Under the pieces are notes generated by a model. That model was not told the DNA's origin. It did no database searches and saw only the letters and a list, made by a program, of their open reading frames with translations. A stretch of 64,000 nucleotides of DNA. Origin: Streptomyces sp. NL15-2K (GTDB lineage Bacteria; Actinomycetota; Actinomycetes; Streptomycetales; Streptomycetaceae). The position numbers were made by a program, and so were the translations under genes. Location of the stretch: positions 2,151,501 to 2,215,500 of the forward strand of contig NZ_CP130630.1 in the NCBI RefSeq assembly GCF_030551255.1. Direction: 5' to 3'. Positions within the stretch are counted from its first letter, which is position 1. Each line of letters begins with the position of its first letter. Below are positions 1-64,000 of this stretch, in pieces.

Positions 1-621
1 GCGCTCGGCCATGCGGTGCGGGGTCATGCCCTTGATGCCGAGGTCGACGGCGGCGACCGTGAACTTCTTCTCGCCGATCGCTGGGACGACGTACGGCTCC
101 TTGGTGGCGACCTCCGCGGAGAGGTTCGCGCCCTTCATCTCGGGAGCCTGGCGCACCTCGGTGAGCATGGTGCCCTCGTCGGGCAGCGCCGAGCCGGAGA
201 AGATGCCGACGCGCATGGCGCCGCGCTCGCGCAGATGCCGGGTCAGGGCGCGGGTGTCGACGCCGGAGATGCCGACGACGCCCTGCTGGGCCAGCTCCTC
301 GTCCAGCGAACGCCGGGCACGCCAGTTGGAGGGCACGCGCGCGGGGTCGCGTACGACATAGCCCGAGACCCAGATCCGCTTCGACTCGGGGTCCTCGTCG
401 TTGACGCCGGTGTTGCCGACGTGCGGGGCGGTCATCACGACGACCTGGCGGTGGTACGACGGGTCGGTGAGGGTCTCCTGGTAGCCGGTCATGCCGGTGG
501 AGAACACGGCCTCGCCGAAGGTCGCCCCCACGGCCCCGTAGGCACGGCCGCGGAAGATCCGGCCGTCCTCCAGGACGAGTACGGCGGGGATCTTCGCGGA
601 TCCCCTGGTGGAGGTCGTCAT
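1..621 (-). CDS. carA: Carbamoyl-phosphate synthase small subunit, N-terminal part (cut by window edge)
   Basis: Glutamine-hydrolysing subunit of carbamoyl-phosphate synthase, which feeds pyrimidine and arginine synthesis in the cytoplasm. The 207 visible codons encode the conserved N-terminal domain, including '[18 protein letters not shown]' near residues 31-48 and '[18 protein letters not shown]' further on. The amidotransferase domain with its catalytic Cys lies beyond position 1. The ATG at 619-621 overlaps the stop of the upstream membrane gene (ATGA), so the two are probably translationally coupled. It is the last visible gene of the pyr operon. The truncation is the window edge, not a broken gene. 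Confidence 0.96.
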
Positions 622-1211
622 CGTTCGGCGCCTTCCGTGGTGGTTGTTTTGATCATGGAGTTAATGACGTCGACCCACTCGTTGTGCTCGGCCGCGTGGT
701 CGGAGCGGAACCCGGAGTCGATCAGCCGCTCGCCGTGCGCCCAGGTCACCACGAGGAGCCCGCCCTCGGTGAGGACCTTGCCGGCGATGCCCTTGTCGAG
801 CCGGGCCTCGCGCAGAGCGGCGGTGGGGACGAAGAAGTCGGTCGCGCCGGGGCGTACGACGTCCAGTCCCGCGTCCGTCAGCGTGAGCTCGACCCGGCTG
901 CGGGTGCCCAGGCCGTGGGCCACGATGCGGTCCAGCCACTGCCCGGCGGTGGTGGAGCCGTGGTAGCGGCCGCTCATCGTCAGTCTGGCGTCACCTGGCT
1001 CATCCGGCACGGTGGGCAGCTCAGGGAGGTCGCCCTGGAGCGTGCCGCGCCACTTCCAGCCCTCGCGCATCAGCCAGTAGACGAGCGCGACGAAGAGGGC
1101 GAGCCCGACGAGCCAGCCGATACGGGCGGCCCAGTCGGTCACTTCTGCCGACTTCTCTTCGGCCGCGAGTCCGGTCGCGAGTCCGGCGGCGAGCAGAGTT
1201 GCAGGTGTCAC
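618..1211 (-). CDS. Membrane-anchored protein of the pyr operon, PH-like fold suspected
   Basis: A 197-aa protein not recognised as an enzyme. One transmembrane helix is visible near residues 28-48 ('[18 protein letters not shown]'), followed by a soluble region of about 140 aa. That region contains '[19 protein letters not shown]' and '[18 protein letters not shown]', the beta-rich pattern of bacterial PH-like domains. The GTG at 1209-1211 was chosen because it overlaps the pyrC stop (GTGA), the coupling style used throughout this region; an upstream ATG at 1251-1253 would lie inside pyrC. Its position between pyrC and carA is conserved in Streptomyces as far as I recall, but nothing in the sequence shows a role in pyrimidine synthesis. 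Confidence 0.85.
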
Positions 1212-2494
1212 GTGAGCTTCCCGTCGACGAGCGTGGCCTTGCCCCGGAGCCACGTGTGCGTGACACGGCCCGGCAGCTCGCGCCCCTGGTACGGGGTGTT
1301 GCGGCTGCGCGAGGCGAAGACCGCGGGGTCCACTGCACCACGGTATGCCGTGTCGACGAGCGTGAGGTTGGCGGGCTCACCGGCCGAGACGGAGCGGCCG
1401 TGGCCCTTCGCCCGGCCGATCCGTGCCGGCTTGAAGGACATGCGGTCGGCGACACCCGCCCAGTCGAGGAGTCCGGTGTCCACCATCGTCTCCTGCACGA
1501 CCGACAGGGCGGTCTCCAGGCCGACCATGCCCATGGCGGCGGCGGCCCACTCGCAGTCCTTGTCCTCGTGCGGGTGCGGGGCGTGGTCGGTGGCGACGAT
1601 GTCGATCGTGCCGTCGGCGAGCGCCTCGCGCAGGGCGAGCACATCACGCTCGGTGCGCAGCGGCGGGTTGACCTTGAAGACCGGGTTGTACGTCCGCACC
1701 AGCTCGTCGGTGAGGAGGAGGTGGTGCGGGGTGACCTCGGCGGTGACGTCGATGCCGCGGGACTTCGCCCAGCGCACGATCTCGACGGAGCCGGCGGTCG
1801 ACAGGTGGCAGATGTGGACGCGGGAGCCGACGTGCTCGGCGAGCAGGACATCCCGGGCGATGATCGATTCTTCGGCCACCGCGGGCCAGCCGCCGAGACC
1901 CAGCTCGGCGGAGACGATGCCCTCGTTCATCTGGGCGCCCTCGGTCAGCCGCGGCTCCTGCGCGTGCTGGGCGACGACACCGCCGAAGGCCTTCACGTAT
2001 TCCAGCGCCCGCCGCATCATCACGGCGTCGTCGACGCACTTGCCGTCGTCGGAGAAGACGGTGACCCCGGCCGCCGACTCGTACATGGCACCCAGCTCGG
2101 CGAGCTTCTTGCCCTCCAGGCCGACGGTGACGGCGCCGATGGGCTGCACATCGCAGTAACCGTGCTCCTGACCGAGCCGGTAGACCTGCTCGACCACACC
2201 GGCGGTGTCGGCGACGGGGAAGGTGTTGGCCATGGCGAACACGGCGGTGTAGCCGCCGCTCGCGGCCGCCCGGGTACCGGTCAGGACGGTCTCGGAGTCC
2301 TCGCGGCCGGGCTCGCGCAGATGGGTGTGCAGATCGACGAGCCCCGGCAGGAGCACCTTGCCGCCGGCCTCGACGACCTGTGCGCCGTCATCCGAAAGCC
2401 CGGTACCGACGGCCTCGATGACCTCCCCGTCGATGAGGACATCCTGCGGCTCGCCGCCGAGCACCTTCGCACCACGGATCAGGATCTTGGTCAT
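1208..2494 (-). CDS. pyrC: Dihydroorotase (class I)
   Basis: Zinc amidohydrolase that cyclises N-carbamoyl-aspartate to dihydroorotate, the third step of UMP synthesis. The 428-aa length is normal for class I enzymes. The metal-binding HxH is at residues 56-58 in 'LVDLHTHLREPGRED'. 'RVHICHLSTAGS' supplies further metal-site histidine, and 'IVATDHAPHPHEDK' carries the catalytic Asp. The ATG lies 5 nt below the pyrB stop, and the stop overlaps the next gene by 4 nt, so it is a middle cistron of pyrR-pyrB-pyrC-membrane gene-carA. Confidence 0.97.
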   Translation of the reverse strand: MTKILIRGAKVLGGEPQDVLIDGEVIEAVGTGLSDDGAQVVEAGGKVLLPGLVDLHTHLREPGREDSETVLTGTRAAASGGYTAVFAMANTFPVADTAGVVEQVYRLGQEHGYCDVQPIGAVTVGLEGKKLAELGAMYESAAGVTVFSDDGKCVDDAVMMRRALEYVKAFGGVVAQHAQEPRLTEGAQMNEGIVSAELGLGGWPAVAEESIIARDVLLAEHVGSRVHICHLSTAGSVEIVRWAKSRGIDVTAEVTPHHLLLTDELVRTYNPVFKVNPPLRTERDVLALREALADGTIDIVATDHAPHPHEDKDCEWAAAAMGMVGLETALSVVQETMVDTGLLDWAGVADRMSFKPARIGRAKGHGRSVSAGEPANLTLVDTAYRGAVDPAVFASRSRNTPYQGRELPGRVTHTWLRGKATLVDGKLT

Positions 2495-2499
2495 CTGTC

Positions 2500-3477
2500 T
2501 TACTTCTCCTCGGTACGAGTGTGGGTGACGGCGGGTTCGTTGCCGCCCAGGAGCAGGTAGAGCACGGCCATCCGGATGGAGACTCCGTTGGCGACCTGCT
2601 CGATCGCGGTGCAGCGCTCGGAGTCGGCGACCTGGGCGGTGATCTCCATGCCGCGGACCATCGGGCCCGGGTGCATCACGATGGCGTGCTCGGGCATCCG
2701 GGCCATGCGGTCGCCGTCGAGGCCGTAGCGCCGCGCGTACTCGCGCTCGGTCGGGAAGAAGGCGGCGTTCATGCGCTCACGCTGGACGCGCAGCATCATC
2801 ACCGCGTCGGACTTGGAAAGCGTGCTGTCGAGGTCGTACGACACCTCGCAGGGCCACGACCCGATGCCGACCGGCAGCAGGGTGGGCGGGGCGACGAGGG
2901 TGACCTCGGCGCCGAGGGTGTGCAGCAGATCGACGTTGGAGCGGGCGACCCGGCTGTGCAGGACGTCGCCGACGATCGTGACGCGCTTGCCGGCCAGGTC
3001 CTGCCCGATCCCGGCGTCCCGGCCGACCAGACGGCGGCGCATGGTGAACGCGTCGAGCAGGGCCTGGGTGGGGTGCTGGTGGGTGCCGTCGCCGGCGTTG
3101 ATGACGGCCGCGTCGATCCAGCCCGAGTTGGCCAGTCGGTACGGGGCTCCGGAGGCGCCGTGCCTGATGACCACGGCGTCGACACCCATGGCCTCCAGGG
3201 TCTGGGCGGTGTCCTTCAGGGACTCGCCCTTGGACACGCTGGATCCCTTGGCGGAGAAGTTGATGACGTCCGCGGACAGCCGCTTCTCGGCGGCCTCGAA
3301 GGAGATCCGGGTGCGGGTCGAGTCCTCGAAGAAGAGGTTGACCACGGTGCGGCCGCGCAGGGTCGGCAGCTTCTTGATCGGCCGGTCGGCGACCCGGGCC
3401 ATCTCCTCGGCGGTGTCGAGGATCAGGACGGCGTCGTCGCGGGTGAGGTCGGCGGCCGAGATGAGATGACGCTGCAT
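2500..3477 (-). CDS. pyrB: Aspartate carbamoyltransferase catalytic subunit
   Basis: Condenses carbamoyl phosphate with aspartate. The 325-aa protein has the carbamoyl-phosphate signature '[13 protein letters not shown]' at residues 49-61, then '[16 protein letters not shown]' in the centre and '[12 protein letters not shown]' in the aspartate domain. No regulatory-chain gene (pyrI) is present, as is usual outside enterics. A strong hairpin separates it from pyrR, so its level may be set apart from pyrR. It is followed after 5 nt by pyrC. Confidence 0.97.
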
Positions 3478-3534
3478 CTGTCAGGCTCCGTAAGGCAGTT
3501 CACAAGGAGAATTCGGGCAGGCGGGGTCGCATGA

Positions 3535-3565
3535 GCAGGGCATACGGCAGTGACGTACGCCCTGC
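3535..3565 (-). promoter_or_regulatory. Hairpin between pyrR and pyrB
   Basis: A 12-bp stem (3535-3546 with 3554-3565, one G-U pair on the transcribed strand) encloses a 7-nt loop, directly after the pyrR stop. There is no U run after it on the minus strand. It could act as a partial attenuator, an RNA-processing site, or a stabiliser of the downstream message. It lacks the loop consensus of PyrR-binding elements. Confidence 0.6.
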
Positions 3566-3568
3566 GTG

Positions 3569-4192
3569 CTAGTGCTGCGCGCCCGGAGCGGTCTGCTTCG
3601 CGCCGAGCAGCACGGTGTCGCGACCGTCCTCCTCGGCGAGCTGGACCTTGACCGTCTCCCGCAGCGACGTGGGGAGGTTCTTGCCGACGTAGTCGGCGCG
3701 GATGGGCAGTTCGCGGTGGCCGCGGTCGACGAGGACCGCGAGCTGGACCGCGCGGGGGCGCCCGATGTCGTTCAGGGCGTCGAGGGCGGCACGGATGGTG
3801 CGGCCGGAGAACAGCACGTCGTCGACGAGGACGACGAGGCGGCCGTCGATGCCGTCGCCGGGGATGTCCGTGCGGGCCAGCGCGCGCGGCGGCTGCATGC
3901 GCAGGTCGTCGCGGTACATGGTGATGTCGAGCGAGCCGACCGGGACCGTGCGTTCGGTGATCTGCTCCAGCTTGGCCGCGAGCCGCTGGGCGAGGAAGAC
4001 GCCGCGGGTCGGGATGCCGAGGAGCACGACGTCGTCGGCGCCCTTGGCACGTTCGACGATCTCGTGGGCGATGCGGGTCAGGACCCGCGCGATGTCGGGG
4101 CCTTCGAGAACGGGCCGCGCGTCGGACGCTTGCGCGTCCTGCCGCTTGCCCGGCTCGTTGTCCTGCCTGTCCTGCTCGTCTTGCTTGTCCAT
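3569..4192 (-). CDS. pyrR: PyrR bifunctional pyr operon regulator / uracil phosphoribosyltransferase
   Basis: RNA-binding regulator of the pyr operon that also has weak UPRTase activity. The 207-aa protein carries the PRPP-binding loop '[12 protein letters not shown]' at residues 121-132 and a typical PyrR core from about residue 28. The first 27 residues are an Asp/Gln/Lys-rich extension absent from Bacillus PyrR. The ATG follows a strong AGGAGG at 4203-4208 with 10-nt spacing. That Shine-Dalgarno is part of a PyrR-type RNA hairpin, so the gene is probably autoregulated at translation. It heads pyrR-pyrB-pyrC-membrane gene-carA and is divergent from bldD. Confidence 0.97.
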
Positions 4193-4202
4193 ACGAAACG
4201 GA

Positions 4203-4239
4203 CCTCCTTCTCCGCCTCACGGGACGGACCTTAAAGGAC
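4203..4239 (-). promoter_or_regulatory. PyrR-binding RNA element overlapping the pyrR ribosome binding site
   Basis: On the transcribed strand the leader has the PyrR element layout: outer stem UCCUU...AAGGA, a purine-rich internal bulge, inner stem CCG/CGG, and a terminal loop containing 'CCCGUGAGGC', which matches the conserved CNGNGAGG loop. The 3' side of the outer stem is the pyrR Shine-Dalgarno (4203-4208). PyrR with UMP stabilising this fold would hide the ribosome binding site. That mechanism is known from mycobacteria and is inferred here. Confidence 0.85.
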
Positions 4240-4369
4240 GTCGGATTTGCGCCATCCACGGTAGCAGGCCCGCGGGACGCCCCTGATCACCCCCTCGGCC
4301 CAATCGGTCTCCGATACCACGGAAGAGTCGGTGCGGACCATTCGGCTTGACGCAGCAGAGTAACGCTGC

Positions 4370-4389
4370 GTAACCTCACAGTGAGTTAC
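4370..4389. promoter_or_regulatory. Candidate BldD operator upstream of bldD
   Basis: Near-perfect inverted repeat GTAACCTCAC-A-GTGAGTTAC located 58-77 nt before the bldD ATG. Both arms hold the GTGA/TCAC half-sites of the BldD consensus. A further GTAAC copy lies at 4360-4364. BldD autorepression is established in S. coelicolor; assignment of this site is inference. It lies between the bldD and pyrR starts, so effects on pyrR are conceivable but unsupported. Confidence 0.65.
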
Positions 4390-4446
4390 CAGCCGCGCGG
4401 CCTGGAAACCAAGCCAGTCGCGTCGACACAGTGTCCGGGGAGCTAT

Positions 4447-4950
4447 ATGTCCAGCGAATACGCCAAACAGCTCGGGGCCAAGCTCCGGGCCATCCGCACC
4501 CAGCAGGGCCTTTCCCTCCACGGTGTCGAGGAGAAGTCCCAGGGGCGCTGGAAGGCCGTGGTGGTCGGTTCGTACGAGCGCGGTGACCGTGCCGTGACCG
4601 TGCAGCGCCTCGCCGAGCTGGCGGATTTCTACGGCGTTCCGGTGCAGGAGCTGCTGCCGGGCACCACGCCGGGCGGCGCCGCGGAGCCGCCGCCGAAGCT
4701 GGTCCTGGACCTGGAGCGGCTGGCCCACGTCCCGGCCGAGAAGGCGGGCCCCCTCCAGCGGTATGCGGCCACGATCCAGTCCCAGCGCGGTGACTACAAC
4801 GGCAAGGTGCTCTCGATCCGCCAGGACGACCTGCGCACACTCGCCGTCATCTACGACCAGTCGCCCTCGGTCCTCACCGAGCAGCTGATCAGCTGGGGCG
4901 TGCTCGACGCGGACGCGCGCCGTGCGGTGGCGTCCCACGAAGAGGGCTGA
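4447..4950 (+). CDS. bldD: Developmental master regulator BldD
   Basis: DNA-binding repressor that, dimerised by tetrameric c-di-GMP, holds Streptomyces in vegetative growth by repressing sporulation genes. The 167-aa protein has an Xre-type helix-turn-helix over residues 1-75. A C-terminal domain carries both halves of the c-di-GMP signature: RGD at 114-116, then eight residues, then RQDD at 125-128. The ATG at 4447 has GGGGAG 4 nt upstream; an in-frame extension back to 4381 runs through the operator palindrome and is not credible. It is monocistronic, ending in two hairpins, and transcribed divergently from the pyr operon. Confidence 0.98.
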   Translation: MSSEYAKQLGAKLRAIRTQQGLSLHGVEEKSQGRWKAVVVGSYERGDRAVTVQRLAELADFYGVPVQELLPGTTPGGAAEPPPKLVLDLERLAHVPAEKAGPLQRYAATIQSQRGDYNGKVLSIRQDDLRTLAVIYDQSPSVLTEQLISWGVLDADARRAVASHEEG

Positions 4951-4988
4951 GCCCCTCTCCTCACCCGCCCCTACCTCAGCAGAAACGT

Positions 4989-5034
4989 GCCGCCGGGGTG
5001 GCCGGAACTTCACCGTTCCGGCCACCCCGGCGGC
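4989..5034 (+). terminator. Long perfect hairpin after bldD
   Basis: A 20-bp perfect stem (4989-5008 with 5015-5034) with a 6-nt loop, 38 nt after the bldD stop and followed by TTTCT. Very stable for a terminator. It probably ends the bldD transcript and may insulate it from the convergent nusB operon. Confidence 0.8.
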
Positions 5035-5070
5035 TTTCTGCGCGCCTTCAGGGCCGAGGACGTACGGGAA

Positions 5071-5117
5071 CGCCCAAGGGCCCGCGGCGGTCTCGCTGCG
5101 GGCCCTTGGGCGTTTTT
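5071..5117 (+). terminator. Second terminator between bldD and nusB
   Basis: A 15-bp perfect stem (5071-5085 with 5098-5112), a 12-nt loop, then TTTTT on the plus strand at 5113-5117: a textbook intrinsic terminator in the bldD direction. It can also fold in the nusB direction, but there it lacks a U run. Confidence 0.82.
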
Positions 5118-5148
5118 GCCTCGTGCGTTTCTGCCTCGTGCGCCTCTC

Positions 5149-5583
5149 CTACGCCTCGTCCCGGCGCAGTGAAGGCTTCAGGTCCTTGAGCCGGCCGAGC
5201 AGACCGTTGACGAACGACGGCGACTCGTCCGTGGAGAACTCCTTCGCCAGCTGCACCATCTCGTCGAGCACGACGGCGTCCGGCGTCTCGTCCGCCCAGA
5301 TCAGCTCGTAGGCGCCGAGGCGCAGGATGTTGCGGTCGACGACCGGCATCCGGTCGAGCGTCCAGCCGACCGAGTACTGCGCGAGCAGCTCGTCGATGCG
5401 CTTCGCATGTCCCGCGTAGCCCTCGACCAGCTGCATCGTGTACTCGCTCACCGGCGGCTGCCGGGTGTCGGTCCGGGAGAGCCGGATCCAGTCCGCGAGG
5501 ACCGTCAGGACGTCCGCGTCGCGCTGGTCGCCCTCGAAGAGGATCTGGAAGGCGCGCTTGCGGGCCGTGTTGCGGGCAGCCAC
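5149..5583 (-). CDS. nusB: Transcription antitermination protein NusB
   Basis: Small all-helical RNA-binding protein that, with NusE (S10), binds boxA in rRNA leaders during antitermination. The 144-aa length is normal. It opens with the family signature 'ARNTARKRAFQILFEGDQRD' and ends with 'VDRNILRLGAYELIW' and 'VLDEMVQLAKEFSTDESPSF', which are conserved NusB blocks. The ATG lies only 2 nt after the efp stop, so the two genes share a transcript. Confidence 0.97.
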   Translation of the reverse strand: MAARNTARKRAFQILFEGDQRDADVLTVLADWIRLSRTDTRQPPVSEYTMQLVEGYAGHAKRIDELLAQYSVGWTLDRMPVVDRNILRLGAYELIWADETPDAVVLDEMVQLAKEFSTDESPSFVNGLLGRLKDLKPSLRRDEA

Positions 5584-5585
5584 GG

Positions 5586-6152
5586 TTAGCTGTTCACCCG
5601 GCCGAGGTAGTCGCTCGTGCGGGTGTCTACCTTGATCTTCTCACCGGTGGTGATGAAGAGCGGCACGTTGATCTGGTGGCCGGTCTCCAGGGTGGCGGGC
5701 TTGGTGCCACCGGTGGAGCGGTCGCCCTGGACGCCGGGCTCGGTCTCCTGGACGGTCAGCTCGACGGCGGCCGGCAGCTCGACGAAGAGCACCTCGCCCT
5801 CGTGCTGCGCGACCGTGGCCGTGAAGCCCTCGACGAGGAAGTTGGCGGCGTCGCCGACGGCCTTCCGGTCGACCATGAGCTGGTCGTAGGTCTCCATGTC
5901 CATGAAGACGAAGTACTCGCCGTCCATGTAGGAGAACTGCATGTCGCGCTTGTCGACGGTGGCCGTTTCGACCTTGACGCCGGCGTTGAACGTCTTGTCG
6001 ACGACCTTGCCGGAGAGCACGTTCTTGAGCTTGGTGCGCACGAAGGCCGGGCCCTTGCCGGGCTTGACGTGCTGGAACTCGACAACGGACCAGAGCTGGC
6101 CGCCGTCGAGCTTGAGCACCATGCCGTTCTTGAGGTCGTTCGTGGAAGCCAC
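5586..6152 (-). CDS. efp: Translation elongation factor P
   Basis: Ribosome-binding factor that relieves stalling at polyproline stretches. The 188-aa protein has the three beta-barrel layout, ending in '[13 protein letters not shown]'. The tip loop is P31-G32-K33-G34-P35, the palindromic PGKGP loop of actinobacterial EF-P, reported to work without lysine modification; consistent with that, no epmA- or ymfI-type modification gene is nearby. It is co-transcribed with nusB (2-nt gap) and lies 50 nt below the aminopeptidase gene. Confidence 0.97.
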
Positions 6153-6202
6153 GGTTGCGGAATCTCCTGGACTGACGTGGACGACCCCGGGGCACGCGCG
6201 GG

Positions 6203-7306
6203 CTAAAGCGCGAGCAGCTCCTTGGTCGTGATGGTGAGTAGCTCGGGTCCGCCGTCCGCCTCGGGGCGGACGACGAGCGTGTCATCGATCCGGACGCCGC
6301 CCCGGCCCGGGAGGTGGACCCCCGGTTCGACGGTGACCGGCACGCAAGCGTCCAGTTTACCCATGGCCGAGGGAGCCAACTGCGGGTCCTCATCGATTTC
6401 GAGTCCCACCCCGTGCCCCGTCAGGGCCGGAAGGCGCTCCGCGTACCCCGCGGAGTCCAGCACCTGGCGTGCGGCACGGTCCACATCACGGTAGGCGGCG
6501 CCGGGTGCCAGGCTCTCCCGGCCGGCCCGCTGAGCGGCGAAGACGAGGTCGTACAGCTCGATCTGCCAGTCCGCGGGGGAGGTACCGATGACGAAGGTAC
6601 GGCCGATCTCGCACCGGTAGCCGCGGTAGGTCGCGCCGAGGCAGACGGACAGGAAATCGCCCTCCTCCACCCGGCGGTCGGTGGGCCGGTGTCCGCGTCG
6701 GCCCGCGTTCGGGCCGGTGGCGACGGAGGTCGCGAAGGCGGGGCCGTCGGCGCCGTGGTCGACGAGGCGGCGCTCGATCTCGAGGGCGAGGTGGCGTTCG
6801 GTACGGCCGACGAGGATCGATTCGAGCAGTTCGCCCAGTGCCTGGTCGGCGATCTCGGCGCCGATCCTGAGGCAGGAGATCTCCTCCTCGTCCTTCACCA
6901 CTCTCAGCTGCTCGACAGCGCCGCCCAGGTCGGCCAGGCGCAGCCGCGGTACGACCGAGCGGATGGCGCGGTGCCGGGCGACCGTGAGGTGGTGCTCCTC
7001 GACGGCGAGGGAGTCGCCGCCCTGCGCCGCCGCGAGGCCGGCCGCCGCGACGGCGGGGTCGCCGCCGGCGCCCGGCAGGCTCTGCACGTGCAGTGCCTCG
7101 TCGGGTCGGCCTTCCGCGGGGTCGTCCGGCGGGCCGGGGCACAGCAGTATGTCCTCGGTTTCGCCGAGCAGCAGCACGGCGCCGTGCGGGGCGGCGCCCG
7201 CGAGGTAGCGGACGTTGGCGGGACGGGAGACGAGCGCGGCCGCGCTGCCGCTGGCTTTGCAGCGTTCCCGTAGGCGGGTTCGGCGAGCTGCGTACACCTC
7301 TGACAT
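6203..7306 (-). CDS. M24-family Xaa-Pro aminopeptidase (PepP/PepQ-like)
   Basis: Metallopeptidase that removes the N-terminal residue before proline, or is a related prolidase. The 367-aa protein has a creatinase-like N-terminal domain ('[19 protein letters not shown]') and a pita-bread C-terminal domain. Metal ligands are visible in '[14 protein letters not shown]' and '[19 protein letters not shown]'. The first Asp ligand is in a divergent '[20 protein letters not shown]', where the usual D-x10-D pair reads D/C, so metal loading may differ. The ATG at 7304-7306 (MSEVYAARR) has only a weak Shine-Dalgarno. It lies next to efp, a common pairing across bacteria. Confidence 0.88.
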
Positions 7307-7487
7307 GAGCCGAGCGTATGAGCTGCGCGGGGTTGGCGCCGGTTGAGAGGGCCGAGTGGGCGGGCGCCGATCGGGGGACTCACGGTTGGGTACCGAGTGA
7401 TGGCCGCGGGGGCGGTCGCGCCTGCACGGCGGAGCCGCACATTGATACAGCCGGGCGCCCCTTACAGGTCGGCGCAGTCCCCTGCGT

Positions 7488-8360
7488 CTACCAGTTCGGC
7501 GGGCTTGCGATCGACCTTGCCAGTACGTCGTCCAGGACCTGGGCCGTCTGCGGTACGTCGAGCTGGGAGTTGTCGATGATCGGGAGGCCCGAGCCGTACC
7601 AGCCGGCCATGCGGCCGTGGATGCGGGCGACCTCCTCGTCGGTGAGGCGGCGGTTGCCCGTGCGTTCGGCGTTGCGCTCCAGGACGATCTCCAGGCCGGG
7701 CAGGAGGACGACCGGCAGGAGGCCGGGGCCGACGTGCCGCTTCCAGCCGCCGAGGCCGACGACCGGCCGGTCGGGGAAGACGGCGTCGTCGAGGATGCAC
7801 GAGATGCCGTTGGCCAGGAAGTTGCGCGCGGCGAAGCCGCAGGTGCGGCGGGCGAGACGGTACTGCGCCTCGGAATGGTCGTTCCACCCGGACTGCGGGT
7901 CGGCGAAGCCCGAGCGGACCCATTCGCGTACGTCGTCCAGGCTGATGTGCGCGGTGGGGACCCGGCGGTGGTCCGCCCAGTACTTGGCGACGCTGGTCTT
8001 GCCGGCTCCCGCCGGGCCGATGAGCAGCACCGCGAGGGTCGTGGCCGCCGGGTCGGCGGCGCTCGTGGCGGGCGGTGCGCTGGGCATGGCGACAGGGCCG
8101 CCGGGCGGCAGTGGCACATGACCCGTGGTGTCCGGCGCCGACGGCACCGGGGCGTGCTGCGGCGTGGGCGGCACGGGTGCCGAGGGCGCTCCGGTGAAGC
8201 CCGGGGCGGGCGACGGCGGAGGGGGCGGCACGGGGGCGGGACCCTGGTGTGCGCCCGGGGGGTGCGGACCCGGGTGGTGTGCGGCCGGCGACCAGCCGGT
8301 GGCCGGTCCGTGCCCCGGCTGATGGGGCGGCGGCAGCGGAGAACCCACTGCGTGCTGCAT
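7488..8360 (-). CDS. P-loop nucleoside/nucleotide kinase-like protein with Pro-rich N-terminus
   Basis: A 290-aa cytoplasmic protein. The first ~105 residues are Pro/Ala/His-rich low complexity. Then comes a P-loop domain with Walker A 'GPAGAGKTS' near 114-122, 'HISLDDVREWVRSGF', 'CILDDAVFPDRP' and a lid-like 'ERNAERTGNRRLTDEEVARIHGRM', typical of the AAA_33/zeta-toxin-like kinase fold. The substrate cannot be told from sequence. The ATG at 8358-8360 has GGAG 9 nt upstream. It sits alone between aroB and the aminopeptidase with about 180-nt gaps on each side. Confidence 0.82.
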   Translation of the reverse strand: MQHAVGSPLPPPHQPGHGPATGWSPAAHHPGPHPPGAHQGPAPVPPPPPSPAPGFTGAPSAPVPPTPQHAPVPSAPDTTGHVPLPPGGPVAMPSAPPATSAADPAATTLAVLLIGPAGAGKTSVAKYWADHRRVPTAHISLDDVREWVRSGFADPQSGWNDHSEAQYRLARRTCGFAARNFLANGISCILDDAVFPDRPVVGLGGWKRHVGPGLLPVVLLPGLEIVLERNAERTGNRRLTDEEVARIHGRMAGWYGSGLPIIDNSQLDVPQTAQVLDDVLARSIASPPNW

Positions 8361-8539
8361 CCGGTGCCACTCCGTCTCGTACAAGCGATGGGCGCTGACA
8401 GCGGGACGGACCCGCTTGCTACCGAACGGTACCGCCCCTGGTCGTCGTTTGGTGCAACGGCCGGGGGCGGTCCGAAGTGCCCTGTGGCACAAGGCGAATC
8501 GGGGGCGAGACGAATCGGGCGGAAGGTACGCCTGAGGCC

Positions 8540-11327
<2,788 letters not shown>

Positions 11328-11502
11328 CGGTGCTCCTCCATGCTCGCGCCCCGGTACTGCCCTGCGTACGCGCGTCCTCGCGTACGGCGACGGCGCGACC
11401 GGGTGCGCGGCCCCGGTCCGCCACCTCCGATCCTCCCACGTCCGGCGTCGTACCCGGCCGCGGGTCCATCAGGCGGACGCGGGGGCGAGGAGCCCCGCCG
11501 CG

Positions 11503-11961
11503 TCATCCCATCCGTGCCGCCGCGCTCTTGATCGCCTCGCGGATGCGGAAGTACGTGCCGCAGCGGCAGACGTTGGCGATCTCGTCGATGTCGGCGTCGG
11601 TGGGGTCGCTGGTGCGCTTGAGGAGGGCGACGGCGGCCATGATCTGCCCGGGCTGGCAGTAGCCGCACTGGGCGACGTCCTGTTCCAGCCAGGCCTCCTG
11701 GACGGGGTGCAGCCGGTCGCCGTCGGCGAGCCCCTCGATGGTGGTGACCTCGTGACCCGCGGCCTCGGCGACCGGGACCACACAGGGGCGGATCGCCTCG
11801 CCGTCGAGGTGGCTGGTGCAGGCCTTGCAGACGTCGATGCCGCAGCCGTACTTGGGGCCGCGGACGCCGAGCAGGTCGCGCAGGGCCCACAGCAGGGGCA
11901 GGTCGTCGGGGGCGTCGACGGTGACGGTCTTCCCGTTGACGGTGAAGGTGTGGGAGGGCAC
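11503..11961 (-). CDS. [2Fe-2S] subunit of a xanthine-oxidase-family oxidoreductase (IorA/CoxS-like)
   Basis: Electron-transfer subunit carrying two [2Fe-2S] clusters. The 152-aa protein has the N-terminal plant-ferredoxin cluster motif in '[16 protein letters not shown]' plus the later Cys of 'IRPCVV', and the second cluster in 'CGYCQPGQ' and 'CRCGTYFRI'. Lengths and spacing match isoquinoline 1-oxidoreductase alpha. The GTG at 11959-11961 has AAGGAG 7 nt upstream. It follows the large subunit by 22 nt, so the two form one unit. No FAD subunit is encoded, as in IorAB-type enzymes whose electrons go to a membrane cytochrome. Confidence 0.92.
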
Positions 11962-11983
11962 GTACGGACTCCTTGCGGGATGC

Positions 11984-14191
11984 TCAGCGAGGGAAGGGCG
12001 TGAAGTCCACGTCGAAGGTGACGGGGAAGCTGCGCGGCTTGGTGCCGGTGGCCCGGGCGTAGGCGTTGGCGACGGCGCCGACGGCTGCCGGGACGCCGAG
12101 TTCACCCGCGCCGCCGGGTTCGTCGCCGCCCTCGATGACGAAGATCTTGACGTCCTTCGGGGAGTCCTTCTGACGGGCGTAGTGGAACTGCGAGTAGCTG
12201 CCCTCCAGCGGGAGCCCCTTGTCGAGGTGGAGCCCCGCACGCAAAGTGGTGGAGATCGCGTCCGTCAGGCCGCCGAGCAGCTGCGCCTCCAGGCCGCGCG
12301 GGTTGATCACCCGGCCCACGTCGGCCGCGACGACCGCCTTCGTCACACGCGGTTTCTTCGGATCGGTGGCGTCGATCTCCACCAGGCAGGCCGTGCAGGA
12401 CTTGTACTCCTCGTGGAAGCCGACGCCCTGGGCCCAGCCGTCCGGCAGGCTCCGCCCCCACTCGCCCTCCTCGGCGACCTTGTCGAGGACGGCCCGCTGC
12501 CGGGCGGTCTTCAGGAACGCGCGCCGGAAGGCCACCGGGTCCTTGCCGAGCTTCGCCGCCAGCTCGTCGACGACGATCTCCTCGGCGCCGCGTGTGTTGC
12601 CCGAGTACACCGAACGCCACGATCCGGTGTGCATCTTGAGCGGCACCTCGGTGAGCGTCTGTGTGGTGAGGCCGAAGTTGTAGGGGGACTTCACCGTGGT
12701 CAGGAACAGCGTCTGCGCGAACGTCGCGTTGCCGAGGCCGCTGGGCAGACCGGCCGCGGCGGCGGTGATCGCATCACCGAGGCCGTGCCGGAAGTCGGTC
12801 TCCACGGCCGCCACCTGGTGCTGGAACGTGAGCACCTGACCGGCGGCGTAGGTCGCACGGACCCGGTGGTGGGTGGCGGGCCGCATCCGGCCGTGCCGCA
12901 TGTCGTCGATGCGCGACCACATCAGGCGGACGGGCCGGCCGGTCTTCTTCGACACGACGGCGGCCTCCAGGGCCGCGTCGTAGAACAGTCGCCGTCCGAA
13001 GGAACCGCCCGACTGCACCACGTGCATCTTGACCTTGGAAACCGGCAGCCCGACAACCTTGGCGACGGCGGCCTGCGCGATGATCGGCGACTTGAGCCCC
13101 GACCAGATCTCCGCACGGTCGGCGCGCACGTCGGCGACGGCGGAGTTGGTCTCCATCGGGGCGTGACTGGCGAACGCGAAGTCGAAATCGGCCTCCACCT
13201 TCTTCACCAGAGCCCCGAGGACGTCCAGCGACGGGGTCGCCGCCTTCAGCTTCGCCCGGATGCCGTCGTCGGACAGCTCGTCCACGGTCCCCGGGCCCCA
13301 GGTGACGTCCAGGGCGTTCTTGGCGTCGAGGGCCTGCCCGAACGTCTTGGCGACCACGGCCACGCCGGTGTCGATGGTGACCACGTCCAGCACGCCCGGC
13401 ATGGCACGTACGGCGGCCTCGTTGTTCACCGACTTCACGGTGCCGTTGACGGTCGGCGGGCGGCGCACCATGCACGGTTCGGCGCCGGGAACCTCGAGGT
13501 CGAGCGTGTACTGGTGCTTGCCGGTGACCAGGGCGCGGGCGTCGATGCGCGAGGTGGGGGTGCCGACGAGGGAGTGGTCCGATTCCTTCTTGGGCGTGAC
13601 GGTCAGGGCGCCCAGATCGAGGGTGGCGGCGGCAGCCGACAGGGAGCCGTACGAGGCGGTACGGCCGTCGGGGGCGACCACAACGCCCTGACGTACCGTC
13701 AAGTCGCTTGCGTTCAGGTCCCACTGCCGGGCAGCCGCGCCGACCATACGGGCGCGTGCCGCGGCCGCGGTGTGCCGCACCGGGTCGTACAGCGACCGGA
13801 TGGAGTTGGAACTGCCGGTCAACTGGTTGAACAGCAACTCGGGCCGGGCGTCGTCCAGCTGCACGCGGACGCGGTCGAGCGGGGTGTCCAGTTCCTCCGC
13901 GACCAGCATGGCCACCGCGGTGGTGAGTCCCTGGCCGACCTCCTCCCGGGGCAGCCGGAAGTGGGCGACGCCCTCCTCGTCGACGCTGAGCACCAGCATG
14001 GACGCGGTGGGTTTCCCGGCCAGGATCAGCAGATCACCGAGATCGACCAGATCGGCCGGGGCCGGCGGGGTGGGTATTGCCCCCTCGGCGTCTCCGGGTG
14101 CTAAGGCGTCCAGACCGATCTTGGTCGCGACGGCGAGCGTGGGCGCGGCCACCAGATAGGTGAGAAACCTGCGCCGGCTGTGACGTGGCAT
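11984..14191 (-). CDS. Tat-exported molybdopterin-binding oxidoreductase large subunit (IorB-like)
   Basis: Catalytic subunit of a xanthine-oxidase-family hydroxylase; the substrate is unknown (N-heterocycles or aldehydes in relatives). The 735-aa protein begins with a twin-arginine signal, '[18 protein letters not shown]' at residues 5-22, so the heterodimer is probably folded and exported with its partner. MoCo-domain blocks include '[16 protein letters not shown]', '[18 protein letters not shown]' and '[18 protein letters not shown]'. The ATG has GGAG 5 nt upstream. No XdhC-type maturation gene or cytochrome partner is adjacent, so these must be encoded elsewhere. Confidence 0.93.
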
Positions 14192-14251
14192 GGCAGCTCC
14201 GTTCGGCGGCCCGCCTACTTTGCCGGGCCGTCCGGAGATCCTGACCAGGAG

Positions 14252-14265
14252 TTACCACTCGGTAA
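14252..14265. promoter_or_regulatory. Operator-like palindrome upstream of the molybdo-oxidoreductase operon
   Basis: TTACC-ACTC-GGTAA, a perfect 5-bp dyad centred about 67 nt before the large-subunit ATG. The size and spacing fit a TetR- or MarR-family operator. No regulator gene lies next to it, so the assignment is inference only. Confidence 0.4.
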
Positions 14266-14312
14266 AGGGGTTTCACAGGATCCCCACGCGGCGACACGCA
14301 ACCGAGCGGTTC

Positions 14313-15152
14313 CTACCGAACCGCGAGCTCATGCTCGCCGGCCTTCCGCATGGCGTCCAGCGGCGCCGGCGCGCGCCCCGTCATCTGCTCGACCTGGAGC
14401 ACCGCCTGGTGGATCAGCAGGTCGAGTCCGCTGACGACGGCCCCGCCGTACCCGGACCAGCGGGCGGCGAGTTCGGTCGGCCACGGGTCGTAGAGCACGT
14501 CGAAGAGGGTGGCGGGCTTCTCCGGTACGGCCGAGGACAGCGCGTCGGTCGTACCGGCCGGGGTGGTGGCGACGACGAGCGGTGCACGCAGCGCTTGCGC
14601 GGCATCCGCCCAGTCCGCCGTACGGACCTCGACGTCCAGCCGCTCGCCCCACTGCCGCATCTCGGCGGCCCGGGCCTCGCTGCGGACGTAGGCGACGACC
14701 TCGCCGGTGCAGATCCGGGCCAGCGCGGCCAGCGCGGAGGAGGCGGTGGCGCCGGCGCCGAGGATCGCGGCCGAGTCGACCTGCTCGATCCCCCGCTCGC
14801 GCAGCGCGGCGACCATGCCGGGGATGTCGGTGTTGTCGCCGACCCGGCGGCCGTCCTCGGTGAACACGACCGTGTTGACCGCCTCGACCGAGGCCGCCGT
14901 GTCGGTGATCTCGTCGAGCAGCGGGATGACGGCACGCTTCAGCGGCATGGTCAGCGACAGCCCGGCCCACTCCGGCCCGAGTTCCGCCATGAAGTCGGGC
15001 AGGGCAGCCTCGTCGACCTCGAACCGGTCGTACGACCAGTCCGTGAGCCCCAGTTCCTGGTAGGCGGCACGGTGCAGCGCCGGGGAGAGGGAGTGGGCGA
15101 TGGGCTTGCCGAGCACGGCGGCCCGGCATCGCTGGACATTCGCGGCCATCAT
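14313..15152 (-). CDS. aroE: Shikimate dehydrogenase
   Basis: NADPH-dependent reduction of 3-dehydroshikimate to shikimate. The 279-aa protein shows the shikimate site 'GKPIAHSLSPALHRAAYQE', the catalytic-Lys block 'LSLTMPLKRAVIPLL', 'VGDNTDIPGMVAAL', and the nucleotide-binding 'AILGAGATASSALAAL'. The ATG at 15150-15152 is used; an in-frame GTG at 15162-15164 has a better GGAG and would add four residues. It is separated from the other aro genes by the molybdo-oxidoreductase pair and is not coupled to a neighbour. Confidence 0.94.
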   Translation of the reverse strand: MMAANVQRCRAAVLGKPIAHSLSPALHRAAYQELGLTDWSYDRFEVDEAALPDFMAELGPEWAGLSLTMPLKRAVIPLLDEITDTAASVEAVNTVVFTEDGRRVGDNTDIPGMVAALRERGIEQVDSAAILGAGATASSALAALARICTGEVVAYVRSEARAAEMRQWGERLDVEVRTADWADAAQALRAPLVVATTPAGTTDALSSAVPEKPATLFDVLYDPWPTELAARWSGYGGAVVSGLDLLIHQAVLQVEQMTGRAPAPLDAMRKAGEHELAVR

Positions 15153-15720
15153 TACACCGTTCACTGCGCTCCTGGGCCGGTCTCCGACTCGGTCAAGGTA
15201 CCTCAACGCACTTCCAGAGGTCGCTGGAGGTGCTCTGCTGAGCATTCAGCCGGCTACTCGCCCGACGCGCTGGCCCAGGAAGGCTCCGTGCATGCAATGG
15301 CCAGTGGTTAAACGATCAGCTTGAGTCACACCACTTCGACACCTCACACCTCCAGCGGCCCTACGATCCACCGGTTCCATGCGAGGTAGAGCCCAGTTCG
15401 GATCGGCATGTTCACCATTGACGGAGAGCGCCCTTTGAATGGCATGATCAGGCCAACTCCCGTTCGCTCTCTACACACCTCATTCACATCATGCCTATGG
15501 TGATCGCCGCGCCGGGGCCGCCCAACAACTTGCCCGCCAACCTGACGCGACCGCCTCCGGACAGGCATCACATCGTGAACCGCCACCGAGCATCACGGTG
15601 CTACCCCGACTACACAAAGGAGAGGACTCTAGAATCCTCAAACAGTGAAGATCAGCGAGAATCGAAATTGATCCTGCCGGGAAGAAATTTCGCAAGCAGA
15701 ACAGAAATAGGGACCCGTTC
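15153..15720. other. Gene-poor, lower-GC segment between aroE and the small secreted protein
   Basis: About 570 bp with visibly lower GC than the flanks (A/T runs such as 'ggaagaaatttcgcaagcag' near 15700) and no open frame with a recognisable product. The aroE promoter should lie in the first ~150 bp. The last ~100 bp before 15721 is A-rich and may hold the promoter of the secreted-protein gene, although no clean -35/-10 pair is visible. It is probably part of the same acquired piece of DNA. Confidence 0.5.
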
Positions 15721-16137
15721 ATGCGAAAGCACATGATGCCGCTCGGAATCAGCCTCGCAATCGCGCTGACTTTGGGCGCATCCAGTGGAGCCGAAGCCGC
15801 GACGGCTCCTTCCGGCTTCATTAAGTGCAGCACTACCGGAGCGAGCGGAGATCTGGATTACAGCGGCTTTTCAGTCGGCACCACGAGGACGGTCGACATC
15901 GCCTTGGGGCTGTCTGACACCGGTCGAGACGGGCACCATGTTCGGATCAGACTCGTCACAGAATACTATTCGGGCGACAAGCACTACTGGCCGTGGCATG
16001 CCTTCTACGATGGGGTCGACGGAATAGGGAATACCTGGTACACAACGGCCACCGATTCGAACGGCATGTACGAAATCGGAGTTCAGGTCGCTACTTACGA
16101 AGGCAGCACCATGCTGTACAGCAAGACCTGCTGGTAA
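15721..16137 (+). CDS. Small secreted protein, uncharacterised
   Basis: A 138-aa protein with a Sec signal: a basic start 'MRKHMMPL', a hydrophobic core to about residue 20, and an AEA-A cleavage site near residue 27. The mature ~111 aa has only two cysteines, at about residue 37 and at residue 137 of 138, ideally placed for one disulfide joining the two ends. It is rich in Gly, Thr and Tyr/Trp with beta-type alternation ('TRTVDIALGLSDTGRDGHHV'). I do not recognise the family. Codon use is AT-richer than in neighbouring genes. The Shine-Dalgarno is weak (GGGAC). It is encoded against the surrounding minus-strand core genes, consistent with later acquisition. Confidence 0.8.
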   Translation: MRKHMMPLGISLAIALTLGASSGAEAATAPSGFIKCSTTGASGDLDYSGFSVGTTRTVDIALGLSDTGRDGHHVRIRLVTEYYSGDKHYWPWHAFYDGVDGIGNTWYTTATDSNGMYEIGVQVATYEGSTMLYSKTCW

Positions 16138-16163
16138 TGAGCCCGACCATTCAGTAGGTTCCG

Positions 16164-16203
16164 CGTGACGAGGTCCCGGGCGGGCGCCCGGGACCTCGTC
16201 ACG
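16164..16203. terminator. Bidirectional terminator between the secreted-protein gene and mltG
   Basis: An 18-bp perfect stem (16164-16181 with 16186-16203) with a 4-nt GGGC loop, between two convergent genes, 26 nt after one stop and 5 nt after the other. There is no T run on either strand, as is common in high-GC actinobacteria. Confidence 0.8.
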
Positions 16204-16208
16204 TACGC

Positions 16209-17927
16209 TCAGCTGCCGCCCGAGCTCTCATTGAACTTGTTCTTGAGCCTCTGGAATTCGGCATGCGTCTTGGCGAATTCGGTCTTGCTGACACCGTCGA
16301 CAGCCACGAAGTAGAACCAGCCGTCCTTGGTCGGATCGAGCGTCGCCTTCATGGCGACGTCGCCCGGGTTTCCGATCGGACCGGGCGGCAGACCCTTCTG
16401 TGTGTACGTGTTGTACGGGTCCTTGTTGTTGTTGATCTCCGACTCACTGATGTCGATGTTGCTCTCGTTCTTCAGGTAATTGAAGGTCGAGTCGAACTGC
16501 AGGAGCCCGTAGGTCTCGGGGTTCGCGATGTCGAGGCGGTTGTAGACCACCTCCGCCATCTTGCGGTAGTCCTCGCTGGTCTTGCCCTCGGCCTGGACGA
16601 GGCTCGCGACCGTGACGACCTGCAGCGGGCTCTTCAGCTTGAGCGCCTTGGCCTTGGCCTCCACGCCGAACGCGTCGTACTTCCGCGAGGCCTGGGCCAC
16701 CATCTCCTTCAGAACCGCCTCGGGCTTCATGCCCTTGGCGGCGGGATAGGTTCCCGGATAGAGGAAGCCCTCCAGCGGGTCCTTGATCTCGCTGTTGTCG
16801 TCCGCCCAACTCGGCAACCCGAGGCTCTTATATTTCTTCTCGGCGACCTTCTTGGTGCTGCCGGAAGGCAATTCGAGCTTCTCGTCAATGGTCTTGTAGA
16901 CGGCGATATTGCGCTCACCCTCCTTGACCAGCACATTGTTCTGACTCGTCGGGTCGAGCATCATCGCGACGGCACTCTCGGCGGACATCTGCTTCTTCAG
17001 CAGATAGGCGCCTGCCTGGATCTTGTTCCCGTCGGCATTCTGCGACTGCGCGGACACGAAGGCGTCGACGCTCTTGACGACGCCCGCCGCCTTCAGCCGC
17101 CGGCCGATGTCATATCCACCCGCACCCTTGGGGATCTCGACGGTCACGATCTGGCTCGTGCCTTCGCCGGCGAAGTCCGGAGCCGGGGCGAAACGATCCT
17201 GGTAGTACTGGTAGCCGAGATATCCGACTCCACCCACTCCGCCACCGATCACCAGCATGACGACCAGACAGGCGCATCCGCTGCGGCGCTTCTTCTCTTT
17301 GCCGCCACGGCCTCGCCGGTCGCCGCGCCCGCCCTGGTCCCCCGCCTCGTCGTCGCTGTCGTCGTCATCGCCGCCGCCCGCGAAGAAGGCGTGTTCGCCC
17401 TGGTCAGGGCCCGGGTCCCAGTCGGTCCGCGGCTCCGGTTCGGCGCGCCGCCGACTGGGCGGCTCCGGCGGCGGATACGCGTCCGGGGTGCCGTAGTGGT
17501 CAGGCTGCTGCCCGCCGTACGCCATGCCCTGCTGCCCGTACGGGTCCGAGGGGTCGGCGTACTGGACATGCGAGTGCGTGCCGGTGGCCCAGTCACCGTT
17601 GTCGTACTGCTGCTGCGGCTGGGCCCCGTACTGCTGCTGGTCGTACTGCTGGTCGTACTGCTGGTTGTACTGCTGCTGGTTGTACTGCTGCTCGCCGTAC
17701 TGCTGCTGGTGCTGCTGCTGGTAGTGCTGCTGCGCCTGACCGTATGCGGCCTGCTGGCCGTTGCCCCAGTCGCCGTACTGCGGCTGCTCCCGATAGTGCT
17801 GCGGCTGGCCGCCGTAGGGGGACTGCTGACCCTCCTGGGCCTGCTGTCCGCCCCATCCGCCGTCCCCGTACAACGGGTCCTCCGGATGCCACGGTTCGGA
17901 GCCTTCGCCCCGGCCATAGTCAGTCAT
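16209..17927 (-). CDS. mltG: Endolytic peptidoglycan transglycosylase MltG (YceG-like)
   Basis: Membrane-bound lytic enzyme thought to cut nascent glycan strands and set their length. From the ATG at 17925-17927 the protein has 572 aa. It comprises a ~190-residue cytoplasmic region rich in Gln/Tyr/Gly (residues ~25-110 almost only Q, Y, G, N, D), an acidic/Lys-Arg patch, one transmembrane helix ('CLVVMLVIGGGVGGVGYLGY'), a LysM-like segment and the YceG domain, with the catalytic Glu in 'ASLVQAEGKTSEDYRKMAE' and 'VVYNRLDIANPETYGLLQFD'. A GTG at 17940-17942 would add five residues; neither start has a clear Shine-Dalgarno. Its 5' end overlaps iscB by 8 bp, so its native upstream DNA seems displaced. 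Confidence 0.92.
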   Translation of the reverse strand: MTDYGRGEGSEPWHPEDPLYGDGGWGGQQAQEGQQSPYGGQPQHYREQPQYGDWGNGQQAAYGQAQQHYQQQHQQQYGEQQYNQQQYNQQYDQQYDQQQYGAQPQQQYDNGDWATGTHSHVQYADPSDPYGQQGMAYGGQQPDHYGTPDAYPPPEPPSRRRAEPEPRTDWDPGPDQGEHAFFAGGGDDDDSDDEAGDQGGRGDRRGRGGKEKKRRSGCACLVVMLVIGGGVGGVGYLGYQYYQDRFAPAPDFAGEGTSQIVTVEIPKGAGGYDIGRRLKAAGVVKSVDAFVSAQSQNADGNKIQAGAYLLKKQMSAESAVAMMLDPTSQNNVLVKEGERNIAVYKTIDEKLELPSGSTKKVAEKKYKSLGLPSWADDNSEIKDPLEGFLYPGTYPAAKGMKPEAVLKEMVAQASRKYDAFGVEAKAKALKLKSPLQVVTVASLVQAEGKTSEDYRKMAEVVYNRLDIANPETYGLLQFDSTFNYLKNESNIDISESEINNNKDPYNTYTQKGLPPGPIGNPGDVAMKATLDPTKDGWFYFVAVDGVSKTEFAKTHAEFQRLKNKFNESSGGS

Positions 17928-19644
17928 CAGAGCGGTCGACACGCATGCCTACGCCGTCGGCGCATCGATGCGCGTCTTCCTCCTCTCGGGTGATATAGCC
18001 GTAGCCGTCGGCCCGTTGAAGCAAATGGATATAGCGCTGATGGATGCCTTGGGCAGTACCTCGGCTGGATCGGATATTGAAACGCCCAGTTGAACGCACA
18101 GCAACCCGGCCCGTCCAGGAACCCGCATACTTTCCGGAAGGGATGACTGCCCGGACGAGGTCACCTGTGGCATAGCCAAAGCACTGCTTGGTACGGGGCA
18201 GGCTCAGGCGCGGGAAGCCGTGCCGATCTGAGCGAGTGCGAGCGTACGTCCCACGACCCGCCGCAGTCGCGACCAGCACCCTCTCGGGGAACCGCACGAT
18301 TCTCGTGCCGCCCTTTACCGCACCGACGGCCAACGCATACAGCGTGTGCGTCTTTGCCAGGCCATGGCTCACACGGTTGTATTGTGTGCGCCCGCCAGAC
18401 CAGCTGTAGACGGGCAGATGTGTTGAACGCAGTTGATCGACAATGCGCCATCGCGTTGCATTCATGACAGCCGCGTCCCTCAATGGGGTCTTAATCTGCG
18501 CCAAAATCCTTTTCAGTGCAGCAGGACGATGGCTCAGAAACTCAGTCACCGATTGCTTACCTTTTGCCGCATCACAAGGCGCACACGCAAGTGTCAGATT
18601 AGAGAGGCGGTCGGAGCCACCATAAGCCCTAGGCTGGACATGTTCTACCTGTAGTGGGACGTCGCCGATTCCACAGTACGCACATTTCCTGCCCCATTTT
18701 TCAAGCAGATATTGACGGGCTTCGTATCCGGCCAGAGTTCCCTGCTGGTACTCACTAGCCTCAAGCCAACCTCTGCCCTGGCTCATGGCATGCGTATCGA
18801 ACGAGACCCGCTCGACGTGAAGCTCCGAGACAGGGACGTATCGGATCAGTTGCCGAACGGTGGATCCGGTTGTGTCGACTCGATGTTGCACCGAGGGGCC
18901 CAACCACCCAGCCGATCTACTGCGATTGTCGAATCGCGGGGCACGATAGCGGAGATTCCTCGACCTCCTTGCACGTCTATACGCAGCTCGCTGCGACATC
19001 GCCTTGTGGATTTGCGCCCCCCGATATCGTAGTTCGATCGCCACCAGCCCTCGCCGTGTGGTGAAGCCTGCACCATCCTCACCGCTTGTCGCGTGAACAT
19101 CGACAGTGACCGCGATACCGGTGCCTTTCGAGCCGGGATCGATTCGCACTGCGACACCAGGTACAGCCGACTCCTTCACTTCTCGGTCCTTGAGCCTGAT
19201 GACGAAGGGCGTGTGCCGAGCCACTACTGCCCTACCCTTCGCCAGGAGTTCACGAGCACGTGCAGGATGGCAAGGCATCAGTGGGACACCCCGCCGGTCC
19301 AACACGGCCACGAAGGCCGCACCCGAACCAACATTCTGCATGGCGCTGCCGTTATCGGCAGCGTTTTCTCCCTCAGCCGACGCTGACGCGACAGCCTCGG
19401 AGTGACGTGCGAGAGCCCGGAGGTCAGACTCGCGCATCTCCCCTCGCCCATGTTCCAAGCCAGCTGCCCCACCCTTGCGCGTGGAGCGTCCATCGCCCGT
19501 TTCGTCCCTGCTCCCAGGGGTGTCTGCTGCGGCGGATTCCAGAGCAGGCCGCTGAGGAAGCACGGCCTGGTGGGTCTTCTCACTCACCTGAAACGTAGTC
19601 ACCGATACACCTCCTCCACGCGGTGACTCGGGCTGGTCACTCAT
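17920..19644 (-). CDS. iscB: IscB-type RNA-guided nuclease with altered RuvC-III motif
   Basis: Relative of the Cas9 ancestor, encoded by IS200/IS605-like elements and guided by an omega RNA. The 574-aa protein has, after a ~110-residue unconserved N-terminus, a PLMP motif at 121-124 and RuvC-I 'RIDPGSKGTG' (D169). The Arg-rich bridge helix follows at 215-240, RuvC-II at 'LHVERVSFD' (E278), and the HNH domain at 321-372 with C321/C324, H335, N349 and C354/C357. In RuvC-III, 'KTHTLYALAVG', the Asp expected three residues after H433 is Tyr436 (codon TAT, 18337-18339). HNH looks complete, so this may be a natural nickase or an inactive copy. No TnpA is encoded. GC is lower than in neighbours, and the C-terminus runs into mltG. 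Confidence 0.93.
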   Translation of the reverse strand: MSDQPESPRGGGVSVTTFQVSEKTHQAVLPQRPALESAAADTPGSRDETGDGRSTRKGGAAGLEHGRGEMRESDLRALARHSEAVASASAEGENAADNGSAMQNVGSGAAFVAVLDRRGVPLMPCHPARARELLAKGRAVVARHTPFVIRLKDREVKESAVPGVAVRIDPGSKGTGIAVTVDVHATSGEDGAGFTTRRGLVAIELRYRGAQIHKAMSQRAAYRRARRSRNLRYRAPRFDNRSRSAGWLGPSVQHRVDTTGSTVRQLIRYVPVSELHVERVSFDTHAMSQGRGWLEASEYQQGTLAGYEARQYLLEKWGRKCAYCGIGDVPLQVEHVQPRAYGGSDRLSNLTLACAPCDAAKGKQSVTEFLSHRPAALKRILAQIKTPLRDAAVMNATRWRIVDQLRSTHLPVYSWSGGRTQYNRVSHGLAKTHTLYALAVGAVKGGTRIVRFPERVLVATAAGRGTYARTRSDRHGFPRLSLPRTKQCFGYATGDLVRAVIPSGKYAGSWTGRVAVRSTGRFNIRSSRGTAQGIHQRYIHLLQRADGYGYITREEEDAHRCADGVGMRVDRSDD

Positions 19645-19800
19645 GGGCCCTATCCGCCCACGGCGGACAAGCCCCAGCCCTCAAAGCTGGGGAGCGAGTG
19701 ACCGATCCCCTAGAGCCGCGAGACAGTCCGCCTCTGAGCATCAAACCCAGAAGCCACTTGCCTCCTTGGTGTGCGACGGCTGTTCGAACACCGCCGCATC
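19635..19800 (-). ncRNA. Candidate omega RNA of the IscB locus
   Basis: The 180-bp gap between the ruvX stop and the iscB start is highly structured on the iscB-sense strand. Hairpin A is CCCCAGC/GCTGGGG (19686-19692 with 19672-19678). Hairpin B is TCCGCC/GGCGGA (19662-19667 with 19653-19658). A long-range 8-bp helix GGTCACTC/GAGTGACC (19696-19703 with 19635-19642) encloses both and reaches to the first codons of iscB. A palindrome TGTTCGAACA lies at 19781-19790. In known IscB loci the omega RNA precedes the gene and its 5' guide comes from DNA outside the element, here next to the ruvX 3' end. The exact ends cannot be read from sequence. Confidence 0.6.
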
Positions 19801-19824
19801 GCGCGGAACGTTACCGTATCGCGA

Positions 19825-20289
19825 TCAGATGACCACTTCGACGCGTTCGCCGGGTGCTTTACCTGACACCCGTTCGGATTCCAGGGCCTGCTGCAAGATG
19901 ATCACGGCCGCTGCCTGGTCGATGACCGATCTGCCCTTCTTGGCCTTCACCCCTGAGGCGCGCAGTCCCTGACTGGCCGTCACGGTCGTCATCCGCTCGT
20001 CGACGAGCCGGACCGGGAGGGGCGCGATGCCCTTCGCGAGCTCCTGGGCGAAGCCACGAACTTTTACCGCGGCCGGGCCCTCGCCGCCCTTGAGGGAGCG
20101 AGGGAGACCGACGACGACCTCGATCGGCTCGTACTCCTCGACCAGTTGCCTCAGCCGTCGGTGCGCCGCGGGGACGTCCCGGCCGGGGACCGTCTCCACC
20201 GGGGTGGCGAGGATCCCGTCGGGGTCGCACGAGGCGACCCCGATCCGGGCGTCACCGACATCGATCGCAAGCCGTCGGCCGCGGCGCAT
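19825..20289 (-). CDS. ruvX: RuvX/YqgF-family Holliday junction resolvase-like nuclease
   Basis: RNase H-fold protein needed for pre-16S rRNA 5' end processing in E. coli and proposed as a Holliday junction resolvase. The 154-aa protein has the first catalytic Asp in 'RLAIDVGDARIGVA', 'VVVGLPRSLKGGEGPAA' in the centre, 'VRLVDERMTTVTA' and a last Asp in 'GRSVIDQAAAVIIL'. The ATG at 20287-20289 is used; an in-frame GTG at 20326-20328 overlaps the alaS stop (GTGA) and would add 13 residues. It would normally be followed directly by mltG; here the IscB element intervenes. Confidence 0.93.
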   Translation of the reverse strand: MRRGRRLAIDVGDARIGVASCDPDGILATPVETVPGRDVPAAHRRLRQLVEEYEPIEVVVGLPRSLKGGEGPAAVKVRGFAQELAKGIAPLPVRLVDERMTTVTASQGLRASGVKAKKGRSVIDQAAAVIILQQALESERVSGKAPGERVEVVI

Positions 20290-20324
20290 CACCGGGCCGT
20301 CGTCACGCGCCTGTCCGGCTGCGC

Positions 20325-22997
20325 TCACTTGGCCGTTTCCGCCACGAGCCGCTCGACGGCGTCGACGGCCTCGCCGACGGCGGCCGGGTTCTGGCCGCCG
20401 CCCTGGGCGACGTCCGGCTTGCCGCCACCGCCGCCGCCGAGGGTCTTGGCGGCCGTACGGACCAGGTCGCCGGCCTTGAGGCCGCGCTCGCGGGCGGCCT
20501 CGTTGGTGGCGATGACCGTCAGCGGCTTGCCGTTGTTGACGGCGAACAGGGCGACCACGGCGGCCCGTCCGCCCTGGATGCGGCCGCGCACGTCGAGGAC
20601 CAGCTTGCGCAGGTCGTCGGCGGTCGTGCCGTCCGGCACCTGACCGGTGACCAGGGCGACGCCTCGTACGTCCTTGGCGGACTCGGCGAGACCGGCGGCG
20701 GCCTGGAGCACCTTCTCGGCGCGGAACTTCTCGATCTCCTTCTCGGCGTCCTTCAGCTTGCCGAGCATGGCGGAGACCTTCTCCGGGAGCTCCTCCGGAC
20801 GGCCCTTGACCAGCTCCTGGAGCTGAGCGACGACCGTGTGTTCCCGAGCGAGGAAGTTGTAGGCGTCCACGCCGACGAGGGCCTCGATACGGCGGACGCC
20901 CGAGCCGATCGACGACTCGCCGAGCAGCTTCACCAGGCCCAGCTGGGCGGTGTTGTGGACGTGCGTGCCGCCGCAGAGCTCCTTGGAGAAGTCGCCGATG
21001 GTCACGACGCGTACGCGCTCGCCGTACTTCTCGCCGAACTCGGCGATGGCGCCCTGCTTCTTGGCCTCGTCGATGCCCATGACGTCGGCGCGGACGTCCA
21101 GATCGCGGGCGAGCACCTCGTTGATCTTCTGCTCGACGTCGGTCATCACGGCCGTGGGAACGGCGGAGGGCGCCCCGAAGTCGAAGCGGAAGCGACCGGG
21201 CTGGTTCTCGGAGCCGGCCTGGGCGGCCGTCGGGCCGAGGGCGTCGCGCAGGGCCTGGTGGGTGAGGTGCGTGGCCGAGTGGGCGCGGGCGATGGCCTTG
21301 CGGCGGCGGTCGTCGATCGAGGCGTGGGCCGTGGCGCCGACCGTCACCTCGCCGACCTGGACGACGCCCTTGTGGACATACACGCCCGGGACCGGCTTCT
21401 GGCAGTCGCGGACCTCGATGACGGCACCGGTGTCCACCTTGATGCGGCCGGTGTCGCCGATCTGGCCGCCGCCCTCGGCGTAGAACGGGGTGCGGTCGAG
21501 GACGATCTCGACCTCGTCGCCCTCGGTGGCGGCCGGCGAGGAGACGCCGTCGACGAGGATCCCGACGATCGTGGACTCGCCCTCGGTGTCCGAGTAGCCG
21601 ATGAAGTCGGTCTCGCCGGCCTTGTCGGCGATCTCGCGGTAGGCGCCGACGCCGGCGTGGCCGGTCTTCTTCGCCTGGGCGTCGGCCTTGGCGCGCTCCC
21701 GCTGCTCCTTCATCAGACGGCGGAAGCCGTCCTCGTCCACGGAGAGCCCCTGCTCGGCGGCCATCTCCAGGGTGAGGTCGATCGGGAAGCCCCAGGTGTC
21801 GTGGAGCAGGAAGGCCTTGTCGCCGGGCAGGACGGTGCCGCCGGTGGCCTTGGTCTCGGTGACGGCGGTGTCGAGGATGTTGGTGCCGGCCTTCAGCGTC
21901 TTGAGGAAGGCGTTCTCCTCGGCGACGGCGACCTTCTCGATGCGCTCGCGGTCCGTGACGAGCTCGGGGTACTGCTGGCCCATCATCTCGATGACCGTGT
22001 CGATCAGGTCCTTGACGACCGGGCCGGTGGCGCCGAGGAGGCGCATGTTGCGGATGGCGCGGCGCATGATGCGGCGCAGGACGTAGCCGCGGCCCTCGTT
22101 GCCGGGGGTCACACCGTCGCCGATGAGCATCACGGAGGTGCGCATGTGGTCGGTGACCACGCGCAGGGAGACGTCCGAGTCGTGGGCGTCGCCGTAGGCC
22201 ACGCCCGTGAGCTCGGTGGCCTTCTTGATGACGGCCATGGAGGTGTCGATCTCGTACATGTTCTGCACGCCCTGCAGAATCATGGCGAGCCGCTCCATGC
22301 CGAGGCCCGTGTCGATGTTCTTGCTGGGCAGGTCGCCGAGGATCTCGAAGTTGTCCTTGCCGATGCCCTCGCCGCGCTCGTACTGCATGAAGACGAGGTT
22401 CCAGATCTCCACGTACCGCTCGTCGTTGACGGCGGGGCCGCCCTCGACGCCGAACTCGGGGCCGCGGTCGTAGTTGATCTCGGAACAGGGGCCGCACGGG
22501 CCGGGGACGCCCATGGACCAGTAGTTGTCCTTCATGCCGAGGCGCTGGATGCGCTCCTTGGGCACCCCGACGATCTCGTGCCAGATGCGCTCGGCCTCGT
22601 CGTCGTCCTTGTAGACGGTGATCCACAGGCGCTCGGGGTCGAGGCCGTAACCGCCCTTGTCCTGGGGCGTGGTGAGCAGCTCCCAGGCGTACTTGATGGC
22701 GCCTTCCTTGAAGTAGTCGCCGAAGGAGAAGTTGCCGCACATCTGGAAGAAGGTGCCGTGCCGCGTGGTCTTGCCGACCTCTTCGATGTCGGGCGTGCGG
22801 ACGCACTTCTGCACGCTCGTGGCGCGCGCGAAGGGCGGCTTGACCTCGCCCAGGAAGTAGGGCTTGAAGGGCACCATGCCGGCCGGGACGAGCAGCAGAG
22901 TCGGGTCGTCCGCGATGAGCGACGCCGAAGGGACGACGGTGTGACCGCGCTCCTCGAAGAAGCTCAACCAGCGGCGGCGGATTTCAGCCGACTCCAT
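20325..22997 (-). CDS. alaS: Alanyl-tRNA synthetase
   Basis: Charges tRNA-Ala and edits Ser/Gly mischarging. The 890-aa length is full. The class II catalytic domain is N-terminal ('[16 protein letters not shown]'-type start and '[19 protein letters not shown]'). The editing domain shows zinc ligands in '[13 protein letters not shown]' and '[14 protein letters not shown]'. The C-Ala domain ends in a Gly-rich '[20 protein letters not shown]'. The ATG shares one base with the stop of the preceding small gene (TGATG). It is followed by ruvX, a common actinobacterial pair. Confidence 0.97.
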
Positions 22998-23347
22998 CAG
23001 TGGTCCTCATTCCGGTTGTACGAGTACGTCGGCCTCTCGACGTACTTCGGGTTGTTGCGGTTCTCGATGGCGGCGTGCCGCCGGGGTGCGGGGAGTTCGG
23101 GGTCGACGGGGGCGTTGATCCCGAGCGCGTCGCCCAGTTCCTCCTCCCGCTGGGCCATGTTGTCCCGGACGTCGAGCGCGAAGCCCACCGCGCGGTCCTT
23201 GAGCCGGTGACCGGCCTCGATCGCCTTGTTCGTGGCCGCGGCGGCGAGGTTCTCGGGGGTCAGCTGCTTCAGCTTGCGGTTGACCTTGGTGGTGGCCCAC
23301 ACACCTGCGGCGACACCCGTGCTGAACCAGAAGGTACGGCGGAACAT
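22997..23347 (-). CDS. Small uncharacterised protein upstream of alaS (probably DUF6167)
   Basis: A 116-aa protein with a short hydrophobic N-terminus ('[20 protein letters not shown]'), then a helical, charged region ('[20 protein letters not shown]', '[16 protein letters not shown]') and a basic/Asn-Tyr-rich tail. The pattern suggests an N-terminal membrane anchor with a cytoplasmic amphipathic helix, but no function can be assigned. It is coupled to alaS by a 1-nt stop/start overlap and preceded 7 nt upstream by the DUF948 gene, in an arrangement I recall as conserved in Streptomyces. Confidence 0.85.
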
Positions 23348-23354
23348 CTTTGGA

Positions 23355-23801
23355 TCAGTCCTTCTTTCCGCGCTTGCTCCACCTGCTCCGCCGCGAGGCC
23401 GGGACGGTACGGCCCACGATCACGGTACGTCGAGGCTCCTGGGCGGGCACGTCGTCCCGTCGGCCGCCGAGGGCACGGCGCACGCCGTACCCGAAGGCCG
23501 CGACCTTCACCAGGGGACCGCCGAAGGTGGAGGCGACGGTGGTCGACAGCGCCGAGGCGTTCGAGGTGACCTCCTGGACGTCCGACGCGATCGCGTCGAC
23601 CCGGTCGATCTGGGTCTGCGCGGAGCGCACCGCCGCGGAGGCGTCGGCCAGCAGCGGGACCGCCTGATCGGTCACCTCCGCCACCAGCTTGGTGGTCGCC
23701 CTGAGCGTCTGGGCCAGCCTCACCAGTGCGACGGCGAGGAAGGAGACCAGGATCGCCCAGAAGACGGCCACCAGGATCCCGGCAACCTCTCCACCGGACA
23801 C
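23355..23801 (-). CDS. DUF948-type membrane protein
   Basis: A 148-aa protein with one N-terminal transmembrane helix ('VAGILVAVFWAILVSFLAVA') and a helical heptad-like middle region ('TTKLVAEVTDQAVPLLADAS', then 'TQIDRVDAIASDVQEVTSNA') typical of DUF948, often described as general-stress or methyl-accepting-like. The tail is Arg/Lys-rich. The GTG at 23799-23801 (MSGGEVAG) is used; a GTG at 23808-23810 sits closer to AGGGAG and would add three residues. It begins a run of four minus-strand genes ending with ruvX. Confidence 0.85.
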   Translation of the reverse strand: MSGGEVAGILVAVFWAILVSFLAVALVRLAQTLRATTKLVAEVTDQAVPLLADASAAVRSAQTQIDRVDAIASDVQEVTSNASALSTTVASTFGGPLVKVAAFGYGVRRALGGRRDDVPAQEPRRTVIVGRTVPASRRSRWSKRGKKD

Positions 23802-23999
23802 TGTGTGCACCCGCTCCCTGAAACGTGCCTGAGTATCGAAAAAGTCGTACGCCGAGCCTATCGCGCCGGGGATGCCGCTCCGTACCGGATTCCCGCCCGC
23901 GCGGACTCGGGTCGCGCGCAGCGATTGTACGGACCGAATCCGGCTCGGTACGCTCCGTGTTCCCTGCCGATCCCTCGTGCCGGCAGCTCTCCCGGGCAC

Positions 24000-24590
24000 G
24001 GCGATCCGCCCCTGGAGCCCGACGCGTTCGTGGGCCGCTCGTCCGAACTCTCCGGGCCGACGCGGGCACTCGGCTCCTCCCGGGTGGGTGATCCGGAGTT
24101 CGTCGACCACGCGATCGTGGAAGCCCCGGGGCTGACGGATCACCTGCTGGTCTGGGGCGCACGCGTCCAGCAGAGCGGGCTGCTGCGCCGGGCTGGTGAG
24201 GGCGTGGTGCGCTGGGGCCACTCGGCGAGGACGAAGCGACCGCGCTGCTCGCTGGCGATCGAGCCGGCTGCGGGACGGTTGCGGGCGCTGTCTCCCGGTC
24301 AGCTGCTGGAGCGGCTCGACGACCGCTTCCGCATGCTGACCGGCGGGGCCAGGGACGCCCTGCCCCGCCACCGGACGCCGCGTACGGCGATCGGCCGGAG
24401 CCACGAACTGTGCGCGCCCGAGGAGTGGTTGCCGTCGTCGCGGCTGTCGGTGTTCGCCCGGCGGTTCGACCTGGCGGCCGCCGAGCACCATGCCGACGCC
24501 CCGCGGGCCGACGCGGCATGGGACAGCGCCCTGGACATGCCGAAGCCCGCCGCCTCGCCCACCCGGAGGGCGGGGAGACGGCGGGCTGAG
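24000..24590 (+). pseudogene. Remnant of a LuxR/AfsR-like ATPase regulator (COG3903 type)
   Basis: The plus frame retains blocks of large NB-ARC-type bacterial regulators in the right order. 'FVGRSSELSGPTRALGSSR' matches the usual FVGRxxEL start of the ATPase domain. Then come 'LAIEPAAGRLRALSPGQLLE', 'RLDDRFRMLTGGARDALPRH' and 'RLSVFARRFDLAAAEH'. The Walker A/B region expected between the first two blocks is missing, conserved residues are changed (for example WSYDLL-type sequence reads GRSHEL), and both the N- and C-terminal domains are absent. It is therefore a deletion-ridden fossil with no credible start. It stands alone between core genes. Confidence 0.7.
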
Positions 24591-24613
24591 GTGGTGCTAC
24601 GGCCTGCTGGTGA

Positions 24614-25228
24614 TCAGCGGGCGTAGTACTCGACGACGAGCTGCTCGTCGCAGATCACCGGGATCTCCTTGCGGTTCGGCTCGCGGTCCAGGCGGAACGC
24701 CAGGGCGCGGAGGTTCACCTGGAGGTAGCGCGGGGTCTCGCCGTCGGGGGCGAAGCCGCCCTCACGGGCGATCGAGAAGAGGGTCTTCTCGCGGCTGCGC
24801 TCGCGGACCATCACGACGTCGTCGGGCTTGACGCGGAAGGACGGCTTGTCGACCTTCTGGCCGTTGACCTCGATGTGGCCGTGGACGACCATCTGACGGG
24901 CCTGGTAGATGGTGCGGGCGATGCCCGAACGCAGGACCAGGGCGTCGAGACGACGCTCCAGCTCGATGATCAGAGCCTCACCGGTCTTGCCCTGAACCTT
25001 GGAGGCACGCTCGTAGGCGCGGACGAGCTGGCGCTCGGACACGTCGTACTGCGCGCGCAGGCGCTGCTTCTCCAGCAGACGGACCTTGTAGTCCGAGTTC
25101 TGCTTGCGGCCACGGCCGTGCTCACCCGGCGGGTAGGGGCGGGCCTCGAAGTACTTGACGGCCTTCGGGGTCAGCGCGATACCGAGGGCACGCGACTTCT
25201 TGACCTTGGGGCGGGACTGATTCGCCAC
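24614..25228 (-). CDS. rpsD: 30S ribosomal protein S4 (zinc-free form)
   Basis: Primary 16S rRNA-binding protein of the 30S body. The 204-aa protein has a C-terminal S4 RNA-binding domain ('[20 protein letters not shown]', '[20 protein letters not shown]'). The N-terminal zinc-knuckle cysteines of the common form are absent: the region reads '[20 protein letters not shown]'. It is thus a C-minus S4, needing no zinc. The GTG at 25226-25228 (MANQSRPK) gives the normal start, with a weak GGAAAGAG upstream. It is monocistronic, well away from the alpha operon. Confidence 0.96.
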
Positions 25229-25554
25229 TGTCTGTCTCTTTCCAAAAGTTTCCGGCTCACCAGGGTTACGGGAGGTCGCATCCGCAGCCGGGGAAACCCT
25301 GCGGGTCCGCATGGGACCTGCGGGGCAGCCGCTCCCCTGGTCTGGGCACATACGTGCAGCACGCGAGTGGCCCACCGACCTCTCCCGGAGCTCCGGGTGG
25401 TGGTGGGCTGCCCGCGACACCGTTCGACGGTGCGCGACGCTCCTGGAGATCCTGGCGGACCAGGCCTCCGGCTGGATGTCCCGTTCTGGTGGTGCCGGCT
25501 CCCTGACGGGGTCCGGACACGGGACTCAGCGCTTCATGCGAGTCTACAGCGTGC
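25229..25554. other. Leader and promoter region of rpsD
   Basis: 326 bp between rarA and rpsD with no gene. A TAGACT -10-like box lies on the minus strand near 25540, with no convincing -35. If used, it would give a leader of about 300 nt with several GC-rich hairpins (for example around 25293-25330). S4 represses its own message in other bacteria; whether this leader has that role cannot be judged by eye. Confidence 0.35.
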
Positions 25555-26910
25555 TCAAGGCCGCTTGCGACCGAGGTGCTTCCTGGTCCACTCCACGGCG
25601 TCCGCGTACCGCGCCTCCGCGCCGTGGCGGCCCGGCGTGTAGTACTCGCGGTCCTTGATGGCGTCCGGGGCGTACTGCTGGGCGGCGATGCCCTCGGGCA
25701 CATCGTGCGGATACACGTACCCCTGCGCGTGTCCCAGCTTGGCGGCACCCTTGTAGTGCCCGTCGCGCAGATGCGGCGGCACCGGACCCGCCTGCCCCTT
25801 TCGTACGTCGTCCAGGGCGGCGCCGATCGCGGTCGTCGCGGAGTTGGACTTGGGGGCCAGGGCGAGGGCGATGGTGGCGTGGCTGAGGGTGAGGGCGGCC
25901 TCGGGGAAGCCGATCATGGCGACGGCCTGGGCGGCGGCGACGGCTATGGGGAGGGCGTTCGGGTCGGCGAGGCCGATGTCCTCGCTGGCGGAGATCATCA
26001 GGCGGCGGGCGATGAAGCGGGGGTCCTCGCCGGCCTCGATCATGCGGGCGAGGTAGTGCAGGGCCGCGTCGACGTCGGAGCCGCGGATGGACTTGATCAG
26101 GGCGCTGGCCACGTCGTAGTGCTGGTCGCCGTCGCGGTCGTACTTCACGGCGGCGCGGTCGACGGTCTCCTCCAGCGTCGTGAGCCCGACCTCCGTCTCG
26201 CCCTTGTCCAGCGCGGCCCCGGCGGCGGCCTCCAGGGCGGTCAGGGCGCGGCGGGCGTCGCCGCCGGCGATGCGCAGCAGGTGGGCCTCGGTGTCCTCGG
26301 GGAGGGTGACGGCGCCCTTCAGACCGCGCTCGTCGGCCAGGGCGCGGTGCACCAGGCCGCGCAGGTCGTCGTCGGTGAGGGGTTCGAGGGTGAGGAGGAG
26401 GGAGCGGGACAGGAGCGGGGAGATGACCGAGAAGTACGGGTTCTCGGTCGTCGCGGCGATCAGTGTCACCCAGCGGTTCTCGACCGCGGGGAGCAGGGAG
26501 TCCTGCTGGGCCTTGCTGAAGCGGTGGATCTCGTCGAGGAAGAGGACGGTCTCCTTGCCGTATCCGCCGGTGGCGCGGCGGGCGCCGTCGATGACCGCGC
26601 GGACTTCCTTGACGCCTGCGGTGATCGCCGAGAGCTCCACGAAGCGCTTGTTGGTGGCCTTGGAGACGACGTACGCCAGGGTCGTCTTGCCGGTGCCGGG
26701 CGGCCCCCAGAGGATCACCGAGGACGGTCCGGCCGGGCCGCCGCCGCCCTCGCCGACCAGTCTGCGCAGGGGGGAGCCCGGCTTCAGCAGGTGCTGCTGG
26801 CCCACGACCTCGTCGAGGGTGCGCGGGCGCATCCGGACCGCCAGGGGGCTGCTGGACGGCTCCTTCTCCTGGCGGTCTTCCGCGGCTGCGGTGAACAGAT
26901 CGGGCTCCAC
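25555..26910 (-). CDS. rarA: Replication-associated recombination protein A (MgsA/WRNIP1 family)
   Basis: Clamp-loader-like AAA+ ATPase acting at stalled replication forks. The 451-aa protein has Walker A '[15 protein letters not shown]', Walker B '[20 protein letters not shown]', sensor 1 '[13 protein letters not shown]', and a C-terminal tetramerisation domain with '[20 protein letters not shown]' and '[19 protein letters not shown]'. The GTG at 26908-26910 begins [12 protein letters not shown], the usual start. It is followed downstream by rpsD after 326 bp. Confidence 0.96.
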
Positions 26911-26952
26911 GCTCAGAACCCTAAATCACCGCACTGACAACGCGGCACCGCG

Positions 26953-27609
26953 TCAGCTGGTCCAGAAGTCCCACCAGCGGGTCAGGATCAGCATGCCGAT
27001 GATGCCGATGTGCAGTACCGGCATGACCCAGGTGAACTCGCCGAAGAAGCTCTTCAGCCAACTGGGCGCGGGCAGGAAGCCGTTGCGCACGTTGAACGAG
27101 GTCACGTACCAGAACATGATGATCGTCGCGACCCAGGCCAGGCAGCACCACAGGCACAGCGCGTTGATGCGGTACAGGGACTGGAACGTCAGCCAGGCGC
27201 AGAAGCCGACGCCGAAGAGGGTGCCGGCGTTGAAGGTGAGCCAGTACCAGCGCGGGAAGCGGGCGCGGCCGAGCAGGCTCATGCCGACGCAGATGACGAT
27301 GCCGTAGGCGACGAGACCGAGCATCGGGTTGGGGAACCCGAAGGCGGCGGCCTGCTTGCTCTCCATGACGCTGCCGCAGGAGACGACGGGGTTCAGGCTG
27401 CAGCCCGGCGTGAAGGACTTGCCCTCGACCTTGGCCTCGAGCAGCTTGAACTTGTCGATCGTGATGACCCACGCGGCGAGCAGTCCCGCCGCACCGGTGA
27501 TCACCAGCAGCAGGGCGAACGCGCGACTGCCGCCCACCGACCGCGGCGCGACGTCGGCTCGCTCCGGCTCGGGCTCGGTGGAGACGTCTTTGACTGTCGT
27601 CTTGCTCAT
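26953..27609 (-). CDS. Vitamin K epoxide reductase (VKOR) family membrane protein
   Basis: Integral membrane thiol oxidase that reoxidises DsbA-like proteins using a quinone. The 218-aa protein has about five transmembrane helices, the loop cysteine pair in 'GCSLNPVVSCGSVM' and the redox-active 'CLWC' in the fourth helix ('INALCLWCCLAWVATIIMFW'). The N-terminal ~40 residues are charged and cytoplasmic. The ATG at 27607-27609 (MSKTTVKDV) is used. It lies between rarA and the divergent, decayed ABC-transporter locus. Confidence 0.93.
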   Translation of the reverse strand: MSKTTVKDVSTEPEPERADVAPRSVGGSRAFALLLVITGAAGLLAAWVITIDKFKLLEAKVEGKSFTPGCSLNPVVSCGSVMESKQAAAFGFPNPMLGLVAYGIVICVGMSLLGRARFPRWYWLTFNAGTLFGVGFCAWLTFQSLYRINALCLWCCLAWVATIIMFWYVTSFNVRNGFLPAPSWLKSFFGEFTWVMPVLHIGIIGMLILTRWWDFWTS

Positions 27610-27676
27610 CACGCCGATTCCGTCACTTGAGAGGTGGACCTGGTCGGGACAGGGGCCATTGTGCCGCACGCGCGCG

Positions 27677-27696
27677 TGTCCACCGTTCGATGGACA
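27677..27696. promoter_or_regulatory. Inverted repeat in the VKOR/ABC divergent region
   Basis: TGTCCA-n8-TGGACA, perfect 6-bp arms, followed immediately on the plus strand by TAAGGAGG (27697-27704) with no start codon at a useful distance. It may be an operator for the old ABC-transporter operon. The orphan ribosome binding site suggests that a short leader ORF or an older start has been lost. Confidence 0.35.
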
Positions 27697-27752
27697 TAAG
27701 GAGGTACGCACGGTCGTCCCGGAGCGCTCGATTCAGGACGAGGCTCTTCTCC

Positions 27753-28619
27753 ATGACAGCACACGCGAACGGACTCGCGGTGGACGTGCGGGGGCTGCGC
27801 AAGCAGTACGGCGACGTGACCGCGGTCGACGGCATCGATCTCGGTATCCGCAGGGGCGAGGTTTTCGGACTGCTCGGACCCAATGGCGCGGGCAAGAGCA
27901 CGACGGTGGAGATCCTCCAGGGCAACCGCGCGCGGGACGACGGCGAGGTGTCCGTGCTGGGCACGGACCCGGCGCACGGCACGCGCGCGTGGCGCTCGCG
28001 TGTCGGAATCGTCTGGCAGGACGAATCCGCGCCCGCTGAGTTGACGGTCCGCGAAACCGTGCGGCGCTTCGCCCGCTACTACCCGAGGCCGCGGGACCCG
28101 GAGGAGGTCATCGGCCTGGTCGGTCTGCAGGCGAAGGCGGACAGCCGGATCAAGGCACTGTCCGGCGGGCAGCGCAGGCGGCTGGACGTGGCACTGGGGG
28201 GCATCGGCGACCCCGAGCTGCTGCTCCTGGACGAACCGACGACCGGTTTCGACCCGGCGGCCCGGCGCCAGTTCTGGGACCTGATCCGGGGGCTCGCCGA
28301 CGAGGGCACGACCATCCTGCTGACCACGCACTACCTGGAGTAGGCGGAAGCGCTCGCGCACCGGCTGGCGATCGTCACCAAGGGACACGTCGTCGCCGAG
28401 GGCGAGCCGGCCGGCCTGCGGGACCGGCACGGCACAGGCGCCACCGTCGAATGGACCGAGCCGGACAGCTCCCCGCGCGCGGAGCGCACGGACACGCCGA
28501 CCCGGACGGTCGCCGAGCTGATGCGCCGCTTCGACGGCGAGATCCCTGGGCTGCGGGTGACCCGCCCCACGCTGGAGGACGTGTACCTCCGGCTCACCGG
28601 ACAGGAGGACGCGCGATGA
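27753..28619 (+). pseudogene. ABC transporter ATP-binding protein with an internal stop codon
   Basis: Daunorubicin-resistance-type (DrrA-like) ATPase of a drug or lipid exporter. It has Walker A 'GLLGPNGAGKST', signature 'LSGGQRRRLDVALG' and Walker B 'ELLLLDEPTTGFD', all intact in the first 196 codons. TAG at 28341-28343 then interrupts 'TTHYLE[stop]AEALAHRLAI', exactly where relatives have a second Glu (GAG to TAG, one base). The remaining 92 codons continue in frame to the TGA at 28617-28619 as a normal C-terminus. Its stop overlaps the permease ATG. The ATG at 27753 lies after a GAGG. Inactive unless the stop is suppressed or is a sequencing error. Confidence 0.85.
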
Positions 28620-28900
28620 CCACGACCGCCGTACGGCTGCGGACCGAGGCGCACGCCGAGCGGCTGCCCGGGGCCTGGGGGCTCGGGCTGAGCCGGGGGC
28701 CCTGGAGATCAAGCAGTTCTTCCGGCAGCGCGACCAGGTGGTGTTCACCTTCGCCTTCCCGGTGGTGTTCCTGTTCCTGTTCGCGTCGATCTTCCGGGAC
28801 GACGTGCAGGGCGCCGGAATCACCGCCTCGCAGCTGTACGTCCCGGCGATGATGGCCGCCGGCATCATGTCGACGAGCTTCCAGTCGCTCGGCATCTCGA
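28616..28900 (+). pseudogene. ABC-2 permease, N-terminal fragment, frameshifted
   Basis: Partner permease of the preceding ATPase. It starts at ATG 28616, overlapping the ATPase stop, and reads 'MTTTAVRLRTEAHAERLPGA'. At the G5 run 28695-28699 one base is missing. In the next frame the normal sequence resumes as 'ALEIKQFFRQRDQVVFTFAF' and a first transmembrane helix 'PVVFLFLFASIF', on to 'MMAAGIMSTSFQSLGIS'. Homology stops at about 28898, before most of the membrane helices, where an inversion junction follows. Confidence 0.8.
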
Positions 28901-28929
28901 AGTGGATGTGCCAGGTCCGGCCGGACCGT

Positions 28930-29080
28930 TCATCCGTCGCGCCGGTTCTTCCACCGGAAGGTCAGCAGGCACAACACCGATCCTCCGACGCACCACGCCC
29001 CCAGCACCAGGGCGATCCGCCCGAACTCCCAGCCTCCGGCCTGCTCCAGGACCTGCGCCGGCTCCGGCAGGAACACCCCG
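28930..29080 (-). pseudogene. Inverted C-terminal fragment of the same ABC-2 permease
   Basis: The minus strand encodes, up to a TGA at 28930-28932, 'WEFGRIALVLGAWCVGG' and 'LCLLTFRWKNRR', which is the standard last helix and tail of DrrB-type permeases. It faces the N-terminal fragment about 30 bp away. The central part of the permease is missing, so an inversion plus a deletion has broken the gene. Confidence 0.65.
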
Positions 29081-29085
29081 CGCAG

Positions 29086-30235
29086 GCAGGGACCCCGGGG
29101 TGGCCGGTCCGTGCGGTCGCGGCAGGGCTGCTGGTCCTGTTGATCCCGCTGTTCGTACGGGTGGGGCGTCCCCTCCTGCGCGCGGATCCGCCCGAGGCAC
29201 GGCAGGCCCTCGGTTACCTGGCCGCGGCGATGGCGCTGTTCCTGCCGTCGGCGATCCTCGTGGGCGAGACGCGGCTGATGACGTTCGCACTCGTGCCCCA
29301 GTGCTTCATGACGCTGCGGATGCGCTGGGCGCTGGTGGCCGTGGCCGTGATCAACCTCGCCCCCGTGGTGGGCTGGGCGCTGCTGTGGTGGCCCAGTGAC
29401 GAGGCCGTCTTCTTCAACGGGCTGTTCGCCGTGGTCACCCTCGGCTTCTCGGTGGCCGTCGGCACCTGGGTCATCCGCATCATCGAACAGAGCCAGGAAC
29501 GGGCCGAGCTGATCGCAGAGCTGGACGCCAGCCGCCACGAGGTCTCCCGGCTGTCGGCGGAGCACGGCGCGCTGGAGGAGCGGGAGCGGATGGCCCGGGA
29601 GATCCTCCCCCATAGCCTTAAGGGCATGGGGGACCCCCATCACGCTCGCGCAGGGCTTCACCAGCCTGCTGATGCTGATCCAGGCCGTGGAGGCGGAAAT
29701 CGACCGTGATGTGCCTGAGGCCCGGCGTCACCTGGCGCTGATGGACGAGACGGCCCGGCTGAACCTCGCCGAGGCGCGTGCCCTGGTCGCCGGGGGCGCG
29801 CCCGCCGACCTGGCCGGTGCCTCGCTGCCGGACGCCTTGCGCAGGCTGGCCGCGCGCCACGAGGCGACACTGGACGTGTCCGGGCCGGTTCGCCCACTGC
29901 CCGCCGGACCCGAGGTGGTGGCCCTTCGCTCCTGCCAGGAGGCGCTGGCCAACGCCCGCAAGCACGCGGGCGGTTCGGCGGCCGTCGACATCGCGCTGGC
30001 GTATGCCGACGAGGCCCTCACCCTGTCCGTACGGGACGACGGCTGCGGCTTCGACCCGGACGCCGCCGGTGACGGCTACGGTCTGGCGGGCCTGCGTACC
30101 CGGGCCGCCGAGGTGGGCGGAACGGCACGGAGCAGCAGCGCCCCGGGTGACGGCACGACAGTGACCGTCCGCCTACCCCTACCACCGTCGGCATCGGCAT
30201 CGGCATCGGCATCGGCATCAAGGAGCTCATCGTGA
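29086..30235 (+). pseudogene. Two-component sensor kinase (NarL-type), broken at the H box
   Basis: Membrane sensor kinase with about four to five transmembrane helices ('LLVLLIPLFV', 'ALGYLAAAMALFLPSAILVG', 'AVAVINLAPVVGWALLWW', 'GLFAVVTLGFSVAVGTWVI') and a coiled region leading to 'LEERERMAREI'. The expected phospho-acceptor motif HDTLAQGF is then replaced: positions 29605-29641 hold a palindromic insertion that removes the His and shifts frame. The kinase continues as 'LMLIQAVEAEIDRDVPEARR' with the ATPase N box 'SCQEALANARKHAGG' and 'GYGLAGLRTRAAEVGG'. It has no start codon, having lost its N-terminus at the inversion junction. Its stop overlaps the regulator GTG (GTGA). Confidence 0.85.
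30186..30220. repeat. GCATCG hexanucleotide repeat at the kinase C-terminus
   Basis: Four exact GCATCG units at 30191-30214, flanked by near copies on each side, encode an (Ser-Ala)n tail just before the regulator Shine-Dalgarno (AAGGAG at 30220-30225). Copy number changes would alter tail length without changing frame. Confidence 0.8.
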
Positions 30236-30848
30236 TCCGGATCGTCCTGGCCGACGACCACCCCGTCGTACGAGAGGGTCTGCGGGCCATGCTGAGTGCC
30301 GAGCCGGACCTGGAGGTCGTCGCCGACGCCTCCAGCGGACCGCGGGCGGAGGCGCTGGCGGCCGAGCTGCGGCCCGACATCGTGCTGATGGACCTGCGGA
30401 TGCCGGGGGCGTGGACTCGATCGTGCGGATGAGCGAGGCGGGGCTGCCGTGCCGGGTGATCGTCCTGACGACGTACGAGACGGACCGGAACATCCTGCGG
30501 GCCGTGGAGGCTGGAGCGGCGGGCTATCTGCTGAAGGACATGCCGCGAGGGGACCTGGCCGAGGCCGTACGAGCGGCCGCGCGCGGCGAGACGGTCCTGG
30601 CGCCCTCGGTGGCGGCCCGGCTGGTGGACCAGATGCGCACCCGCCCCGAACGGCCGCACCTGTCGGAGCGCGAGACGACGGTGCTGCGGCTGGTGGCCGA
30701 GGGGTGTACGAATGCCGAGATCGGGCGGCGGCTGTTCATCGGTGAGTCCACTGTCAAGACGCACCTACTGCGGGCCTTCGGCAAGCTGGGCGTGGACGAC
30801 CGGACGGCGGCGGTGACGAGTGCGATGCGGTACGGGCTGCTCGACTGA
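30232..30848 (+). pseudogene. NarL/LuxR-type response regulator with a frameshift
   Basis: DNA-binding partner of the upstream kinase. The receiver domain begins 'MIRIVLADDHPVVREGLRAM' with the phospho-acceptor Asp in 'DIVLMDLRMPG'. A G5 run at 30405-30409 lacks one base and causes a stop at 30432. Restoring one G gives continuous 'MPGGVDSIVRM', then 'VIVLTTYETDRNILRAVEAG' and 'GYLLKDMPRGDL', and a LuxR helix-turn-helix ('LSERETTVLRLVAEGCTNAE', 'GESTVKTHLLRAFGKLGVDD'). The GTG at 30232 has AAGGAG. It is either a decayed gene or a homopolymer sequencing error; the broken kinase favours decay. Confidence 0.85.
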
Positions 30849-30857
30849 GACGCCCCT

Positions 30858-30898
30858 GGGGATGGGATGGGATGGGACGGGGCAGGGGCGGCGGGGGC
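30858..30898 (+). other. G-quadruplex-prone G-run cluster between convergent genes
   Basis: The plus strand has at least six runs of 3-5 G separated by 1-2 bases (GGGG-AT-GGG-AT-GGG-AT-GGG-AC-GGGG-CA-GGGG), fitting the four-run G4 motif, between the response-regulator stop and the hisS stop. It may act as a structural terminator; nothing else is visible in this gap. Confidence 0.5.
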
Positions 30899-30929
30899 GC
30901 GAACCACCCCCAGCCGCACCCCCACCGCC

Positions 30930-32192
30930 TCAGCCCAGCCTCGCCTCCAGCTCCGCCACGACCTCGTTCACACCGATCGCGGTCTGCTCCCCCGACTCCA
31001 TGTCCTTCAGCTGCACCACGCCCTCGGCGAGGTCACGCTCGCCGGCGACGATCGTGTAGCGGGCACCGCTGCGGTTGGCGTTCTTCATCGCGCCCTTGAG
31101 CCCCTTGGCGCCGTAGGAGAAGTCCGCCGCGATACCCACCTTGCGCAGCTCGGTGACCTTCGCGAACAGGACCCGCCGGGCCTCCTCGCCGAGCGGTACC
31201 GCGAACACGCTGGTGGCGGCGGGGAGTTCGAGCTCGACGCCCTCCGCCTCCAGGGCGAGGACCGTGCGGTCGACGCCCAGGGCCCAGCCGACGGACGGCA
31301 GCGCCGGGCCGCCGATCATCTCCGACAGGCCGTCGTAGCGGCCGCCACCGCCCACCGCGGACTGGGAGCCCAGCCCGTCGTGGACGAACTCGAAGGTCGT
31401 GCGGGTGTAGTAGTCCAGGCCGCGCACCAGCTTCGGGTCGTCCTCGAAGGAGACGCCCGCCGCCGTGATCAGCTCGCGCACCTCCTCGTGGTACGCCTTG
31501 CAGGCGTCGCAGAGGTAGTCGCGCAGGAGCGGAGCGCCCGTCAACTGCTTCTGCACCGACTCCCGCTTGTCGTCCAGGACACGCAGCGGGTTGATCTCCG
31601 CACGGCGCAGCGTGTCCTCGTCCAGGTCCAGGCCGCGCAGGAAGTCCTGCAGGGCGGCCCGGTAGACCGGACGGCACTCCTTGTCGCCCAGGCTGTTCAG
31701 CAGGATGCGGAAGTTCCGCAGCCCGAGGGTGCGGTACGCCTGGTCGGCCAGGATGATCAGCTCGGCGTCCAGCGCCGGGTCCTCCGCACCGATCGCCTCG
31801 GCGCCGACCTGGGAGAAGTGGCGGTAACGGCCCGCCTGCGGCTTCTCGTACCGGTAATATGAGCCCGAATACCAGAGCTTCACCGGCAGGTTGCCCTGCT
31901 TGTGCAGGTTCGCCTCCAGCGCGGCCCGCAGCACGGACGCGGTGCCTTCGGGGCGCAAGGCCAGCTTGTCACCGCCCTTGGTCTCGAAGGCGTACATCTC
32001 CTTGCTGACGATGTCGGTGGACTCACCGACACCGCGCGCGAAGAGGCTGACGTCCTCGAAGCCGGGCGTCTCGATGTAGCCGTATCCGGAGTTACGCAGG
32101 GGCGCGGCGATCGCCTCGCGCACCGCCAGGAACATTGCGGACCGCGGCGGAATCAGGTCGTACGTGCCCTTGGGGGCCTTGAAGGTGCTCAC
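30930..32192 (-). CDS. hisS: Histidyl-tRNA synthetase
   Basis: Class II synthetase charging tRNA-His. The 420-aa protein has motif 2 '[20 protein letters not shown]', the histidine loops '[15 protein letters not shown]' and '[20 protein letters not shown]', and motif 3 '[10 protein letters not shown]', with an anticodon-binding domain at the C-terminus. The GTG at 32190-32192 ([12 protein letters not shown]) gives the standard N-terminus; the Shine-Dalgarno is weak. It lies 13 nt after the MBL-fold hydrolase gene, a conserved actinobacterial neighbour, so co-transcription is likely. Confidence 0.97.
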
Positions 32193-32205
32193 GGAAGATC
32201 TCTCG

Positions 32206-32928
32206 TCACATTCCTCGTCGGGGAGGGGTGTCCACACCCGCGCCGCGATCCTGGCGGCCTGCGGCGACTTGCCGCAGATACGGGTTGGTGGCGCGCTCCT
32301 GGCCGATGGTCGTCTGGGGGCCGTGCCCGGACAGCACCACGGTCGAGTCGTCGAGCGGCAGGCACACGCGGGCCAGCGAGTCGAGCATCTCGGCCATGTC
32401 ACCGCCGGGCAGGTCGGTGCGTCCGATGGAGCCGGCGAACAGCAGGTCGCCCGAGAAGAAGACCGGCGGGATGTCCGCCGCCTCGGGCAGGCCGAAGGTC
32501 ACCGACCCCTTGGTATGGCCCGGCGCGTGCGCGACGGACAGCTCCAGACCGGCCAACTCCAGCTTCGTGCCGTCGGTCAGCTCCTTGACGTCGTCCGGCT
32601 CGCCCACGGTCAGCTCGCCCATGAGCGGCATCCCGATGGAACGGCCGAGACCCATCGACGGGTCGGTCATCATGTACCGGTCCTCGGGGTGGATCCACGC
32701 CGGTACTCCGTGCGCGCCGCACACCGGGACGACCGAGGCCACGTGGTCGATGTGGCCGTGTGTCAGGACGACGGCGACGGGCTTGAGCCGATGCTTCTTC
32801 AGCGTTTCCTCGACTCCCTCGGCGGCCTGGTGGCCGGGGTCGATGATCACGCACTCCTCACCGGCGGCGGGGGCGACGAGATAACAGTTCGTCCCCCAGG
32901 CCCCGGCGGGGAACCCGGCAATGAGCAC
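32206..32928 (-). CDS. MBL-fold metallohydrolase (glyoxalase II-like)
   Basis: A 240-aa cytoplasmic hydrolase with the metal motif '[12 protein letters not shown]', followed by '[10 protein letters not shown]', '[20 protein letters not shown]' and '[14 protein letters not shown]', the complete di-metal ligand set of the glyoxalase II subgroup. The substrate is probably a glutathione or mycothiol thioester; the latter fits actinomycetes but is inferred. The GTG at 32926-32928 has AAGGA 5 nt upstream. It is the first gene of a pair with hisS. Confidence 0.9.
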
Positions 32929-33108
32929 GATCGTCCTTCGTTTGTGTCGATACGGGTGGGCTTCGAGGCGGCTGCGCCTGTGGTCAGAGCCTACCGGCGC
33001 TGCCGATTCCTCAGCGAACCCATATACGGTACGGGGCACACGCAGGCGGTCGGCTCACAAGACGCACGCGTCCCAGTCGACGTACGAGACGCATGAGGAG
33101 AAAACCCG

Positions 33109-33930
33109 GTGGTCACCCAGGAACAGCGGAAGCGTCAGCTCGCCCGGGAGAAGTTCTTGCGGCAGCAGCAGCGGCGTACGGCCGCGCGGCGCAAGGCGCG
33201 CATGCGCAACTCGGTGATCGCGTCGGTGCTCGGCGTGATCCTGGTGGGCAGCCTGGCCCTGTACACGACCGACGTCCTCAAGGACGACGACAAGACCAAC
33301 GCGAGCTCCGAGACCAGCCCGAGCGCGCAGGCCTCGCCCAGCAAGGCGCCGGACCCGTGCGACAAGCCGGCCGCGGGCAAGGTCAAGTCGGAGACCTGGA
33401 AGAAGGAGCCGGCGATGACCATCGACGAGTCGGCGAAGTACACGATGAAGCTGGCCACGACGTGCGGTGAGATAGACATCGCGCTGAAGACGTCAGCGGC
33501 CCCGCACACCGTGAACTCGTTCAACTTCCTCGCCGGCAAGGGCTTCTTCGACCACACCAAGTGCCACCGGCTCACCACCAACGGCATCTACGTGCTGCAG
33601 TGCGGTGACCCGACCGGATCCGGTAGCGGCGGTCCCGGCTACACGATCCCGGACGAGAACCTCAAGGACAAAAGCCTGAAGGGCAACGTCTACCCGGCGG
33701 GCACGGTCGCGATGGCGAACACCGGCCAGGCGCACACCGGCGGCAGCCAGTTCTTCCTCGTGTTCCAGGACAGTCAGCTGCCGCCCAGCTACACACCGTT
33801 CGGTACCATCTCCGATTCCGGCATGAAGGTCCTGAAGAAGATCGCCGCGGCGGGCGAGAGCACCGGCCAGGGCGACGGGGCACCCAACGCGACGGTCGTG
33901 ATCAACAAGGCAACTGTCACCAAATCCTGA
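33109..33930 (+). CDS. Membrane-anchored cyclophilin-type peptidyl-prolyl isomerase
   Basis: Cis-trans prolyl isomerase outside the membrane. The 273-aa protein has a basic cytoplasmic N-terminus (residues 7-33), one transmembrane segment near 36-54 ('SVIASVLGVILVGSLALYTT'), and a Ser/Pro/Thr-rich linker with a Cys. The cyclophilin domain runs from about residue 105, with 'TVNSFNFLAGKGFFDHTKCH', 'GPGYTIPDENL' and 'HTGGSQFFLVF'. The usual catalytic FHRV Arg is present as 'CHRLT'. The GTG at 33109 follows GAGGAG. It is monocistronic and divergent from the MBL hydrolase. Confidence 0.93.
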   Translation: MVTQEQRKRQLAREKFLRQQQRRTAARRKARMRNSVIASVLGVILVGSLALYTTDVLKDDDKTNASSETSPSAQASPSKAPDPCDKPAAGKVKSETWKKEPAMTIDESAKYTMKLATTCGEIDIALKTSAAPHTVNSFNFLAGKGFFDHTKCHRLTTNGIYVLQCGDPTGSGSGGPGYTIPDENLKDKSLKGNVYPAGTVAMANTGQAHTGGSQFFLVFQDSQLPPSYTPFGTISDSGMKVLKKIAAAGESTGQGDGAPNATVVINKATVTKS

Positions 33931-34066
33931 CCGCCAACTGCGAAATTTCGGTCGCGCGGGATGCGGACAGGCAACCCGCCGGTCGCCTATGTTGGCCGTG
34001 ACGAAACTGTGGACGATGCCCGGGGGTGCTTCAGGCCCCCCGCAGGCATCATGTGGAGGAGGCGCT

Positions 34067-35296
34067 GTGAGCAGCGACCCGTGGGGCCGCGTCGACGAGA
34101 CGGGGACCGTGTACGTGCGGACGGCCGACGGCGAGCAGGTCGTCGGTTCCTGGCAGGCCGGCTCCCCTGAGGAAGCGCTGGCCTACTTCGAGCGCAAGTA
34201 CGAGGGCCTGGTTGTCGAGATCGGCCTCCTCGAGAAGCGAGTGAAGACCACCGACCTGTCGGCGAAGGACGCGCAGGCGGCCATCGACCACATTCGGGAG
34301 CAGGTCGACGCACACCACGCGGTCGGTGACCTGGACGCGCTCAGGGTCCGGCTGGACAAGCTGGTGGAGCTGGTCGAGAAGCGCCGTGAGGAGCGCAAGG
34401 CGCAGCGGGCGAAGCAGTCGGACGAGGCGCGCCATGCCAAGGAGGCGCTGGTCGCCGAGGCGGAGGAGCTGGCGCAGTCCGACCAGTGGCGAGCCGCCGG
34501 TGAACGGCTGCGTGCCCTGGTGGACACCTGGAAGGGCCTGCCGCGGCTGGACCGCAAGTCGGACGACGAGCTGTGGCACCGCTTCTCGCACGCCCGCTCG
34601 GCGTTCTCCAAGCGCCGCAAGGCGCACTTCGCGTCGCTGGACGCGCAGCGCGAAGAGGCCCGCAAGGCCAAGGAGCGGCTGGTCGCCGAGGCCGAGGCGC
34701 TGTCCGGCTCGACGGACTGGGGTCCTACGGCCGCGCGCTACCGCGAGCTGATGGCCGAGTGGAAGGCCGCCGGCCGTGCCCAGCGCGAGCACGAGGACGA
34801 CCTGTGGAACCGCTTCCGCGGCGCCCAGGACGTCTTCTTCGCCGCCCGCAGCTCGGTCTTCGCCGAGCGCGACGCCGAGCAGTCCGAGAACCTGAAGCTG
34901 AAGGAGGAGCTGGCCGAGGAGGCCGAGAAGCTCCTGCCGATCGGGGACCTGAAGGCCACGCGGGCCGCGTTCCGCTCGATCAACGAGCGCTGGGAGGCCA
35001 TCGGCCATGTGCCCCGTGACGCGCGGCCGAAGGTCGAGGGCCGGATGCACGCCGTGGAGCGGGCCATCCAGGAGGCCGAGGAGACCGAGTGGCGCCGGAC
35101 CAACCCGGAGGCACGGGCGCGTGCCGAGGGTCTGACCGGCCAGCTCCAGGCGGCCGTGGACAAGCTGAAGGGCCAGATCGAGCAGGCGCGCGCCCAGGGC
35201 AACAACGCCAAGGCCGACAAGCTCGAGAGGGAGCTGGAGGGCCGCCAGGCCCTGCTGGACCAGGCGCTGAAGGGGCTGCAGGAGTTCGGCGGCTGA
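34067..35296 (+). CDS. DUF349 domain-containing coiled-coil protein
   Basis: A 409-aa, highly charged, almost all-helical protein with three or more DUF349 repeats, each with a W-x(3)-G/R pattern: 'LVDTWKGLPRLDRKSDDELW', 'LMAEWKAAGRAQREHEDDLW' and 'INERWEAIGHVPRDARPKVE'. A C-terminal coiled coil is rich in Lys, Glu and Gln. The function is unknown; relatives are cytoplasmic and sometimes linked to stress or DNA structure. The GTG at 34067 follows a perfect GGAGGAGG (34055-34062). Its long hairpin terminator lies 11 nt after the stop, before relA on the opposite strand. Confidence 0.9.
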   Translation: MSSDPWGRVDETGTVYVRTADGEQVVGSWQAGSPEEALAYFERKYEGLVVEIGLLEKRVKTTDLSAKDAQAAIDHIREQVDAHHAVGDLDALRVRLDKLVELVEKRREERKAQRAKQSDEARHAKEALVAEAEELAQSDQWRAAGERLRALVDTWKGLPRLDRKSDDELWHRFSHARSAFSKRRKAHFASLDAQREEARKAKERLVAEAEALSGSTDWGPTAARYRELMAEWKAAGRAQREHEDDLWNRFRGAQDVFFAARSSVFAERDAEQSENLKLKEELAEEAEKLLPIGDLKATRAAFRSINERWEAIGHVPRDARPKVEGRMHAVERAIQEAEETEWRRTNPEARARAEGLTGQLQAAVDKLKGQIEQARAQGNNAKADKLERELEGRQALLDQALKGLQEFGG

Positions 35297-35307
35297 CGGA
35301 CGCGTGA

Positions 35308-35346
35308 AGAGGGGCTCCCGTACCTGTCCGGTACGGGAGCCCCTCT
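35308..35346 (+). terminator. Terminator of the DUF349 gene
   Basis: A 17-bp perfect stem (35308-35324 with 35330-35346) with a 5-nt loop, 11 nt after the stop codon. No T run follows. It lies just before the MITE-like element. Confidence 0.8.
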
Positions 35347-35360
35347 CGTCGTCTGCGGTG

Positions 35361-35525
35361 CTAGTGCCGCGGCAGGCAACGTTTGCCCGTCAAGGAGCGG
35401 CGTCCGGTGCGTGCTCTCGGCGTGCCGGGCGCAGGCCCTCGTACTGGATGTACTTGGGTCTGTGCCCGGTGCGGCGAGAGTGCGTGCCGGGCGTCGCGAC
35501 GGGGCAAACGTTGCCTGCCGCGGCA

Positions 35526-35529
<4 letters not shown>
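35361..35529. mobile_element. MITE-like 169-bp inverted-repeat element abutting relA
   Basis: Perfect 28-bp terminal inverted repeats (35361-35388 and 35502-35529), both with CTAG at the outer edge. The interior is itself an imperfect palindrome (about 75% match between halves) centred near 35445. It has no coding capacity. CTAG may be the duplicated target or part of the repeat. The relA stop TAG (read on the minus strand) is formed by the last CTAG. I recall similar sequences scattered in Streptomyces intergenic DNA, but no search was possible. Confidence 0.75.
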
Positions 35530-38090
<2,561 letters not shown>

Positions 38091-38261
38091 GAGGGCTCCT
38101 CGTGCGCGATCCGGGTCCCCCGGTCAGGCTCCGGAGACCCCATGGTAGCCATCCTGCGCCCCAGGATCGCCTTCAGGCCAATGTGAAGGCCGTCAACCGG
38201 AGAAACGCGAGGGGCGGGCGCCGGATTCCTCCGGGCCCGCCCCGATGTCCTGCGAGGGTCT

Positions 38262-38801
38262 TCAGACCTTGAGCAGCGCCTCCAGCGGGGCGCCGGCCAG
38301 GGCCGGTTCCAGGCGGGTGCGGCCGCCGAGGAAGCCGAGCTCCATCAGGACGGCGAGGCCCGCGATCTCGGCGCCCGCCCGGCGGATGAGCTGGAGGGAG
38401 GCCTCGGCGGTGCCGCCCGTGGCGAGGACGTCGTCGACCACCAGGACGCGGTCGCCGTGCTTGAGGTCCTCGGCGTGCACCTCGATCTCGGCGGAGCCGT
38501 ACTCCAGGTCGTAGGCCTGGCTGAGGGTGGCTCCGGGGAGCTTGCCCGCCTTGCGTACGGGGATGAAGCCGACGCCGGCGCGGACGGCGACCGGCGCGCC
38601 GAGGATGAAGCCGCGGGCCTCCAGCCCGACGATCTTCGTGGCGCCGGTGTTCCCGGCGATCTCGGCCAGCGCGTCGGTGAGCGCGGTGAACGCCGCCGGG
38701 TCTGCCAGGAGCGGGGTGATGTCCTTGAACATCACGCCCGGCTCCGGGTAGTCGGCCACGTCGCGTATACGGCTGAGCAGCAGCTCTTCGATGCCGGTCA
38801 T
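38262..38801 (-). CDS. apt: Adenine phosphoribosyltransferase
   Basis: Salvages adenine to AMP with PRPP. The 179-aa protein has the N-terminal 'DYPEPGVMFKDITPLLADP', the PRPP loop 'VLVVDDVLATGGTAEASL' and 'LVGLEARGFILGAPVAVRAG'-type central block (here starting at Ile). The ATG at 38799-38801 overlaps the secF stop (ATGA). It is the last gene before relA in the yajC-secD-secF-apt-relA series; a secF/apt/relA order is typical of actinobacteria. Confidence 0.96.
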   Translation of the reverse strand: MTGIEELLLSRIRDVADYPEPGVMFKDITPLLADPAAFTALTDALAEIAGNTGATKIVGLEARGFILGAPVAVRAGVGFIPVRKAGKLPGATLSQAYDLEYGSAEIEVHAEDLKHGDRVLVVDDVLATGGTAEASLQLIRRAGAEIAGLAVLMELGFLGGRTRLEPALAGAPLEALLKV

Positions 38802-39922
38802 CGGCGCTTCCCCGAGGGTCGGCCGCGGCCCCGGTTGCGGGAGGCGGGCTGGTTGCGCGGGCCCACGACGGCGGGAGCGGCGTGGTCGTCCTCGGGCTCG
38901 TCGGCGAGCGGCTCGTCGGTGACCGGGGCCTCCAGGGACTCGCCCTTGGCGGCGGCCTGAGCCCGCTTGGCGAGCACACGCTTCTTCAGGGCCTTCATCT
39001 GCGGCTCGCGCTCCTTGAGGTCGGCGACGAGCGGCGTGGCGATGAAGATCGAGGAGTACGCACCGGCCGCGAGGCCGACGAACAGCGACAGCGAGATGTC
39101 GTTGAGCATGCCGGCGCCGAGCACACCGCCACCGATGAACAGCAGGCTCCCGACCGGCAGCAGCGCCACCACGGTGGTGTTGATGGAGCGGACCAGGGTG
39201 CTGTTGATCGAGCGGTTGGCGATGTCGCTGTAGGTCCAGCGGGTCTGTTTGGCGATGTCCTTCGTCTGCTCCTTGAGGCTGTCGAAGACGACGACCGTGT
39301 CATAGAGCGAGTAACCGAGGATCGTCAGCAGACCGATCACGGTGCCGGGCGTCACCTCGAAGCCGACGAGGGCGTAGATGCCGACCGTGATGGTGATGTC
39401 GTGGATCAGCGCGACGAACGCGGCGAACGCCATGCGCCATTCGAAGGCGATCGCCAGATAGATCACGACCAGGACGAGGAAGATGCCGAGGCCCTGCCAG
39501 GCCTTGTTGGCGATCTGGTCACCCCAGCTGGGGCCGACCAGGTCGGCGTTGATGCTCTCGGCGTCGACCTTCAGGTCCTTGGCGAGGTCCGTCTTGATCT
39601 GGTTGGACTTGTCGGTGTCGATGCCCGCGACCTGGATGCGCAGGCTGCCGCTGCCGAGCTCCTGCACGATCGCGTCGTGCCCCGAGGCCTCCTCCGCGTA
39701 CGTCTCGGCCTGGGAGACGGAGACGGAGGTGTTCTTCGGGGTGGTGAAGACGGCGCCGCCCTGAAACTCGATGCCCATGTTCAGGCCGCGCACCGCCAGG
39801 CCGACGATGGCCGTGATGGTGATCAGGATCGAGAGGCCGTACCAGATCTTGCGGTTGCCGACGAAGTCGTAGCCGACCTCGCCACGGTGCAGTCGGGCGC
39901 CGAGGTTGCCGAGCTTCGACAT
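38798..39922 (-). CDS. secF: Protein translocase subunit SecF
   Basis: Membrane subunit that, with SecD, uses proton-motive force to pull secreted proteins out of the Sec channel. The 374-aa protein has six predicted helices, with 'GIEFQGGAVFTTPKNTSVSV' in the first periplasmic domain and 'GLLTILGYSLYDTVVVFDSL' in the conserved RND helix-4/5 signature. The long C-terminal tail is charged and Arg/Lys-rich. The ATG lies 3 nt after the secD stop; its stop overlaps apt. Confidence 0.96.
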   Translation of the reverse strand: MSKLGNLGARLHRGEVGYDFVGNRKIWYGLSILITITAIVGLAVRGLNMGIEFQGGAVFTTPKNTSVSVSQAETYAEEASGHDAIVQELGSGSLRIQVAGIDTDKSNQIKTDLAKDLKVDAESINADLVGPSWGDQIANKAWQGLGIFLVLVVIYLAIAFEWRMAFAAFVALIHDITITVGIYALVGFEVTPGTVIGLLTILGYSLYDTVVVFDSLKEQTKDIAKQTRWTYSDIANRSINSTLVRSINTTVVALLPVGSLLFIGGGVLGAGMLNDISLSLFVGLAAGAYSSIFIATPLVADLKEREPQMKALKKRVLAKRAQAAAKGESLEAPVTDEPLADEPEDDHAAPAVVGPRNQPASRNRGRGRPSGKRR

Positions 39923-39925
39923 CTC

Positions 39926-41680
39926 TCACGCCTCCTTCGGGTCGACAGGGCCAGCGGCGGGGCGGGCGGGACGGCGGGTGCGGCGCAGCGGCGGCTGGGC
40001 ACCCAGGCTCTTCGGGTCGAGGCCGGACCACTTGTGGCCGCTCGCGAAGAACTTGCGGCGGGCCATCAGCGTCAGCAGCGGCTTGGTGAAGAGGAACACG
40101 ACGACCACGTCGAGCAGGGTGGTCAGACCGAGCGTGAACGCGAAGCCCTGGACCTTGCCGACGGTGACGACGAACAGGACCGCGGCGGCGAGGAACGACA
40201 CGAAGTCGGAGACCAGGATGGTGCGCCGGGCACGCGGCCAGGCCCGCTCGACGGCGGGTCGCAGCGAGCGGCCCTCGCGGATCTCGTCGCGGACGCGTTC
40301 GAAGTACACGATGAACGAGTCCGCTGTGATGCCGATCGCGACGATGGCACCGCAGACGGCCGGCAGGTTCAGTGCGAAGCCGATGGCCGGGCCGAGCAGC
40401 GACATGATCACGTACGTCAGGGCCGCGGAGACCAGCAGTGAGGCGATGGCGATGAACGACAGGCCGCGGTAGTACACCAGCAGGTACAGGACGACCAGGG
40501 CAAGGCCGATCGCGCCGGCGATCAGACCGGCCTGCAGCTGCTCACCGCCGAGCGCGGCGGTCACCGTGGTGACGCTGTCCTCCTTGAAGGTCAGCGGCAG
40601 GGCGCCGTACGACAGCATGTTGGCCAGGCTCTCGGCCGACTGCTGGTTGAAGTTGCCGGAGATCTCCGCGTTGCCGCCGGTCAGCGCCTGGCTGACGTAC
40701 GGGTCGGAGACGACCTCGCCGTCGAGGACGATGGCGAACTGGTTCTGCGGGGACTGGTTCTTGGCCAGCTTGCCGGTGATCTCGGCGAACTTCTTGGTGC
40801 CGCTGTTCGTGAAGTCCATGGTGACCGTCCAGCCGGCACCCGTGGTGGTGTTGAGGACGGCCTGCGCCTTGTCCACGTCCGTGCCGTCGACCTCGGCGGG
40901 GCCGAGGATGTACTTCTGCCACTGGCCCTGCGAGTTCTGGCCGCAGGCCACGGTCGCGTCGCCGGGCTTGGCACCCTTGCCGGCGTTGGCGCGGGTTGCC
41001 GGCTTGGTGCAGTCGAGGGCGGCGTACTGCGCCTCGAGGTTGCCGGCCGCGTCACCGGAGGGGCTGCCGCTCGGGGACGGGGATGCGCTCGTGGACGGCG
41101 TGGGGTCGGCCTTCAGGGCGTCGGTGACCGCGCGGCCCTGCGAGGTGGGGCTGGCGGAGCCTGAGGGCGACTGCGACGAGGTCGCCTTGTCCTTGTCGGC
41201 GGGCTGGTCGGTCGCCTTGCCCGAGGCGCTGCCGGAGGGGCTCGGCGACGGGCTGGCCGGCGCGGCGCCGCCGGAGACCTCGGTCGCGACGACCGGCCGG
41301 AAGTAGAGCTTGGCGGTGGTGCCGACCTGGTCCTGGGCCTCCTTGGAGTTCGTGCCCTTGGGGATGTTGACGATGATGTTCCTGTCGCCCTGGGTCTGAA
41401 CCTCGGCTTCCGTGACACCCAGACCATTGACACGGCGGTTCATGATGTCGACCGCGGTGTCCATGTTGGTCTTGTTGATCGCGGATTCCTGGCCGGCCTC
41501 GGGGACCGCCCGGAGGGTGATGCTCGTACCACCGGCCAGGTCGATGCCGAGACGCGGAGTGGTGTGCCCGGAGAGGAACATCCCCCCGGTGAGCGCCACG
41601 ATGGCGATCAGGATGAGGGCCAGCGAGCGCCCCGGCTTGCTCTGGGCGCTCGAGCTCCGGCCCCTCTTAGGTGCTGCCAC
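39926..41680 (-). CDS. secD: Protein translocase subunit SecD
   Basis: Large SecDF subunit. The 584-aa protein has a first helix near residues 19-38 and 'LGIDLAGGTSITLRAV' in the P1 head. A ~75-residue Ser/Pro/Thr/Ala/Lys-rich loop inserted in P1 (about residues 138-215) is a lineage-specific extension. P1 base and helices 2-6 follow, with 'GALPLTFKEDS' and 'AIGITADSFIVYFERVRDEI'. The GTG at 41678-41680 is used. It is between yajC (133 nt upstream) and secF (3 nt downstream). Confidence 0.96.
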   Translation of the reverse strand: MAAPKRGRSSSAQSKPGRSLALILIAIVALTGGMFLSGHTTPRLGIDLAGGTSITLRAVPEAGQESAINKTNMDTAVDIMNRRVNGLGVTEAEVQTQGDRNIIVNIPKGTNSKEAQDQVGTTAKLYFRPVVATEVSGGAAPASPSPSPSGSASGKATDQPADKDKATSSQSPSGSASPTSQGRAVTDALKADPTPSTSASPSPSGSPSGDAAGNLEAQYAALDCTKPATRANAGKGAKPGDATVACGQNSQGQWQKYILGPAEVDGTDVDKAQAVLNTTTGAGWTVTMDFTNSGTKKFAEITGKLAKNQSPQNQFAIVLDGEVVSDPYVSQALTGGNAEISGNFNQQSAESLANMLSYGALPLTFKEDSVTTVTAALGGEQLQAGLIAGAIGLALVVLYLLVYYRGLSFIAIASLLVSAALTYVIMSLLGPAIGFALNLPAVCGAIVAIGITADSFIVYFERVRDEIREGRSLRPAVERAWPRARRTILVSDFVSFLAAAVLFVVTVGKVQGFAFTLGLTTLLDVVVVFLFTKPLLTLMARRKFFASGHKWSGLDPKSLGAQPPLRRTRRPARPAAGPVDPKEA

Positions 41681-41813
41681 CTTCTCGTACTCCCTCTCGG
41701 GCCGCCTCGCGCCCGGTCTGCGGGCGGGCGGCCATCACATGGTGTCGGTATCCCGTGCGAGCTGTGCACGGTCCGGGGCGCACGGCGGCAGGCCCGCGCG
41801 CCCAGGAGTGCGA

Positions 41814-42323
41814 CTACTTCGCGCCGGAGTCGCCGTCGGTCTTCTTCGGCTCTTCGTCCGTCTTGGCCTCGGTGGCCGGGGCCTCGGCGGGCTCCTCGGC
41901 CGGGTCCTTCTTACCAAGGTCGACGGCCTTGTCGTCGGAGGCGGCGGCAGCGTCGTCGGCGGGCTCGTCGGTCTCGTCGGCCTCGGTGAGGGAGGAGGCG
42001 TCGTCCGGGACGACGTCGGTGTCGGACTTCAGGTCGTGCTCGATGCCGTGGACGATGCGGTTGTACTCGTCGTCGGAGAGAACGGCACCGATCGCGTTCT
42101 TCGCGAAGAGCAGCTCGACGCCCGGACCGGCGTCGACGAGAACCGAGTCCTCGTTGACTTCCTTGACCGTCGCGTACATGCCCCCGATCGTGCGGATGCC
42201 ACTGCCGGGCTGCATCTGATTGCGCATGTCGGCGGCCTGCTGCTGCTTCTTCTTCGCCGACCGGGTCATCAGGAACATGGCCCCGATGAGCACGATGAAC
42301 GGGAGGAGGGTCACGAGACTCAC
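41814..42323 (-). CDS. yajC: Preprotein translocase accessory subunit YajC
   Basis: Small single-span protein of the SecDF-YajC complex. The 169-aa protein has one transmembrane helix at about residues 3-20 ('LVTLLPFIVLIGAMFLM'), the conserved 'RSAKKKQQQAADMRNQMQPG' and 'GMYATVKEVNEDSVLVDAGP'. A ~70-residue Asp/Glu/Ala/Lys-rich acidic tail makes it longer than E. coli YajC (~110 aa). The GTG at 42321-42323 is used. It is first of the yajC-secD-secF-apt series. Confidence 0.95.
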   Translation of the reverse strand: MSLVTLLPFIVLIGAMFLMTRSAKKKQQQAADMRNQMQPGSGIRTIGGMYATVKEVNEDSVLVDAGPGVELLFAKNAIGAVLSDDEYNRIVHGIEHDLKSDTDVVPDDASSLTEADETDEPADDAAAASDDKAVDLGKKDPAEEPAEAPATEAKTDEEPKKTDGDSGAK

Positions 42324-42497
42324 GGGTCGGAACTTCCTTCACGCGACCGCGATGTGAGCGGCCTGATGGTTGGGGGTGTGCATACCGCCGACAAAGGCGG
42401 CATCGGCGGAGTCTAAGCGAGTCCGCGCGCATGGAACAACGTTCAGCATGGCACCGGGGTTCCTGCTCCGGCCAATGCGCACGTCGTCACCGCGCCG

Positions 42498-43568
42498 TCA
42501 CGTCCCGAACAGGTCCTGTTGTCCGTTTCCAGCGGCCGCCGAACGGGGCGGGGTGAGGCCGAGATGCGCCCATGCGGCCGGGGTGGCGACGCGACCGCGC
42601 GGTGTACGGGCGAGCAGCCCCTCCCGGACCAGGAAGGGCTCGGCGACCTCCTCCACGGTCTCACGCTCCTCCCCCACCGCGACCGCCAGCGTGGACAGGC
42701 CGACGGGTCCGCCGCCGAACAGCTTGAGCAGGGCCTGAAGAACGCCCCGGTCGAGACGGTCGAGGCCGCGGGCGTCGACCTCGTAGACGGCGAGGGCCGC
42801 CGCGGCGATGTCGCGCGTGATCAGACCGTCGGCCTTGACCTGCGCGTAGTCGCGGACGCGGCGCAGCAGACGGTTGGCGATACGGGGGGTGCCGCGCGAG
42901 CGGCCGGCGATCTCGGCGGCGCCGTCGGCCTCGATCTCCACGTCCAGCAGGTGCGCCGAGCGGTGGATGACGCGCTCCAGCTCGACGGGTTCGTAGAACT
43001 CCATGTGCGCGGTGAAGCCGAAGCGGTCGCGCAGCGGCGGTGGCAGCAGGCCCGCGCGCGTGGTGGCGCCGACCAGGGTGAAGGGCGGCAGTTCCAGCGG
43101 GATGGCGGTGGCGCCGGGGCCCTTGCCGACGATGACGTCGACGCGGAAGTCCTCCATCGCCATGTAGAGCATCTCCTCGGCGGGCCGGGACATGCGGTGG
43201 ATCTCGTCGAGGAAGAGGACCTCGCCCTCCTGGAGGGAGGAGAGGATGGCGGCGAGGTCGCCGGCGTGCTGGATGGCGGGCCCGCTGGTGATGCGGATCG
43301 GGGCGTTCATCTCGGCGGCGATGATCATCGACAGGGTGGTCTTGCCGAGGCCGGGGGCGCCGGAGAGCAGCACATGGTCGGCGGTGGCCCCCCGCGCGCG
43401 TGCGGCGCGCAGGACGAGGTCGAGCTGTTCGCGGACCTTCTCCTGGCCGATGAACTCGTCCAGGTCCTTGGGGCGCAGGGCGGCCTCGACGGCCTGGTCC
43501 TCACCGTCGGCGACAGGGCCCACCAGCCGCTCGGAGGCGGGGGTGTCGGTCGTGTCGTCCCAGTTCAT
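42498..43568 (-). CDS. ruvB: Holliday junction branch-migration ATPase RuvB
   Basis: AAA+ motor that drives branch migration with RuvA. The 356-aa protein has Walker A '[16 protein letters not shown]', Walker B '[20 protein letters not shown]', sensor 1 '[13 protein letters not shown]' and the C-terminal winged helix ('[20 protein letters not shown]'). The N-terminal PxxxxD(F/L)IGQ motif appears as '[18 protein letters not shown]'. The ATG is at 43566-43568, 25 nt after the ruvA stop. It is last in ruvC-ruvA-ruvB. Confidence 0.97.
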
Positions 43569-43593
43569 GTGGAGTGCCTCAAAGTGTGATGGG

Positions 43594-44199
43594 TCAGCGG
43601 GCTCGGTTCAGAGTCTGCAGGGCCGCCTTCAGCAACTGGCCGACCTGCGGGGTGCCCTCCGCGGCCTCGGCCTGCGGGGCCACGGCGGACACCGCCTCGT
43701 CGGCCTCGCGGGTCGCGTACCCCAGGCCGATCAGGGCGGCGTGCAGCTGGTCGCGCCAGCCGGTGCTGACCGGTGCGCCGACCGCGGGTGCGCCGATCGG
43801 CTCCCCGAGGCGGTCCTTCAGCTCCAGCAGCAGCTTCTGTGCGCCCTTCTTGCCGATTCCCGGGACGGCGATGAGCGCCTTCTCGTCCCCGGTCGAGACG
43901 GCCCGGCGCAGGGCGTCCGGGCTGTGGACCGCCAGCATGGCCTGGGCCAGGCGGGGACCGACACCGCTCGCGGTCTGGAGCAGCTCGAAGATCTGCCGCT
44001 CGTCGTCGTCCGCGAAGCCGTACAGGGTCAGCGAGTCCTCCCGTACGACGAGAGAGGTGGCGAGCTTGGCCGGCCGGCCGAGCCGGAGCGTGGACAGGGT
44101 GTTCGGCGTGCACTGGACGGCCATGCCGACGCCGCCCACCTCTACCACCGCGGCGTCGGGAGCGAGTGCGGCGACCGTGCCGCTGACGAAGGCGATCAT
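43594..44199 (-). CDS. ruvA: Holliday junction-binding protein RuvA
   Basis: Tetrameric DNA-binding platform for RuvB. The 201-aa protein has an N-terminal OB domain ('[20 protein letters not shown]'), two helix-hairpin-helix motifs ('[18 protein letters not shown]' and '[19 protein letters not shown]'), and a C-terminal RuvB-binding domain ('[20 protein letters not shown]'). The ATG at 44197-44199 overlaps the ruvC stop (ATGA). Confidence 0.97.
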
Positions 44200-44726
44200 G
44201 CCCTACGGCCTTTCGATGCGTGCAGGGCGACGGCCTGCTGGAGTCGGTTCTGGGCGGGGGCGCGCCAGATGTGGCAGATGGCGAGCGCGAGGGCGTCGGC
44301 GGCGTCGGCGGGCTTCGGGGGCGCGTCGAGCCGCAGCAGGCGGGTGACCATGGCACCGACCTGCGCCTTGTCGGCGCGGCCGCTGCCGGTGACGGCGGCC
44401 TTGACCTCGCTGGGCGTGTGCAGGGCGACGGGGATGCCGCGGCGGGCGGCGCAGAGCATGGCGACGGCGCTGGCCTGGGCGGTGCCCATCACGGTGCGGA
44501 CGTTGTGCTGGCTGAACACCCGCTCCACGGCGACGAATTCCGGCCGGTGTTCATCCAGCCATTGTTCGATGCCCTTTTCGATGGCGACGAGTCGACGGGC
44601 CAAGTCCGCGTCCACGGGCGTGCGGACGACACCGACGCCGAGCATGGTGAGCGACCGCCCTGCCACGCCTTCGACCACGCCGACACCGCATCGAGTCAGC
44701 CCCGGGTCCACCCCCAGTACGCGCAC
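44196..44726 (-). CDS. ruvC: Holliday junction resolvase RuvC
   Basis: Dimeric RNase H-fold nuclease cutting four-way junctions. The 176-aa protein has the first catalytic Asp in '[16 protein letters not shown]', the Glu in '[13 protein letters not shown]', and the last acidic pair in '[14 protein letters not shown]'. The GTG at 44724-44726 was chosen with GGGAGG 6 nt upstream; an adjacent GTG at 44727-44729 and a longer frame to 44780 are less likely. It is first in ruvC-ruvA-ruvB. Confidence 0.96.
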
Positions 44727-44783
44727 CACGCCCCTCCCTTCGATCGCCTGTTTGTGCAGGCTATCGGGTGCCACCGACAACGG

Positions 44784-44819
44784 CGGCGGGCCGGTGGGAC
44801 GTGTCCCACCGGCCCGCCG
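44784..44819 (-). terminator. Terminator after the YebC-family gene
   Basis: A 15-bp perfect GC stem (44784-44798 with 44805-44819) with a 6-nt loop, 23 nt below the stop of the 44843-45595 gene and before ruvC. No U run. It separates the YebC gene from the ruv operon. Confidence 0.75.
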
Positions 44820-44842
44820 AAGCCGCTCTGCTCACGGCAGCG

Positions 44843-45595
44843 TTACGCGTCGACCTTCTCCATGATCTCGTCGCTGACGTCGAAGTTGGCGAAGACGTTC
44901 TGCACGTCGTCGCTGTCCTCGAGCGCGTCGATCAGCTTGAAGATCTTCTTGGCGCCCTCCTCGTCCAGCTCGACCTGCATGGTCGGGACGAAGTTGGCCT
45001 CGGCGGAGTCGTAGTCGATCCCGGCGTCCTGGAGGGCGGTGCGGACCGCGACCAGGTCGGTGGCCTCGCTGATGACCTCGAAGTTCTCACCGAGGTCGTT
45101 GACTTCCTCGGCACCCGCGTCGAGCACGGCGCCCAGGACGTCGTCCTCCGTCAGCTCGCCCTTGGGGACGACGACGACGCCCTTGCGGTTGAAGAGGTAC
45201 GACACCGAACCGGGGTCGGCCATGGAGCCGCCGTTGCGGGTCATGGCGACGCGGACGTCGGAGGCGGCGCGGTTGCGGTTGTCGGTGAGGCACTCGATGA
45301 GCACCGCGACACCGTTCGGCCCGTAGCCCTCGTACATGATCGTCTCGTAGTCGGCGCCACCGGCCTCCAGGCCGGCACCGCGCTTGACCGCGGAGTCGAT
45401 GTTCTTGTTCGGGACCGACGACTTCTTCGCCTTCTGGATGGCGTCGTACAGCGTCGGGTTGCCGTCCGGGTCGGCACCGCCCATGCGCGCCGCGACCTCG
45501 ACGTTCTTGATCAGCTTCGCGAAGAGCTTGCCGCGTTTGGCGTCGATCACGGCCTTCTTGTGCTTCGTCGTGGCCCATTTAGAGTGGCCGGACAT
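44843..45595 (-). CDS. YebC/PmpR family protein (TACO1-like)
   Basis: Cytoplasmic factor described first as a transcriptional regulator and more recently, for YebC family members, as aiding translation of proline-rich stretches. The 250-aa protein opens with the hallmark '[20 protein letters not shown]' and '[20 protein letters not shown]', and later shows '[20 protein letters not shown]', '[10 protein letters not shown]' and '[18 protein letters not shown]'. All three domains are present. It sits between pdxT and ruvC, its normal neighbourhood in actinobacteria. Confidence 0.96.
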
Positions 45596-45643
45596 CTGCC
45601 TGTCTCCTTCGCGTAACCCATCTCTGTACGAACGGCAGAGATC

Positions 45644-46252
45644 CTACAAGGACTCCGCGGTCCGCCTCGCGCGCACCATGTCGACGAACAGGGCGTGCAC
45701 GCGGTGGTCGCCGGTCAGTTCGGGGTGGAACGACGTGGCCAGCGCGTCGCCCTGGCGGACCGCGACGATGTGGCCGTCGTGCTCGGCCAGCACCTCCGCC
45801 TCGGCGCCGACGGACTCCACCCAGGGAGCGCGGATGAAGACCCCCTCCACAGGATCGCCCGCGATGCCCTTGACGTCGAGGGCCGCTTCGAAGGACTCGT
45901 TCTGGCGTCCGAAGGCGTTGCGGCGCACGATCATGTCGATGCCGCCGACGGTCTCCTGACCCGAGCGCGGGTCGAGGATCTTGTCGGCCAGCATGATCAT
46001 GCCGGCGCAGGTGCCGTAGACGGGCATGCCGCTGTGCACGCGCGTGCGTAGCGGTTCCATCACGCCGAAGAGGACGGCCAGTTTGGAGATGGTCGTGGAC
46101 TCACCGCCGGGGATGACGAGGCCGTCGACCGCGGCGAGCTCTTCGGGGCGCCGCACCGGCCTGGCCACGGCGTCGGCCGCGGCCAGGGCGATGAGGTGCT
46201 CCCGTACGTCGCCCTGGAGGGCCAGGACGCCTATGACAGGTGCGTCGGTCAT
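45644..46252 (-). CDS. pdxT: Pyridoxal 5'-phosphate synthase glutaminase subunit PdxT
   Basis: Class I glutaminase that supplies ammonia to PdxS. The 202-aa protein has '[13 protein letters not shown]', '[14 protein letters not shown]', the nucleophile Cys in 'GTCAGMIML', '[20 protein letters not shown]', and the His-x-Glu of the triad in '[16 protein letters not shown]'. The ATG at 46250-46252 lies 40 nt below the pdxS stop. Confidence 0.97.
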
Positions 46253-46292
46253 GTAGGTGCAGTCCTCAGTACGTGCGGTGCCAAAAGGTGGC

Positions 46293-47204
46293 TTACCAGC
46301 CGCGGTTGGCGTAGCGCTCGGTCTCGGGGAGGGTGTCGCAGTTGATGCCGACCATGGCCTCGCCGAGGTTGCGCGACGCGTCCGCGATGATCTTCGGGTC
46401 GTCGTAGAAGGTGGTCGCCTTGACGATGGCGGCGGCGCGCTTGGCCGGGTCGCCGGACTTGAAGATGCCGGAGCCGACGAAGACGCCCTCGGCGCCGAGC
46501 TGACGCATCAGGGCGGCGTCTGCCGGGGTGGCGACGCCACCGGCGGAGAAGAGGACCACCGGGAGCTTGCCCAGCTCGGAGACTTCCTTGACGAGCTCGT
46601 ACGGGGCGCGCAGGTCCTTGGCGGCCGCGTACAGCTCGTTGTTGTCGAAGCCGCGCAGCTTGGCGATCTCGTTCTTGATCTGCCGCAGGTGGCGGACGGC
46701 CTCGACGACGTTGCCGGTGCCGGCCTCGCCCTTGGAGCGGATCATCGCGGCGCCCTCGGCGATGCGGCGCAGGGCCTCGCCCAGGTTGGTGGCACCGCAG
46801 ACGAAGGGGGTCGTGAACGCCCACTTGTCGGAGTGGTTGACCTCGTCGGCCGGGGTGAGGACCTCGGACTCGTCGATGTAGTCGACGCCGAGGGACTGCA
46901 GCACCTGGGCCTCGACGAAGTGGCCGATGCGCGACTTGGCCATCACCGGGATGGACACGGCCTCGATGATGCCCTCGATCATGTCCGGGTCGGACATGCG
47001 GGCCACGCCGCCGTCCTTGCGGATGTCGGCGGGGACGCGCTCCAGGGCCATGACGGCGACGGCGCCCGCGTCCTCGGCGATCTTCGCCTGCTCCGGCGTG
47101 ACGACGTCCATGATCACGCCGCCCTTGAGCTGCTCGGCCATGCCGCGCTTCACGCGGGCCGTGCCGGTCTCGGGAGCCTGGTTGTCGGAAAGCGTGCTGG
47201 ACAC
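46293..47204 (-). CDS. pdxS: Pyridoxal 5'-phosphate synthase lyase subunit PdxS
   Basis: Builds PLP from ribose 5-phosphate, glyceraldehyde 3-phosphate and PdxT-derived ammonia. The 303-aa (beta/alpha)8 protein has '[20 protein letters not shown]', '[20 protein letters not shown]', '[20 protein letters not shown]', the active Lys in '[19 protein letters not shown]', and the phosphate loop '[20 protein letters not shown]'. The GTG at 47202-47204 is used. It is first of the pdxS-pdxT pair, with the YebC gene after a further 48 nt. Confidence 0.97.
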
Positions 47205-47331
47205 GGGGTGACCTCACTCGGTGGAAAAGGGTCTCTGCAACCACTGAGGAAACGGGAGAGGACCAGGCCACAGCAAGGGCCAATGGGGAGCCGGTGGATC
47301 GTTTTCGGGCCACCTCCCGGACAACCGCCGT

Positions 47332-47874
47332 TCAGGCCGCCCGGTCCACCAGTGCCGCCGGCGGCTCGTCGTCCATCTCGAACGCCATCGGGAACGGCGC
47401 GTGTCCCGCCAGCCGGAACCAGCGCACCTTGCGGTGCCGTCGCAGGGCGCGGGCGGCCCGTACGGCGTCGTTGTGGAAGCGCCGGGCCATCGGCACCCGG
47501 CGCACCGCCTCGGTCAGTTCCCGGGCCGCCGCCTCTCCCCCGGGCGCCTCGCGCACCGCCTCGACCTGCGGGGCCTCGGCGAACACGGCGCGCAGTGCCT
47601 GGCTCAACTCGCTCTCGGCGACCTCCCGTTGCTCCTCCTCGGCCTGCCGGGCGGCGTGCGCGGCCTCGTACAGGACGATCGACGCGGCCGGGTCGAGCAC
47701 ACCGGAGGTCGCCAGCTCCTGGGCCACCGAGGCGCGGCGCAGCAGTTGCGCGTCGAGGGCGGCACGGGCCGCGTCGATCCGGGCGTGCAACCGGTCGAGC
47801 CGGCCGGCGGTCCAGCTCAGGTAGAGGCCGATCGCGACCAGCGCGACGAGGATCCAGATGAGGGTTGCGGTCAC
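47332..47874 (-). CDS. LemA-like single-span membrane protein
   Basis: A 180-aa protein with an N-terminal helix 'ATLIWILVALVAIGLYLSW' followed by an all-helical soluble domain ('LDRLHARIDAARAALDAQLL', 'RRASVAQELATSGVL', 'RRFHNDAVRAARALRRHR'). It ends in 'LAGHAPFPMAFEMDDEPP', which resembles the tail of LemA-type proteins with their AxxxG(F)/YFE ends. LemA assignment is by pattern only. The GTG at 47872-47874 has no strong Shine-Dalgarno. It lies upstream of pdxS with 127 nt between. Confidence 0.7.
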   Translation of the reverse strand: MTATLIWILVALVAIGLYLSWTAGRLDRLHARIDAARAALDAQLLRRASVAQELATSGVLDPAASIVLYEAAHAARQAEEEQREVAESELSQALRAVFAEAPQVEAVREAPGGEAAARELTEAVRRVPMARRFHNDAVRAARALRRHRKVRWFRLAGHAPFPMAFEMDDEPPAALVDRAA

Positions 47875-47983
47875 GGGCGGCAAGGCTACCCGTGACCGGT
47901 GACACGCCCCCACCCGCCCGAAACCGGCCTTCTCCGGCGCGATTCGCCCTTGGAGCGGGTCGCGCCCTTCGGAACCCTGGTGT

Positions 47984-48039
47984 GCGCGGGATCGACTGTA
48001 TCCGCGACGAGGCGCGGGATCGACTGTGTCCGCGACGAG
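47984..48039. repeat. Tandem 28-bp dyad repeat upstream of the secreted hydrolase
   Basis: Two adjacent 28-bp units (47984-48011 and 48012-48039) differing at one base. Each holds a dyad GGAT-CGACTGT-ATCC (the second has GTCC) flanked by GCG arms. The second unit ends 11 nt before the hydrolase start codon, over the ribosome binding region. It could be a duplicated operator; none of the flanking genes is an obvious regulator. Confidence 0.7.
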
Positions 48040-48050
48040 GGGGGACGAGC

Positions 48051-49280
48051 ATGGACAGACGTACGGTGCTGGCGGCGGGAGTCGCCGCACTGGCCGCGGC
48101 CGGACTCGGCGCCGGGCAGTCGGCGAGCGCGGCGACCAGGGGCGAAGCGGGGCTCGTCCCGAGGATCGGGCGGGCCCTGGGTCCGACCGCGCGGGAGGCG
48201 GGCGTCGAGCGGGGCGACGGCTGGGTGCGTGCCCGGTTCACCGTGGCCGACGGCGGGGTGCCGTTCGCCGTGGACGTCGTCGCCGACACCGGGCGGGCGC
48301 CCACCGCCGTGGCGTATCTGCTGCCGGGCAGCGGTATGAACTTCGCCGGCAACTTCTTCACCCCGCGCGAGCACAACCTCGCGCACCACTTCCGGCGACT
48401 CGGGCACCTCGTCGTCGGCGTCACCCCGCGCGAGGACCTGGCCTCGGCGGACGCCGTCACGGCCGACTGGGGGCTCGCCGCCCACCGACGCGACCTCCGT
48501 AGGGTCGTCGGCGCCCTCGACACGGCACTGCGTCTGCCCTACCGGCTCGTCGGCCATTCCTCGGGCGCCGGGCTCGCCCTGGACGCCGCGGCCGGTGACG
48601 CGTCGCCCCGGCTGCGGCAGGTGGTCGTCATCGACACCACCGGTCCCTACGACGGTGAGCTCGCCGCACGGGCCGCGCAGACCCGGGACGACCTGCAGGC
48701 GCAGATCGACGCGGGCGGGTTCGCGACGGATCTTGGGTTCAAGGCGCTGTTCGCCCGTGCCGTGGCCGACCCCGACGGGCCCAGCGCCGTACCGCGTCCG
48801 GTCGATCCCACGACCCGGTTCACCAACGCGGGGCTCGCCCACTTCGCCGTGATCCGCACCAGCACGCTCCCCGGTGCCGCGAACTGGATCTACCGCCAGG
48901 GCCACGGCGCGGGGACGTACACCTTCGGCGCCACGCCCGCCGAGGACCGGTTCGCCCTCAACCACACTCCGTTCGCCGTCTGGGCCGACGCGGTGGCGGC
49001 GCTGGGCAGCGGGCTCGTCCCGACCGCGCTGCTGCGCGATCTCGCGGCCGTCTGGGCCGGCGACGAGACGACGTACCGCATCGCGTGGGACCGGATCCGT
49101 GCCGGGGTGGTGTGGGTGAACATGGAGCTGGGCCGCGGGGACCATCCGCGCGGTGCCGAGCTGATCCGCGCGGCGGGCAACGCTGGGGTGTCGTTCACGG
49201 TCGTGCCGGGGTACGGCCACGGCGACCCGGTGTTCAGCGCGACGGCCGACCGGGACGTGTGGCCGCTCCTGACGCCGTAG
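48051..49280 (+). CDS. Exported alpha/beta hydrolase
   Basis: A 409-aa secreted or cell-envelope hydrolase. The signal 'MDRRTVLAAGVAALAAAGLG' has a twin-arginine-like RRTVL and an ASA cleavage motif near residue 27. The catalytic Ser sits in the elbow 'LVGHSSGAGLALDAA' and the likely His in 'PGYGHGDPVF'; an Asp candidate is nearby. The substrate is unknown. The ATG at 48051 is preceded by GGGGGGA and by the tandem dyad. It stands on the plus strand between unrelated minus-strand genes, with no operon partner. Confidence 0.85.
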   Translation: MDRRTVLAAGVAALAAAGLGAGQSASAATRGEAGLVPRIGRALGPTAREAGVERGDGWVRARFTVADGGVPFAVDVVADTGRAPTAVAYLLPGSGMNFAGNFFTPREHNLAHHFRRLGHLVVGVTPREDLASADAVTADWGLAAHRRDLRRVVGALDTALRLPYRLVGHSSGAGLALDAAAGDASPRLRQVVVIDTTGPYDGELAARAAQTRDDLQAQIDAGGFATDLGFKALFARAVADPDGPSAVPRPVDPTTRFTNAGLAHFAVIRTSTLPGAANWIYRQGHGAGTYTFGATPAEDRFALNHTPFAVWADAVAALGSGLVPTALLRDLAAVWAGDETTYRIAWDRIRAGVVWVNMELGRGDHPRGAELIRAAGNAGVSFTVVPGYGHGDPVFSATADRDVWPLLTP

Positions 49281-49341
49281 AACGCCGTGGAAAGACCGCG
49301 GACGCCGAAGAAGAACCCCCTGGAAGTGGCCGGGCCCCGGG

Positions 49342-50553
49342 TCAGTCCCGTGCCAGCCCGAGCCGCGCCCGCAGTCCCGGCGCCCGGTCGTCCGCCGCGG
49401 CGACCGCCGCCGCCCCGGCCGTCACCGTCTCGTACACGGACAGGATGTCGGCGCCCACCGTCGACCAGTCGAACCGCCGTACGTGCGCGCTGCCGCGCGC
49501 CCGCAGCTCCTCGCGCCGCTCCGGGTCCGCCAGCAGCCGCAGTGCCGCCTCGGCGAGCGCGTCCGCGTCCTCGTTGGCGAACAGCTCACCCGCGGCGCCC
49601 CGGTCCAGCACCTGGGCGAAGGCGTCCAGGTCGGAAGCGAGCACCGGTGCCCCGGCCGACATCGCCTCGACCAGGATGATCCCGAAGCTCTCGCCGCCGG
49701 TGTTGGGGGCGACGTACAGGTCGACGCTGCGCAGGAGGCGGGCCTTGTCCTTGTCGCTGACCATGCCGAGGAACTCCACACGCGAGCGCAGGTCGGCGGG
49801 CAGCGACTCCACCGCCTCCTCCTCGTCCCCGCGCCCGGCGACCAGCAGCCGGGTCCGCGGACGCTCGGCGAGGATCTTCGGCAGGGCCTTCATCAGCACC
49901 GGCAGGCCCTTGCGCGGCTCGTCGATCCGGCCGATGAAGCCGATCGTGCCGCCCGCCTGTCTCCCACCACCCTCAGCCGGGCTTCGCGCCCCTTCCGATT
50001 GCCACTCGGCCTTGGGCTCGGCCTTGGCGAAGAAGTCGACGTCCACGCCGTTGGGGATCACCACCGCATCGCCCCCCAGGTGCTCGACGAGGGTGCGGCG
50101 GGCGTACTCGCTCACGGCGATCCGGGCGCTGATCTTCTCCAGGGCCGCCTGGAGGATCGAGTACGCGGCGATCATGGCCCGGGAGCGCGGGTTGGAGGTG
50201 TGGAAGGTGGCGACGATCGGGCCCTGTGCGGCCCAGCAGGCCAGCAGGCCGAGGGACGGCGAGGTCGGCTCGTGGATGTGGATGACGTCGAACTCGCCGT
50301 CGTGCAGCCAGCGGCGTACGCGGGCGGCGCTCAGGAAGCCGAAGTTCAGCCGGGCCACCGAGCCGTTGTACGGCACCGGCACCGCGCGGCCGGCGGAGAC
50401 GACGTACGGCGGCAGGGGGGTGTCGTCGTCGGCCGGGGCGAGGACGGACACCTCGTGGCCGAGGCGGATGAAGTACTCGGCCAGATCACGGATGTGGAAC
50501 TGGACGCCGCCCGGCACGTCCCAGGAGTACGGGCAGACGATTCCGATCCTCAC
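49342..50553 (-). CDS. pimA: Phosphatidylinositol alpha-mannosyltransferase (PimA-like GT4)
   Basis: GDP-mannose-dependent transferase adding the first mannose to phosphatidylinositol on the cytoplasmic face. The 403-aa protein has a GT-B fold, beginning 'IGIVCPYSWDVPGGVQFHIR', with 'IHIHEPTSPSLGLLACWAAQ', 'GFIGRIDEPRKGLPVLMKAL' and the sugar-nucleotide block 'VAPNTGGESFGIILVEAMSA'. A 17-residue segment QSEGARSPAEGGGRQAG (DNA 49951-50001) between 'EPKAEW' and 'GTIGFIG' looks inserted, with codons atypical for the gene. The GTG at 50551-50553 overlaps the acyltransferase stop (GTGA). Last of three coupled PIM-lipid genes. Confidence 0.9.
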   Translation of the reverse strand: MRIGIVCPYSWDVPGGVQFHIRDLAEYFIRLGHEVSVLAPADDDTPLPPYVVSAGRAVPVPYNGSVARLNFGFLSAARVRRWLHDGEFDVIHIHEPTSPSLGLLACWAAQGPIVATFHTSNPRSRAMIAAYSILQAALEKISARIAVSEYARRTLVEHLGGDAVVIPNGVDVDFFAKAEPKAEWQSEGARSPAEGGGRQAGGTIGFIGRIDEPRKGLPVLMKALPKILAERPRTRLLVAGRGDEEEAVESLPADLRSRVEFLGMVSDKDKARLLRSVDLYVAPNTGGESFGIILVEAMSAGAPVLASDLDAFAQVLDRGAAGELFANEDADALAEAALRLLADPERREELRARGSAHVRRFDWSTVGADILSVYETVTAGAAAVAAADDRAPGLRARLGLARD

Positions 50554-51494
50554 GGACGCTCCCCACCCGAACTCTCCGTGCCGTCCGTACCGGACGACGG
50601 GCGTGGTTCCAGGTCAGCGAGCCACAAGCGCTGAAGCATGTGCCAGTCCTCCGGATGGTCGGCGATCCCCGTGGCGAAGGCATCGGCCAGCGCCTGTGTC
50701 ATGACAGACGTCTTCTCGGCCCGTGTACCTGTCTCGGGCACGTCGACCGGAGGATGCACCCGCCCCCGCATGACCGGCGAGTCGTCGTACCAGAGCGTCA
50801 CCGGCAGCAGCAGGGCGCCCGTCTGCTGGGCGAGCAGCGCCGGACCGGCCGGCATCCGGGTGGCCTCGCCGAAGAACTTGACCTCGACGCCGGAGGCGGA
50901 CAGGTCCCGTTCGGCGACCAGGCAGACCAGGCCGCCGTCGCGCAGCCGCCGGGCCAGCGTGCCGAAGGCGGTGCCGCCGCTGTGCGGCAGGACCTCCATG
51001 CCGAGGCCCTCGCGGTAGGCGACGAAGCGGTCGTACAGCGTCTCCGGCTTGAGGCGCTCGGCGACCGTCGTGAAGGGCGTTTGGAGCGTGGTGGTGACCC
51101 AAGCGCCCGCGAGGTCCCAGTTGGCCATGTGCGGCAGCGCGAGGACGACGCCCTTGCCGGCCGCGAGCCCCTCGGTGAGGTAGTGCAGGTCCTTGGCGTC
51201 GAAGCCGCTCTCAACGCGCTCGGCGCTCCAGGCCGGGAGCCGGAAGGACTCCATCCAGTAGCGCAGGTACGACCGCATGCCCGCGCGGGAGAGCTCGGCG
51301 AGGCGCTCAGGGGTCGCGTCGGGCACCACGCGCGCGTAGTTGCTCTCCAGCCGTCTGACGCCCTTGCCTCGCTGCTTCCAGGCGAGGTCGGCGATGCTCC
51401 GGCCGAGACGCGCGGCGACCGGCTCGGGCAGCTTCTTGACCACGCCCCAGCCGAGGCCGTACAGCGCGTCCGTGACCCGGTCCTGGGCGCTCAC
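50550..51494 (-). CDS. Phosphatidylinositol mannoside acyltransferase (LpxL/HtrB family, PatA-like)
   Basis: Membrane-associated acyltransferase that adds a fatty acid to PIM. The 314-aa protein has the HX4D catalytic motif in 'LALPHMANWDLAGAWV', then 'LVCLVAERDLSASGVEVKFF', 'GEATRMPAGPALLAQQTGAL' and the C-terminal 'DHPEDWHMLQRLW'. The GTG at 51492-51494 overlaps the PIP-synthase stop, and its own stop overlaps pimA, so the three genes are translationally chained. Confidence 0.92.
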   Translation of the reverse strand: MSAQDRVTDALYGLGWGVVKKLPEPVAARLGRSIADLAWKQRGKGVRRLESNYARVVPDATPERLAELSRAGMRSYLRYWMESFRLPAWSAERVESGFDAKDLHYLTEGLAAGKGVVLALPHMANWDLAGAWVTTTLQTPFTTVAERLKPETLYDRFVAYREGLGMEVLPHSGGTAFGTLARRLRDGGLVCLVAERDLSASGVEVKFFGEATRMPAGPALLAQQTGALLLPVTLWYDDSPVMRGRVHPPVDVPETGTRAEKTSVMTQALADAFATGIADHPEDWHMLQRLWLADLEPRPSSGTDGTESSGGERP

Positions 51495-52180
51495 TTCGCC
51501 GCCTCGCTCCCCTGGGTCTGCTGCTTGTCCTGCTTGTCCTGGGCGGCCGCGGCCTCCGCCTCGGCCGACTCCCGGCGGACCGTGACGACCCGCTGGATGA
51601 GCGTGACCAGGCTGCCGACGGCCACGATCCACAGCGCGACGGGCAGCAGGTACTGGATGCCGGGTACCCCGAACTTGTGCAGGCCCGCGAGTCCGGCCAG
51701 GACCAGGGCGATCACCAGGCGCTCGGCACGCTCCACGAGTCCGTTGACGGCGACCGGCAGGCCGATCGACTCGCCGCGGGCCTTGGTGTACGACACCACC
51801 TGGCCGCTGGCCAGGCAGAAGATCGAGACGGCGCACAGGACGTTGTCGTCGCCCCCACCGGCGTACCAGAGGGCGAAGCCGCCGAAGATCGCGCCGTCGG
51901 CGACCCGGTCGAGCGTGGAGTCCAGGAAGGCGCCCCAGCGGCTGGAGCGGCCGAGCTGGCGGGCCATGTTGCCGTCGACGAGGTCGGAGAACACGAACAG
52001 CGTGATCACGACCGTGCCCCAGAAGAACTCGCCCCTGGGGTAGAAGACCAGCGCGCCGGCGACCACACCGGCGGTACCGATGAGGGTGACCGTGTCGGGG
52101 CTGACGCCCCGCCGGATGAGAAACGCGGCGAACGGTGTGAGGACACGCGTGAAGAATGCACGCGCGTACTTGTTCAGCAT
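51491..52180 (-). CDS. CDP-alcohol phosphatidyltransferase, probable phosphatidylinositol phosphate synthase
   Basis: Transfers the CDP-DAG lipid to inositol phosphate. The 229-aa protein has about six transmembrane helices and the full CDP-AP motif D-G-x2-A-R-x8-G-x3-D-x3-D in 'DLVDGNMARQLGRSSRWG' and 'AFLDSTLDRVAD'. Actinobacterial context (followed by the PIM acyltransferase and PimA) makes PIP synthase more likely than phosphatidylglycerophosphate synthase; the often-used name pgsA is therefore avoided. The ATG at 52178-52180 has GGGAAGG upstream. The C-terminal tail is Gln/Ala/Lys-rich. Confidence 0.92.
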   Translation of the reverse strand: MLNKYARAFFTRVLTPFAAFLIRRGVSPDTVTLIGTAGVVAGALVFYPRGEFFWGTVVITLFVFSDLVDGNMARQLGRSSRWGAFLDSTLDRVADGAIFGGFALWYAGGGDDNVLCAVSIFCLASGQVVSYTKARGESIGLPVAVNGLVERAERLVIALVLAGLAGLHKFGVPGIQYLLPVALWIVAVGSLVTLIQRVVTVRRESAEAEAAAAQDKQDKQQTQGSEAAK

Positions 52181-52515
52181 GGCCTTCCCGACGGTCGGTG
52201 TGGCCGAGCGGCCCCTGCTGGCCACCGGCTGGCCCATCGTAGCCACGCGCGCGCGTGGGCGGCGGCCGGGCACCGTCAGCCCGGGTCACGGCCCGACGGC
52301 ATCCGGGTCACGGCACGGTCGCGCGGCCACAGCGGCGCACAGGGGCGCGATCGCGTCCGCCGTATGGACGCACCGTGACGGGAGTGGAAAGCTCGAAGGA
52401 CAACCGCGGGCGTCGCCGGAGCCGCCACCGCTGGGGGTGCCCCCGGACGGAGTCTGGGGGAGGATCCCGCGTGTCCGCGCCCACAGTGACCTCACCGTGC
52501 ACGGGAGGCAAGGCC
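52181..52515. other. Intergenic region upstream of the EF-G-like gene
   Basis: 335 bp between divergent genes. Contents: the Shine-Dalgarno of the PIP-synthase gene at the left edge, a GC-rich middle with no gene, a dispersed-repeat-like palindrome at 52431-52463, and GGAGG near 52504 for the GTPase gene. An in-frame extension of the GTPase from a GTG near 52378 would have to translate the palindromic repeat and is unlikely. Confidence 0.5.
52431..52463. repeat. G/C-run palindromic interspersed-repeat-like sequence
   Basis: The segment contains CTGGGGGTGCCCCCGG followed by ACGGAGTCTGGGGGAGG: three G5 or C5 blocks that can pair in alternative hairpins. I recall very similar 'gggggtgcccccggacgg' units in many Streptomyces intergenic regions, so it is probably a small dispersed repeat. 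Recall only; no search was done. Confidence 0.5.
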
Positions 52516-54714
52516 ATGGGCGACAAGGCGAACGCACACCCCGGAGCCGCCGGCAGGGCAACAGCGGCCGACCACCCCGCGTCCGTACGGAATGTGGTGC
52601 TGGTCGGCCACTCCGGTTCGGGCAAGACGACTCTGGTGGAGGCTCTCGCGCTGACAGCGGGAGCAGTGAACCGGGCGGGCCGCGTGGAGGACGGCGGCAC
52701 CGTCTCCGACTACGACGAGATCGAGCACCGGCAGCAACGCTCGGTGCAGCTCTCCCTGGTACCCGTCGAATGGGACGGATACAAGATCAATCTTCTCGAC
52801 ACCCCCGGATACGCCGACTTCGTCGGGGAACTCAGGGCCGGTCTGCGAGCGGCGGACGCGGCCCTTTTCGTCGTCTCGGCCTCCGACGGGGTGGACGGCT
52901 CGACCCGCATGGTGTGGGAGGAGTGCGCGGCCGTCGGCATGCCCCGCGCGATCGTCATCACGCACCTGGAATCCGCCCGGGCGAACTTCGAGGAGATGAC
53001 ACGGACCTGCGCGGAGGTCTTCGGCGGCGACGACCCCGACGCCGTGCTGCCGCTGTACCTGCCGCTGCGCGGCCCGCAGGCACCGGACGGGCACGCGCCC
53101 GTCACCGGGCTGATCGGGCTGCTGTCGCAGAAGCTGTTCGACTACTCGACCGGGGAGCGCAAGGAGTCCGAGCCGGGCGAGGACCAGCTGCCGCTGATCG
53201 AGGAGGCCCGCAACCGGCTGATCGAGGGGATCATCTCCGAGAGCGAGGACGAGACCCTCATGGACCGCTACCTCGGCGGCGAGCCGATCGACTTCAAGAC
53301 ACTGGTGGAGGACCTGGAGCGGGCCGTGGCCCGCGGCGTCTTCTTCCCGGTCCTGGCCGCCGCCCCCGCGGCCGAGGGCGCCCGGCAGGGGCTCGGCACG
53401 GTCGAGCTCCTCGAGCTGGTCACCCGCGGCTTCCCGACCCCCCTGGAACGCGAGGCGCCGAGGGTCACCACGGTCGACGGCAAGCCGCGCGAGCTGAAGC
53501 TGTGCGATCCGAACGGCCCGCTGGTCGCGGAGGTCGTGAAGACCTCGTCCGACCCGTACGTCGGCCGGGTCTCGCTGGTACGGGTCTTCTCGGGCACCCT
53601 GCGCCCCGACCAGACCGTCCACGTCTCCGGGCACGGGCTCGCCGACCGGGGCCACGAGGACCATGACGTCGACGAGCGGATCGGCGCCCTGTCCGGGCCG
53701 TTCGGCAAGCAGCAGCGGGTGCTGACGCACTGCATCGCGGGCGATCTGGCCAGCGTGGCCAAGCTGAGCCGCGCGGAGACCGGGGACACCCTCTCGGCCA
53801 AGGACGACCCGCTGCTCATGGAGCCGTGGGAGATGCCCGATCCGCTGCTGCCGCTCGCCATCCAGGCGCACAGCAAGGCGGACGAGGACAAGCTCTCCCA
53901 GGGCCTGTCCCGGCTGGTCGCCGAGGACCCGACCATGCGGCTGGAGCAGAACCAGGACATCCACCAGGTGGTGCTGTGGTGCCTGGGCGAGGCACATGCC
54001 GACGTGGCGCTGGAGCGGCTGCGCAGCCGGTACGGCGTGCAGGTCGACGTCGTCCCGCACAAGGTCTCCCTGCGGGAGACGTTCGCGGGCAGGTCGGCGG
54101 GCCGCGGGCGCCATGTCAAGCAGTCCGGCGGGCACGGGCAGTACGCCATCTGCGAGATCGAGGTGGAGCCGCTGCCTGGCGGCTCGGGCATCGAGTTCGT
54201 GGACAAGGTCGTCGGCGGCGCTGTGCCGCGCCAGTTCATCCCGTCCGTCGAGAAGGGCGTAAGGGCCCAGGCGGCCAAGGGAGTCGCGGCCGGCTATCCG
54301 CTCATCGACTTCCGGGTCACGCTGCTCGACGGCAAGGCGCACTCGGTGGACTCCTCCGACGCCGCGTTCCAGACAGCCGGCGCGCTCGCCCTGCGGGAGG
54401 CCGCGGCCGACGCGAAGATCCATCTGCTGGAGCCGGTCGCCGAGGTGAGCGTCCTGGTCGGCGACGACTACGTGGGCGCCGTGATGAGCGACCTGTCCGG
54501 GCGGCGCGGCCGGGTGCTGGGCACGGAACAGACCAGCGGCGGCCGCACGCTGGTGCGCGCCGAAGTACCCGAGATCGAGATCGGCCGGTACGCCGTCGAC
54601 CTCCGTTCCCTGTCCCACGGCACGGCACGCTTCAGCCGCCGGTACGCGCGGCACGAGCCGATGCCGCCGCAGATCGCAGAAAGGGTCCGTGAAGAGGCGC
54701 GCGACGCCTCCTAG
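52516..54714 (+). CDS. EF-G-like translational GTPase paralog with a degenerate G4 motif
   Basis: A 732-aa paralog of elongation factor G, probably ribosome-associated but not the main translocase. G1 'GHSGSGKTTLVEAL', G3 'LLDTPGYADFVGELRAGL' and EF-G domains II-V ('ETFAGRSAGRGRHVKQSGGH', 'GAVMSDLSGRRGRVLGTEQT') are present. The G4 motif expected as NKxD reads THLE (52960-52971), and switch I is shortened, so guanine specificity is doubtful. The ATG at 52516 has GGAGG 7 nt upstream. Its hairpin terminator follows at 54784. It belongs to the EF-G-like family common in actinobacteria, whose role is not settled. Confidence 0.9.
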   Translation: MGDKANAHPGAAGRATAADHPASVRNVVLVGHSGSGKTTLVEALALTAGAVNRAGRVEDGGTVSDYDEIEHRQQRSVQLSLVPVEWDGYKINLLDTPGYADFVGELRAGLRAADAALFVVSASDGVDGSTRMVWEECAAVGMPRAIVITHLESARANFEEMTRTCAEVFGGDDPDAVLPLYLPLRGPQAPDGHAPVTGLIGLLSQKLFDYSTGERKESEPGEDQLPLIEEARNRLIEGIISESEDETLMDRYLGGEPIDFKTLVEDLERAVARGVFFPVLAAAPAAEGARQGLGTVELLELVTRGFPTPLEREAPRVTTVDGKPRELKLCDPNGPLVAEVVKTSSDPYVGRVSLVRVFSGTLRPDQTVHVSGHGLADRGHEDHDVDERIGALSGPFGKQQRVLTHCIAGDLASVAKLSRAETGDTLSAKDDPLLMEPWEMPDPLLPLAIQAHSKADEDKLSQGLSRLVAEDPTMRLEQNQDIHQVVLWCLGEAHADVALERLRSRYGVQVDVVPHKVSLRETFAGRSAGRGRHVKQSGGHGQYAICEIEVEPLPGGSGIEFVDKVVGGAVPRQFIPSVEKGVRAQAAKGVAAGYPLIDFRVTLLDGKAHSVDSSDAAFQTAGALALREAAADAKIHLLEPVAEVSVLVGDDYVGAVMSDLSGRRGRVLGTEQTSGGRTLVRAEVPEIEIGRYAVDLRSLSHGTARFSRRYARHEPMPPQIAERVREEARDAS

Positions 54715-54783
54715 TTGGCGCCGGCGCACGACAAGTGGCGTTCGGCGCCCGACAAGTGGCGTTTGTGGAACGCTCCCCTCCCA

Positions 54784-54813
54784 GTCGGCGGGCGGCTTCG
54801 GCCGTCCGCCGAC
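54784..54813 (+). terminator. UUCG-loop terminator of the EF-G-like gene
   Basis: A 13-bp stem (54784-54796 with 54801-54813, one G-U) closed by a TTCG tetraloop, 70 nt after the stop. Between stop and hairpin lie about 2.5 imperfect copies of a 21-bp unit (54712-54770, core AAGTGGCGTTCGGCGCCCGAC). Confidence 0.75.
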
Positions 54814-54918
54814 GGATGTCGGTGCCTGGGGATACGCTGAAGACCTGATCAACAGGTGTGCGAAGCACGGAAGTCGGGAAGGCCGCATGAGCAGGACCTG
54901 CGGCGATCGGGGGCGGGA

Positions 54919-56580
54919 ATGACCGTTGAGAGCGGTTACGCGGACATCTTCGGTCCGCAGGTGCCGCGCACGGGCGACGGCGGCCAGACGCCGACCTTCG
55001 CGCTGGCCTCGGCGGCCTATCGGGACAATCCGGTGGAGGAGATCCTCAAGGCCAACAACGAGTGGCACGAGTCGGCCGTCAAGGGCGGCCGCAAGTGGGC
55101 GAAGATCTTCCGGCCCAACCTGGGCGAGGCATTCTCCGGAGCCGTGGTCGCCCGCATGCTGGGCGCCGGCCGCAAGCCGCTCATCCAGTCCTTCGGCGCC
55201 GAGCCGCAGGTCGTGGTGGATCACTGCCTCGCGGCGAACAACATCCGCCGGGACCGCGACAATCTGCTGACCATCGTCATGGTGCTGTGCGGTCTGCTGT
55301 TCCTGCCCGGGCTCCTGGTGTGGCTCCTGGTGTTCCAGATCCGCACCACCATCGCCAAGAACGAGAACAAGCAGGCCGGAGCGCTCGCCACCGCGCTGCT
55401 CGTCGGGGTGGGCGCCCTCGCCGTGATCTTCCTGGTCCGCATGCCGTTCTCGGGATTCTGGGGCTGGTACGCGCGCGGGTCGATCGTCATGCCGGTCGTC
55501 GGCTGGTTCTGGGCCAAGCAGATCTGCGAACGCACGGCGAAGGACCTGCGGGAGCGCTGGGGCAGCCTGCTGGCCGGCAGCAGCGTCGGGGCCAAGGTGC
55601 CCGAGGCGGTGCCGACCAGCCCCCGCGAGACCGCTGCCGAGCAGCTGCGCCAGTCCCTGGCGAAGCTCAGTGCCGAGCAGCAGTCCAACTCCGTTTTCTA
55701 CGCCGGGCCCAAAGGCATACTCGGCATGGGCACCCGCTGGGGCAGCTGGCAGCTGGCCGAGGACCTGGTGTCCGCCGATCCCACCCGCGAGATCCACCCC
55801 TTCCGCAGCTGGGACGTCGTTCGCTCGATCCACGACCAGCTGCGCATGCTGGAGCGCGGGCCGCTGAACTCCGGCGGTTTCCCGAAACCGTCGATACGGC
55901 ACTGGGTCGTCACGCCGATCGCGGAGGGCGCGACGGAGGTGTCCCGGCCGGAGGGCACGGACGTCGAGGCGTACCAGGTCAAGTCGCACGCCATACAGGA
56001 CATCTGCAACAAGCAGCAGTTCGGCGCCGGTGACCGGCACTACCTGGGCGTGCAGTGGACGCTGTGGGACGGGCAGCTGGTGATCACCATGCTGATCACG
56101 GTGACCGTGCTGCACGAGACGCTGCGCATCGAGGTGACCGGGCACGCGCTGGGGCCGGTGCACGGGCTGTTCACCTCGAAACCGGCGGCCAAGGAGAAGG
56201 AAGTCCAGAAGTCGCTCAAGTTCTGGGAGACCCGGAAGGTGAAGCTTCCGCTGGTCGACGCGGACGAGGTGGTCCGCCTTGCGGCCCGGGCGCCGCTCAC
56301 CTGGTATCCGCCGCTGCTGAACTGGCTGGGCGGCTCACTGACCCTCCCCGAGCCGTTCGGTCTGCGGCACGCCTGGGCGGACAAGCCGTGGCGGCACCGC
56401 TTCATGGCCGACGACGCGCTGCGCGCGGCGGCGCCGGTGCTGCGGGTAGTGCACGCGGCGGCGATCCGGGTCCTGGAGGAGAACGGCGTGGACACGGAGA
56501 AGTTCGGCACGCGGTCGGCGTTCCTCAGCACGGCTGTGCAGGATGTGGCGCCGCGCAAGGCCGACCTGTACGAAGCGTAG
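54919..56580 (+). CDS. Uncharacterised membrane protein, 553 aa
   Basis: Not recognised. It has a soluble N-terminal ~110 residues ('VESGYADIFGPQVPRTGDGG', 'GEAFSGAVVARMLGAGRKPL'). Three transmembrane helices follow around residues 118-205 ('LLTIVMVLCGLLFLPGLLVW', 'ALATALLVGVGALAVIFLVR', 'YARGSIVMPVVGWFWAKQIC'), then a ~350-residue cytoplasmic domain with one further hydrophobic stretch ('QLVITMLITVTVLHETLRIE'). The ATG at 54919 has a G-rich ribosome binding site. Position after the EF-G-like gene and before the HIT gene is, as I recall, conserved, but this gives no function. Confidence 0.8.
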   Translation: MTVESGYADIFGPQVPRTGDGGQTPTFALASAAYRDNPVEEILKANNEWHESAVKGGRKWAKIFRPNLGEAFSGAVVARMLGAGRKPLIQSFGAEPQVVVDHCLAANNIRRDRDNLLTIVMVLCGLLFLPGLLVWLLVFQIRTTIAKNENKQAGALATALLVGVGALAVIFLVRMPFSGFWGWYARGSIVMPVVGWFWAKQICERTAKDLRERWGSLLAGSSVGAKVPEAVPTSPRETAAEQLRQSLAKLSAEQQSNSVFYAGPKGILGMGTRWGSWQLAEDLVSADPTREIHPFRSWDVVRSIHDQLRMLERGPLNSGGFPKPSIRHWVVTPIAEGATEVSRPEGTDVEAYQVKSHAIQDICNKQQFGAGDRHYLGVQWTLWDGQLVITMLITVTVLHETLRIEVTGHALGPVHGLFTSKPAAKEKEVQKSLKFWETRKVKLPLVDADEVVRLAARAPLTWYPPLLNWLGGSLTLPEPFGLRHAWADKPWRHRFMADDALRAAAPVLRVVHAAAIRVLEENGVDTEKFGTRSAFLSTAVQDVAPRKADLYEA

Positions 56581-56616
56581 GTCTGGGGGGCCGCGCCCCC
56601 GGACCCCCGCCAGGCG

Positions 56617-57165
56617 TCAGGCCGCCGGCCAGACCTCCGCCAGCATCTTCCGGGTGTCCGCCAGCAGCTGCGGCAGTACCCGTGTGTGGCCGACGACCGG
56701 CATGAAGTTCGTGTCGCCGCCCCAGCGCGGGACGATGTGCTGGTGGAGATGGGCGGCGATGCCGGCGCCGGCCACGCTGCCTTGGTTCATGCCCAGGTTG
56801 AAGCCCTGAGCCCCGGAGGCGTTGCGCAACGCTTTCATCGCCTGCTTGGTCAACTCGGCAAGCTCGGCGGTCTCCTCCGTTGTGAGGTCCGTGTAGTCGG
56901 CGACGTGGCGATAGGGCACGATCATCAGGTGGCCGCCGTTGTACGGGTAGAGATTGAGCACCGCGTAGACCTGCTCACCGCGCCTGACGATCAGCCCGTC
57001 CTCGTCGGACTTGGCCGGCAGCGAGCAGAAGGGGCAGCCGTCGTCGGCTCCGGGGCCGGTCGGCTTGTTCTCGCCCTGGATGTAGGCCATCCGATGGGGC
57101 GTCCACAGACGCTGGAACGCGTCCTGGATCCCCACTCCCCACTGCTGCTCCGGCTCACTCGTCAT
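56617..57165 (-). CDS. HIT-family hydrolase (Fhit/Ap4A-phosphorylase-like)
   Basis: Nucleotide hydrolase or AMP transferase of the histidine-triad superfamily. The 182-aa protein has the triad in 'AHLHQHIVPRWGG', a zinc-type 'DGCPFCSLPAKSDED' near residues 42-56, and 'VLNLYPYNGGHLMIVPYRHV'. The ATG at 57163-57165 (MTSEPEQQ) is used; an ATG at 57175-57177 would add four residues, and neither has a clear Shine-Dalgarno. It begins just below the thrS terminator hairpin. The nearby PIP-synthase cluster is also typical of actinobacteria. Confidence 0.93.
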   Translation of the reverse strand: MTSEPEQQWGVGIQDAFQRLWTPHRMAYIQGENKPTGPGADDGCPFCSLPAKSDEDGLIVRRGEQVYAVLNLYPYNGGHLMIVPYRHVADYTDLTTEETAELAELTKQAMKALRNASGAQGFNLGMNQGSVAGAGIAAHLHQHIVPRWGGDTNFMPVVGHTRVLPQLLADTRKMLAEVWPAA

Positions 57166-57204
57166 GCAGTGCAGCATATGGCGTCGAGCTGGGGGGACGG
57201 CAAA

Positions 57205-57227
57205 GGCCCCCGGAGATCCCGGGGGCC
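57205..57227 (-). terminator. Terminator of the thrS transcript
   Basis: A 9-bp GC-only stem (57205-57213 with 57219-57227), 5-nt loop, followed on the minus strand by TTTG. It lies after the two CRISPR-like repeats and overlaps the second by 4 nt, so thrS transcription would include the repeat unit. Confidence 0.75.
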
Positions 57228-57312
57228 GAGCCCCGCGTTTGCGGGGAGCACGCGCCGGCGACCGTGCCCTGTTTCATGCCGATCGGACCACCCCCGCGTC
57301 GGCGGGGAGCAC
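57224..57312 (-). CRISPR. Orphan two-repeat, one-spacer type I-E CRISPR remnant
   Basis: In the crRNA direction (minus) repeat 1 is 57312-57285 and repeat 2 is 57251-57224, each 28 nt, beginning GTGCTCCCCGC, with the type I-E stem CCCCGC...GCGGGG. They match at 23 of 28 positions; the second has a degenerate 3' end (GCTCGGCC against GGTGGTCC), as expected for a last repeat. The spacer is 33 nt (57252-57284). Repeat-spacer geometry (28+33=61) is exactly that of type I-E. There is no leader AT run and no cas gene in the window. It begins 1 nt after the thrS stop codon. Confidence 0.8.
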
Positions 57313-57313
57313 G

Positions 57314-59290
57314 TCACACCTGAATCCGGCGCTCCACCACATCAACGAGCTTCGCCAGCGCTTCGTCACGCGGAATGCCGTTTTCCTGGGACCCGTCGCG
57401 GTAGCGGAACGACACCGTGCCCGCGTTCATGTCATCGTCACCGACAATGATCATGAAAGGAACCTTCAGCTTCTGGTGGGTTCGGATCTTCTTCTGCATG
57501 CGGTCCGACGACGAGTCGACCTCGACCCGCAGCCCCTTCGCCTTCGCCTCGGCAGCGAACTTCTCCAGGTACTCGACATGCGCGTCGCCCACGGGGATAC
57601 CGACCGCCTGCACCGGCGCCAGCCAAGCCGGGAACGCACCCGCGTAGTGCTCAAGGAGCACCGCGAAGAACCGCTCGATCGAGCCGAACAGGGCCCGGTG
57701 GATCATGACCGGGCGCTGCTTGGAGCCGTCGGGCGAGGTGTACTCCAGCTCGAACCGCTCCGGCAGGTTGAAGTCGAGCTGGATCGTCGACATCTGCCAG
57801 GTACGGCCGATGGCGTCCTTGGTCTGGACGGAGATCTTCGGCCCGTAGAAGGCGGCACCGCCCGGGTCCGGGACCAGGGGCAGACCCTGCTTCTCGGCGA
57901 CCTGCCGCAGCGTCTCGGTCGCCTCCTCCCAGGCCTCGTCGGAGCCGACGAACTTCTCCGGGTCCTTGGTGGACAGCTCCAGGTAGAAGTCGGTCAGGCC
58001 GTAGTCCCGCAGGAGGCCGAGGACGAAGGTGAGCGTCTTGTCGAGCTCCTCGGCCATCTGCTCGCGCGTGCAGTAGATGTGCGCATCGTCCTGGGTGAAG
58101 CCGCGGGCCCGGGTCAGGCCGTGCACGACGCCCGACTTCTCGTACCGGTACACGGTCCCGAACTCGAACAGCCGCAGCGGCAGTTCACGGTACGAGCGGC
58201 CGCGTGCGTCGAAGATCAGGTTGTGCATCGGGCAGTTCATGGGCTTGAGGTAGTAGTCCACGCCCTCGTCGAGCTGCATGGGCGGGTACATGCCGTCGGC
58301 GTACCAGTCCAGGTGGCCCGAGGTCTCGAAGAGCTTCCCCTTCGTGGCGTGCGGGGTGTAGACGAACTCGTAGCCCTCTTCCTCGTGGCGGCGCCGCGAG
58401 TAGTCCTCCATGACCCGGCGGATGATGCCGCCCTTGGGGTGGAAGACGGCGAGGCCGGAGCCGATCTGCTCCGGGATGGAGAACAGGTCGAGCTCACTGC
58501 CCAGCTTGCGGTGGTCGCGCTTCTCGGCCTCGGCGAGGAAGTCGAGGTGCGCCTTCAGCTCGTCCTTGGTCGGCCAGGCGGTGCCGTAGATGCGCTGGAG
58601 CATCGGGTTCTTCTCGCTGCCCCGCCAGTAGGCGGCGGCATTGCGCATCAGCTTGAACGCCGGGATGTTCCGGGTGGTCGGCAGGTGGGGACCGCGGCAG
58701 AGGTCCTTCCAGCACAGGTCACCGGTCTTGGCGTCCAGGTTGTCGTAGATCGTCAGTTCGCCCGCACCGACCTCCACGTCGGCGCCGTCGTCCGCGGAGG
58801 CCGAGCCCTTGAGGCCGATCAGCTCCAGCTTGTACGGCTCGGACGACAGCTCCTCACGGGCCGCCTCGTCCGTCACCACACGGCGCGAGAAGCGCTGCCC
58901 GCGCTTCTGGATCTCCTGCATCTTCTTCTCGATGGCCTTGAGATCCTCGGGCGTGAACGGCTTCTCGACGTCGAAGTCGTAGTAGAAGCCGTCCTTGACC
59001 GGCGGGCCGATGCCCAGCTTGGCCTCGGGGAAGAGCTCCTGCACGGCCTGCGCCATCACGTGCGCGGTGGAGTGGCGCAGGATGTTCAGGCCGTCCTCGG
59101 AGGAGATCTCGACGCCCTCGACCTCCTCGCCCTCGGACAGGACGTACGACAGGTCCTTGAGCTCGCCGCCCACACGCGCGGCGATGATCGAGCGCTCGCC
59201 GGCGAAGAGGTCCGCGGCCGTAGTGCCCGTCGTCACCACGCGCTCTTCCCGCTCGGAATCGCGTTGGATGATCACACGGACGTCTGACAC
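57314..59290 (-). CDS. thrS: Threonyl-tRNA synthetase
   Basis: Class II synthetase charging tRNA-Thr. The 658-aa protein has an N-terminal TGS domain, the editing domain ('[19 protein letters not shown]' with its HxxxH), the zinc Cys in '[20 protein letters not shown]', motif 2 '[20 protein letters not shown]', motif 3 '[20 protein letters not shown]', and the anticodon domain. The GTG at 59288-59290 follows AGGAGAG 4 nt upstream and begins [11 protein letters not shown]; a longer frame to 59326 has no such site. It ends in a CRISPR-like unit and then a terminator. Confidence 0.97.
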
Positions 59291-59411
59291 CGGTCTCTCC
59301 TGACTGAAGGTGGGGTGCGGCGCCATACCTGGAGCGCGCGCATTACCGGATCGTACCGACCCCGGACCCCCGACCGCTAAACGGATGACCTCCGCCCCGG
59401 CCTCCTACGCC

Positions 59412-60638
59412 TCAGTCTCCTCCGCAGGCCTCCTCGAAGAAGTCCAGATCCTCCTGCAGCGACTTCATCAGCCGGTCCCGCTCGGCCTCGTCCACCTGCA
59501 CCGGTACGACCGCGGAGACCCCCGTCAGTTTGCGGAACCCGCCCCGGCTCTCCAATCGCCCGTGCACGCGCACCGGCAGTCCGACCAGGTGTGCGTGCCC
59601 AGCGATGCGGTACGACTCCTCGTCCAGCGCCAGCCGGACGTGCGGGATCTCGGCCCCGGCCAGCACCCGCAGCCGTACGGCACCCTCTCCGCGCGGCCCC
59701 GACCTGCGCATCCGTACCACGGCACCCGTGATCCGGACGGGCACGGACGGTTCCTCGCGCAGGTACCGTGCCCCGGCTTCACGCAGGACGGGAAGGTCTC
59801 CGGGAGAGAACTCGACGGGTTCGCCACCCGCCGCGCAGCCCTGTGGAACACCGGCCGCCGGTGCCCACTCCACGGCGACCCGCGCCCCCTCCGTGCCGCG
59901 CACCAGGGCGATCAGCGCCTCGGTGAGTTCACGGCTGACGCCCGCCTCGACGGCGCCGTCGAAGGCGTCCATGCCGCCGGTGGCCCGCTGGTAGTCGATG
60001 GCCTCGCGGGCGGCGTACAGGGCCTGGTGCAGGCGTACGGCGAGCGGTCGCCCGGTGCCGACCGGCACGAAGGCGGTGAGGCGGCGACCGCCGGCCGCGG
60101 AACCGACGAGGACGTTCTCCAGGGACGCGGCGGCGGTGCGCCGGTAGCGGGCGCCGTAATAGCCCGCACGCGCGCGCGTGGCGAGCGCGCCGGCGAGCAG
60201 CATCTGGCGGGCGGCGGCGCGCAGTTGTTCCTCGACGGTCCACGGGGCGGCGCCGGCCGGGCCGGTCGGCACATCACGCCACCAGCGGATCTCGTCACTG
60301 GGCACGGCGAGGGAGACCAGTACCTCGCGCGCGGAGGGCGTGCCGCTGCGGGACAGTGCGAGGAGCGCCTCGCCGAGGAGATCGTCGCTGTCGGGGAAGG
60401 CGCGGCTCTCGGGCACCAGCAGGCTCGTCCCGCCGCCGCCCGGTCCGGGCGGGGTCCAGCGTCCGTAGCGTCCGGCCGCTCCTCCGCGCCGCTGCCAGCC
60501 GTGCCGGTGCAGCAGGGCGCTGAGCACGGCCGGGTCGACGTCGCCGGGGTCGGGGGCACGGTTCCAGACGACGGCGGCCTGGTCGACGGGGTGCGGTCGT
60601 ACGGACCGCAGCGGCTGCTCCAGCGGGCGGTGCGTCAT
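59412..60638 (-). CDS. Uncharacterised protein coupled to a DUF4365 gene
   Basis: A 408-aa protein I do not recognise. It is Arg/Ala-rich with few hydrophobic stretches, so probably cytoplasmic. The middle contains 'EEQLRAAARQMLLAGALATR' and 'RTAAASLENVLVGSAAGGRR'. The C-terminal ~110 residues alternate as an OB- or beta-barrel-like domain ('VPVRITGAVVRMRRSGPRGE', 'LVGLPVRVHGRLESRGGFRK') and end in an acidic tail 'LQEDLDFFEEACGGD'. The ATG at 60636-60638 overlaps the stop of the DUF4365 gene (ATGA), so the two products are made together. Confidence 0.8.
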   Translation of the reverse strand: MTHRPLEQPLRSVRPHPVDQAAVVWNRAPDPGDVDPAVLSALLHRHGWQRRGGAAGRYGRWTPPGPGGGGTSLLVPESRAFPDSDDLLGEALLALSRSGTPSAREVLVSLAVPSDEIRWWRDVPTGPAGAAPWTVEEQLRAAARQMLLAGALATRARAGYYGARYRRTAAASLENVLVGSAAGGRRLTAFVPVGTGRPLAVRLHQALYAAREAIDYQRATGGMDAFDGAVEAGVSRELTEALIALVRGTEGARVAVEWAPAAGVPQGCAAGGEPVEFSPGDLPVLREAGARYLREEPSVPVRITGAVVRMRRSGPRGEGAVRLRVLAGAEIPHVRLALDEESYRIAGHAHLVGLPVRVHGRLESRGGFRKLTGVSAVVPVQVDEAERDRLMKSLQEDLDFFEEACGGD

Positions 60639-61201
60639 GGTCTGCCTCCGGTCCCGACCCGCGTCATGATCTCGCAGAGCGCCCGGTCGTCGAAGATGCG
60701 CGAGGTCGGTATCCGCACGGTGGTCCGGTTCCGGCCCGTGACGGGATGACCGGCGAGGTTGGTCCAGTAGCAGCAGTGCCTGAGGTCCAGCCGGTCGTGA
60801 CTGGCGCGCAGCCAGTCGTCCTGGGACCTGGGCACGAGCATCACGACGAGGATCTTGTGCACCGAGACCGGGGTGCGGGCGAGCTTGCGCAGGTGGGCGT
60901 TGTCGAGTGTGAAGGAGAAGGTGCGGCCGGGAGGGTTCGGCGGGATCTGGTACGTGCATTTGAGCTGCACCTTGATGGTCACCTCGTCGTCGACGGTGTG
61001 TCCGGGTGCGCTGTGGCTGACGTGCCAGTCGATGCCGTTGTCCGGAAATGGCTGGGACAGTGAGCAGCCGGCGGCCGCCGCGACCGCGTGCAAGTAGCCC
61101 ACCTGCAAGGTCTCCATGCAGGCGGTGGTGGCGAGTGTGCCGCGATGGGGGCCCGTTCGTTCGGGCAGCAGCCCGCCCCGCTCGGGCTGCGCTATCGCCA
61201 T
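60635..61201 (-). CDS. DUF4365-type, PD-(D/E)XK-like protein
   Basis: A 188-aa protein with the DUF4365 layout: 'NGIDWHVSHSAPGHT' followed by 'DEVTIKVQLKCTYQI', an Asp...QxK pattern like the nuclease core of PD-(D/E)XK folds, then 'VHKILVVMLVPRSQDDWLRA' and 'DLRHCCYWTNLAGHPVTGRN'. DUF4365 proteins recur in predicted defence or nucleic-acid loci, but no activity is proven for this one. The ATG at 61199-61201 is used. It is first of a two-gene operon with an overlapping stop/start, divergent from the exonuclease gene. Confidence 0.75.
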   Translation of the reverse strand: MAIAQPERGGLLPERTGPHRGTLATTACMETLQVGYLHAVAAAAGCSLSQPFPDNGIDWHVSHSAPGHTVDDEVTIKVQLKCTYQIPPNPPGRTFSFTLDNAHLRKLARTPVSVHKILVVMLVPRSQDDWLRASHDRLDLRHCCYWTNLAGHPVTGRNRTTVRIPTSRIFDDRALCEIMTRVGTGGRP

Positions 61202-61392
61202 GACGAACAGCCTTCCCAGCCAAGTGAGATGCCCGCACCGGGGCCGAGTGAATTCCGCGTCGGGTCGCTGAACTGCAAGGACCCGTACTCCTGTTGTGTC
61301 CTTCCGGCGTACGGCGCAAACAGCCCGGGTATCACCAAACGGGCAGAAGACGGGGCGTCAGCTGCCGTGGGTGAACGAGGGGTTGTGTAGGT

Positions 61393-62121
61393 ATGACGTG
61401 CTGGTACGAAGGGGCCTTGGCCGCTTTCGACACAGAGACCACGGGTGTGGACGTCGAAGCCGACCGGATCGTGTCGGCCGCCGTCGTCGTCCAGGACGCA
61501 CCGGGGACCAGGCCGCGGGTGAGCCGGTGGCTGGTGAACCCGGGCGTGCCGGTGCCCGCCGCGGCGACGGCGGTGCACGGGCTGACGGAGGAGCATCTCC
61601 GGCTCAACGGCCGCTGGCCGGCTCCGGTGATGTACGAGATAGCCGAGGCGCTGGCGGAGCAGGCCACGGCGGGCCGTCCGCTGGTGGTGATGAACGCGCC
61701 GTTCGATCTGACGCTGCTGGACCGCGAGTTGCGCCGCCATCGCGCCTCGTCCCTGAGCGGCTGGTTCGAGACGTCGCCGCTGCTGGTGCTCGACCCGCGG
61801 GTCCTGGACAAGCACCTGGACCGCTACCGCAAGGGCCGCCGCACCCTCACCGACCTGTGCGCGCAGTACGGCGTCTCGCTGGAGGGCGCGCACGACGCGG
61901 CGGCCGACGCAATGGCCGCGCTGGACCTCGTACGGGCGGTGGGGCGCCGTTTCGCGGCGCGGCTGGAGCGCCTCTCCCCCGCCGAACTGCACACCCTGCA
62001 GGCGGTGTGGCACGCGGCGCAGGCGCGGGGCCTGCAGGCGTGGTTCGCGCGCAGCGGCGTGGAGGAGGCGGTGGATCCGGCATGGCCGCTGCGTCCGGAC
62101 CTACCGGCGGCGGCCGCCTAG
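61393..62121 (+). CDS. DnaQ-like 3'-5' exonuclease (DEDDh)
   Basis: A 242-aa exonuclease related to the DNA polymerase III epsilon subunit. Exo I is 'LAAFDTETTGVDVEADRI', Exo II 'VVMNAPFDLTLLDRELRR' and Exo III 'EGAHDAAADAMAALDLV', so all DEDDh residues are in place. The C-terminal ~50 residues ('LERLSPAELHTLQAVWHAAQ') form an extra helical segment. No polymerase-clamp motif is evident. The ATG at 61393 has a weak site. It ends before a strong shared terminator. Confidence 0.9.
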   Translation: MTCWYEGALAAFDTETTGVDVEADRIVSAAVVVQDAPGTRPRVSRWLVNPGVPVPAAATAVHGLTEEHLRLNGRWPAPVMYEIAEALAEQATAGRPLVVMNAPFDLTLLDRELRRHRASSLSGWFETSPLLVLDPRVLDKHLDRYRKGRRTLTDLCAQYGVSLEGAHDAAADAMAALDLVRAVGRRFAARLERLSPAELHTLQAVWHAAQARGLQAWFARSGVEEAVDPAWPLRPDLPAAAA

Positions 62122-62141
62122 CTGACCAGGTGCGCAAAAAA

Positions 62142-62165
62142 GCCGGTCCGCTGTGGCGGACCGGC
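62142..62165 (-). terminator. Terminator shared by the exonuclease gene and tRNA-Val
   Basis: A 10-bp perfect stem (62142-62151 with 62156-62165), TGTG/CACA loop. On the minus strand it is followed by TTTTTT, a strong intrinsic terminator for the tRNA. On the plus strand it is followed by CTTTC, adequate for the exonuclease transcript. Confidence 0.88.
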
Positions 62166-62174
62166 CTTTCCCGG

Positions 62175-62246
62175 TGGGCGATACTGGGTTCGAACCAGTG
62201 ACCTCTTCGGTGTGAACGAAGCGCTCTCCCACTGAGCTAATCGCCC
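62175..62246 (-). tRNA. tRNA-Val, anticodon CAC
   Basis: A 72-nt cloverleaf on the minus strand: acceptor GGGCGAT/ATCGCCC, D arm GCTC...GAGC, anticodon stem CTTCG/CGAAG with loop TTCACAC (anticodon CAC, reads GUG), T arm CTGGTTCGAACCCAG and discriminator A. The 3' CCA is not fully encoded (ACC then G). GUG is a major valine codon in this GC-rich genome. The hairpin terminator follows 9 nt downstream. Confidence 0.95.
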
Positions 62247-62285
62247 GGGAACGCACTGAACAATACAGGTCCCGGCACGTTTCCT

Positions 62286-62732
62286 TCAAACCGCTTCCAA
62301 GTACGCGGTCAGTCCCCGCCGTCCGGCCCGCATCATCAGCCAGTGGTTGGCACGGAAGACCGGCCGCCCCGGTACGGCGAAGCGCCGCAGCAGCGGTTTG
62401 TTCACGTCGACCACCTGGTCGTAGCGGGCCAGGCTGCCGCTGCCGCGAGCGGTGATCGTCCAGCGTGCCCAGCCGTCGATGTGCCCCGACATGGCGACCT
62501 CCAGGATCCCGGCCACCGGATCGCGCCGCACTTCGCGCACGATGAAGGTGATGTCGTACGGCAGGAGGGAGCGGATCGTGATCACACCACTCGCGTCGTC
62601 GATCCGGTTCACCTCACGCACCTGCCGCCACCAGCGCGGATAGTCCTCGACCCGCTCCAGGGCGTCGTACACGGCGGCGGGTCGCGCGGGCAGCGACCAC
62701 AGGCTGCGGAAGCGGTAATGGGTCCAGTCCAT
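62286..62732 (-). CDS. SRPBCC-superfamily (START/cyclase-like) protein
   Basis: A 148-aa protein of the helix-grip fold that binds hydrophobic ligands. It has the typical opening 'YRFRSLWSLPARPAAVYDAL' and 'ERVEDYPRWWRQVREVNRID', then 'LLPYDITFIVREVRRDPVAG', and a C-terminal helix 'NHWLMMRAGRRGLTAYLEAV'. The ligand and reaction are unknown; 'cyclase/dehydrase' in annotations refers only to the fold. The ATG at 62730-62732 is used. It is monocistronic and divergent from the large membrane protein. Confidence 0.85.
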   Translation of the reverse strand: MDWTHYRFRSLWSLPARPAAVYDALERVEDYPRWWRQVREVNRIDDASGVITIRSLLPYDITFIVREVRRDPVAGILEVAMSGHIDGWARWTITARGSGSLARYDQVVDVNKPLLRRFAVPGRPVFRANHWLMMRAGRRGLTAYLEAV

Positions 62733-62827
62733 GGGCGGAGTCTGCCCGGCGTGGGGGCCCATATCTGAGTACGTCCTGAGTACCCGCACTCATGCCGTAC
62801 GGCGTGACCCAGACCACACTCCAAGGC

Positions 62828-64000
62828 ATGACGCAGATCCCGCCCCCGGCCGAGGAGTTGCGGCTCCTCGACGCCGAACTGTGGCAACTGGACGTCCGGC
62901 GAGCCCAGTTGCTGGCCCGCCGTGCCTGGCTGGTCGCGGCCCTGCACAGGGCGCGGCCGGCTCCCGTCGCACCGCCCCGCCCGGAGGCGGCCGCACCCAG
63001 CGTGCAGAACGTGCTCCTGCTGCTCGGTGGTGTCCTGCTGACCATCGCGGCGATGGTGTTCACGCTGGTCAGCTGGGGTCACCTGGGGATCACCGGGCGG
63101 GCGCTGGTGCTCGGCGCGGTCACGCTGGCCGCGCTCGCGGTGCCGGCGGTGCTGCTGAGGCGGGGGCTGCGGTCGACGGCCGAGTCGGTGGCGGGCCTCG
63201 GGCTCGCGCTGACGGTCCTCGACGCCTATGCCCTGCACGAGGCCGCCCTCGCGGGGACGGACGGGGCGGGATACGCGGCGGTCGCGTCGGCGGTGCTGGC
63301 GGCGACCTGGCTGGCGTACGGCCTGCTGCCGGGGACGGCCGGGTTGCGGCTGCCCCTCCCCGCCGCGCTGACCGCTGCCCAGCTCCCGCTGCTCCTGTGG
63401 GCGCTGGCCGCCGGCACCGATCCGTACGGGATCACGGCCGCACTGCTGGTGACGGCCGGGGTCGACACGGTGGTGGCGCTGCGGGTGACGGCCGGGTCCG
63501 TACGTGTCGTCGCCGCCGTCGGCGCGTACGGCATGGGCGCCTGGGGCGTACTGGCCGCCGGCTGGCTGTCCTGGACGGCCACCGGCCCGAGCGCCGCCGC
63601 CCGTGCGGCGGCGCTCCTCACCCTTGGGTCGGCGATCGCGCTGGGCGCCGCGTGGCATGGCGGGCGTACGGCTGTGCGCGAGCCCGGCGAGACGGAGGGC
63701 GGTGCGCGCGCCCCTGGAGAGAAGCGTTCCCTCGGCCTCGCCGTCACGTCCGGGCTGCTCATGGTGGCCGCGCTCGGCGGCCTGGCGCGCTCCGTCCTGC
63801 CTGAGATGTGGACGGTTCCGGCCCATCTGGCCTGCGGGATCGCCCTCTTGGCGGCGGTACTGGCCGGTCGGCTGCCGGATGCGGTGCGACAGGGACTCGC
63901 CTGGGCCTCCGGCGCCGTACAGGCGCTGGCCCTGCTGTGGGCGCTGCCTGTCGTCGCAGTGGCGGTGCTGGGACCGGTCGGCTGGGCGGAGCGCGCCTGG
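62828..64000 (+). CDS. Large multi-span membrane protein (cut by window edge)
   Basis: An open frame of at least 391 codons running off the window. After a charged cytoplasmic ~45 residues ('LRLLDAELWQLDVRRAQLLA') comes a long series of alanine/leucine/glycine-rich transmembrane helices, starting 'VQNVLLLLGGVLLTIAAMVF' and 'HLGITGRALVLGAVTLAALA'. At least ten helices are visible. The first pair resembles DUF2157-type membrane proteins. No transporter motif was recognised. The ATG at 62828 has AAGG 2-5 nt upstream; an in-frame ATG at 62792 is possible. Confidence 0.8.
   Translation, partial: MTQIPPPAEELRLLDAELWQLDVRRAQLLARRAWLVAALHRARPAPVAPPRPEAAAPSVQNVLLLLGGVLLTIAAMVFTLVSWGHLGITGRALVLGAVTLAALAVPAVLLRRGLRSTAESVAGLGLALTVLDAYALHEAALAGTDGAGYAAVASAVLAATWLAYGLLPGTAGLRLPLPAALTAAQLPLLLWALAAGTDPYGITAALLVTAGVDTVVALRVTAGSVRVVAAVGAYGMGAWGVLAAGWLSWTATGPSAAARAAALLTLGSAIALGAAWHGGRTAVREPGETEGGARAPGEKRSLGLAVTSGLLMVAALGGLARSVLPEMWTVPAHLACGIALLAAVLAGRLPDAVRQGLAWASGAVQALALLWALPVVAVAVLGPVGWAERAW

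Follow-up and report, generated by a model that had tools for sequence, protein, structure and literature searches.

IscB proteins are kin of the ancestors of Cas9. The HEARO elements that carry them reportedly prefer ATGA or GTGA sites, as Weinberg is said to have described in 2009, and a target-adjacent motif (TAM) of this type is therefore not in itself to be counted as new. Homing endonuclease elements offer a second frame of comparison: one lineage occupies each conserved site, the hosts are patchily distributed, and the empty allele is the only good target. Stand-alone IscB copies are not exceptional: PMC9755519 states that only a few HEARO nucleases adjoin TnpA. PMC13418256 describes TldR, the nuclease-dead TnpB regulators in which catalytic residues are lost and the RNA is kept. 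A literature search of limited scope gave no recognisable paper on where IscBs insert in Streptomyces or on IscB homing.

The locus described here lies in a 64,000-nucleotide stretch of the Streptomyces sp. NL15-2K chromosome, hereafter the window. It resembles the IscB/HEARO system (NF040563; RF02033) in its protein family, in the omega RNA upstream of the gene, in a guide drawn from the flank and in standing alone, and differs from it in two changed catalytic residues, in its position between a Shine-Dalgarno sequence (SD) and a start codon, and in a frame that overlaps the host gene. By analogy it would also resemble homing endonuclease elements, with a lineage tied to its site, patchy hosts and a sole good target; here, however, an RNA guide would select the target, the host gene is not restored by an intron or intein, and any conversion would be hypothetical. 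The likeness to TldR is confined to lost catalytic residues and a retained RNA, as the window copy belongs to the IscB lineage and has no genomic target beyond chance.

The open reading frame at 17920-19644 (minus strand) matches the NCBIfam model NF040563, "RNA-guided endonuclease IscB", with 394 bits (cut-off 175), as well as Pfam RRXRR (207 bits) and HNH (35 bits); by descent it is an IscB, with the RuvC, bridge-helix and HNH regions of the family model, and the solved structures nearest to it by sequence include TbaIscB, HfmIscB and OgeuIscB. Family profile matches identify its neighbours as RuvX and MltG. The features of the locus are the following:

16209..17927, minus strand: mltG, the host gene, its SD separated from its own ATG
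17920..17927, minus strand: ATGACTGA, 8 nt shared by the start of mltG and the stop of iscB, an overlap retained in all three filled species
17922..17927, minus strand: TAM-side flank ATGACT, the start of mltG, from comparison with empty sites
17928..19702, minus strand: the whole IscB/HEARO element, 1,775 bp, without target-site duplication, from filled versus empty sites
17920..19311, minus strand: iscB, the part that probably codes for protein (463 aa from a putative GTG start codon)
18337..18339, minus strand: Tyr436 codon at the RuvC-III Asp position (Asp in 99 of 101 aligned IscBs, one gap)
18571..18573, minus strand: Asp358 codon at the third HNH residue (Asn in 100 of 101 aligned IscBs)
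19432..19702, minus strand: omega RNA (HEARO, RF02033), its 5' end being the left end of the element, from cmscan and covariation
19703..19718, minus strand: predicted 16-nt guide CGGCTCTAGGGGATCG beside the omega RNA, in the former mltG leader and including its SD
19825..20316, minus strand: ruvX, the left neighbour, intact and outside the predicted guide

Comparison of filled and empty loci places the insertion exactly between the mltG SD and the ATG. The leader runs into the omega RNA in the window, in S. muensis (L042) and in S. himalayensis (L043), and the DNA picks up again at ATGACTGA after 1,775, 1,775 and 1,772 bp, respectively. The element consists of the omega RNA and iscB and nothing else; TnpA is absent from the 1,775 bp, which sets it apart from the IS200/IS605 type, where TnpA lies within the element. 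Elsewhere in the genome there is one Y1 TnpA, beside an open reading frame read by eye as tnpB. The genome also holds one other full-length IscB (57% identity), two that are broken and a weak match confined to HNH. The first-pass annotation had recognised an IscB with a structured leader and no adjoining transposase between ruvX and mltG, all of which stands. The alignment of ruvX-mltG DNA from relatives that it proposed gave the exact ends, so that its extent of 17920-19830 gives way to 17928-19702, and the genome search for TnpA that it also proposed led to the single Y1 TnpA away from the element. It had overlooked the two catalytic substitutions, the separation of SD and ATG, the overlap of iscB with mltG and the further IscB copies in the genome. 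Its remark on lower GC is correct for the element (0.612) against ruvX (0.699) and alaS (0.694) but fails against the catalytic part of mltG (0.610), and because that part is equally low, GC alone is no marker of insertion. A functional link to cell wall or DNA repair, the neighbourhood that it named, is unsupported: guide and NTGA-type TAM explain the choice of site. The catalytic part of MltG (16209-17162) has, besides its low GC of 0.610, identities of 81% to 57% among the matches listed, unlike ruvX. Beyond mltG, between it and aroE (the latter read by eye), lies an extra 138-aa open reading frame on the plus strand (15721-16137, GC 0.576).

The omega RNA, directly upstream of the gene, scores 63 bits against RF02033 in cmscan (E 1.1e-11), under the Rfam gathering score of 83. 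A consensus fold of 19 Streptomyces omega RNAs including that of the window (19 of the 22 available, L020, L023 and L028 being left out), predicted on the same alignment that was used for covariation, has 56 pairs, 29 of them with at least one both-sides change that keeps the pair. By this comparative evidence the window omega RNA is still constrained. The flank that adjoins it is the leader of the empty mltG site; the predicted guide, for which we assume a length of 16 nt, has the same sequence in all three filled species and in the majority of the empty sites. The annotation was partly right in placing the guide on the ruvX-side flank, although it lies outside ruvX: a guide inside that gene was rejected, as the gene stops at 19825 whereas the omega RNA begins only at 19702, and the predicted guide is the former leader of mltG itself. 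On the other side, the flank ATGACT is NTGA-type, with the mltG ATG serving as predicted TAM, and the empty site carries both guide and TAM. ATGACT agrees, except at its last position, with the NWRRNA motif given for OgeuIscB in PMC11900391. Just left of the ruvX stop at 19825, TGATCGCGATACGGTAACGT shows strong conservation across Streptomyces sites, whether filled or empty.

In all 48 other Streptomyces ruvX-mltG loci examined an uninterrupted leader stands directly before ATGAC(T/C)GA, and 36 of them read exactly GGCTCTAGGGGATCG joined to ATGACTGA. The gene is accordingly not ancestral at the site in the relatives examined; an ancestral gene there in all relatives is what the annotation had named as refuting its claim. 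These loci comprise 16 same-genus matches besides the window (L123-L138) and 32 chosen from a genus match list, which are not a random draw (13 from genomes whose leader-ORF site holds an IscB, 19 from genomes in which no IscB was matched); a further 12 same-order loci (L139-L150), where the ruvX-mltG arrangement differs, stand outside the count. Of 295 Streptomyces genomes, 32 have an IscB match. A search of 392 genomes for the filled left junction returned two exact cases, the window genome and G220, taken as S. muensis because its hits are identical, as well as 13 with one mismatch, and at the ten of the latter that were read (L151-L158, G389 and G109) IscB, ruvX and mltG are absent nearby. 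The S. himalayensis copy came from a scan that kept the best 80 of 163 loci, which brings to three the species filled at the mltG site.

The IscBs of these three species form one clade at 100/99 (tree of translations longer than 330 aa, which does not include L003, L013, L039 and L044). Their hosts do not: in a 19-row alaS-ruvX tree the filled species are ungrouped and supported branches force three changes, and in a 51-row tree they again stand apart with three changes, a count that compares them only with the other labelled group (14 rows) and leaves 34 of the 51 rows aside. One lineage at one site in patchy hosts is what a homing element would leave behind, and it is also expected from repeated precise loss. 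A joint arrival of IscB with an mltG allele was rejected: the catalytic parts of MltG in the window and S. muensis are 59% identical, within the span of 81%-57% among the genus matches listed.

From this anatomy we infer homing, coupling to the host gene and loss of cutting. We regard the element as a stand-alone, site-locked and homing-like IscB, of which the window copy is probably nuclease-impaired and kept partly through its coupling to mltG, a reading to which we give a probability of about 0.5. In cells whose site was empty, an active ancestor would have recognised GGCTCTAGGGGATCG-ATGACT, and it would have spread to empty alleles by a guide-directed cut and repair copied from the filled allele; alternatively, TnpA acting in trans may have helped, or the element may have restored itself after excision. 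Insertion would remove the SD from mltG, and copies would survive where the right end restores expression, at mltG by way of an iscB frame that ends on the mltG ATG. The window copy may later have lost its catalytic residues while its frame continued to matter to mltG.

The main competitor, which we consider rather unlikely, is a single ancient insertion at the mltG site that was inherited vertically and precisely excised many times, with no homing at all. Repeated precise loss explains the host tree as well, and the IscB branching, with the window and S. muensis together and S. himalayensis outside, agrees with that tree for these three species; a Y1 TnpA is at hand in the genome. The empty sites can be read both ways, for their unscarred state fits precise excision, yet no scar or element remnant was seen at any of the 48. 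Against excision, about six losses would be needed versus three gains on our own reading of the 19-row tree. Synonymous divergence to S. himalayensis is 2.06 for iscB, higher than for ruvX (0.78), aroE (0.58) and alaS (0.21); this favours separate arrivals, subject to the weaker codon bias of iscB, which may have inflated its value.

With the insertion mltG has lost its SD. Across the 48 empty sites, predicted SD pairing before the mltG ATG lies between -9.0 and -5.8 kcal/mol with an average of -8.7; the three filled sites give -3.8, -3.8 and -5.6 kcal/mol, and the median for 2,000 random 20-mers of the window is -5.2 kcal/mol. In all three filled species the iscB frame is open to a TGA that overlaps the mltG ATG. 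The natural reading is that mltG in these species, deprived of its SD, is translated by coupling to iscB, and that the iscB frame would be kept open partly for this reason. Two points count against the preferred explanation here: an in-frame GTG at 17942 may be another start for mltG, and the S. himalayensis value of -5.6 kcal/mol is about that of random DNA.

The iscB frame itself is open from 19644 (574 aa), and the first part of this long frame passes through the omega RNA. Among the three same-site copies dS in the overlapping part is low and dN/dS is 0.4-1, compared with 0.09-0.14 in the core, and constraint there therefore looks like RNA constraint. A protein with the long N-terminus is disfavoured by the same values and by stops in this part in some relatives, and the window protein more likely starts near the GTG at 19311. 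The rest of it is still constrained and not decaying, to judge from a core dN/dS of 0.136 between the window and S. muensis and from polarised changes on these two branches of 30 versus 24 (amino-acid) and 44 versus 35 (synonymous).

Against this background the catalytic positions of the window copy stand out. It is the only one of 101 aligned IscBs with Tyr at the RuvC-III Asp and Asp at the HNH Asn: the RuvC set (Asp, Glu, His, Asp) is incomplete, with Tyr436 in the place of the RuvC-III Asp and the other three kept, and in the HNH set (His, Asn, Asn/His) His335 and Asn349 are kept and the third residue is Asp358. Of 97 near-invariant columns the window departs from four and S. himalayensis from two, whereas S. 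muensis keeps them all (analysis without L003, L004, L007 and proteins under 400 aa; L013, from the genome of L042, was not a reference). At least four changes occur in 19 of 102 rows, and therefore it is the positions that are unusual in the window and not their number. The RuvC domain is probably dead, the HNH domain with Asp358 may still nick, and together the two substitutions probably leave this copy nuclease-impaired. That the protein is instead an ordinary, still active IscB, both substitutions being tolerated or sequencing errors, would agree with the conservation of omega RNA, guide and most of the protein; we find it improbable, since both changes fall at catalytic positions that do not otherwise vary in the aligned set, and sequencing is unlikely to have erred twice, independently, at precisely these sites.

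The predicted guide was also compared with the genome. Fourteen of its bases plus NTGR, with up to three mismatches, gave 56 matches versus 63 for the reversed control; a single match is better than these, and it is the left end of the element itself, which lacks the TAM. A second genomic target is thus ruled out at this chance level of matches, and the empty mltG leader is therefore the only good target, an outcome that favours homing or retention over regulation or defence. A nuclease-dead IscB serving as an RNA-guided regulator or in defence, as TldR does among TnpBs, would fit two changed active sites beside a conserved guide, RNA and protein, but is very improbable given this target search.

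The preferred, homing-like reading may extend to other Streptomyces IscBs. Two further IscB clades (each 100/100), one with three members and one with 17, are each tied to another translation-initiation site. The joined flanks of L030, L045 and L015 have matches in 57, 46 and 58 of 61 genomes, one-side matches included. At the L030 and L015 sites the sequence continues without interruption into an ATGA start codon in 12 of 12 loci read per site; at the L045 site the apparent junction falls between GAG and GTG(A/G)T inside an SD in all 12 loci read (among them L186 and L196 from filled genomes, and L190 with an apparent IscB remnant), and filled loci there have a native-looking promoter on the right side of the element. 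Predicted SD pairing of the right end before the host ATG is strong at the L015-type site (-11.2 to -11.6), in L002 (-15.8) and in L014 (-10.8), moderate in L027 (-8.7) and L030 (-8.3), and weak in four of 11 right ends (L026, L029, L034 and L035; -4.6 to -6.5 kcal/mol); on the left side, SD pairing is absent from L026, L029 and L035. Placement by eye at an ATG applies to the right ends of L002, L014, L016, L026, L027, L029, L034, L035 and L046, but not to those of L030 and L015. It is tempting, if still tentative, to propose that the transposase-less IscB families of Streptomyces are RNA-guided homing elements at translation-initiation sites, with one guide per lineage, a start codon or the GTGA of an SD as TAM, and a right end that repairs host expression. 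Repair would take the form of a new SD, of a promoter plus SD or, at mltG, of coupling of host translation to iscB, which would keep the iscB frame alive even after loss of cutting.

Several further observations concern these and more distant IscBs. The 17-member leader-ORF-site clade (L017-L025, L028, L031, L033, L036, L037, L040, L041 and L045) is flanked on both sides by promoter-plus-SD-like DNA, the left resembling the right only around the SD. At the same site L190, from a genome in which no IscB was matched (G017), carries some 230 bp that resemble the 3' end of iscB and look like a decayed remnant, and in the window genome a broken IscB adjoins the corresponding leader-ORF site (C1:5160216-5161347). 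Five IscB matches occur in one genome (G257). Outside Streptomyces, L052, L060, L062 and L068, a clade of three Acidithiobacillus IscBs and one from a proteobacterial MAG, have RuvC-II Glu replaced by Met in all four and RuvC-I Asp lost in three; their HNH residues are kept and their HEARO RNAs score 81.5-95.2 bits, which makes them candidates for natural HNH-only nickases.

IscBs without an adjoining transposase are common, according to PMC9755519, and the mltG case bears on how they persist and spread. Because sequence alone reveals the guide, the TAM, the empty allele and how the hosts are related, RNA-guided homing and repeated excision become directly testable against each other. The locus also suggests a route by which an element may become hard to delete, namely the takeover of the translation start of a conserved gene.
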